This document shows positions 1 through 33,896 of a stretch of DNA of 33,896 nucleotides, piece after piece. The stretch is from Asaia bogorensis. Its GTDB lineage: Bacteria; Pseudomonadota; Alphaproteobacteria; Acetobacterales; Acetobacteraceae. The stretch's first letter is position 1. Every line of letters begins with the position of its first letter. The translations under genes were made by a program, and so were the position numbers. Location of the stretch: positions 1 through 33,896 of the forward strand of contig CAMCDA010000026.1 of assembly GCA_945873195.1 (NCBI GenBank), read 5' to 3'. Under the pieces are notes generated by a model. That model was not told the origin of the DNA, ran no database searches, and saw only the letters and a list, made by a program, of their open reading frames with translations.

Positions 1-377
1 AGCACGTGGCGCAGGCCGAGGAACACGCCCTTCACGTTCACCGCCATCACGCGGTCGAACATCTCCTCGTCATACTCGGAGGTCATGGCGATGGCCCCCT
101 CGATGCCGGCATTGTTGTAGAAGCAGTCGATCGAACCATAGGCTTCGAGGGCGAGTTTCACGTAGTTCTGCACCTCGGCCGACTTGGTCACGTCGGCGGC
201 GACGAACAGCGCGTCGCCGCCCTGCTGGCGCAGGATGCCGGCGGTGGCGTTGCCCGCGGCCTCATCCCGGTCGACGACCACGACCTTGGCGCCGCGGCTG
301 GCGAAGCCGATCGCCGAGGCTCGTCCGATGCCATTCCCCGCGCCGGTGATCAGCGCGACCTTGCCCTTGAAGTCCAT
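1..377 (-). CDS. SDR family oxidoreductase, partial (3' end outside window)
   Basis: This is a short-chain dehydrogenase/reductase, a cytoplasmic NAD(P)-dependent oxidoreductase. The visible protein is the N-terminal 125 or so residues. It opens with a Rossmann beta strand and the TGxxxGIG cofactor motif (TGAGNGIG, residues 11-18). An acidic residue follows the second strand (VVVVDRDE), which favours NAD over NADP, and the NNAG motif comes later. The catalytic Ser-Tyr-Lys lies beyond the window edge. The ATG at 375-377 has a good GGAGG-type ribosome site four to nine bases upstream. The gene starts 27 bases after the soxAG stop on the same strand, so it is probably the last gene of that transcript. 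The substrate cannot be told from this fragment; glucose 1-dehydrogenase-like is only a generic match. Confidence 0.9.
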   Translation of the reverse strand, partial: MDFKGKVALITGAGNGIGRASAIGFASRGAKVVVVDRDEAAGNATAGILRQQGGDALFVAADVTKSAEVQNYVKLALEAYGSIDCFYNNAGIEGAIAMTSEYDEEMFDRVMAVNVKGVFLGLRHV

Positions 378-404
378 TGTTCCCTCCTTACTGTGAGGAC
401 GCTG

Positions 405-3400
405 TTAGCACGTCGGCGGGAGATCGATAAATTCCCGGCGCGCGTCTTCCAGGCAAAGCCACACGTAATGCGCGAAGGACCGCGCGACCTCGATGTGGAA
501 GGTTTCGCTGCCGAGGCGCCAGAGTACGATCTCGGCCTTGCCCAGCAGGGTCCGGGTGCACATGCCGATCGGGAAGGCGGAGGGATGCAGGTCGAGCGCG
601 CAGAATGCGTTCAGGCACCAGGCGGCGCGGGGGCCGGTGATTTCGATCGAGGCATGGCGGTGGGAGACGTCGACGACGCTGGCTGGATGGTCTCCGGCGG
701 CGGCCGTGGCGGTTGCGACCAGGGTGCGATCGGATTCGGAGGCGAGGACGAGCCATTCCTCCGGCCCCAGGCCGAGGGCGGCCTTGTCGCGGGAGACGAC
801 CGTGCGGTTGGGCGCGGAGCCGAGCAGGACTCCGGCGGCGAGACCGATGGCGGTCGCGGCCTGCGGGCTGGCGTGGATGGAGAGGCGGGTGGTGGGGGCG
901 AGCGCGGTGATCCGCACGAGGGCGGAGGTGGGGGAGTCGCCGGTGAGGGCGCGGGGCAGGGGGGTTGCGGCGGGTGGCACGGGCGGTGGGACTCGAGTCC
1001 CCCCCTCCCCTTGAGGGAGGGGGCTGGGGGGAGGGGTAGCAGCGGCATCGGTGCTGGGAGGGGCAGCAGCGGCATCGGTGCTGGGAGGGGCCGTCGTGGC
1101 ACCGTCCGTGCCGCTGCCCCCCCGCCCTCCGACCTCGGTCCGCTCTGCGGCCCAAGCCCTCAAGGGGAGGGGAGGCGTTGCCGTGCGTGACCCCTCGGGC
1201 GTTGTCGCCATCCCCTCAGCCGCCGTGCGCAGCCCCTCAGGCATGGTCACACTACCTCCCGGCGCCATGCCCCCCGGTGCTGTCACCAACCCACCATCCA
1301 GGAATTTCGGCGCGGTCACCTCGACCTCGATCGTCCGCTCCCCCAACGGCACGACCATCATCTGACCAATCCGCGCCCGCCCACCCGCAACCAACGCCAA
1401 GGCAATCGAGCGGCCCAGCGTCGCGCTCTCATAAGCCGACGTCACATGCCCCAGGCTGGGCTGCGACCCGGCGGAGGCCAGGACCTGCGCGCCTTCTTCC
1501 AACAGCACCTTCGGATCACGCGTCAGCAGTCCGACCAACTGCTTCCTATCCGGACGCAGCATGTCCGGGCGGATCAGGGATCGTTTGCCGACGAAATCGC
1601 GTTTCTTCTTCGATACCGCCCAGGACAAGCCGAGGTCGTCCGGGATCACCGTCCCGTCCGTCTCCTGGCCCACAATTACGAAGCCGACCTCGGCGCGCAG
1701 GACGTGCATCGTTTCGGTGCCATAGGGCGTGATGGCCGGATCGGCGGCGATGATCTGGTCCCAGACGAACCGCGCCTGGCCGGCGGGGACGTTGATCTCG
1801 AAGCCAATCTCCCCGGTGAAGCTGACGCGGAACAACCGCACCGGCACGCCTGCGACCTTGCAGGACAGCACCGACATATGCGGCATGGCGGACAGGTCGG
1901 CGTCCTCCACGAAGGGGGCGAGGATCTCCGCGGCACGCGGGCCTTGCAGGGCGATCACGGCATATTGCTCGGTGGTGGAGGTTAGCCAGACCCGCAGGTC
2001 CGGCCACTCGGTCTGGCGGTAATCCTCCATCAGATGCAGCACGCCGGCGGCACCGCCGGTCGTGGTCGTGACGTGGAAGCGATCGGGTGCGATGCGGGCG
2101 ATCACGCCGTCGTCGCGGATGAAACCATCCTCCCCCAGCAGCAGCGCGTATTTGCAGCGGCCTACGGCCAGCGACGCCATCGCGCCGGGATACATCCGAT
2201 CGAGGAAGGCCGCCGAGTCCGGCCCCACGACCTCGATCTTGCCCAGGGTGCTGGCGTCGAAAATGCCGACGCCGGACCGGACGGCGAGGCACTCCCGCGC
2301 CACGGCGGCGTGCATGGCTTCCCCCGCGCGGGGGAAGTAATGGGCGCGCTTCCAGGTGCCCACATCCTCGAACACCGCGCCCTGGGCCTCGGCCCAGTCA
2401 TGCAGCGGCGTCTTGCGGATCGGATCGAACAGGGCGCCGCGGGACGACCCGGCCAGCGCGCCGAAGGTGACCGGCGTGAAGGGCGGGCGATAGGTGGTCA
2501 GGCCGATATCCGGCGGTGCCCCGCCCACCAGCTCCGCCACCGTCGCCAAAGCATTCAGGTTGGACGTCTTGCCCTGGTCGGTCGCCATGCCGGTGGTCGT
2601 GTAGCGCTTGACGTGCTCGATCGAGCGGAACCCCTCCTGCGTCGCGACGCGCAGATCCTTGGTGGTCACGTCGTTCTGGAAATCGACGAAGGCCCTGCCA
2701 TGCGACGCGGCGGCGCGCGGCGGGATGGAGGGCGCGACCTCGGGCAGGCCCCGCACCGCAAAGCGGTGGGGCGCGCCGCTGCCAGCCTCATGCCCCCGCG
2801 CCAGGCAGACGGCCAGGTCGAAATCCCCCGCGCAGGCACCGACCGAGACGGCGCGCGCCCCGGTTTCCCCCGGCAGGAACGTCCCCGTGCTCGGGTCGTA
2901 GCGCAGCCGCCCGCGGGACTGGGAGAACAGATGGACCGAGGGGGTCCAACCCCCGCTCATGAGCACCGTGTCGCAGCGAATGGAAGATGGCCCGTTTGCC
3001 ACCCGCGCGGCACTCACCCGCAGCCGGCCGGAGGTGGAGGTCACATTCGCCCCCGCGTGTACGGGTATGCCGGCGGCCCGCGCGGCCTCAACCAACGGCC
3101 CCGCCGCGCGCGGTCTCTGGTCGACGATCCCGGCGATCACGGTCCCGGCCTCATGCAGGTCCAAGGCGGCCAGATAGGCGCTGTCGTCGTTCGTCGCCAC
3201 AACCGCGCGGGCGCCGACCTTGACGCCATAGCGATGCAGATAGCTCCGCGCCGCCCCGGCCAGCATGATCCCCGGCCGGTCGTTGCGCGGAAACACCAAG
3301 GGCCGCTCGATCGCCCCCGTGGCCAGCACCACCCGATCCGCCCGGACCTGCCACAGACGCTCCCGCGGGAGGTTCGGGTCGGGATCGGCCAGATGGTCCG

Positions 3401-4181
3401 TCACCCGCTCCACCAAGCCGATCATGTTGTCGGGATACCAGCCGAACGCCGTGGTCCGGGGCAGCACCGTCGCGACACCGGACAATGACCTCACAACCTC
3501 GGCCAGCCAGGCCGAGGCCGACCAGCCGTCGATCGTCGCCTTATGCTCCGACAGCAAGGACCCGCCGAGTTCCGCCTGCTCGTCGCACAGGATCACCCGC
3601 GCGCCCGAGGAAGCCGCGCCCAAAGCCGCGGACAACCCCGCCGGCCCGGCGCCAATGACCAGCACGTCGCAATGAGCGTAACGATGCACATACCGGTCCG
3701 GGTCCGCCTGCCTCGGCGCCCGCCCGAGGCCCGCGGCGGCACGGATCGCCGGCTCATACAGCTTCTTCCAGAGGGCCGGCGGCCACATGAAGGTCTTGTA
3801 GTAGAACCCCGCCGACAACAACGGCCCCGCCAGCCCCGCCACCGACCCGAGATCCAGCCGCAAGGACGGAAACCGGTTCTGGCTGCGAACCACCAGACCC
3901 TCATACAACTCCACCTGGGTCGCCCGCAGGTTCGGCGTCACCCGCCCACCGCCGCGATCCACGGTCACCAGGGCGTTCGGCTCCTCCGACCCCGCCGAGA
4001 GAATCCCCCGCGGCCGATGATACTTGAACGACCGCCCCACGAGATGAACATCATTGGCCAGCAACGCCGAGGCCAGACTGTCGCCCGCATACCCAGACAA
4101 CACCCGCCCATCAAACGTGAACCCGACCACCCCGCCACGGTCCACACGCCCCACGTTCGGCACTCGGAAGGGCTGGGTCAT
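405..4181 (-). CDS. soxA: Sarcosine oxidase, fused alpha and gamma subunits (SoxA-SoxG)
   Basis: Heterotetrameric sarcosine oxidase oxidises sarcosine to glycine and passes the one-carbon unit to tetrahydrofolate. This 1258-residue frame joins two subunits that are usually separate. Residues 1-961 are the alpha subunit: an N-terminal Fer2_4-like fold, a dinucleotide-binding motif GAGPAG at 177-182, and a GcvT-like folate domain from about 585 to 955. Residues 1074-1258 match the gamma subunit in length and pattern. Between them lie about 112 low-complexity Pro/Ala/Thr/Gly residues encoded by palindromic and tandem repeat DNA. I start at the ATG at 4179-4181 (MTQPFRVPNV). The open frame upstream to 4391 is only a translated intergenic repeat. 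The ribosome site is weak. soxD lies 261 bases upstream across that repeat. Whether the product stays one chain is not known from sequence. Confidence 0.93.
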   Translation of the reverse strand: MTQPFRVPNVGRVDRGGVVGFTFDGRVLSGYAGDSLASALLANDVHLVGRSFKYHRPRGILSAGSEEPNALVTVDRGGGRVTPNLRATQVELYEGLVVRSQNRFPSLRLDLGSVAGLAGPLLSAGFYYKTFMWPPALWKKLYEPAIRAAAGLGRAPRQADPDRYVHRYAHCDVLVIGAGPAGLSAALGAASSGARVILCDEQAELGGSLLSEHKATIDGWSASAWLAEVVRSLSGVATVLPRTTAFGWYPDNMIGLVERVTDHLADPDPNLPRERLWQVRADRVVLATGAIERPLVFPRNDRPGIMLAGAARSYLHRYGVKVGARAVVATNDDSAYLAALDLHEAGTVIAGIVDQRPRAAGPLVEAARAAGIPVHAGANVTSTSGRLRVSAARVANGPSSIRCDTVLMSGGWTPSVHLFSQSRGRLRYDPSTGTFLPGETGARAVSVGACAGDFDLAVCLARGHEAGSGAPHRFAVRGLPEVAPSIPPRAAASHGRAFVDFQNDVTTKDLRVATQEGFRSIEHVKRYTTTGMATDQGKTSNLNALATVAELVGGAPPDIGLTTYRPPFTPVTFGALAGSSRGALFDPIRKTPLHDWAEAQGAVFEDVGTWKRAHYFPRAGEAMHAAVARECLAVRSGVGIFDASTLGKIEVVGPDSAAFLDRMYPGAMASLAVGRCKYALLLGEDGFIRDDGVIARIAPDRFHVTTTTGGAAGVLHLMEDYRQTEWPDLRVWLTSTTEQYAVIALQGPRAAEILAPFVEDADLSAMPHMSVLSCKVAGVPVRLFRVSFTGEIGFEINVPAGQARFVWDQIIAADPAITPYGTETMHVLRAEVGFVIVGQETDGTVIPDDLGLSWAVSKKKRDFVGKRSLIRPDMLRPDRKQLVGLLTRDPKVLLEEGAQVLASAGSQPSLGHVTSAYESATLGRSIALALVAGGRARIGQMMVVPLGERTIEVEVTAPKFLDGGLVTAPGGMAPGGSVTMPEGLRTAAEGMATTPEGSRTATPPLPLRAWAAERTEVGGRGGSGTDGATTAPPSTDAAAAPPSTDAAATPPPSPLPQGEGGTRVPPPVPPAATPLPRALTGDSPTSALVRITALAPTTRLSIHASPQAATAIGLAAGVLLGSAPNRTVVSRDKAALGLGPEEWLVLASESDRTLVATATAAAGDHPASVVDVSHRHASIEITGPRAAWCLNAFCALDLHPSAFPIGMCTRTLLGKAEIVLWRLGSETFHIEVARSFAHYVWLCLEDARREFIDLPPTC
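1001..1175. repeat. REP-doublet-like element inside soxAG, with 27-bp tandem repeat
   Basis: Two 15-base sequences, CCCTCCCCTTGAGGG at 1003-1017 and its exact reverse complement at 1157-1171, face each other. The left one also forms its own hairpin (CCCCCTCCC at 1001-1009 against GGGAGGGGG at 1015-1023, five-base loop). Between them is a 27-bp direct repeat in two copies (1037-1063 and 1064-1090) differing at one base, which encodes PSTDAAAAP and PSTDAAATP on the minus strand. The whole element stays open in the soxAG frame and supplies most of the linker. Inverted REP-like ends around a short core resemble a BIME or a small non-autonomous element, but I cannot show mobility. Confidence 0.75.
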
Positions 4182-4205
4182 GAGAGAGCTCGTTTGGGGA
4201 GAGGA

Positions 4206-4432
4206 AGGGTGGGCACACCCCACCAGGGGCGTTGCCCCTGGACCCCACCAAAGGCCGAGGCCTTTGGAAACCGGTCTGTTGGGGGGAAGGGAGGGGCCGA
4301 CCGAGGCGGTGAGAGGTCCGTGTTGGCCCCTCCCTTCCCCCCAACAAAATGGTTCCAAGGGCTGTGCCCTTGGTGGGGGTCGAGGGGGCAAAGCCCCTCG
4401 CGGGGTCCGGGGCGGAGCCCCGCTCTTTCTCT
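4206..4432. repeat. Composite multi-hairpin repeat, copy 1 (between soxD and soxA)
   Basis: This roughly 225-bp element is a chain of hairpins: one around AGGGGCGTTGCCCCT, one around AAAGGCCGAGGCCTTT, a long central stem, one around CCAAGGGCTGTGCCCTTGG, one around GGGGCAAAGCCCC, and one around GGGGCGGAGCCCC. The central stem pairs 4278-4298 with 4325-4345, a perfect 21-bp match. The same order of blocks appears at 19626-19866. It sits inside the sox operon, where it could slow or terminate transcription or stabilise mRNA. It explains the false N-terminal extension of the soxA frame. I see no gene in it. Confidence 0.8.
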
Positions 4433-4442
4433 CCCCAGATGC

Positions 4443-4715
4443 TCACCCATGCCCCAACCCTCCGGGTTTCGATGTCTGGGCGATGCGATCCGTGACGGTG
4501 TCGCGTTCGGCGTTGAAGAAGCGGCCGCAGCCGTGGATGTGGCGCCAGCGTTCGGCGTGGCGGCCTTTGGGGTTGGTGCGCATGTAGAGGAAGTCGGCCC
4601 AGGATTCGTCGTCCAGGCTCATGGGGTCTAGCGGGCGGGCGATGTGGGCCTGGCCGGCGTGGCGGAATTCGTTTTCCGGGCGGGGGCCGCACCAGGGGCA
4701 GGGGATCAGCAGCAT
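4443..4715 (-). CDS. soxD: Sarcosine oxidase delta subunit
   Basis: This is the small zinc-binding subunit of heterotetrameric sarcosine oxidase, 90 residues, the usual size. Residues C6 and C9 (CPWC near the start) with H59 and C63 (RHIHGC) fit the zinc site known in this family. The conserved stretch NPKGRHAERW precedes the second half of the site. Its ATG (4713-4715) overlaps the soxB stop codon by one base (TGATG), which implies translational coupling and a one-to-one subunit ratio. The stop is followed by the composite repeat and then soxA. The assignment is secure because of the neighbours as well as the motif. Confidence 0.95.
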   Translation of the reverse strand: MLLIPCPWCGPRPENEFRHAGQAHIARPLDPMSLDDESWADFLYMRTNPKGRHAERWRHIHGCGRFFNAERDTVTDRIAQTSKPGGLGHG

Positions 4716-5977
4716 CAGTGCGCCACCGCGGCGGCGGCCGCTTCATCGATCAGGCGGCCGGTGGTGAAGCGTTCCAGGCTGAATGGGGCGGCAATGGGGT
4801 GGGGCTCGTTGTGGGCGATCGTGGCGGCGAAGACGTGGCCTGATCCGGGCGTGGCCTTGAACCCGCCGGTGCCCCAGCCGCAATTGACGAACAGCCCGGG
4901 GACGGGGGTTTTGCCGATGATGGGGGAGCGGTCGGAGGTGCAATCGACGATCCCGCCCCAGTTCCGCAGCATCCGCAAACGGCGGAAGGTCGGGAACAGC
5001 TCACAGATCGCGTCGAGTGTGTGGGTGGCGATGTGCAGGCCGCCGGCCTGGCTGTAGGACGTATAGACATCCGTCCCGGCGCCGATCACCAGCTCTCCCT
5101 TGTCGGACTGGGAGATATAGGCGTGGATGGTGTTCGACATGACGACGCAGGGCATGACGGGCTTGATCGGTTCGCTCACCAGCGCCTGGAGCGGGTAGGA
5201 TTCCAGCGGCATCCGCACGCCGGCCATGGCCATCAGGACGCTCGTATGACCGGCGGCGACCACGCCCACGCGGTTCGCGCCGATGAAGCCTCGGGTCGTG
5301 TCGACGCCGGTGACCGCGCCGGAGGGATCGCGGGTGATGCCGGTGACCTCGCAGTTCTGGATGATGTCGACGCCGAGGGCGGAGGCCGCGCGGGCGTAGC
5401 CCCAGGCGACGGCGTCATGGCGGGCCGTGCCGCCGCGCCGTTGCAGGGCGGCGCCGAGGACCGGGTAGCGCATGCCTGGCTCGATATTCAGCGGCGGGCA
5501 GAATTCCTTGGCCTGCTCGGGGGTGAGCCATTCGTTGTCGATGCCCTGGACGCGATTCGCGTGGACGTGGCGCTTGAAAACCTGGATGTCGTGGATGTTG
5601 TGGGCGAGCATCATGACGCCGCGCGGGCTGTACATGACGTTGTAGTTCAGCACCTGGGACAGGTTTTCCCAGAGCTTCACCGAATGCTCGTAGATCGCCG
5701 CGCTCTCGTCCCAGAGGTAGTTGGAACGGATGATCGTGGTGTTGCGCCCGGTGTTGCCGCCGCCCAACCATCCCTTGTCCAGGACGGCGATGTTGCGGAT
5801 GCCGTGTTCGGCGGCGAGGTAATAGGCGGTGGCCAGGCCGTGGCCGCCGGCGCCGACGATGACGACGTCATAGGCCGATTGCGGCTCGGGTGAGCGCCAT
5901 TGTTCCCGCCAGGTGCCGCCAAAGGCGCGCCGCAGCAGGGTGAACAGGGAAAAATCGTGGCTTGGGCCCCTGGTCAT
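4715..5977 (-). CDS. soxB: Sarcosine oxidase beta subunit
   Basis: This 420-residue flavoprotein subunit carries the sarcosine dehydrogenation site. The FAD-binding GxGxxG is at residues 42-47 (GAGGHG). The motif [13 protein letters not shown] contains H187, which lines up with the histidine that covalently holds FMN in known beta subunits. The C-terminal [14 protein letters not shown] is the second flavin-contact motif of the DAO family. The first 35 residues ([18 protein letters not shown]) are also typical of SoxB. It is first in soxB-soxD-soxAG and overlaps soxD by one base. No glyA, folD or purU gene lies beside it, unlike many sox operons. The enolase-type gene ends 81 bases upstream and may be co-transcribed. 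Confidence 0.96.
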
Positions 5978-6058
5978 CGCGTGCGAGCTGGCTCCTGGTC
6001 CGTCGGGTTGTTTCGGTCGGACAGATGACGGCGGGGCGGTGGGCGCGTCAAGCAGGGT

Positions 6059-7198
6059 TTATCCGGCGTATTTTCGGACGAAGTCCCAGTCGACGGTAAA
6101 CCCGAAGCCGGGTTTGTCGTTCAGATGCAGGTGGCCGTCCTTCAGCACCGCGCGTTCGGTGTACATGTTGGCGAAGATCGGGTCGCGGTCGGCGTCGGGG
6201 AAGGTTTCGACGTTCAGCCCGTTCGGCGCGGCGGCTGCCAGGTGGCCGTGGATGTGGGGTTCGTGGTGCGTGCTCATGGCGACACCATGCAGGTGGCAAT
6301 AGGCGGCGACGCGCAGCCACTCGGTGACCCCGCCGGAGCGGCAGGCATCGAACTGCATGACGCGGATGCCGCCGAGGTCGACCAGGTCGCGGCAGGCCCA
6401 GGCATGGATCTCGGATTCACCGCTGGCGAGGGGGACATGGGTGCGGGCGGCCAGCTTTCCCAGCGCGCGGTAGGAGTCGTACCAGTGGATCGGCTCCTCA
6501 AACCAGGCGGGGTTGTAGGGTTCGAAGGCGCGGATGGCTTCCTCGGCCTCGGCCAGCGAATAGGCGTTGTTGCCGTCCAGCATCATGGCGCCGTGCGGGC
6601 CCAGGGTGTCGCGCACTTCGTGGATGCGACGGAGGTCGGCGGCGAGGGTTGAGGCGCCCACCTTGATCTTTACCGCGTTGTAGCCCTGGTCGAGGTAGGA
6701 CCGCATCTCATCCCGCAGCCCGCCATCGGGACGGTCGGAACGGTAGTAGCCGCCGGTGACATAGGCCGGCAGCACGGTCCGGCCAGCGCCGAGGAGCCTC
6801 CAGACGGGTTGGGCGAGGGCCTTACCCGTGATGTCCCAGAGCGCGATGTCGATCCCGGCCAGCGCGGTCATCAATTGCGCGCGGTTGTCGGGGCCAAAAA
6901 TTGCGGCACGGGGCTTTGCGTTGGGATCGGCCTTGGCTGTGGTGAGGTCGAAGATCTTTGCCCAGACCGCTTCGTGCGCGAGGGCGTCCATGCCGGCGAT
7001 GAGGTCCTGGAGTTCGTGGACCATGGCGACAACGGTCTTCATGCCGCGGCCATGCAAGGTGGCGAGGCCGGTGACGCCTTGGTCGGTCTCGACCTCGACC
7101 ACAACGACGGTGGCGGTATTGAAGGAGGATGTGCCGACGAAGAAGGTGGCCGGCAGGGGGACGGAGACGGGGTGGGCGCGGAGGGTGGTGATTTTCAT
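6059..7198 (-). CDS. Enolase superfamily protein, mandelate racemase subgroup
   Basis: This 379-residue enzyme has the two-domain enolase fold and should abstract a proton alpha to a carboxylate with Mg2+. Visible residues are the KxK motif (K177, K179), metal ligands D208 (MLDGN), E234 or E235 (WFEEP) and E261 (SGES), and a D284/H311 pair (QFDACR and STHHEP) characteristic of the mandelate racemase subgroup. Acid-sugar dehydratases and racemases belong here, and the substrate is not readable. A sugar-acid dehydratase role would agree with the SDR and FAH hydrolase pair at 18025-19632, but they are 11 kb away. I start at MKITTLRAHP (ATG 7196-7198), preceded by GGGGGAAA; the longer open frame has no support. 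soxB follows 81 bases downstream. Confidence 0.88.
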   Translation of the reverse strand: MKITTLRAHPVSVPLPATFFVGTSSFNTATVVVVEVETDQGVTGLATLHGRGMKTVVAMVHELQDLIAGMDALAHEAVWAKIFDLTTAKADPNAKPRAAIFGPDNRAQLMTALAGIDIALWDITGKALAQPVWRLLGAGRTVLPAYVTGGYYRSDRPDGGLRDEMRSYLDQGYNAVKIKVGASTLAADLRRIHEVRDTLGPHGAMMLDGNNAYSLAEAEEAIRAFEPYNPAWFEEPIHWYDSYRALGKLAARTHVPLASGESEIHAWACRDLVDLGGIRVMQFDACRSGGVTEWLRVAAYCHLHGVAMSTHHEPHIHGHLAAAAPNGLNVETFPDADRDPIFANMYTERAVLKDGHLHLNDKPGFGFTVDWDFVRKYAG

Positions 7199-7265
7199 TC
7201 TGGGTTTCCCCCGGTCAGGTGCGGCGACGAACAAGGACCTTTGGCAGCCGGGTCGATACAACGGC

Positions 7266-7498
7266 CTATGGCCACTCTTGGTCCCGCATCTGTCTGACCA
7301 ACGCGACGGCGTCGAAAAGCGGTCCCTGCGGCGTGATCCGAACGGCCTCAAAACATGCGGCGTCGAACCGTGCCGCGACCGGTGGCATCGTAACGACCGG
7401 CCGCCCCCGTCGCGTGATCACGGCATCGTCACAGGCCAGTTCCCGGTCGATCGGAGGCCCTGGCATCCGAGACATCCTGTTCGCTCATGGCGACCAAC
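7266..7498 (-). pseudogene. Remnant of Phd/YefM-type antitoxin gene
   Basis: A 69-residue frame (7266-7475) contains DDAVITRRGRPVVTMPP, close to the VITRRGRPVA segment that ends the DNA-binding half of Phd/YefM/VapB-like antitoxins, and finishes with VRQMRDQEW, like their toxin-binding tail. The N-terminal half is wrong. A start in another frame at about 7488 reads MSEQDVSDARAS, like the usual VADARA opening, then stops. This suggests a deletion and frameshift joining the two parts. No toxin gene follows; the next gene is the enolase-type enzyme. A divergent but working short protein cannot be excluded. Confidence 0.4.
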
Positions 7499-7530
7499 AT
7501 GCCCGAACGCCAGGCCCAAGGTCCGACCGA

Positions 7531-9681
7531 TCAATGCCCCCCGGAAGCCCCGATCGGAATGATCAGAGCATCCACCGCCGTGATCCGATCCCCCGCACAG
7601 ATCAGCGGGTTCACGTCCAGTTCCGCCACGCTGTCGCGGTGATCGGCCGCGAAGCGCGACACGTCGCTGATCACCTGCGCCAACTTGTCCATGTCCACCG
7701 CCGCCATGCCGCGGAAGCCTTGCAGCAGCTTCACGCCCTTCAGGCTGTTCAGCATGTCCATGGCCTCGGTCGCCGTCACCGGGGCCGGGGCCAGGGCCGA
7801 GTCCTTCAGCACCTCCACTAACACGCCGCCGAGACCCACCACGATCATCGGGCCGAACAGCGGATCATTGGTGGCGCCGATCACGATCTCCACCCCCTGC
7901 GGCACCATCGGCTGCACCAGCACGCCGTTGATATGTGGTGGCGGAGACACCTTGTGCGCGTTCGCCATCACAGCCTCATACCCCGCGCGCACTTCCTCGG
8001 GTGTCTTCAGGTTCAGGCGGATCACGCCTGCCTCGGTCTTGTGCGGGAGGTCCGGGGATTCGACCTTCAGCACCGCCGGCAGCCCGTGCCGCACCGCGGC
8101 CGCGACAGCCTCATCCGCCGACTGCGCCAGCGTCTCGCCCACGACGGGGACGTTGTAGAGGGTCAGGACGTCCTTCGCCTCACGCTCGGTCAGCGTCCGC
8201 CCGCCGGAGGCCTTGATCAGGGCGCGTGCCTTGGCCACGACATCGGAAGGCGTCGGCGTCACCACCTGCGCGCCACGCGCCCGCTTGTCCTCACGCCAAT
8301 GCCACGCCGCCAGCGCCGAGAAACACGCCGGCATCGAGCGGAACAGCGCCACCCGTTCAGCCTGATTCGCATCGACCACGCCCGGCCCGTCCTGCCATTC
8401 CGTCTGCCAGACGACAGCCGACATCTTGCCGTGCTGCTTGGCCAGTTCGTTGTAGACCAGCGGCCGCTTGGCGGATGCCTCCGACCCATAGGTCATGGGA
8501 GACACCAGAATCCCATACTGGGGATCGCCGAGCAGCGCGCCCGCGCAAGCGCCCAGGGATTCCGGATTACTGAGGACCGCCGCGGTCACGTCGCAAGGGT
8601 TCCGGGAGGAGCCGAACTCAGGAATGTGCTGCTCCAGGATTTCCCGCACGTCATCCGCCGGCTGCGGCATCGGCACGCCGACTTCCTCGGCCCGGTCGGC
8701 GCACATGATCGCCGCGCCACCGGAAGCCGCGACCACCGCCACGCCGCGCGCCTTGGGGGCGGGGGCCTTGGCGAAGAACGCCGCTGTTTCCATCAGCGCC
8801 TCATAGTCATCGACCACCACGGCGCCGGCGCGCTTGAACATCGCCTTGTAGGACGCATGCGAACCCGCCAGCGAACCGGTATGCGACATCGCCGCCTGCG
8901 CGCCCTGTTCGCCTGATGCCATCTTGAAGATCACGACCGGCTTGTCGGCCTTCCACGCGTTCTGAGCCGCCAGCAGCAGGCGCTCCGGGGTCGAACTGCC
9001 CTCGAACACGCAGGCGATCGCGCTGCAGGACGGGTCGTCGACCAAATAGTTCATGTAGTCGGCCATATCGACGTCGCAGGAGTTGCCCGACGTCATCACA
9101 TGACTGACCGACAGCCCGCGCACCACGCCCTGCGCCAGCGCCATGCCCAGCGCGCCCGACTGGCTGATCACGCCGATCGCCTGCGCGGTCGGCTGCGGGA
9201 TCGGGGTGATGTCCATGAAGGTGATGCGGCTATCAAGCCGAGCATTCACCACGCCGATGCAGTTCGGCCCGACGATCCGTACGCCCGATTCCCGCGCGAT
9301 CGCGGCCAGGCGCTGCTGCTGCGCGATCCGGTCTTCCTTTCCGGTCTCGGAATAACCCGAGGCGAAGATGATGATGCCGCCCACGCCGGCCTTGACGCAG
9401 TCGAGGACGATTTCCTCCACCGCTTCCCGCGCCGCGGTCACCACGGCGCAGTCCACGGCCTCCGGCAGGTCGCGAACGTTGGGATAGCATTTCAGGTCGC
9501 CAATCTTTTCGTAGCGCGCGTTGACCGGATAAAACCGCCCGCTGTAGTGCCGCAGATTGTGCAGCACGCGCTCTCCGAACGATCCGGCGCGGGTGGATGC
9601 GCCGATCACCGCGATCGATGCCGGGTCGAGAAGGCGCGTAAGTTCCTGGCGGCTGTAGACCGTCGTACGCTTGGTTTCCAT
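7531..9681 (-). CDS. Acyl-CoA ligase, NDP-forming (acetate--CoA ligase family)
   Basis: This 716-residue fusion carries alpha and beta parts of an ADP-forming acyl-CoA synthetase. It interconverts a carboxylic acid, CoA and ATP with acyl-CoA, ADP and phosphate in the cytoplasm. Order: CoA-binding domain (about 15-140, with ASIAVIGAST), two succinyl-CoA-ligase-like domains (about 165-450), and an ATP-grasp domain (about 490-716, with PAVLKVESPDLPHKTEAGV). H267 in SHTGSLAGS fits the phosphorylated histidine of the family. I start at METKRTTVYS (ATG 9679-9681), where the CoA-binding domain begins at its normal distance; the frame upstream to 10011 overlaps the divergent SDR and is a shadow. The acid used is unknown. 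Confidence 0.9.
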   Translation of the reverse strand: METKRTTVYSRQELTRLLDPASIAVIGASTRAGSFGERVLHNLRHYSGRFYPVNARYEKIGDLKCYPNVRDLPEAVDCAVVTAAREAVEEIVLDCVKAGVGGIIIFASGYSETGKEDRIAQQQRLAAIARESGVRIVGPNCIGVVNARLDSRITFMDITPIPQPTAQAIGVISQSGALGMALAQGVVRGLSVSHVMTSGNSCDVDMADYMNYLVDDPSCSAIACVFEGSSTPERLLLAAQNAWKADKPVVIFKMASGEQGAQAAMSHTGSLAGSHASYKAMFKRAGAVVVDDYEALMETAAFFAKAPAPKARGVAVVAASGGAAIMCADRAEEVGVPMPQPADDVREILEQHIPEFGSSRNPCDVTAAVLSNPESLGACAGALLGDPQYGILVSPMTYGSEASAKRPLVYNELAKQHGKMSAVVWQTEWQDGPGVVDANQAERVALFRSMPACFSALAAWHWREDKRARGAQVVTPTPSDVVAKARALIKASGGRTLTEREAKDVLTLYNVPVVGETLAQSADEAVAAAVRHGLPAVLKVESPDLPHKTEAGVIRLNLKTPEEVRAGYEAVMANAHKVSPPPHINGVLVQPMVPQGVEIVIGATNDPLFGPMIVVGLGGVLVEVLKDSALAPAPVTATEAMDMLNSLKGVKLLQGFRGMAAVDMDKLAQVISDVSRFAADHRDSVAELDVNPLICAGDRITAVDALIIPIGASGGH

Positions 9682-9697
9682 CGTCGTGCTGACCTGA

Positions 9698-9725
9698 TTG
9701 ACGTTTCCTCGGCCTGTACCATACT
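9698..9725 (+). promoter_or_regulatory. Candidate sigma70 promoter for the SDR at 9763
   Basis: TTGACG at 9698-9703 and CATACT at 9720-9725 are separated by 16 bases in the 81-base gap between two divergent genes. The distance to the downstream ATG at 9763 leaves a leader of about 30 bases, with a ribosome site GAGGAAA at 9751-9757. Four of six bases match the -10 consensus and five of six the -35. Confidence 0.42.
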
Positions 9726-9762
9726 CACCGGTAAGCATTCCGCCAAGCACGAGGAAACGCAC

Positions 9763-10548
9763 ATGCCAACGCTGTTTGATATGACCGGCAAGGTCGCCAT
9801 CGTCACCGGGGCTACCAAGGGCATCGGCCTCGCCATCGCCACCCGCATGGCGGAGCACGGGGCGACGGTGGTTGTTTCCAGCCGCAAGCAGGACGCGTGC
9901 GACGCGGTGGCGCAGGGCATTCGCGACAGGGGCTGGAAGGCCATCGCCGTCGCCTGCCACATCGCCAACAAGGACCAGTTGAAGAACTTGGTGGACCAGA
10001 CCGTGGCGCAATGCGGTGGCATCGATGCAGTCGTCGCCAATGCCGCGGTGAACCCCTATCTCGGCCCGATGACCGGCGCCTCGGATGAAGTGTTCGAGCG
10101 GATCATGGGCACCAATGTCCGCTCCAACTTCTGGCTGGCGAACATGACCTGCCCGCTTATGGCCGAACGCGGCGGCGGGTCCTTCACCATCATCTCCTCG
10201 ATCGGCGGTCTGCGCGGGTCGGCCACCCTCGGCCTGTATGGCGTCTCCAAGGCGGCGGACCTGGCACTCGCGCGCAACATCGCGGTGGAGTGGGGCCCGA
10301 AAAACGTCCGCGGCAACGGCATCGCACCCGGCCTGGTGCGCACTGACTTCGCCCGCGCGCTGTGGGAGGACCCGGTCCGCTATCGCAAGACTACCCGGGA
10401 CAACCCGATGCTGCGCATCGGCGAACCGGATGAGATCGCGGGCTGCGCGGTGTTCCTGGCCTCCAAGGCCGGCAGCTATGTGAACGGGCAGGCGATCTCG
10501 ATCGACGGCGGCACGTCCACCGGCACGCTCATTCCCAAGGATGACTGA
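9763..10548 (+). CDS. SDR family oxidoreductase
   Basis: This is a classical short-chain dehydrogenase/reductase of 261 residues. The cofactor motif TGATKGIG lies at about 15-22. NANA stands in place of the usual NNAG (VVANAAVNP), and the catalytic Ser and YxxxK are seen as IISSIGG and YGVSK. The C-terminus GQAISIDGGTSTG is typical. An arginine-rich segment after the second strand (VSSRKQD) favours NADP. The ATG at 9763 has GAGGAAA upstream. The gene is divergent from the acyl-CoA ligase and converges on the broken Hint gene, sharing a hairpin that contains both stop codons. The substrate is unknown; a role in the same acyl-CoA or acid pathway as its divergent partner is only a guess. Confidence 0.9.
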   Translation: MPTLFDMTGKVAIVTGATKGIGLAIATRMAEHGATVVVSSRKQDACDAVAQGIRDRGWKAIAVACHIANKDQLKNLVDQTVAQCGGIDAVVANAAVNPYLGPMTGASDEVFERIMGTNVRSNFWLANMTCPLMAERGGGSFTIISSIGGLRGSATLGLYGVSKAADLALARNIAVEWGPKNVRGNGIAPGLVRTDFARALWEDPVRYRKTTRDNPMLRIGEPDEIAGCAVFLASKAGSYVNGQAISIDGGTSTGTLIPKDD

Positions 10549-10567
10549 TCCGCGCGGGGCGGATCAG
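10545..10567. terminator. Bidirectional hairpin between convergent genes
   Basis: CTGATCCGC at 10545-10553 pairs perfectly with GCGGATCAG at 10559-10567 around a five-base loop. The two arms hold the stop codons of the SDR (10546-10548) and of the Hint gene (10564-10566) in mirror positions. There is no clear T-run on either side, so intrinsic termination is possible but not certain. Confidence 0.5.
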
Positions 10568-12230
10568 GCCGCGCGCCTGGTCCGCTCCAGAATCGGTGTC
10601 CCAGGACGCAGCGGATAGGCCAACCGACCGCTGCATTCGAGCCGCAGCACCGCCGGCGCGCCGAACACCGGCAGCGGTAGAACTGCGTCGCCCTTGGTCC
10701 AGCGGCGCATGGCCGTTCCGTCCCGCTCGACATCCCACCAGCCATCCCGCAGGTCAGGGTGATCCAGCGGCAGGTCCAGGCTTTCCGCGCCGACGTATGC
10801 GGTGATCCGGGACAGCCGCACACCCAACAGCCGCTGGTCGTCCAACCAGGGTTCGGCATCCGTGGGACGCGCCGACCGGGATACCAGCCGCAGGGAGCGG
10901 GTGGCGGGCGGAACGACAAAGACAATCGTGTCGCCGTCCACGGTGGTCGGCGCGATCAGCCGGCCATCGGCGGACAGCATCAGCGCGGGATCGCTGGTCA
11001 TGCCGACGGCCTCGGGCGCGCCGCCGCGATGGGCCACCCGTTCCCAGATCGCGCGGACCTGATCCGTGTCCTCGGCGAAGGGCGCGCAGGACCCTGCTAC
11101 CCGCGCGGCCTGGGCCGAGGGTTCCGCCATCACCGGATGCAACATCACCGGCGCCGGTGCATTGGCGAAGAAGCCGCGATTGCCGGTATCCAGATAGCTC
11201 TCCGTGGTCAGGCCCCCACTGAACAGGATCGCGTGCTGGTCCAATTCGACATGGAAATAGGTCACCGACCGGTCGGCCGGTTCGCGCGTGATCGTCGCGT
11301 GGTTCACGAGGCGTCGGGCCGGGACCAGCACCCCGTCGATGAACAGGGCATGATCGGGGGAGACGAGCAGGTCGCGATGCGGTTGGTTCGGCGCGATGGC
11401 GTTCCGGTGGATCCGGATCGGGGCGACCATGTCCGCTCGCCCATGGGTTGTGAGGTCGATCCGCCGCTGGCCGATCCAGGCAACCGGCCGATCCAGGCAA
11501 CCGGCCGTTCCACCCCGCCCAGGGTAATAACCCGGTCTCCAGGCACCAGGCACTCGACGGCGATCTCTCCGTCGGGTGTCAGGATGCGGGTGCCGGACAC
11601 AAAGCAGACCGAGAAGGCGGTGGTGGAAAACGGGAGGTCGGGCGTGATGGCATCGCCGGTCTGGTCGCCGGTCGCGTCCTGTGTGGTCCAGTTGGCGGGG
11701 TTGTTGATGATCGGCAGATAGTCGGCGAAGGTCGCCTGGTCGCCACGGCCGCCGGTGAAGGCCCCGATATCCACGCCGTTGTTGTCGTTTAGGGAAAGAG
11801 CCGTCTGCCCCGCGACCAGGCCGGTATTGGTCAGCACGCCGCCATTGGCCGTGGAATCGAAGTTCTTGCTGGCGATCGCCGCCAGGAAGGTCGTGGGCAC
11901 GGTCGGCGTGCCGATATAGGCGTAGACCGTATCGAATGTCGCCGACAGGCCACGCCCGGTCGAATTAGAGAAGGCAACCGAACCGACATCCGCCGTCAGC
12001 GTTCCGGTGTCGAAATTGTCGATCCGTACGATGGTACCCGCCGCGACGGTTGTGGTCGCGGTCCAGGTCCATGAGGTTTCCGTATTGGTGAAACCGACGC
12101 CGTCCCATGTCTGATCGGCGAAATGGATTTCCGTGCCGGCGGTGATCTCCTCCAGCACCACAAACGCTATGTTATCGAGGTTGTCCGAGTTGTAGCCGGT
12201 GAAAGCGATCGATCCTGCGGCCAGCGCCAT
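10564..12230 (-). pseudogene. Hint-domain protein broken by a 17-bp tandem duplication
   Basis: Two frames together encode one protein. The first, from about MALAAGSIAF (ATG 12228-12230), has an N-terminal beta-rich domain (IAFTGYNSDNLDNIAFV, FADQTWDG) seen in secreted or surface proteins with Hint_2 domains. The Hint domain then starts at CFVSGTRILTPDGEI and runs to ERPVAWIG. The second frame continues it (QRRIDLTTHGRAD, PIRIHRNAIAP, DLLVSPDHALFIDG). The junction holds gccgatccaggcaaccg twice (11470-11486 and 11487-11503). Deleting one copy restores an unbroken 549-residue reading, so the break is one event. The alternative start at 12311 lies inside a palindrome and is less likely. The family role is unclear; no signal peptide is obvious. 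The gap could be reversible by slippage. Confidence 0.8.
11469..11507. repeat. 17-bp tandem duplication inside the Hint domain
   Basis: The unit gccgatccaggcaaccg occurs at 11470-11486 and 11487-11503, and the next four bases start a third copy. The period is not a multiple of three, so it shifts the frame. It lies exactly where the two parts of the Hint domain must join. Confidence 0.9.
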
Positions 12231-12287
12231 GATGGGAGATCCCGTGTTTTTCGAACGGCCGCCAGCATAGGTGACGGGCACTGGGAT

Positions 12288-12322
12288 CGCAATTGTTGCG
12301 TCATATTTCATGGAAATATTAC
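12288..12322 (+). promoter_or_regulatory. Candidate promoter with two palindromic operators
   Basis: In an unusually A+T-rich gap, CGCAA-TTG-TTGCG (12288-12300) and ATATTTC-ATG-GAAATAT (12303-12319) are perfect dyads, each with a three-base centre. They overlap a possible plus-strand promoter: TTGTTG at 12293-12298, an 18-base spacer, and TATTAC at 12317-12322. This would drive the aminotransferase cluster, with a leader of about 140 bases. The dyad could instead act on the divergent Hint gene. The promoter match is weak; the palindromes are exact. Confidence 0.35.
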
Positions 12323-12472
12323 AAAAAATTCTTCATTCCCCTTCGGTCCGCGAACGGGCGTCATGCAGCGATGTAATTCTATCAAATGGGACGCCGCGAA
12401 CGCCGGCGCCGGGACAGACGCCGTCCACGGCATGGTGTAGCCTCCCGCGGGGCCGGGTGGGGGAGAGGACTC

Positions 12473-13579
12473 GTGGGGGATAAGACATTGTTCGACAGGG
12501 CGGATTTCCATCTTCCGCCGGATATCGCCCATGTCTGCGCGGGCGGTGAGACCGCCGTCCTGCGCCGGCACGAAGCCGCCCTGACCCGTTACCTGCTCGA
12601 CAAGAGCGCCGGCATGCCCGGGCGTACGGCGCAGGAAGCCCAGGTCGAGCGTGCCCGCGCCGGCCTCGCCCGCCTGTTCCATGTCGATCCCGGCGATATC
12701 GGCCTGGTATCCAACGTGGCCGAGGGCGTCTCGATCGTCGCCGAAAGCATCGACTGGCGTCAGGGCGACAACATCGTCATCGACCAGAACGAGTATCCTT
12801 CCGTTGTCGGTCCCATCGCGCAGCGCGGCATCGCGTTGCGCATGGCCACCGGCACCGATCCGGATCGTTACGCGTCCCTGGTCAACGGCCGCACGCGGAT
12901 GATCGGCGTCAGCTGCGTGTCCTATCTGACCGGAGAACGGCACGATCTGGAGCGCCTGCGCGCGCTCGCGGATTCCGTCGGCGCACTGCTGGTCGTGGAC
13001 TACACCCAGGCCGCCGGGTATTTGCCGATCCACGCCTCCATCGCCGATTTCGCCTTCTCCGCCTGCTACAAATGGGTGCTCGGCGTCACCGGCGTGGCCG
13101 ACGCGTTCTGGAACCGCAGCCGCCAGCCCGATTGGGCGCCGGCCAGCGCCGGGTGGTATTCGATGGCCCCTGGCACCCGCGGTTACGATCCGCCGCCCGC
13201 CTTGCGCGCCGATGCGATGCGCTTCACCCGCGGCAATCCCGCGCATGGCCCCGTGTATGTGCTGGCCGAGGCTTTGGATTATCTCTCCGCCTTCGACATG
13301 AACGCCGTGACCGGGCATGTGCAGGGCCTGACCACCAGCCTGATGGATCGGCTCGCGGCCTTGCGGATCCCCGTCATGACACCGCTCGATACGGCGCGTC
13401 ATGGCGCCAGCGTCTGCGTCACGTCGCCGCACGCGCAGGGCATGGTCGATGCGCTGGCCGAACACGGAGTCCTCGCCTGGAATGGCCATGGGCGCATCCG
13501 GTTCAGCTTCCACGGCTACAACAACGAATCCGACGTCGAGCGGATCACCCGGGCGATGCAGACCGTCTGGCGGACATAG
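12473..13579 (+). CDS. Class V aminotransferase (PLP-dependent)
   Basis: This 368-residue protein has the class V aminotransferase fold, shared by isopenicillin N epimerase, kynureninase and cysteine desulfurases. K200 in FSACYKWVLG is the expected Schiff-base lysine, and D176 with Q179 (VVDYTQA) the pyridine contacts. SNVAEGVSIVAE near residue 80 fits the phosphate loop. I use GTG at 12473-12475 because GGAGAGGA lies just upstream and the first residues (VGDKTLFDRADFHL) resemble family starts; the open frame from 12386 encodes only arginine-rich noise. A nine-base gap precedes the enoyl-CoA hydratase, so both are probably co-transcribed. The exact reaction cannot be read; no Cys loop typical of a cysteine desulfurase is evident to me. 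Confidence 0.85.
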   Translation: MGDKTLFDRADFHLPPDIAHVCAGGETAVLRRHEAALTRYLLDKSAGMPGRTAQEAQVERARAGLARLFHVDPGDIGLVSNVAEGVSIVAESIDWRQGDNIVIDQNEYPSVVGPIAQRGIALRMATGTDPDRYASLVNGRTRMIGVSCVSYLTGERHDLERLRALADSVGALLVVDYTQAAGYLPIHASIADFAFSACYKWVLGVTGVADAFWNRSRQPDWAPASAGWYSMAPGTRGYDPPPALRADAMRFTRGNPAHGPVYVLAEALDYLSAFDMNAVTGHVQGLTTSLMDRLAALRIPVMTPLDTARHGASVCVTSPHAQGMVDALAEHGVLAWNGHGRIRFSFHGYNNESDVERITRAMQTVWRT

Positions 13580-13588
13580 GAACGGCCG

Positions 13589-14452
13589 ATGCAATACGAA
13601 CATATTCTTTACCAGGTCACGGACAATATCCTGACCATCACGCTCAACCGGCCGGAGCGTCTGAACGCCGTCACCGACCGCACGATTTCGGAACTGCTCG
13701 ACGCCCTCGATCGCGCGGATCGCGACGATGATGTCCGCGTCATTGTCTTCACCGGCGCGGGCCGCGGCTATTGCGCCGGCGCCGACCTGTCCGAACGGGC
13801 CGAGACCATGGCCTCCGGCGCTGCCCCGGCCGAGGACCCGGGCATCGACGGCCACCGCGACGGCGGCGGGCTGGTGACATTGCGGCTGTTCGATTGCCTC
13901 AAACCCACGATCGCCGCCTGCAACGGGGCCGCGGTGGGCTTCGGCGTCACGATGCAATTGGCGATGGACATGCGGCTGGCGTCGGAAACCGCCCGCTACG
14001 GCTTTGTCTTCACCCGCCGCGCGATCGTGATGGAGGCTGCGTCGAGCTGGTTCCTGCCGCGCCTGGTCGGGCCGCAGCAGGCGATGGAATGGGTCATGAC
14101 CGGCCGAGTCTTCCCGGCCGAGGAAGCGCTGCGCGGCGGCCTTGTACGTTCTATCCACAAGCCGGAAGAGTTACTGCCCGCCGCCTATGCCCTGGCGCGG
14201 GAGATCGCGGAAAACACTTCCCCCATCTCCGTCGCGCTCAACCGCCAGTTGATGTGGAAGATGCTCGGCGCGGACCATCCGATGGAGGCGCATCGGTTGG
14301 ATTCAAAGGGGATCTACGCGCGCCGGCTGACGGAGGACGCGAAGGAGGGAGTATTTTCTTTCATGGAGAAGCGCAAGCCCAACTTCCCGATGAAGGTCAG
14401 CAGCGACATGCCGGCGTTCTTCCCATGGTGGAAGGACCGCCCGTTCCGATAG
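13589..14452 (+). CDS. Enoyl-CoA hydratase/isomerase family protein
   Basis: This crotonase-fold protein of 287 residues binds an acyl-CoA thioester. Oxyanion-hole segments are visible at CAGADLSE (62-69) and NGAAVGFG (112-119). E149 in AIVMEAASSW matches the second catalytic glutamate position of many family members; the first position is not clearly acidic (RLFDCLKP region), so an isomerase or other activity is possible. The C-terminal tail with FPWWKDRPF is typical of a bacterial subgroup fed by acyl-CoA ligases. It begins nine bases after the aminotransferase. A 361-base repeat-rich gap follows before the GMC gene. The substrate is unknown. Confidence 0.88.
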   Translation: MQYEHILYQVTDNILTITLNRPERLNAVTDRTISELLDALDRADRDDDVRVIVFTGAGRGYCAGADLSERAETMASGAAPAEDPGIDGHRDGGGLVTLRLFDCLKPTIAACNGAAVGFGVTMQLAMDMRLASETARYGFVFTRRAIVMEAASSWFLPRLVGPQQAMEWVMTGRVFPAEEALRGGLVRSIHKPEELLPAAYALAREIAENTSPISVALNRQLMWKMLGADHPMEAHRLDSKGIYARRLTEDAKEGVFSFMEKRKPNFPMKVSSDMPAFFPWWKDRPFR

Positions 14453-14813
14453 GGCCGGGGGGCGTTTCAGTTTCGTTTTGCTTCGGTTCCAGCTTCGGTT
14501 CCAGATCCGGTTCCGGCTTCCGTTTCGGTGTCCGTTCCGGCCCCAGTCCGTTACCAACCCGTCCTGGTCGGGCTCGACCCGACCATCGCCAAGCAGCACG
14601 ACGTGTGAAAAGCCCCCCGACCGCCCGGAGTCCTCGGCGATGGTCGGGTCGAGCCCGACCAGGACGGGAGGGGCCGTCCCGCGCCCAAGCGGCAACGACA
14701 ATGGCCCCCACGCGCCAGGACTGCCCCAACCTCCAGCCCCTACCACCCAGGTTGACAACAACCCCAACCCCGGCCGACTGAATCCCCCAGCAGAACCCCC
14801 GAGACGCAGCACC
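14453..14813. other. Gene-free, repeat-rich gap before the GMC gene
   Basis: No coding region is supported here. From about 14476 to 14550 runs a pyrimidine-rich stretch of degenerate short repeats built on TTCGGTTCC and TTCCGGTTCC. The inverted pair at 14558-14668 follows. The remaining 145 bases are C-rich, without a clear promoter or strong ribosome site for the GMC ATG at 14814. Confidence 0.6.
14558..14668. repeat. Perfect 33-bp inverted repeat, 45-base loop
   Basis: Bases 14558-14590 are the exact reverse complement of 14636-14668. Each arm also contains its own small palindrome around TCGGGCTCGACCCGA. The right arm and the following bases (to about 14692) match a single copy at 26954-27000 with scattered changes, so this is a dispersed family, here as a head-to-head pair. 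Confidence 0.85.
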
Positions 14814-16412
14814 ATGTCCGATCCCGTAGACGTTCTCATCATCGGCGCCGGCGCCTCCGGTGGCGCTGTCGCCTGGAGCCTCGCCGAAACGAAAATGCGC
14901 ATCGTCTGCCTGGAGCAGGGCGACTGGATGAAGCCGTCCGAATACCCCTCGGCCGGGCGCGACTGGGAAGCCCGCCAGATGGGCGATTTCAACCCAAGCC
15001 CCAACCGCCGCGGCCGCATCACCGATTACCCGATCAGCGAGGATGACTCGCCCATCAAGATCGCCAATTTCAACGGCGTGGGCGGTGGCACGGTGCTGTA
15101 TGCGGGGCATTTCCCGCGCTTCCATCCCTCCGACTTCCGGGTGCGTTCGCTGGATGGCGTGGCCGATGACTGGCCGATCACCTACCAGGACCTCGAACCC
15201 TATTACGCCGAGAACGACCGGATGATGGGCGTCTCGGGCCTGGCCGGGGACCCGGCCTATCCGCCGAAGCAGCCGATGATGCCGCCGCTGCCGCTGGGCA
15301 AGGGTGGCGCCAAGCTGGCCACCGGCCTGAACAAGCTGGGCTGGCACTGGTGGCCGTCCGACAGCGCCATTGCCACGGTGGATTACGAGGGGCGGGCGAA
15401 ATGCATCAACCTCGGCCATTGCACATCCGGCTGCGCGCAGGGCGCCAAGGCGAGCACCGACATCACCTATTGGCCCGCCGCGATCAGGGCCGGCGTGGAA
15501 CTGCGGACCCGCTGCCGGGTGCGGGAGATCACGACGGGCCCCGACGGCATGGCCACCGGCGTGGTCTACTACGATGAACACGGGGTCGAGCACTTCCAGG
15601 CCGCCCATGTCGTCATCGTCGCCTGCAACGGGATCGGCACGCCGCGCGTCCTGCTGAACTCGGTCTCCGGCCGCCATCCCAGGGGCATCGGCAATTCCAG
15701 CGGCCTGGTGGGCAAGAACCTGATGTTCCACCCCTATGCCCAGATCTACGGCTATTTCGACAGCCCGACCGACGGCTATCGCGGCCCCGGCGACTGTATC
15801 TGGAGCCAGGAGTTCTACGAAACCGACCTCGGCCGCGGCTTCGTGCGCGGCTATACGTTCGAGTTCACGCGCGGCCAGGGCGCCATCATGGCTGCGGTCA
15901 CCGGCATGGCGACCGGACGGCTGCCCTGGGGCGAGGACCACCACGACGCCTATCGCCGCCTGCACTCCCATCGCTCCGGCATGGTCGCGATCTGCGAGGA
16001 TCTGCCGGAGGAACACAACACCGTCACCCTCGACCCGCAGTTGCGGGATTCGAGCGGCATCCCAGCGCCCCGCATCACCTACACGCTGAGTGAGAACAGC
16101 CGGCGGATGCTGGAACACTCGGTCGCCCGCGGGACCGAGGTCCTCCGCGCCGCCGGCGCCTATGACGTCGGCTTCGAAAGCCCGCTCGGCCATGGCGGCT
16201 GGCATTTGATGGGCACCGCGCGGATGGGCTTCGACCCGGAGCGCTCGGTGGTCAACGAATGGGGCCGCAGCCACGACGTGAAGAACCTGTTCGTTGTGGA
16301 TGGCAGCGTTTTCGTGACCTCCGCCGGGGTGAACCCGACCTGCACGATCCAGGCGTTGGCGCTGTATGTTGCCGACAACATCAAGAAGCGCCTCGCCAAT
16401 CTGTTCGACTGA
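14814..16412 (+). CDS. GMC family oxidoreductase
   Basis: This 532-residue FAD enzyme of the glucose-methanol-choline family oxidises an alcohol or sugar. The FAD motif GAGASG is at 11-16 (VDVLIIGAGASGG). The conserved NFNGVGGGTVLYAGHFPR is the second FAD segment. The C-terminal domain has GGWHLMGTARMG near residue 462 and NPTCTIQALA near 505, which hold the catalytic His and Asn. CxxxC-like cysteines in KCINLGHCTSGC resemble the gluconate 2-dehydrogenase/GMC electron-transfer subgroup. A small partner-like gene follows 21 bases later, which supports a membrane-linked dehydrogenase rather than an oxygen-using oxidase. I start at MSDPVDVLII (ATG 14814); the frame upstream translates repeats. 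No cytochrome subunit is present nearby. Confidence 0.9.
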   Translation: MSDPVDVLIIGAGASGGAVAWSLAETKMRIVCLEQGDWMKPSEYPSAGRDWEARQMGDFNPSPNRRGRITDYPISEDDSPIKIANFNGVGGGTVLYAGHFPRFHPSDFRVRSLDGVADDWPITYQDLEPYYAENDRMMGVSGLAGDPAYPPKQPMMPPLPLGKGGAKLATGLNKLGWHWWPSDSAIATVDYEGRAKCINLGHCTSGCAQGAKASTDITYWPAAIRAGVELRTRCRVREITTGPDGMATGVVYYDEHGVEHFQAAHVVIVACNGIGTPRVLLNSVSGRHPRGIGNSSGLVGKNLMFHPYAQIYGYFDSPTDGYRGPGDCIWSQEFYETDLGRGFVRGYTFEFTRGQGAIMAAVTGMATGRLPWGEDHHDAYRRLHSHRSGMVAICEDLPEEHNTVTLDPQLRDSSGIPAPRITYTLSENSRRMLEHSVARGTEVLRAAGAYDVGFESPLGHGGWHLMGTARMGFDPERSVVNEWGRSHDVKNLFVVDGSVFVTSAGVNPTCTIQALALYVADNIKKRLANLFD

Positions 16413-16433
16413 GCCTCCGATGGGAACCACGCC

Positions 16434-16880
16434 ATGAGTGCCCCGCTTTCCCCCCTCCAGCAGCGCGCGCTGCGGCGCCTGGCCGGCATGATGATCCCGC
16501 CGAGCTTGAAGTATGACGTGCCGGGCGCGGATGATGAGACGATCATGGCGGATATCCTGGCCAGCGTCGGCCAGGACCACGAACATGTCGTGTTCGTCCT
16601 GGCTGACCTGGACAGACGGGCCGGCGGCGTGTTCGCCGACCTCGAACCCGCCGAGGCGCGAGTTGTCGCCGAACGCATGCGCACCGCGAGCGGGCAGGCT
16701 CTGCGCTTCGTCACGCAGTTGATCCTGGCATGCTATTACCGCGACGACCGGGTGATGCGGTCGCTGAACATGGAAACCCGCCCGCCGTTCCCGAAGGGGT
16801 TTACGGTGGAGCAGGGGGATTGGTCTCTGCTTGATCCCGTGCGGTCGCGCCCGAAACTGTATCGGGATGCGCCTCCCTGA
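16434..16880 (+). CDS. Small partner subunit of GMC dehydrogenase (gluconate 2-dehydrogenase subunit 3-like)
   Basis: This 148-residue protein begins LSPLQQRALRRLAGMMIPPS, like the N-terminal segment of gluconate 2-dehydrogenase subunit 3 proteins, which usually sit beside a GMC large subunit. It is helical and charged. The Tat signal often found in this family is absent, so its location is unclear. The C-terminus (GDWSLLDPVRSRPKLYRD) is strongly patterned and probably conserved. The ATG at 16434 follows the GMC stop by 21 bases. It converges on the VOC gene with an eight-base gap. The family match is from pattern and context. Confidence 0.72.
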   Translation: MSAPLSPLQQRALRRLAGMMIPPSLKYDVPGADDETIMADILASVGQDHEHVVFVLADLDRRAGGVFADLEPAEARVVAERMRTASGQALRFVTQLILACYYRDDRVMRSLNMETRPPFPKGFTVEQGDWSLLDPVRSRPKLYRDAPP

Positions 16881-16888
16881 GGGGCCGC

Positions 16889-17749
16889 CTAGGCCACGAA
16901 CTCCACCGCCGCGCCGAACGCCGCCGCCGCTGGCACGACGATCCGGTGGGCTTCCCGCCGGACCCCGGCGATCCGGCCCGACGCCAGTGCCGCCGCGGCC
17001 ATGTCGAGGGATCGGGTCCGGAACGACAGCCCCGCCATCATGTCCGCCCGCCCGTCGGCCGCCGGGGCCGCGTCGCCGAACCGGTTGGACAACTCCTCGG
17101 GCGTCACGACATCGAACGTCGACAAGCCGACCATCAGCGAACAGCCGCCGGGGATCGCCCGCACCGCGCCCGGGCCGAACATCCGCCCGAACAGAGCGCC
17201 CCATTCGGCCGGGTCCCGCGCCATGATCACCGCCCGCGCCACGGCAACGACGCCGTTCGCGTGGTGGCGCCATTCATCGCGCCAGACTAGGTCGCGCGTC
17301 AGGTGATGGCAGAAATACAGCCGCCCATCAGGGATGGTTCCCTCGGGCAGGCGCACGGTGCGGAACGTGGCGTCGCGCGGACCGCCGGCGATCTCCACCG
17401 GGCGGGTGAATTCGCGCGGCGGCAGCGCCGGCACCCCGGCGGCGACCATTGCCGCATAGACGCCGGCGGACTCGTCGGTGCCGAACACGAGGCCATTCAG
17501 CCCCTCGGGGCTGCCCAGGATTTCCGGCCGCCTGGTGTCGCCGGGCGGCGCCGCGATCAGTTCCAGATAGTCGGTGCCGAAGATCGCCAGATGGTTCATC
17601 GACCCCAGCGAGTGATACCCGCGCGGCGTCAGGGTGAAGCCGAGGCGGCGATAGGTGTCCTCCCCCGCGTCGATCCGGTCACGCACATTGATCACGACGT
17701 GATCGAGAGTGGGCAAAGGGGGGGTCGGCAAGGGGGGAATATGAGTCAT
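16889..17749 (-). CDS. VOC family (glyoxalase-like) protein
   Basis: This 286-residue protein begins with LDHVVINVRD, followed by YRRLGFTLTPRGYHSLGSMNHLAIFGTDYLELI, the pattern of a vicinal-oxygen-chelate beta-alpha-beta-beta-beta unit with a His metal ligand. It resembles the glyoxalase-like domain group (PF13468 type) in length and two-lobe layout. The substrate is unknown. ATG at 17747-17749 is chosen because GGAGG lies six bases upstream and the fold begins soon after. About 50 bases further upstream is a minus-strand hairpin terminator, so transcription may be controlled by attenuation, or the gene has its own promoter between the two. Confidence 0.8.
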   Translation of the reverse strand: MTHIPPLPTPPLPTLDHVVINVRDRIDAGEDTYRRLGFTLTPRGYHSLGSMNHLAIFGTDYLELIAAPPGDTRRPEILGSPEGLNGLVFGTDESAGVYAAMVAAGVPALPPREFTRPVEIAGGPRDATFRTVRLPEGTIPDGRLYFCHHLTRDLVWRDEWRHHANGVVAVARAVIMARDPAEWGALFGRMFGPGAVRAIPGGCSLMVGLSTFDVVTPEELSNRFGDAAPAADGRADMMAGLSFRTRSLDMAAAALASGRIAGVRREAHRIVVPAAAAFGAAVEFVA

Positions 17750-17798
17750 GGTCGCCTCCGTTCCCCATATCGTTCCACGCTTCGGCGAGGGCGGAAAG

Positions 17799-17827
17799 AA
17801 AAATGGCGGTGCCGAGGTGGCACCGCC
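17799..17827 (-). terminator. Rho-independent terminator, minus strand
   Basis: On the minus strand GGCGGTGCC-ACCTC-GGCACCGCC (17827-17805), a perfect nine-bp stem, is followed by ATTTTTCTTT. It has no U-run in the plus direction. No annotated minus-strand gene lies upstream of it, which is why a small RNA or attenuator is suspected. Confidence 0.72.
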
Positions 17828-17893
17828 AAGTCTGGGGGGAAACGTCACACAGTAGCGATCGGAGGACCGCTGCCTGTGTCAGAGAGATTGGCA
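17800..17893 (-). ncRNA. Candidate small RNA or leader attenuator with C-rich loops
   Basis: Read on the minus strand, this stretch has the parts of a small RNA. A possible promoter has TTGTAA at 17925-17930 and TACGAT at 17900-17905, with a longish 19-base spacer. Next comes a hairpin at 17848-17878 (CACAG...AGCG, loop GUCCUCCGAU, CGCU...CUGUG). A single-stranded UUUCCCCCC follows, then the strong terminator at 17805-17827 with a U-run. Both the CCUCC loop and the C-run could pair with Shine-Dalgarno sequences, as in known alphaproteobacterial regulatory RNAs. No open frame explains the segment. The alternative is an attenuator for the VOC gene 50 bases on. Confidence 0.42.
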
Positions 17894-18024
17894 GACCCGA
17901 TCGTAAATCAAGCTTGCCCTCACATTACAATGCCGACATGCGGGAGGGCGCGGATTGGGGTTGCCGCTTGCCCGGACGGTGCCATGCTCCTACATCCCGT
18001 CGCGTTCGAGGAACGGAGCCGTCC

Positions 18025-18765
18025 GTGCTGACCGGAAAGACCGCTTTCGTCACCGCCGCCGCCCAGGGGATCGGACGCGCCACCGCGCTCGCCTTCGCCG
18101 CGGCGGGCGCGCGGGTGATCGCCACCGATATCAATGCCGAACGCCTGGCCGCGATCGCGTCGCCGTCGATCACGACAGCACGGCTGGATGTCCTGGACGC
18201 CGCCGCCGTCACCGAGGCCGCACGGGACGCCGGCCCGGTGGACATCCTGTTCAACTGCGCGGGCTTTGTGCACCAGGGCACGATCGAGGACGCGACCGAG
18301 GACGAATGGTCCTTCGGCTTCGACCTGAACTGCCGCTCCATGTTCCGCACCATGAAGGCTTTCCTGCCTGGGATGGTGGAACGCGGCGGCGGGGTGATCC
18401 TGAACATGGCCTCGGTGTCGTCGAACCTGAAGGGCGTGCCGAACCGGTTCATCTACTCGGCCACCAAGGCCGCGGTGATCGGCATGACGCGCTCGGTCGC
18501 GGCTGATTATGTGACCCGCGGTGTCCGCTGCAACGCGCTGTGCCCGGGCACGGTGCAGACGCCGAGCCTCGATGATCGCATTGCGGTGAATGCGGCTGCC
18601 GCGGGGTCGATGGATGCCGCGCGGGCTGCTTTCGTCGCGCGCCAGCCGATGGGGCGCCTGGGCACGCCAGAGGAAATCGCCGGTCTCGCGGTCTATCTGG
18701 CCAGCGACCAGGCCCAGTTCATCACCGGCCAGGCCGTCGTGATCGACGGCGGGCTGACACTTTAG
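18025..18765 (+). CDS. SDR family oxidoreductase, DHRS6 / 2-keto-3-deoxy-sugar-acid dehydrogenase type
   Basis: This 246-residue short-chain dehydrogenase has the cofactor motif TAAAQGIG (10-17), with alanine where most SDRs have glycine. That is a mark of the DHRS6/BDH2 group, which includes 2-keto-3-deoxy-L-fuconate and L-rhamnonate dehydrogenases. D37 region (IATDINAERL) favours NAD. NCAG and the catalytic ASVSS and YSATK are present. It starts with GTG at 18025 after GAGGAACGGAG. The FAH-family hydrolase begins 21 bases after its stop. Together they would oxidise a 2-keto-3-deoxy acid at C4 and cleave the product. 3-Hydroxybutyrate dehydrogenase activity is the main alternative. Confidence 0.87.
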   Translation: MLTGKTAFVTAAAQGIGRATALAFAAAGARVIATDINAERLAAIASPSITTARLDVLDAAAVTEAARDAGPVDILFNCAGFVHQGTIEDATEDEWSFGFDLNCRSMFRTMKAFLPGMVERGGGVILNMASVSSNLKGVPNRFIYSATKAAVIGMTRSVAADYVTRGVRCNALCPGTVQTPSLDDRIAVNAAAAGSMDAARAAFVARQPMGRLGTPEEIAGLAVYLASDQAQFITGQAVVIDGGLTL

Positions 18766-18786
18766 TTCCACAGGGGGAAACCGACG

Positions 18787-19632
18787 ATGAAACTGCTCCG
18801 CTACGGTCCCGCCGGCGCCGAACGCCCGGCCATGCTCGACGCCAACGGCGATATCCGCTGCCTTGCTGGCATCGTCCGTGACATCGACGGCTTCGCGCTG
18901 TCCGACGCCGCGCTGGATATGATCCGTGCCGTCGATCCCAACAGCCTGCCCAAGGTTGAAGGCAATCCCCGTATCGGCCCCTGCGTCGTGCGGCCGCTGA
19001 ACTATATCTGCATCGGCCTGAACTATGCCGATCACGCGGCCGAGGTGGGCATGCCTTTGCCCAAGGAACCGATCGTGTTCGTGAAGTCGCTGTCGGCTTT
19101 CTCCGGCCCGAACGACGATGTGCTGCGCCCGCGCGGCTCCACCAAGCTGGACTGGGAATGCGAGCTTGGCATCGTGATCGGCAAGAAGGCCCGCTACATC
19201 TCCGAGGCTGAATCGCTGGACCACGTCGCCGGCTACTGCGTCTGCAATGACGTCAGTGAGCGGGAGTTCCAGATCGAGCGCGGCGGCACCTGGGACAAGG
19301 GTAAGGGCTGCGACACGTTCGGCCCGACTGGCCCCTTGATGGTGACCAAGGACGAAATCGCCGACCCGCAGAACCTGGCGATGTGGACCGAGGTCAACGG
19401 CAAGAAGATGCAGAACGGCTCCACCAGGACCATGATCTTCGGGGTCGTGCAGGTGGTCAGCTACGTCAGCCAGTTCATCACGCTGTACCCGGGCGATGTG
19501 ATCGCGACGGGCACACCGCCGGGCGTGGGATCGGGCATGAAGCCGAAACCTGTCTACCTGAAGCCGGGCGACGTGATGCGCCTCGGCGTGGAAGGGCTCG
19601 GGATCCAGACGCAGCGGGTGGTGCAGGCGTAA
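18787..19632 (+). CDS. Fumarylacetoacetate hydrolase family protein, likely 2,4-diketo-3-deoxy-sugar-acid hydrolase
   Basis: This 281-residue protein has the FAH C-terminal fold. The divalent-metal ligands are E124 and E126 (DWECELGIVIG) and D155 (CNDVSERE), and the loop TGTPPGVGSGMKP is conserved. The paired SDR directly upstream matches the route in which 2-keto-3-deoxy-L-rhamnonate or L-fuconate is oxidised and then split by this hydrolase into pyruvate and lactate. FYINLNY-type (CIGLNYADHAAE) and DNDVS-like motifs also occur in ureidoglycolate lyase annotations, which is a common misnomer for this family. The ATG at 18787 follows AGGGGGAAA. The composite repeat begins right after the stop and may end transcription. 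Confidence 0.88.
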   Translation: MKLLRYGPAGAERPAMLDANGDIRCLAGIVRDIDGFALSDAALDMIRAVDPNSLPKVEGNPRIGPCVVRPLNYICIGLNYADHAAEVGMPLPKEPIVFVKSLSAFSGPNDDVLRPRGSTKLDWECELGIVIGKKARYISEAESLDHVAGYCVCNDVSEREFQIERGGTWDKGKGCDTFGPTGPLMVTKDEIADPQNLAMWTEVNGKKMQNGSTRTMIFGVVQVVSYVSQFITLYPGDVIATGTPPGVGSGMKPKPVYLKPGDVMRLGVEGLGIQTQRVVQA

Positions 19633-19633
19633 G

Positions 19634-19866
19634 GGAGCGGGGCTCCGCCCCGGACCCCGCCAGGGGCTTTGCCCCTGGACCCCACCAAAGGCCTTGGCCT
19701 TTGGAAACCATTGGTTGGGGGGAATGCGGGATGGGCCAACACGGACCCATCCAGGTCCGTATTGGCCCCTCCCGCATTCCCCCCGGTGAGCGGTTCCAAG
19801 GGCTGTGCCCTTGGTGGGGGCCCAGGGGGCAAAGCCCCCTGGTGGGGTTTGAGGTGAAACCCCATT
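19634..19866. repeat. Composite multi-hairpin repeat, copy 2
   Basis: It has the same ordered hairpins as 4206-4432. The central stem here pairs GGGGGGAATGCGGG (19717-19730) with CCCGCATTCCCCCC (19771-19784), then GGCCAACACGGACC (19734-19747) with 19754-19767 at one mismatch. The base sequence of the stem differs from copy 1, but both are self-complementary. It lies just after the FAH stop and just before the stop of the small minus-strand gene at 19870, so both could use it as a terminator. Confidence 0.8.
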
Positions 19867-19869
19867 CCC

Positions 19870-20058
19870 TTACCCCTGATACGGCACAGTCCCGAACCGC
19901 TTCCGGTGCAGTTCGACCAGTTCCGTGACGTCCGTGACCCCAGGCATTACGGCATCCGAGCCGCAGGTCGGGCAGAGCGGCGTGATACCGTCATCCACCC
20001 AATCGACGATCTCGTGTGCCAGGAACGTGTGAAGACAGGCAAAGCAACCGCACAGCAT
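19870..20058 (-). CDS. Small zinc-ribbon-like hypothetical protein
   Basis: This 62-residue frame has two cysteine pairs, C5/C8 (CFAC) and C29/C32 (CPTC), separated by HEIVDWVDDGITPL, then GSDAVMPG. The pattern of Cys pairs around EIVDWVDDG, with a following CPxCG, recurs in small cytoplasmic proteins that I know only as hypothetical. Zinc binding is likely. The end of the protein (LVELHRKRFG) is helical. The start at 20056-20058 lacks a strong ribosome site. The gene is divergent from the glycosyltransferase gene, with 32 bases between starts. Codon use looks coding, and the opposite strand offers nothing better. Confidence 0.6.
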   Translation of the reverse strand: MLCGCFACLHTFLAHEIVDWVDDGITPLCPTCGSDAVMPGVTDVTELVELHRKRFGTVPYQG

Positions 20059-20090
20059 CGGCCGAGAATCCCTTCGGGGCGGAGCGTCCC

Positions 20091-21755
20091 ATGATGGCTG
20101 ATCCCCAGCCTGTTTCGCAAACCCGCGCCGTGCTGGCCTTGATTGCCGTGACGGGTTTCGTGCGCCTGTTGTTTGCCGCGGCCACGGGTCTGGGGATGGA
20201 TGAGAGCTACATGGTCTCCTCCGGCCGGGTGCCGGGGTTGGGCTATTTCGACCATCCGCCGGCGTCCTGGTGGCTGTCCTCGGGCGCGGCGTGGTTGGCG
20301 GGGTCCGAGGCCGCGGTTGTGGTCCGCCTGCCGTTCATCGCGCTGTTTGCCGTTTCGACCTGGCTGATGTTCCGGCTCGGGAGCCTGGTCGCGGATGAGC
20401 GGGCCGGGTTCTGGGCGGCGGTGGCGCTGAATGTGTCGCCGGTGTTTGGGGTGACCTCCGGGACGTGGGTGCTGCCGGACGGGCCGCTGGTGTGTGCCTT
20501 GCTCGGGGCAGCGCTGTGTTTGGTGCGCGCGACCCGCCGAACGCCGGGGAATCATGGGTACAACGGGCCTGCCCAGGTTGGGCGCGCGCGCGGCCTGAAT
20601 ACCCCGCACGAGGAGGCCGCGCGCCGGGACGCTCGAAACGGGCTACACCGAGACGGTCCCCGCCAGGACCGATACGACCAAGACGAGCGTTGGGGGTGGT
20701 GGGCCGGCGCCGGCATCTGCGCGGGCTTGGCGTTGCTCTCGAAATACACCGCGATCCTGACAATCGGTGGGGCCTTCCTGTCCCTCGCCTGGGACAGCCT
20801 GTCGCGAAGAGGTGTGCTCAAGACCGATGGAGCCAGCCGCCCGTGGCTACTCCGCCCCGGCCCCTACGTCGCCGGTGTCCTGGCAATCCTCGTCTTCTCC
20901 CCCGTCATCTTTTGGAACGCCACCCACGACTGGGCGTCCTTCGCCTTCCAGGGAGAGCGCGCCTCCGGCCTGCGCTTCCGCCCGCTCGGCCCGCTCGAGG
21001 TCCTGGGCGGCGGCGCCCTGTTCGTACTGCCCTGGTTCTGGGTGGCAATGATGTGGGTATGGTGGAAAGCCCTCCGAGGCGGCCCGTCGTCCCATCGCCT
21101 GCTGGCCTGCCTCGCCGCGCCGCCGATCATCGGCTTCGCCTTGATCGCCGCCTGGTCGGGCCACCGCGTACTCTTCCACTGGGCGGCCCCTGGATATCTG
21201 ATGTTGTTCCCCTTGCTGGGCCAGGCCATCGCGGCACGCATCGGCGAACCCTGGGTGCGCCGGACCATGGCCGGCACGGTGGCGCTGGTCCTGCTGACGG
21301 TCACCGTCATCGGGGCCCAGACTCGCTGGGATGTCCTCGGCTCCGCTCTGGCCGCGGTCATGCGCAAGGATCCGACGGCCGAGGGCGTGGACTGGACCTC
21401 TCTCCGCGCCGACCTCACCGCCCGAGGCCTGCTGGCCCCCGGCACTCTGGTCGGCCTGCCCAACTGGCGCGATGGCGGCAAGATCGCGCGCGGCCTCGGC
21501 CCCGATATTCCCGTCGTGGTCCTGAACCGGGATGCGCGCCAGTTCGGCCTGGCGCACCCAACCGCCACCGCGATCGGCCAGGACATGCTGGTGCTGGTGG
21601 CCGAAAACCCGGAACAGACGGCCGCGATCCTCGCCCCTCTGTTCGCGCGGTGGGAGCGGCTGCCCGACTCCCCCGTGCTGCTGCAAGGCCGCGAACTGCG
21701 CCGGGTCGCCGTGTTCCGCGCCGAACGCCTGCTGCGCTGGCCGCCGGACGCCTGA
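20091..21755 (+). CDS. Glycosyltransferase family 39 (PMT_2-like) membrane protein
   Basis: This 554-residue integral membrane protein resembles the ArnT/PMT_2 group, which moves sugars from polyprenyl phosphate to lipids or proteins at the periplasmic face. LGMDESYM near residue 36 and GYFDHPPASWW near 47 are the first-loop acidic and DHPP motifs. About ten hydrophobic segments follow. A hydrophilic, Arg-rich loop (about 148-203) interrupts the membrane region and holds a DNA palindrome, so it may be a later insertion. The C-terminal 150 residues are soluble. ATG 20091 (or 20094) is used because the first membrane segment begins soon after; upstream codons cover the divergent gene. The sugar and acceptor are unknown. 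Confidence 0.85.
   Translation: MMADPQPVSQTRAVLALIAVTGFVRLLFAAATGLGMDESYMVSSGRVPGLGYFDHPPASWWLSSGAAWLAGSEAAVVVRLPFIALFAVSTWLMFRLGSLVADERAGFWAAVALNVSPVFGVTSGTWVLPDGPLVCALLGAALCLVRATRRTPGNHGYNGPAQVGRARGLNTPHEEAARRDARNGLHRDGPRQDRYDQDERWGWWAGAGICAGLALLSKYTAILTIGGAFLSLAWDSLSRRGVLKTDGASRPWLLRPGPYVAGVLAILVFSPVIFWNATHDWASFAFQGERASGLRFRPLGPLEVLGGGALFVLPWFWVAMMWVWWKALRGGPSSHRLLACLAAPPIIGFALIAAWSGHRVLFHWAAPGYLMLFPLLGQAIAARIGEPWVRRTMAGTVALVLLTVTVIGAQTRWDVLGSALAAVMRKDPTAEGVDWTSLRADLTARGLLAPGTLVGLPNWRDGGKIARGLGPDIPVVVLNRDARQFGLAHPTATAIGQDMLVLVAENPEQTAAILAPLFARWERLPDSPVLLQGRELRRVAVFRAERLLRWPPDA
20586..20624. repeat. Palindrome inside the glycosyltransferase gene
   Basis: GCGCGCGGCCT (20586-20596) pairs with AGGCCGCGCGC (20614-20624) over a 17-base loop. 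It encodes part of the odd hydrophilic loop. Nothing like it is needed for the membrane fold, so an in-frame insertion of a palindromic element is possible. Confidence 0.5.
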
Positions 21756-21790
21756 TCCCGACACGCCTGATCCCGACACGCCTGATCCCG
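21751..21790. repeat. 15-bp tandem repeat over the glycosyltransferase stop codon
   Basis: CCTGATCCCGACACG occurs at 21751-21765 and 21766-21780, with ten more bases of a third copy. The first copy contains the TGA stop at 21753-21755, so the stop codon is repeated in the same frame. Confidence 0.85.
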
Positions 21791-21795
21791 GGCGC

Positions 21796-21826
21796 TTGAC
21801 ACCCAGCGTCCGCGCCCCTTTGTACT
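21796..21826 (+). promoter_or_regulatory. Candidate sigma70 promoter for the amidohydrolase
   Basis: A perfect TTGACA at 21796-21801 is followed by TGTACT at 21821-21826 after 19 bases, or TTTGTA after 17. The ATG of the amidohydrolase is at 21855, so the leader would be short (about 22 bases). Only the -35 box is strong. Confidence 0.42.
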
Positions 21827-21854
21827 GACCGAAGACCACCCCAGGGACGGCGTC

Positions 21855-23000
21855 ATGGACAGCAGCCTGCATCAGACATTGACGGCCTGGCGCCGCCATC
21901 TCCACGCCCACCCCGAACTGACCCTGCACGAGAAGGAAACCGCCCGGTTCGTGCGGGAGAAACTCACCGAACTCGGCATCCCGTTCGAAGCCGGCATCGG
22001 CGGCCACGGCGTCGTCGCCACCTTGTCACGCGGACAATCCAATCGCTCGGTCGGGCTGCGGGCCGATATGGACGCCCTGCCGATTGCCGAGACGACCGGC
22101 CTGCCGCATGCGTCCACCAAGCCGGGCGTCATGCATGCCTGCGGCCATGACGGCCACACCACCTCCCTGCTCGGCGCCGCCGCCCTGCTGGCGCGCGACC
22201 CCTCCTGGACTGGCACCGTGCAATTGGTCTTCCAACCGGCTGAGGAAGGCGGCGGGGGTGCCCGCAAGATGATCGCCGACGGGCTGTTCGACCGTTTCCC
22301 GATGGAGCGCATCTTCGGCTACCACAACTGGCCAGGGCTGGAGGCCGGCACGGTCGCCGTGCATGACGGGCCGGTGATGGCCTCGGGCGGGCGGCTGATC
22401 TTCTCGATCAAGGGACACGGGGGCCACGCCGCTCTGCCGCATTTGACGCGCGACCCGATGATCGCGGCCGCCCATCTGCTGCTGGCCCTGCAGACGGTCG
22501 TGTCCCGCAATGTCGATCCGCTGGACTCGGCGGTGGTGACGATCGGTATCCTGCAGGCCGGCTCAGCCGCGAACCAGATCCCCGGGGAGGCGATCATGCG
22601 CGGCACCATGCGGACCCTACGGATGGCGGTGCGCGACCAGATGGAGGACGCGATCGCCCGCATCTGCGCCGGCGTCGCCCAGACCTTCGGCGTGCAGATC
22701 GAACCGGAATTCATCCGCGGCAACCCGGTCACCGCCAACAGCCCCGCCGAACGCGACATGGCGGCCGAGGCAGTGACCACCGCCGGCCTGCCGCTTCGCC
22801 GCGACATGGCCCCGGCGATGACCGGAGAGGACTTCGCCTGGTACCTCGGCGAGCGCCCCGGCGCCTTCGTCTGGATCGGCAATGGTCCGGGGGAGGGCGG
22901 GTGCGAACTGCATAACGCGAACTACGACTTCAACGACGCGATCCTGCCAGCGGCGTCCGGCTATCTGGCCGGGGTGGCGAAGCGGGCGCTGGGGGGATAG
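21855..23000 (+). CDS. M20 family amidohydrolase (hippurate hydrolase/aminoacylase type)
   Basis: This 381-residue M20D metallopeptidase-like enzyme hydrolyses N-acyl amino acids or similar amides. Metal ligands fit C96 and H98 (HACGHDGH), E130/E131 (QPAEEGGG), H157 (GYHNWPG) and a C-terminal H (ELHNANYDFND). E130 is the probable general base. The dimerisation lid domain lies at about 180-290, with GHGGHAALP. No signal peptide is present, so it is cytoplasmic. The ATG at 21855 is preceded by CCAGGGACGG. The regulator gene follows 130 bases later on the same strand, and they may be functionally linked. The substrate is not predictable beyond the family. Confidence 0.92.
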   Translation: MDSSLHQTLTAWRRHLHAHPELTLHEKETARFVREKLTELGIPFEAGIGGHGVVATLSRGQSNRSVGLRADMDALPIAETTGLPHASTKPGVMHACGHDGHTTSLLGAAALLARDPSWTGTVQLVFQPAEEGGGGARKMIADGLFDRFPMERIFGYHNWPGLEAGTVAVHDGPVMASGGRLIFSIKGHGGHAALPHLTRDPMIAAAHLLLALQTVVSRNVDPLDSAVVTIGILQAGSAANQIPGEAIMRGTMRTLRMAVRDQMEDAIARICAGVAQTFGVQIEPEFIRGNPVTANSPAERDMAAEAVTTAGLPLRRDMAPAMTGEDFAWYLGERPGAFVWIGNGPGEGGCELHNANYDFNDAILPAASGYLAGVAKRALGG

Positions 23001-23087
23001 CCCAAGGACTCCAAGCCCCTCCGATTTCACGCGCCAATCACCCCCCAATGACCCGCGTCATCATCCGGCGTGCTTTCCTGCACTCTC

Positions 23088-23112
23088 CCGAACGCCGATT
23101 CCCGCCGTTCGG
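23088..23112. promoter_or_regulatory. Candidate operator upstream of the XRE regulator
   Basis: CCGAACG (23088-23094) and CGTTCGG (23106-23112) are perfect inverted arms 11 bases apart, close before the ribosome site (AAGGGGGGGA, 23118-23127) of the regulator gene. The position suits self-repression. This is the only dyad of this size I noticed in the gap, and no clear promoter boxes accompany it. Confidence 0.28.
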
Positions 23113-23130
23113 CACCAAGGGGGGGATCCC

Positions 23131-23997
23131 ATGGTCGTCACGCCCTCTGTCGGAGAGATGTTGCGCGCCTGGCGCCAGCGCCGCCGCATGAGCCAGATCG
23201 ACCTCGCCGACCAGGCGGAGATCGCGGTCAAGTTCCTCGGCCAGATTGAAACCGGCCGAGCGGTGGCGAGCAGGGCATTGGTGCTGCGGCTGGCGGAGGA
23301 GATGAATGTGCCGCTGCGGGACCGCAACGCGCTGACCACCGCCGCCGGCTATGCGCCGATGTTCTCCGAGCGGCGGCTGGACGATCCGGGCCTCGGCTTC
23401 GTGGGGCAGGGGCTGCAAGCGATCCTGGACGCGCAGGAGCCGTACCCCGCCATGGCGACCGACCGCCACTGGAACCTTGTCGCCGCCAACAAGGCCTTGC
23501 ACCGGCTGGTCGCGGGGGCGGATCCGTTACTGCTGCAAGCGCCGATCAACGCGCTCCGGCTTTGGCTGCATCCGGTCGGCCTCGCGCCGCGCATCGCCAA
23601 TCTGCGCGACTGGCGGGAGCATATGACCAATCGCCTGCGCCGGCGCATCGCGCTGACCGATGACATCCGGCTGTCGGACATGCTGGAGGAAATCCGCGAC
23701 TACCCGCTGCCGCGCGGCGCCCCTCCGGCGCGTCCCGACAAGGTGTCCGAGACCGCGGTGGTCCCGTTCCGGCTGGTGACGATCGACGGCACGCTGAGTT
23801 TCTATGCGACAACCACGCAATTCGCGGCGCCGATGGATGTGACGCTCTCGGAACTGACGATCGAGACGTTCTATCCGCTGGACCTGGAAACCGCGACGAT
23901 CATCCGGCAGATGGCGGCGGAATCGTCCCCCCGGACCTGCGCCGAACTGATGGCCGCCGCGCCGGCGCCCGAGCGCTATGGCGTGGGCACGCGCTGA
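23131..23997 (+). CDS. XRE family transcriptional regulator with MmyB-like ligand-binding domain
   Basis: This 288-residue regulator has a helix-turn-helix of the XRE type at about 8-62 (MLRAWRQRRRMSQIDLADQAEI, then IETGRAVASRALVLRLAEEMNV). An MmyB-like domain covers about 95-280, with FVGQGLQAILDAQEPYPAMATDRHWNLVAANKAL as its conserved start. Members of this family sense small, often fatty-acid-like molecules. The ATG at 23131 follows a strong purine-rich ribosome site; the frame upstream from 22882 overlaps the amidohydrolase and is not used. Its last 22 bases overlap the end of the convergent exporter gene. It may control the amidohydrolase, itself or the convergent operon; sequence alone does not decide. 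Confidence 0.9.
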   Translation: MVVTPSVGEMLRAWRQRRRMSQIDLADQAEIAVKFLGQIETGRAVASRALVLRLAEEMNVPLRDRNALTTAAGYAPMFSERRLDDPGLGFVGQGLQAILDAQEPYPAMATDRHWNLVAANKALHRLVAGADPLLLQAPINALRLWLHPVGLAPRIANLRDWREHMTNRLRRRIALTDDIRLSDMLEEIRDYPLPRGAPPARPDKVSETAVVPFRLVTIDGTLSFYATTTQFAAPMDVTLSELTIETFYPLDLETATIIRQMAAESSPRTCAELMAAAPAPERYGVGTR

Positions 23998-24848
23998 GCC
24001 GGCCGCCGATCCTGGTGCCACGTGTATAGCCCGCTGGCCACCACGATCGCGCCGCCCAGGAAGGTCCAGAACGCGGGGATGTCGCCGAAGACCAGGAATC
24101 CCATGACCGAGGCCCAGACCAGCAGCGTATAGCTGTAGGGCTGCATGGCGCTCGCGTCGGCATAGTCCATGGCTTTGATCAGGCCGTAGTGGCAGATCGC
24201 GCCCAGGATGCCGATCAGCAGCAGGAAGCCCCAGGCGGCGGGGGTCACCGGTTCCCACTGGAAGGGTACCACCAGCGTGGCGGCGCCGAGGCCGATGAAG
24301 GCCGACCAAAGCAAGGTCGTTTCAGGCGCGTCGTCGCGGGCGACCATGCGGAGCATGATCTGGTACAGCCCCCACATCAGCGCGCCGACCAAGGGCAGGG
24401 CCATCGGCCATTCCAGGCTCACGAGGCCGGGGCGGACGATCAGCAGCACGCCCGCGAACCCGGCCAGCACGGCGAGCCAGCGGTGCAGCCCGACCTTCTC
24501 CCCCAGCATCGGCGCGGCGAGCAGGATGACGATCAGGGGGGATGTCGCGGCGATCGCGTGCGTCTCGGCCAGGGGCAGGTAGGCGAAGGCCAGGAAGAAT
24601 ACCGCGTTTTCCAGCATCGCCAGGATCGAGCGCCAGAACTGCAACCAGGGCCGCCGGCTGCGCGCCTGGCGCAGAATACCGCCGCGTCGGGCCACCAGGA
24701 GGGCGAAGCCGGCATAGATCACATAACGGACCCAGAGGGTCTGCATCACGGGATAGGACTGCACGAGAAACTTGCTGATCGAATCCATCACGGCGAAGCC
24801 GAACATGGACAGGCACATCAGCAATGCGCCGAGACTGTTGCGGCTCAT
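23976..24848 (-). CDS. DMT family transporter (EamA domains)
   Basis: This 290-residue inner-membrane protein has two EamA repeats of about five hydrophobic helices each, the plan of drug/metabolite exporters. The first repeat starts LGALLMCLSMFGFAVMDSISKFLV. The segment FFLAFAYLPLAETHAIAATSPLIVILLAAPMLGEKVG is the conserved end of repeat one. The second ends near VMGFLVFGDIPAFWTFLGGAIVV. ATG 24846-24848 follows the SDR stop by 11 bases, so they are co-transcribed. The longer frame to 25418 is a shadow of the SDR. The stop overlaps the convergent regulator by 22 bases. Export of amino acids or related metabolites is common in this family; the cargo is unknown. Confidence 0.92.
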   Translation of the reverse strand: MSRNSLGALLMCLSMFGFAVMDSISKFLVQSYPVMQTLWVRYVIYAGFALLVARRGGILRQARSRRPWLQFWRSILAMLENAVFFLAFAYLPLAETHAIAATSPLIVILLAAPMLGEKVGLHRWLAVLAGFAGVLLIVRPGLVSLEWPMALPLVGALMWGLYQIMLRMVARDDAPETTLLWSAFIGLGAATLVVPFQWEPVTPAAWGFLLLIGILGAICHYGLIKAMDYADASAMQPYSYTLLVWASVMGFLVFGDIPAFWTFLGGAIVVASGLYTWHQDRRPAQRVPTP

Positions 24849-24859
24849 GGGGATCGGGG

Positions 24860-25567
24860 TCAGTCCGGATAGATCATCTTGCGGGTGACCCCGCCATCGA
24901 CGGTGAAGGCGGCGCCGGTGATGAAGCCGGCCTCCGGTCCGGTCAGGAAGGCCACGAGGGCGGCGATATCCTCGGGCGTGCCGACGCGGCCGGCGGGGTG
25001 GAAGGCGTGGTCCGCCGGCGTGGGCGCGGGCCCCTTGGTGGCGATCCAGCCGGGGGCGATAGCGTTGACCCGGATATCGGGGCCGAGGCTGATCGCCAGC
25101 GCATGGGTCAGCGACAGCAGCCCGCCCTTCGAGGCCGCATAGGCTTCCGTATCCGGTTCCGACATATGCGCGCGGGTGGAAGCGATGGTGACGATCGATC
25201 CTTGGGCCGCTCGTAGCAGTGGGGCGGCGGCGCGGGCGAGCAGGAAGGCGCTGGTCAGGTTGGTCGCCAAAACCGAGGACCACTCGGTCAGAGTCAGCTC
25301 CGCCACCGGCTTGCGGATGCCGAAGCCGGCGTTGCAGACCAGGGCGTCGAGGCGGGCCTCCCCGGTCGCGATGTCGGCGATCAATGCCCCAACGGCGGCC
25401 TCGTCGGAGACGTCGCACACGACACCCCGGCCGCCGACCGGGGAAGACGGATCGCGATCAGCCACCACGACCCGCCAGCCGTCTCGGGCCAGGCGGGCGG
25501 CGATGGCCGCCCCGATGCCGCGCGCGCCGCCGGTGACCAGGGCAACGCGCGCGTCGGCGTCAGGCAT
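24860..25567 (-). CDS. SDR family oxidoreductase
   Basis: This classical SDR is 235 residues, slightly short. The cofactor motif TGGARGIG is at about 12-19, VADRDPSS after the second strand suggests NAD, and NAGF at about 82. Catalytic residues appear as TIASTRAH and YAASKGG. The C-terminus (FTVDGGVTRKMIYPD) is typical. It lies six bases after the MetY-like gene stop and 11 before the exporter, so the three likely form one operon. The substrate is unknown, and a link to sulfur amino acid metabolism is only suggested by position. Confidence 0.9.
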   Translation of the reverse strand: MPDADARVALVTGGARGIGAAIAARLARDGWRVVVADRDPSSPVGGRGVVCDVSDEAAVGALIADIATGEARLDALVCNAGFGIRKPVAELTLTEWSSVLATNLTSAFLLARAAAPLLRAAQGSIVTIASTRAHMSEPDTEAYAASKGGLLSLTHALAISLGPDIRVNAIAPGWIATKGPAPTPADHAFHPAGRVGTPEDIAALVAFLTGPEAGFITGAAFTVDGGVTRKMIYPD

Positions 25568-25573
25568 GTCGGC

Positions 25574-26863
25574 TCAGCCGGCGGCGTCCAGCGCCTGCGC
25601 CAGGTCGGCCAGGATGTCGTCGATATGCTCGATCCCGATCGACAGCCGGACATAGCCCGCGGTCACGCCCGTCGCCGCCTGCTCCTGCGGGGTCAGCTGC
25701 GAGTGCGTGGTGCTGGCCGGATGGATCGCCAGGCTGCGGGCGTCACCGATATTGGCCACGTGGTAGAACATCTTCAGGCTGTCGATGAACTTCCGGCCGG
25801 CGTCGATGCCGCCCTTCAGCTCGAACCCGCACAGGCCACCCTGGCCATGCGGCAGGTACTTGGCCGTCCGGTCAGCCGCCACGCCGGTGTGATGCGCGGG
25901 ATGGATGACGCGCGCCACTTCCTTCCGCCCGGCCAGGTAGTTGGAGACGGCGAGCGCGTTGCGGCTGTGTTCTCGCATCCGCAGCGGCAGCGTCTCCAGC
26001 CCCTGGATGAACATGAAGGCGTTGAACGGCGCCATGGCGGCACCGAGGTCGCGCAGCAGCGTCACCCGCATCTTCAGGATATAGGCGATCGGCCCCAGCG
26101 GCTTCACCGCCTGCGACCACACCGCCCCGTGATAGGACGGGTCGGGGGAGTTCAGCAGCGGCTGGCGCTCGGGGAAGGCTTCCCAATCGAAATTGCCGCC
26201 ATCGATGACCGCGCCGCCGATCGAGGTGCCGTGCCCGCCGATGTATTTCGTCGTCGAATACATCACCACGGCCGCGCCGTGATCAAACGGCCGGACCAGC
26301 AGCGGGGCCGCCGTGTTGTCCATGATCAGCGGAATGCCGAACTTGCGGCCGATCGCGGCGACGTCGGCGATCGGGAAGGGGATCAGCTTCGGGTTCGGCA
26401 GCGTCTCCGCGTAGTAGGCGCGGGTCTTGGCGTCGGTCGCGCGGGCGAAGGCTTCCGGATCGGCCGGATCGACGAAGCGGACCTCGATCCCCTGGTCCTT
26501 CAGCGTGTTGGCGAACAGGTTCCAGGTCCCGCCGTACAGGTCGGTGGAGGAGACGATGTTGTCCCCCGCGCGCGCCAGGTTCTGTACCGAAAACGCCGAC
26601 GCCGCCTGCCCGGACGCGAGCGTCAGGGCCGCCACGCCGCCTTCCAGCGCGGCCAGGCGCTGTTCCAGCGCGTCGTTCGTCGGGTTCATGATCCGGGTGT
26701 AGATGTTCCCCAGCTCCCGCAGCCCGAACAGGTTCGCGGCGTGTTCGCTGCTGTCGAACTGATAGGACGTGGTCTGGTAGATCGGCACGGCGACGGCGTT
26801 GGTCGCGCTGTCACGCCGCCATCCGGCATGCAGGGCCAGGGTCTCGGGGTGCTTGGATGCCAT
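25574..26863 (-). CDS. O-acetylhomoserine sulfhydrylase-like PLP enzyme
   Basis: This 429-residue Cys/Met-metabolism PLP enzyme probably joins O-acetylhomoserine with sulfide or methanethiol to make homocysteine or methionine in the cytoplasm. K206 in YSTTKYIGGHG is the Schiff-base lysine. YTRIMNPTNDALEQRLAALEGG is the N-terminal active-site signature, and D182 (IMDNTAAP) contacts the pyridine ring. Length fits the MetY group rather than the shorter MetB/MetZ. The ATG at 26861-26863 has AGGAGGCG nearby. A perfect TATAAT lies 27 bases upstream, so the leader is too short for a SAM riboswitch. It heads an operon with the SDR and exporter. Confidence 0.92.
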   Translation of the reverse strand: MASKHPETLALHAGWRRDSATNAVAVPIYQTTSYQFDSSEHAANLFGLRELGNIYTRIMNPTNDALEQRLAALEGGVAALTLASGQAASAFSVQNLARAGDNIVSSTDLYGGTWNLFANTLKDQGIEVRFVDPADPEAFARATDAKTRAYYAETLPNPKLIPFPIADVAAIGRKFGIPLIMDNTAAPLLVRPFDHGAAVVMYSTTKYIGGHGTSIGGAVIDGGNFDWEAFPERQPLLNSPDPSYHGAVWSQAVKPLGPIAYILKMRVTLLRDLGAAMAPFNAFMFIQGLETLPLRMREHSRNALAVSNYLAGRKEVARVIHPAHHTGVAADRTAKYLPHGQGGLCGFELKGGIDAGRKFIDSLKMFYHVANIGDARSLAIHPASTTHSQLTPQEQAATGVTAGYVRLSIGIEHIDDILADLAQALDAAG

Positions 26864-26889
26864 GGGGGACGCCTCCTGATTTATGCGTG

Positions 26890-26895
26890 ATTATA
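26890..26895 (-). promoter_or_regulatory. Probable -10 box of the metY-like operon
   Basis: TATAAT is exact on the minus strand, 26 bases before the start codon. The -35 region at 17 bases has only GTTTAC, so the match is one-sided. The region is clearly more A+T-rich than its surroundings. Confidence 0.45.
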
Positions 26896-26953
26896 GGCCT
26901 TACGGCCGCCCGGTAAACGCATGATTCCCTGGGGGATTCGGCTGCGTCCCTGG

Positions 26954-27000
26954 CGATGGCCGGGTCAAGCCCGGCCAGGACGGGCGGAGCCGTCTCGGGG
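26954..27000. repeat. Single copy of the TCGGGTC repeat family
   Basis: The sequence matches the right arm of the pair at 14636-14692 with scattered substitutions. It contains the hairpin GGCCGGG-TCAAG-CCCGGCC (26958-26976), followed by AGGACGGGCGGAGCCGTC. It lies between the starts of the metY-like operon and the end of the DsbA-like gene. Confidence 0.7.
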
Positions 27001-27059
27001 CAAACGCAATGGGGGAAGGTGCATCCCCCAAGGCCGGTCGCCAGAGAAACCAGCGCCCG

Positions 27060-27806
27060 TCAGGCCGCCTTTTCGAGCAGGATCTTGTTCCCCCGCCGCA
27101 ACGCGTTTGCGATCGTCTCGGCCGGCATCGCCCCCGAAAACAACCCGTACCCATCCAAAAAGAACGACGGGACCCCATTCACCCCAGCCTCCCGCGCGGC
27201 CTGGTCCGCCGCCCGCATCTCCTGGTCAGCCAGCGAGCCCGACAGGAACGCGGCAACCTCGGCCGCGTCCATCCCGGCCTCCACCGCGCAGGCGGTCAGC
27301 ACCGCGTGGTCGCCGACATCCGCGCCCTGGGTGAAATAGGCCTTGAACACGACCTCCATCGCCGCGTCCTGCACGCCCTTCGTGCCGGCGAACCAGATCA
27401 GCCGATGCGCGTCGATCGTGTTCGGGGTCCGCGTCATCAGGTCGGTGCGGAACGCCAGCTCCACCCCGGCCGCCGATTCGGTGATCCGCTGGTCAAGCTC
27501 CGCGGCCTTGGCGGCGCTGCCGAACTTCATCGCCCGATACGACGCCCGGTCCCGCCCCTCGGCCGGCATGTCGGGGTTGAGCTGGAACGGGTTCCAATGC
27601 ACCGAGAAATGCAGCCCCTCGGCCCGCAGCATCTCGAGCGCCCGCTCCAACTGCCGCTTGCCGATATAGCACCAGGGGCAGATCACGTCGGAGACGATGT
27701 CGATCCGCGTGCCCACCGCGGGCTTCTCACCCAGGGAAACCGGGGCCGCCGTGTCGTCGCATCCATCGGGGCCGCATACCGCGCCGCCGGAGATATTGTC
27801 GTCCAT
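27060..27806 (-). CDS. DsbA family oxidoreductase (FrnE-like)
   Basis: This 248-residue thioredoxin-fold protein has a CPWC motif at C43-C46 (VICPWCYIGK) after the first strand and a cis-Pro loop in GVNGVPSFFLDGYGLFSG, the pattern of FrnE/2-hydroxychromene-carboxylate-isomerase-like DsbA relatives. No signal peptide is visible, so it is probably cytoplasmic. Two further cysteines (C11, C16) sit in a short N-terminal tail, possibly a metal or redox site. The ATG at 27804-27806 is taken, with GGCAGGCGG upstream; the much longer open frame overlaps the divergent CobW gene and is a shadow. The partner is unknown, but the divergent metal GTPase suggests a stress or metal link. Confidence 0.9.
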   Translation of the reverse strand: MDDNISGGAVCGPDGCDDTAAPVSLGEKPAVGTRIDIVSDVICPWCYIGKRQLERALEMLRAEGLHFSVHWNPFQLNPDMPAEGRDRASYRAMKFGSAAKAAELDQRITESAAGVELAFRTDLMTRTPNTIDAHRLIWFAGTKGVQDAAMEVVFKAYFTQGADVGDHAVLTACAVEAGMDAAEVAAFLSGSLADQEMRAADQAAREAGVNGVPSFFLDGYGLFSGAMPAETIANALRRGNKILLEKAA

Positions 27807-27854
27807 CCGCCTGCCTCCCTTGCCAGGGGCCTCGCGGCCCCGGATAGTCCGTTC

Positions 27855-28859
27855 GTGATCCCTGTCTCCATCGTCACCGGCTTCCTGGGCAGTGGCAAGA
27901 CCACCCTGATCGGGCGGGTCCTGCGCGACCCCGCCTTCGCGCGCACCGCGGTCATCGTGAATGAGTTCGGGGAGATCGGCCTCGACCACGAACTGATCGC
28001 GTCCAGCGACGAAACCCTCATGGCGCTGACCACCGGCTGCCTCTGCTGTGCCGTGCAGGGCGATCTGTCGCGGACGCTGCTGAACCTGCGCGCCACCCAG
28101 GCAAACGCCTATGACCGGGTACTGATCGAGACCTCGGGCCTGGCGGACCCCGCCCCCATCCTGCACGCGCTGATGACCGACCGCGCCCTCGCGCAGGACC
28201 ACGCGATCGACACCATCGCCACCGTCGTCGATTCGCTGCTCGGCGCCGACACGCTCGCCGCCCATCCGGAGGCGCGGCGGCAGGTCGCGCTGGCCGATGT
28301 GCTGATCCTGAGCAAGCTGGACCTCGCCGATCCCGCCCCGGCCCTTCTGGAGACCCTGGCCGCGATCAACCCCGCGGCCGAACGCCACCAGGCCGCGACC
28401 ATCGCGCCGGCGGCCCTGTTCGGCGGCGGGGAAGGCGCCGCCCGCGCAACCCAGCTCACGGACCGGCTCGCGCGGCTGCCCGACCAGCCAGTGGCCTCTC
28501 CGTTTTCCGTGGCCCGCCACACGGATGGGATCGAGTCGTTCAGCCTGGTCCGCGAGCGGCCGATCCCGGCGCTGGCGCTGACCCTGCTGTTGCAGGCCCT
28601 GGCCGAACATTGCGGCCCGCGCTTGCTGCGGATGAAGGGGATCATCGCGATCGAGGAAGCGCCCGAGCGGCCCGCCGTCGTGCACGGCGTGCAGCATGTC
28701 TTCGCCCCACCCGAATTCCTGTCTGCATGGCCCGAGGGCCCGCGGCTGTCGCGGCTGGTGTTCATCACCCGTGGCGTGCCCCGCTATTTTCCCGCCCGCC
28801 TGCTTGATATGATCGAGGCGGAGGTCCGGGAGGAGATGCAGTCCGCGTCCGGACCGTAG
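27855..28859 (+). CDS. CobW/COG0523 family metal-binding GTPase
   Basis: This 334-residue P-loop GTPase belongs to a family that supplies metal, often zinc or cobalt, to proteins. Walker A is GFLGSGKT at 9-16, the metal motif GCLCC is at 61-65, the switch ETSGLADP is at 92-99, and SKLD at 153-156 replaces the usual NKxD. The C-terminal CobW_C domain covers about 230-325 (MKGIIAIEEAPERPAVVHGVQHVF). Start GTG at 27855 is chosen because IPVSIVTGFLG then begins at the usual distance; its ribosome site is weak. The client metal is not readable. I see no Zur-box-like dyad in the 48-base gap. The only structure there is a small hairpin (27826-27841). Confidence 0.88.
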   Translation: MIPVSIVTGFLGSGKTTLIGRVLRDPAFARTAVIVNEFGEIGLDHELIASSDETLMALTTGCLCCAVQGDLSRTLLNLRATQANAYDRVLIETSGLADPAPILHALMTDRALAQDHAIDTIATVVDSLLGADTLAAHPEARRQVALADVLILSKLDLADPAPALLETLAAINPAAERHQAATIAPAALFGGGEGAARATQLTDRLARLPDQPVASPFSVARHTDGIESFSLVRERPIPALALTLLLQALAEHCGPRLLRMKGIIAIEEAPERPAVVHGVQHVFAPPEFLSAWPEGPRLSRLVFITRGVPRYFPARLLDMIEAEVREEMQSASGP

Positions 28860-28891
28860 GCTTTCAAAAGTTTTAGGGAGAACTCCACGAG

Positions 28892-30469
28892 ATGCTCAAC
28901 CGGCGCACGTTCCTCGCCGCATCCGCCGCCGCGCCGCTCGCGCGACCGGCCCTCGCCGCACCCAACGCCCGCACCCTGGTCTGCGTCCCACAGGCGGGCC
29001 TGACCTCGATCGACCCGGTCTGGAGCAGCGCGCAGGTCGTGCGGAACATGGCCTTCATGGTCTACGACGTGCTGTACGGCCTCGATGAGAACATGGTCCC
29101 CCGCCCGCAGATGGTCGAAGCCGACCTGATGGAGGATGGCGGCAAGCGCTGGACCATCAAGCTGCGGGAAAACCTGGTCTTCCATGACGGCGAAAAAGTG
29201 CTGGCGCGGGACTGCGTTGCCTCCCTGAAGCGCTGGATGGCGCGCGACCAGGTGGGTGTGACCATCGCCCGCCGGACGGAGGCGCTGGAGGCGATCGACG
29301 ACCGCACCTTCGTGCTGCGCATGAACCGTCCCTTCCCGCATCTGCGCAAGGCGCTGTGCAAGATCATCACCCCCGCCGTGATGATGCCCGAACGCCTGGC
29401 CATGACCGATCCGTTCAAGCAGATACCGGAAGCCATCGGCAGCGGCCCGTTCCGCTGGCTGGCCAAGGAACAGGTCCTCGGCAGCTCCGCCGCGTTCGAG
29501 CGGTTCGACAAATACGTCTCCCGCAACGAAGCCCCCAGCTACATGGCGGGCGGGCGGCCGATCTACGTCGACCGGGTCGAATGGAAGATGATGCCCGATG
29601 GCGCCACCGCGGCGAACGCGCTGGTGACCGGAGAGATCGACTGGATCGAAATCCCGCTGCCCGACCTGCTGCCGATGCTGAAAAAGGCAAAGGGCGTGCG
29701 GACCGAGGTGCTGGACACCCAGGGCCAGATCCATTTCCTCCGCCCTAACCACACCGTTACGCCTACGAACAATCCGGCAATCCTGCGCGCGATGCTGGCG
29801 GCGATCGACCAGAAGGAGGTGATGCTGGCGGTCATGGGCGGTGATCCCACCAACATGATCACCGATGTCGGCTTTCTCCGCAGCCCGCACCCGGAGGTCC
29901 GCGAAGCCGGCCTCGATCTGGTCCGCAAGCGGCACAGCAAGGCCGAACTCAAGGCCATGCTCGACAAGGCGGGTTACAAGGGCGAACGGATCGCCATCCT
30001 GCACGCGACCGAGCACACGTTCTACAACCCCTCCGCCTCCATCATCGGCCATCAACTGCGGGAGGCCGGCTTCAACGTCGACAACCAGCCGATGGACTGG
30101 GGCACCGTGCAGGCGCGCCGGATCAGCAAGGAGCCGGTGGAAAAGGGCGGCTGGTCGTTGTTTCCCAGTGTCGCGCCGTTTCCCGACTATACGGACCCGC
30201 TGCTGGCCAACTTCATCCGCAGCAACGGCAAGGATGCCTGGTTCGGCTGGCCCGACGATCCGAAGATCGAATCCCTCTATGCCACCTGGCTGGAGACATC
30301 GGACCCGGCCGAACAGATCAGGCTGGAGCGTGACTACCAGCTCCAGGCGTTCGCGACGCTGCCCTTCATTCCACTGGGCGGCTATCGACAAACCTCCGCC
30401 TGGCGGGACAATCTGCAAGGTGTCCTGAAAGGACCGTCCATCGTGTTCTGGAACGTCAGGAAAACCTGA
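28892..30469 (+). CDS. ABC transporter solute-binding protein, SBP_bac_5 family (first of tandem pair)
   Basis: This 525-residue periplasmic binding protein of the dipeptide/oligopeptide type (family 5) has the signal MLNRRTFLAASAAAPLARPALA, with a twin-arginine RRTFLA motif and a cleavage site after about residue 22. The mature part starts with TLVCVPQAGLTSIDPVWSS and follows the family pattern (LRENLVFHDGEKVLARDCVASL). Ribosome site AGGGAGA precedes the ATG. A clear paralogue lies 94 bases downstream, with many identical stretches. No permease or ATPase genes are near, so these may be orphan receptors or use a transporter coded elsewhere. The ligand is unknown. Confidence 0.92.
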   Translation: MLNRRTFLAASAAAPLARPALAAPNARTLVCVPQAGLTSIDPVWSSAQVVRNMAFMVYDVLYGLDENMVPRPQMVEADLMEDGGKRWTIKLRENLVFHDGEKVLARDCVASLKRWMARDQVGVTIARRTEALEAIDDRTFVLRMNRPFPHLRKALCKIITPAVMMPERLAMTDPFKQIPEAIGSGPFRWLAKEQVLGSSAAFERFDKYVSRNEAPSYMAGGRPIYVDRVEWKMMPDGATAANALVTGEIDWIEIPLPDLLPMLKKAKGVRTEVLDTQGQIHFLRPNHTVTPTNNPAILRAMLAAIDQKEVMLAVMGGDPTNMITDVGFLRSPHPEVREAGLDLVRKRHSKAELKAMLDKAGYKGERIAILHATEHTFYNPSASIIGHQLREAGFNVDNQPMDWGTVQARRISKEPVEKGGWSLFPSVAPFPDYTDPLLANFIRSNGKDAWFGWPDDPKIESLYATWLETSDPAEQIRLERDYQLQAFATLPFIPLGGYRQTSAWRDNLQGVLKGPSIVFWNVRKT

Positions 30470-30563
30470 CAAGCGGCATGGGCCGCGGCGCGCGGTGACG
30501 GGACGATCGGGTCAAACTGGATAACGCCGAAAAGGCACCAAGCCGCAAGGCACCAGGGAGAAA

Positions 30564-32144
30564 ATGACCATGATCAAACGCCGTACCCTTCTCACCGCCG
30601 CCGCCACCATCCCGCTCGCTCGACCATCCATCGCCCAGCAGGCCAAGGTCCTGCGCGTCGTGCCACAGGCCATCCTCAATACGATCGACCCGGTCTGGAG
30701 CAGCGCGCAGATCGTCCGCAACCTCGGCTTCATGGTGTTCGAGACACTGTATGGCCGGGATGAAAACCTGAACCCCCATCCACAGATGCTCGAAGGCGGG
30801 CTGATGGAGAATGGGGGCAAGCTCTGGACCCTGAAGCTGCGGGAACATCAGATGTTCCACGACGGCACGCCGGTCCTGGCGCGCGATGTCGTCGCCTCCC
30901 TCGGGCGATGGATGAAACGCGATCCGGCCGGCGTGACGCTCGGGCTGCGGATGGACGAAATGGTCGCGAAGGACGATCGCACCGTCGTGATGCGGCTGAA
31001 CAGGCCGTTTCCGCATTTCCCGGAATTGATGTCGAAGGTCACGATCCCGCCGGTCATCATGCCGGAACGCTTGGCCGCGACCGATCCGTTCAAGCAGATC
31101 CCCGAGGCGATCGGATCGGGCCCGTTCCGCTTCGTGCACAAGGAACACGTGCTGGGCAGCAAGGCCGTGTTCGAGAAGAACGAGAAATACGTGCCCCGGA
31201 ACGAACCCGCCAGTTGGACCGCCGGCGGGCGCCAGGTGTTCGTTGATCGCGTCGAGTGGCTGATGATCCCCGATGGCGGCACCGCGATGAACGCGCTGAT
31301 GACCGGAGAGGTCGACTGGATCGAAATCCCGCTGCCCGACCTGATCGGCAACCTGCGCAAGGCGCGGGGGATCAAGACCGGACATCTTGATACCTATGGC
31401 CAGATCATGGCGCTCCGGCCCAACCACATGGCCGCGCCGACATCGAACCCGGCGATCCGGCGCGCGATGATGGCCGCGATCGACCAGAAGGAGGTGATGA
31501 CCGCCATCATGGGCGGCGATCCGGAAAACTGGTTCGTCCCGCAAGGCTTCATGTGGACCGGCCGGCCCGAGGTCGACAACGCGGGCATCGAGAATGTCAG
31601 CGCCCGCAAAAGCCCGGCCGAGGTGAAGAAGATGCTCGAAGCCGCAGGCTACAAGGGGGAGAAACTCACGCTGCTGCACGCGACCGAGCATAATTTCTAC
31701 AACCCGGCCAGCTTGATCGTGACCCAACAATTGATCGATGCCGGGTTCAATATCGACGCCCAGCCGATGGACTGGGGCACGGTGCAGACACGCCGTAACA
31801 ATCGCGGCCAATTGAACGAAGGCGGCTGGTCGATGTTCCCGACCGTGACGCCCGTCGCCGAAATGCGCTCTCCACTGGTTGCGATGTTCATGCGCGGCAA
31901 CGGCAAGAACGCCTTCTTCGGCTGGCCCGAGGATCCCGAAACGGAACGCATGTACGACGAATGGCTCGGCCTGTCCGACCCGGTGGAGCAGACCAAACTG
32001 GAACGCGACTACGTCCTGCGCGCCTACGAAACCGTGCCCTTCGTGCCACTCGGCCGCTATGTCCAGTCGTCGGCGTGGCGGGAGAACATCACGGGGATTC
32101 TCAAGGGACCCTCGATCGTCTTCTGGAACGTCAAGAAGGGGTAA
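30564..32144 (+). CDS. ABC transporter solute-binding protein, SBP_bac_5 family (second of tandem pair)
   Basis: A 526-residue periplasmic binding protein with signal MTMIKRRTLLTAAATIPLARPSIAQ; RRTLL resembles a Tat motif with weak hydrophobic core. It aligns with the gene before it over the full length (DPVWSSAQIVRNLGFMVFETLYG versus a nearly identical segment), which indicates a tandem duplication followed by drift. The ribosome site AGGGAG sits three bases before the first ATG (30564) and nine before the second (30570), so the second may be the true start. The N-lobe region, including LDTYGQIMALRPNHMAAPTSNPAIRRAMMAAIDQKEVM, is conserved in both; ligand-loop residues differ, so the ligands may differ. 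Confidence 0.92.
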   Translation: MTMIKRRTLLTAAATIPLARPSIAQQAKVLRVVPQAILNTIDPVWSSAQIVRNLGFMVFETLYGRDENLNPHPQMLEGGLMENGGKLWTLKLREHQMFHDGTPVLARDVVASLGRWMKRDPAGVTLGLRMDEMVAKDDRTVVMRLNRPFPHFPELMSKVTIPPVIMPERLAATDPFKQIPEAIGSGPFRFVHKEHVLGSKAVFEKNEKYVPRNEPASWTAGGRQVFVDRVEWLMIPDGGTAMNALMTGEVDWIEIPLPDLIGNLRKARGIKTGHLDTYGQIMALRPNHMAAPTSNPAIRRAMMAAIDQKEVMTAIMGGDPENWFVPQGFMWTGRPEVDNAGIENVSARKSPAEVKKMLEAAGYKGEKLTLLHATEHNFYNPASLIVTQQLIDAGFNIDAQPMDWGTVQTRRNNRGQLNEGGWSMFPTVTPVAEMRSPLVAMFMRGNGKNAFFGWPEDPETERMYDEWLGLSDPVEQTKLERDYVLRAYETVPFVPLGRYVQSSAWRENITGILKGPSIVFWNVKKG

Positions 32145-32230
32145 CACCCATCGGCACGACAACGGGGTGGCCGTCCGGTCCGGTCAGGATCGCCACCTCG
32201 ATGCCGAACACCAACCACGACGGGGCGTGA

Positions 32231-32863
32231 TCAATCGAACTCCGCCGGCAGCGACAGATCGCGCCAATGGGCGAACATCCGGGCGATCTGGCGCGGGCTG
32301 TTGCGCCGCTCGGACAGGTTGGTGGGGATCGTGTCCTCGGTAAACCAGGCACTGCCGCTGGTTTCCAGGCTGGTCGTCGCCTCCCCGCCCACCAATTCGC
32401 AGACGAAGAACAGCGTCGTCGTGGAGAAGGGCCCGAGCGTGAGGCCTTGGGAGGCTTTGTCCCAGGCGGCGGCGAGCTTGATGGGGCGGACGTGGTAGCC
32501 GGACTCCTCGAATACCTCCCGCACCGCGGATTGGGCGGCGGTCTGGTTCACGTCGGCCCAGCCGCCGGGGAGCGTCCAGCGGTGGTCGTCGGCGGTTTCG
32601 CGCACCATCAGGATGCGGCCCTCGGCGTCGAACACGCCGGCGCGCACGCCGAGCTTGGGGGTGGCGTAGCCGGCCTGCTCCTGGAACAGGGTCTCGATCC
32701 GGGTCAGGTCGGCGGTCGTGTGATCCGCCATAATGCGGGCGGAGAGGCTGATCAGCGCGCGGTAGCGGTCGAGGTCATAGGGATCGCGGCTGAAGGCGAG
32801 GCCGGATTGCGCCGTCGCCTGGATTTCCCGCGCCCATAGCAGCCAGTCGGGTTCGGCGGGCAT
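32231..32863 (-). CDS. Nudix hydrolase with N-terminal Nudix_N domain
   Basis: This 210-residue protein hydrolyses a nucleoside diphosphate linked to another group. The first 70 residues are helical (WLLWAREIQATAQSGLAF, RDPYDLDRYRALISLSARIM), as in the group with an N-terminal domain before the Nudix fold. The Nudix box runs from G101 to Y123 and ends REVFEESGY with the catalytic REUxEExGU intact, but the first glutamate is Q107. Its ATG overlaps the stop of the aminoacyltransferase gene by one base (TGATG), so translation is coupled. An ADP-ribose-type substrate is plausible but not shown. Confidence 0.9.
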   Translation of the reverse strand: MPAEPDWLLWAREIQATAQSGLAFSRDPYDLDRYRALISLSARIMADHTTADLTRIETLFQEQAGYATPKLGVRAGVFDAEGRILMVRETADDHRWTLPGGWADVNQTAAQSAVREVFEESGYHVRPIKLAAAWDKASQGLTLGPFSTTTLFFVCELVGGEATTSLETSGSAWFTEDTIPTNLSERRNSPRQIARMFAHWRDLSLPAEFD

Positions 32864-33642
32864 CAGCAGGTGGATTCCGGCACCAGTTCCTGATCGGCCG
32901 GCACGAGGTCCGTCCGGTCGCCGTCGGTCAGCATGCGCCAGGTACCGCCGGACAGGATCTCGGCGGGGCGGAAGCGGGCCTTGTAGGCCATCTTGCGGCT
33001 CTCGGGCACCCAATAGCCCAGATAGACGTGCGGTAGGCCCAAGGTCCTGGCATGGCCGATCAGCCAGAGCACTGCCTGGGTGCCGAGGGAGCGTTTCTCC
33101 ATCCCCGGGGCGAAGAAGCTGTAGACGGCGGACAGGCCATCGCCGAGGCGGTCGGTCAGGCAGGCGCCGACCAGACGGTCTCCCGCATCACGGAATTCGA
33201 CGATGAAGGTGTCGATCGGCGTGTCCTCGACCATGGCGCGGTAGTCGTAGAAGCTCATGGTCGCCATGTCGCCGCTGCCGTGGCGGGTCTGTTGGTAGCG
33301 CTGGAACAGCTGGAATTGTTCGGTGGTGGCGCGGGCCGGGACCTCGAACGCTTCCAGGTCGGCATTGGCCTTTTCGATGCGGCGCAAGGTGCGGCCGGGC
33401 TGGAAGGTGGCGACAGGCACGCGGATCGGGATGCAGGCCTGGCAGCTTGGGCAGACCGGGGCATAGGCGATGTTGTGGCTGCGACGGAACCCGGCGCGCG
33501 ACAGGCGGTCATGCAGATGGTCGGCCTCGGGACCGGTGATCTCGGTCACGACCTTCCGCTCCGTCCGGCCCGCGATATAGGGGCAGGGCAGGGGCGCGGT
33601 CGTGTAGAAGAACTGCGGGCGGCGTGGCGGCTTGTAGGTCAT
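32863..33642 (-). CDS. bpt: Bacterial aminoacyl-tRNA--protein transferase (Bpt, leucyl transferase)
   Basis: This 259-residue enzyme of the arginyltransferase superfamily adds leucine from Leu-tRNA to N-terminal Asp or Glu, marking proteins for ClpAP in the N-end rule. Visible are PLPCPYIAGRTERKV near 18-31 and CPSCQACIPIRV near 64-75, the cysteine-rich N-terminal domain. The GNAT-like C-terminal domain has YSFFAPGMEKRSLGTQAVLWLI and YLGYWVPESRKMAYKARFRP. It is a typical length. Its ATG overlaps the RDD gene stop by four bases (ATGA), and its own stop overlaps the Nudix ATG by one base. The gene symbol follows the usual bacterial name. Confidence 0.92.
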   Translation of the reverse strand: MTYKPPRRPQFFYTTAPLPCPYIAGRTERKVVTEITGPEADHLHDRLSRAGFRRSHNIAYAPVCPSCQACIPIRVPVATFQPGRTLRRIEKANADLEAFEVPARATTEQFQLFQRYQQTRHGSGDMATMSFYDYRAMVEDTPIDTFIVEFRDAGDRLVGACLTDRLGDGLSAVYSFFAPGMEKRSLGTQAVLWLIGHARTLGLPHVYLGYWVPESRKMAYKARFRPAEILSGGTWRMLTDGDRTDLVPADQELVPESTC

Positions 33643-33896
33643 GACCCATGCTGTCGTGGATACGAACCGTTGCCCATGTTCCAGTAGGCGTCGGCCTGGG
33701 TCAACGCCTCCAGTGATTCGGCGCGGATGACCACGAGGCCGCTGAGCATATCGTGCAGCGCCCGCTTGCGAGGGGTGAACAAAGCGACCAGCAGCAAAAG
33801 GCCGGATGTCGCGAGGGTGGCATAGAACAGGAGGACGCTGACGATGGCCTGGAGCCAGGTCGGCGGGCCGAAATCGGCGTTGCGCCGGACGACCAG
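33639..33896 (-). CDS. RDD family membrane protein, partial (5' end outside window)
   Basis: Only the last 85 residues are in the window. They include a hydrophobic helix (WLQAIVSVLLFYATLATSGLLLLVALF) and then FTPRKRALHDMLSGLVVIRA, the C-terminal motif of RDD proteins, which are small inner-membrane proteins of unclear function. The remaining tail is polar (YWNMGNGSYPRQHGS). It is the first visible gene of the RDD-bpt-Nudix group and overlaps bpt by four bases. The RDD signature with Arg-Asp-Asp at the N-terminus lies outside the window. Translation is certain in this frame, and the family call is good. Confidence 0.8.
   Translation of the reverse strand: MVVRRNADFGPPTWLQAIVSVLLFYATLATSGLLLLVALFTPRKRALHDMLSGLVVIRAESLEALTQADAYWNMGNGSYPRQHGS

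Follow-up and report, generated by a model that had tools for sequence, protein, structure and literature searches.

The window, a 33,896-nt stretch of Asaia bogorensis DNA, very probably carries a soxB–soxD–soxAG operon for a sarcosine oxidase of the heterotetrameric type, with the α- and γ-subunits encoded as one polypeptide and with a fusion that preceded the repeat now found in the linker. The soxAG frame is open throughout, from an ATG at 4181 to a stop at 405–407, giving a protein of 1258 aa (Table 1). Both NCBIfam models match this single open reading frame, soxA (TIGR01372) over residues 6–962 with 1382.9 bits (cut-off 1164) and soxG (TIGR01375) over residues 1107–1250 with 147.3 bits (cut-off 143.95), which bears out the original prediction that soxA and soxG are joined with no stop between them. 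In a whole-genome search the same soxG scored 140.1 bits, slightly below the TIGR01375 cut-off; the Pfam SoxG model gave 54.4 on the γ part (cut-off 21). The α part has the Pfam domain order expected of heterotetrameric sarcosine oxidase (Fer2_4, FAD/NAD-binding, A3, GCV_T, GCV_T_C). Separate solved subunits aligned to residues 149–957 plus 11–76 (2gag_A) and 1085–1252 (2gag_C), marking the end of α at about residue 962 and the start of γ at about 1085, near the predicted 961 and 1074.

Table 1. Coordinates of the fused gene, its parts and its neighbours in the window
Feature	Position	Strand	Details
soxAG, fused sarcosine oxidase α–γ gene	405..4181	(-)	1258 codons + stop; ORF, Pfam, NCBIfam, solved-subunit alignment
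γ (SoxG) part	405..929	(-)	residues 1085-1258 + stop; Pfam, NCBIfam, 2gag_C alignment
Linker	930..1295	(-)	residues 963-1084, 122 aa between aligned parts; low complexity
Arm of dispersed palindromic repeat	998..1051	.	linker-search query 39-92
27-nt tandem repeat	1029..1091	.	2.3 copies
Opposite arm of dispersed palindromic repeat	1104..1181	.	linker-search query 145-222
In-frame ATG, possible internal start	1242..1244	(-)	residue 980; SD-like motif upstream
α (SoxA) part	1296..4181	(-)	residues 1-962; Fer2_4, FAD/NAD-binding, SO_alpha_A3, GCV_T, GCV_T_C
soxD–soxA spacer	4182..4442	.	261 nt; other inverted repeats inside
soxD (δ)	4443..4715	(-)	Pfam, NCBIfam, match to solved enzyme
soxB (β)	4715..5977	(-)	Pfam, NCBIfam, match to solved enzyme

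All four subunit families lie in one cluster, each above its NCBIfam cut-off (soxG narrowly); these models work at the subfamily level, and the choice between sarcosine and a related N-methyl amine as substrate lies beyond them. N-methylglutamate dehydrogenase is a family related to sarcosine oxidase. SoxB scores 558 bits against 3ada_B, and 78 residues of SoxD align with 2gag_D, including C6, C9, the histidine after AERW and the GC cysteine, each with its counterpart; we take these cysteines and the histidine to be zinc ligands. The four families, the gene order B–D–A–G and the order of α domains are thus as in the heterotetrameric enzymes (2gag/2gah, 1vrq/3ada). Those enzymes, however, consist of four separate chains, whereas in the window the genes for α and γ share one frame, with a 122-aa linker between the two parts. 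At 19 of 27 loci of the genus soxD and soxA overlap by 4 nt; in the window a spacer lies between them.

The fusion is a property of the genus. A SoxG search of 33 genus genomes gave 29 matches at E ≤ 6.2e-21 (none of the 33 genomes above the curated cut-off in this genome search), and the frames were then read: soxA and soxG are in frame in 26 of the 28 genomes with a match, including one (G101) whose linker contains 26 N, leaving its frame uncertain, and with the frame of another (G109) running off its contig end. This answers the suggestion to look for the fusion in other Acetobacteraceae genomes. The genus has two unfused copies, one divergent (G101:C34) and the other (in G115) grouping with a Xanthobacter copy. 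Among 80 loci from a contig database, 75 could be evaluated and one is fused (L039), possibly the genus member G110 itself. Outside the genus, among the matches listed at E ≤ 1e-15, we found no fusion in the family (397 genomes) except in G094, of another genus, whose fused frame is still open at the contig end, and none but that of the window in the class (385 genomes) or the phylum (398 genomes). Weak SoxG matches (E 5e-10 to 8e-4, covering profile positions 31–152 or part of them) also occur in frames of 800–1290 aa; we provisionally attributed these to the folate domain in proteins resembling SoxA or GcvT, rather than to fusions. The abstract openings among the literature matches listed report neither a SoxA–SoxG fusion nor the window repeat in Acetobacteraceae.

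The linker was predicted to be about 112 residues of low complexity built from inverted and tandem repeats, and its length here is close to that. Besides the 27-nt tandem repeat, its DNA holds an inverted pair (999–1024 and 1150–1175, 85% complementary), its coding strand folds more strongly than 200 of 200 shuffles (z = −3.71), and two of its parts match dispersed sites across this genome (58 matches, self-matches counted; best non-self E 3.3e-18). The dispersed matches and the fold exceed what chance would produce. A high-copy repeat in an assembly of 400 contigs might point to an assembly artefact or a decaying gene, as might the N bases at the same region of the sister assembly, G102. Yet G102 (α 96% identical) has this element in the corresponding position, with 76% identity over query 1–224, and both halves of the gene are under purifying selection; the presence of the element in a separate assembly likewise speaks against a lone sequencing error, and we give artefact or decay hardly any credence. 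The broken frame of G102 itself was set aside as a counterexample, N bases in its linker and γ part making that frame impossible to judge.

By comparison across the genus, the fusion predates the repeat of the window, because most genus genes have short joins and this repeat is confined to two linkers, that of the window and that of G102. The linker is 15–36 residues long in 20 of the 26 fused genes. Searched with BLAST against the 26 linkers, G102 and G094, the element turns up in the window's own linker and in that of G102 (E 1e-39), with short, weak matches elsewhere (G106, G125 and G100; E 8e-4 to 0.009). A search with the repeat came up empty in 18 of the 33 genus genomes (E ≤ 0.001). In a 47-row tree, the 27 genus rows (26 fused genes and G102) form one clade (support 100/97), within which the lineage of the window is nested. 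The original prediction had the repeat insertion itself removing the soxA stop, keeping the frame and so creating the fusion; the position of the repeat in the linker and its in-frame reading are what this account would lead one to expect, but the short linkers, the restricted element, the nested lineage and the other repeats found in other fused genes make it very unlikely. What stands of the prediction is the shared frame, the repeat-derived linker and the fusion in related genomes; what falls is the repeat as cause of the stop loss. G094 joins the genus clade weakly (89/37), outside the 27 rows. We set aside the reading of G094 as a stray genus contig, and the fusion there may have had a second origin.

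How a fusion that predates the repeat may have arisen is indicated by unfused relatives, in most of which soxG overlaps the soxA stop in the +1 frame. At 15 hand-picked unfused junctions, soxG is in frame +1 in all 15, with the soxA stop at +24 in 13 and an ATG 19 nt beyond the codon of residue 962 in 12; +1 also holds for 68 of 74 unfused contig-database loci, the other six being three +0 and three +2. Many fused genes keep the α tail of the unfused ones and read on in frame 0. Because unfused soxG is mostly in +1, overlapping the soxA stop, the fusion is best explained by loss of that stop and a net shift in frame rather than by an insertion. In the genus ancestor, soxA would have lost its stop where it briefly overlapped soxG, and the accompanying net frame shift would have placed γ head-to-tail behind α. 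The first join would have held little beyond the native α tail and γ head, a history supported by comparison.

The linker would have lengthened later, in separate lineages, with palindromic repeats and tandem arrays expanding within it. It is at least 50 aa in 6 of the 26 fused genes, and the repeats differ between them, several lineages having taken differing routes (another palindrome family, tandem arrays, the window repeat). Versions that are in frame and free of stops would persist because γ is still needed. Between the window and G102, dN/dS is 0.079 for α and 0.092 for γ, and for γ it is 0.06–0.25 in nine other pairs; the ratio of 0.09 indicates that γ, beyond the repeat, is under purifying selection. 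The repeat-encoded segment would itself be a long, probably disordered spacer with no activity of its own. As a natural series, the 26 related genes, with tethers from 15 to about 206 aa, order the events, fusion at the stop/start overlap first and repeats later, and provide ready-made material for testing the effect of tether length on a multi-subunit flavoenzyme.

We infer that soxAG is made as one chain, which β and δ would join as in the known enzyme, with α and γ always 1:1. The frame could be open and the product still be two chains, with γ started inside the linker or the linker cut after synthesis. In the window, one ATG (residue 980) and one GTG in the linker are in frame and preceded by SD-like motifs, and many relatives also have in-frame linker starts, so a separate γ could be made in addition. 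Long Pro/Ala-rich linkers are often protease-sensitive. The start positions nevertheless vary between genomes, and in G110 none of the codons ATG, GTG and TTG occurs in frame between residue 962 and the tenth codon of γ, so a full-length separate γ there would need another start; moreover, the single frame across 26 genus genes (one linker, that of G101, with N) goes beyond what internal initiation alone requires. We therefore regard two chains as improbable and favour the single α–γ chain.

The repeat extends well beyond soxAG. In the window's genome (G000; 5.4 Mb, 97.8% complete), it also lies in frame within two further genes, one for a helicase and one for a glutamyl-tRNA synthetase, each showing homology on either side of the repeat, and close inverted pairs span 103–161 nt at C5, C60, C141, C197 and C336 (184 nt in the window). 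Rickettsia palindromic elements are dispersed palindromes of about 100–150 bp, some of them in frame within conserved proteins (PMC2229807, PMC3767692); protein-coding palindromes are also known from Wolbachia. Judged by such features, the window repeat resembles them: it is dispersed, about 100–180 nt long, and some copies are in frame inside conserved genes. Unlike the Rickettsia elements, it is GC-rich, sits in a 5.4 Mb genome and has one copy in a fusion tether. The likeness suggests that Rickettsiales are not the only bacteria in which palindromic repeats become protein. We lean slightly towards a broader reading, in which a genus-fixed SoxA–SoxG fusion would yield a three-chain enzyme whose tether, 15 to about 206 residues long, is a recurrent site of landing and expansion for unrelated repeat types read as protein, as one case among many palindromes embedded in proteins across the genome, as in Rickettsia and Wolbachia.

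The repeat is also like REP elements, being short, dispersed and often paired in inverted orientation. REP elements go with a RAYT transposase, but the window's genome has no Y1_Tnp (PF01797) match at E ≤ 1e-5, and we set RAYT aside as the mobiliser of this repeat; Y1_Tnp matches occur in 5 of the 33 genus genomes.

Alpha (SoxA) and gamma (SoxG) of sarcosine oxidase are encoded in the window by one open frame, soxAG, as originally predicted. The SoxA model matches residues 6–962 of its product (1382.9 bits) and the SoxG model residues 1107–1250 (147.3 bits), each above its curated cut-off; a whole-genome search gives SoxG 140.1 bits, just below. Pfam families follow in the order Fer2_4, FAD/NAD-binding, SO_alpha_A3, GCV_T, GCV_T_C and SoxG. 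Among the chains of the solved enzyme, alpha (2gag_A) aligns to residues 149–957, plus a separate stretch at 11–76, and gamma (2gag_C) to 1085–1252. The expected end of alpha near residue 961 thus stands (962 found), and the expected start of gamma near 1074 moves to 1085. By analogy with the known enzyme family, the substrate would be sarcosine and the working model a 1:1 ratio of alpha to gamma.

Coordinates of the features discussed (window positions unless a contig or residues are named)
Feature	Position	Strand	Remark
soxAG	405–4181	minus	single open frame, 1258 codons, ATG at 4181
Linker of soxAG	residues ~963–1084		between alpha and gamma
Inverted pair in linker DNA	999–1024 and 1150–1175
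27-nt tandem repeat in linker DNA	1029–1091
Inverted repeats, soxD–soxA spacer (4182–4442)	4243–4264/4357–4378 and 4269–4301/4322–4354		nested; other than linker repeat
soxD	4443–4715		upstream of soxAG; matches solved delta subunit
soxB	4715–5977		upstream of soxAG; matches solved beta subunit
UvrD/AddA-type helicase frame	L026 (G000:C197) 3–3041	minus	in-frame palindromic-repeat insert between QDTSPEQ and GDPKQSIY parts
Glutamyl-tRNA synthetase frame	L031 (G000:C336) 411–2072	plus	catalytic part before and anticodon-binding part after the two repeat arms

The linker is indeed encoded by both inverted and tandem repeats, and the folding of its DNA beats each of 200 shuffles (z −3.71). Searched with this DNA, the window's genome gives 58 matches, self included, concentrated in two blocks (about query 39–92 and 145–222), with several forming close inverted pairs, such as C197:3392–3434(+) with 3448–3495(−); in the genus, 15 of the 33 genomes match (E ≤ 0.001). 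The linker repeat is a member of a dispersed palindromic repeat family.

The original prediction held that insertion of this repeat removed the soxA stop, kept the frame and created the fusion. Several lines of evidence speak against that order of events. First, the same fusion occurs in related genomes, most often with a short linker. The SoxG model matches in 28 of the 33 genus genomes at E ≤ 0.001, no match exceeding the curated cut-off in this genome search, and 29 matches from these 28 genomes (E ≤ 6.2e-21) were read in longer stretches. In 26, soxG is in frame with soxA; in G101:C34 and G115 it is a separate gene; and G102, the sister of the window's lineage, was left out of the fused count because N bases within its sequence make its frame impossible to judge. 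With the counterparts of residues 962 and 1085 taken as its limits, the linker spans 15–36 aa in 20 of the 26 fused genes and at least 50 aa in six (G126, 50; G120, 55; G127, 76; window, 122; G101, 205, including 26 N; G106, 206).

Second, when the genus linkers are searched by BLAST with the window's element, those of the window and G102 contain it (E 1e-39); the linkers of G106, G125 and G100 have just 14–26 nt matches (E 8e-4 to 0.009). Third, in a maximum-likelihood tree built on the second half of alpha, with 47 rows picked out of 132, the 27 genus rows, comprising the 26 fused genes and G102, form one clade (100/97) within which the window and G102 are nested as sisters; a quick tree of all 132 rows recovers the same genus clade at 92. 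Together, these sequence comparisons indicate that the fusion predates the window's repeat.

Outside the genus the fusion is rare. Of 80 genome_contigs loci, four lacked a soxA end and one a soxG match, and a single locus among the 75 assessed is fused, L039, on a contig exactly as long as that of the genus member G110. A family search of 397 genomes, with at least 147 matching at E ≤ 1e-15, gave soxG frames of 124–351 aa outside the genus among the matches listed, save one of 929 in G094, from another genus of the family. There (L150, G094:C337) soxA and soxG are fused in a frame that runs off the contig, and the gene joins the genus clade at weak support (89/37). G094 also has a separate soxG match at C207. 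In the class (385 genomes, at least 143 matching) and phylum (398 genomes, 91 matching), no soxG frame among the matches listed exceeds 364 aa except the window's. On plasmids, the best 15 of 935 matching records show the match in two pieces, with alpha and gamma as separate genes wherever annotated.

Unfused junctions point to where the fusion may have begun. In 15 picked junctions, soxG is always read in +1 with respect to soxA, an in-frame soxG ATG lies 19 nt past the residue-962 codon in 12, and the soxA stop is at +24 in 13; across the 74 unfused genome_contigs loci the frame is +1 in 68, +0 in three and +2 in three. Many fused genes retain the unfused-type alpha tail (DPxGxRL or near) and then continue in frame 0; the window's own tail has diverged from it. 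The fusion probably arose at the soxA/soxG overlap, where loss of the soxA stop together with a net frame change accounts for it.

Long linkers carry different repeats in different genomes. That of G106 contains the 23-nt palindrome ATGGCCGGGCTCGACCCGGCCAT in three copies, one of them 78% identical, and a 54/18-nt tandem array; the palindrome recurs in the G101 and G120 linkers. When five genomes were searched with the G106 linker, the match counts were 155 (G106), 165 (G101), 91 (the window's genome), 68 (G120) and 82 (G127). The G120 linker further contains a 9-nt array and that of G126 a 63-nt duplication, and repeat detection found none in the G127 linker. Linker repeat periods are multiples of three. 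At the soxD–soxA junction the two genes overlap by 4 nt in 19 of 27 loci, but a spacer of 261 nt separates them in the window and one of 270 nt in G102; in contrast to the linker repeats, the inverted repeats of the window's spacer remain intergenic. A unit resembling them, GGGGCTCCGCCCC...GACCCCACCA, stands in tandem at window 19639–19687.

Gamma is under purifying selection beyond the linker, given its low dN/dS between the window and G102 (0.092 over 121 codons; alpha, 0.079) and in nine further, chosen pairs (0.06–0.25). In the genome G110, the stretch that begins at residue 962 and ends ten codons inside gamma contains no in-frame ATG, GTG or TTG; unless translation begins at a rarer start codon, full-length gamma there must be a product of the fused frame. 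The window has an ATG at residue 980 with an SD-like motif upstream, and an additional internal gamma product alongside the fused chain is therefore possible.

The repeat also enters other genes of the window's genome. Scanning 30 repeat loci, some overlapping, revealed 23 frames that run through it, soxAG included; Pfam searches on ten assigned a family to four and none to six. Besides soxAG, two frames have homology on both repeat flanks. In the helicase, 70 residues (464–533) separate two stretches whose spacing in RecB is 7 residues. The earlier of the two stretches is weak alone, but Pfam UvrD-helicase also spans residues 56–465. In the glutamyl-tRNA synthetase, the catalytic domain precedes the repeat and the anticodon-binding domain follows it (24.4 bits; cut-off 23.6). 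The remaining two Pfam-matched frames have their family on one repeat side only, and a 574-aa membrane-like frame without a Pfam match also bears the repeat. In lying in frame within protein genes, the repeat resembles Rickettsia palindromic elements, whose in-frame presence in 19 protein genes has been reported (PMC2229807; PMC3767692). A search of the window's genome for a RAYT transposase had no match.

Elsewhere in the window, the 958-codon open frame at 14400–17273 (minus) matches no Pfam family at E ≤ 1e-10. At window 10567–12311, two overlapping frames each encode part of a Hint_2 domain, with profile positions 1–42 in 11307–12311 and 35–146 in 10567–11553, which suggests a frameshift or sequencing error.
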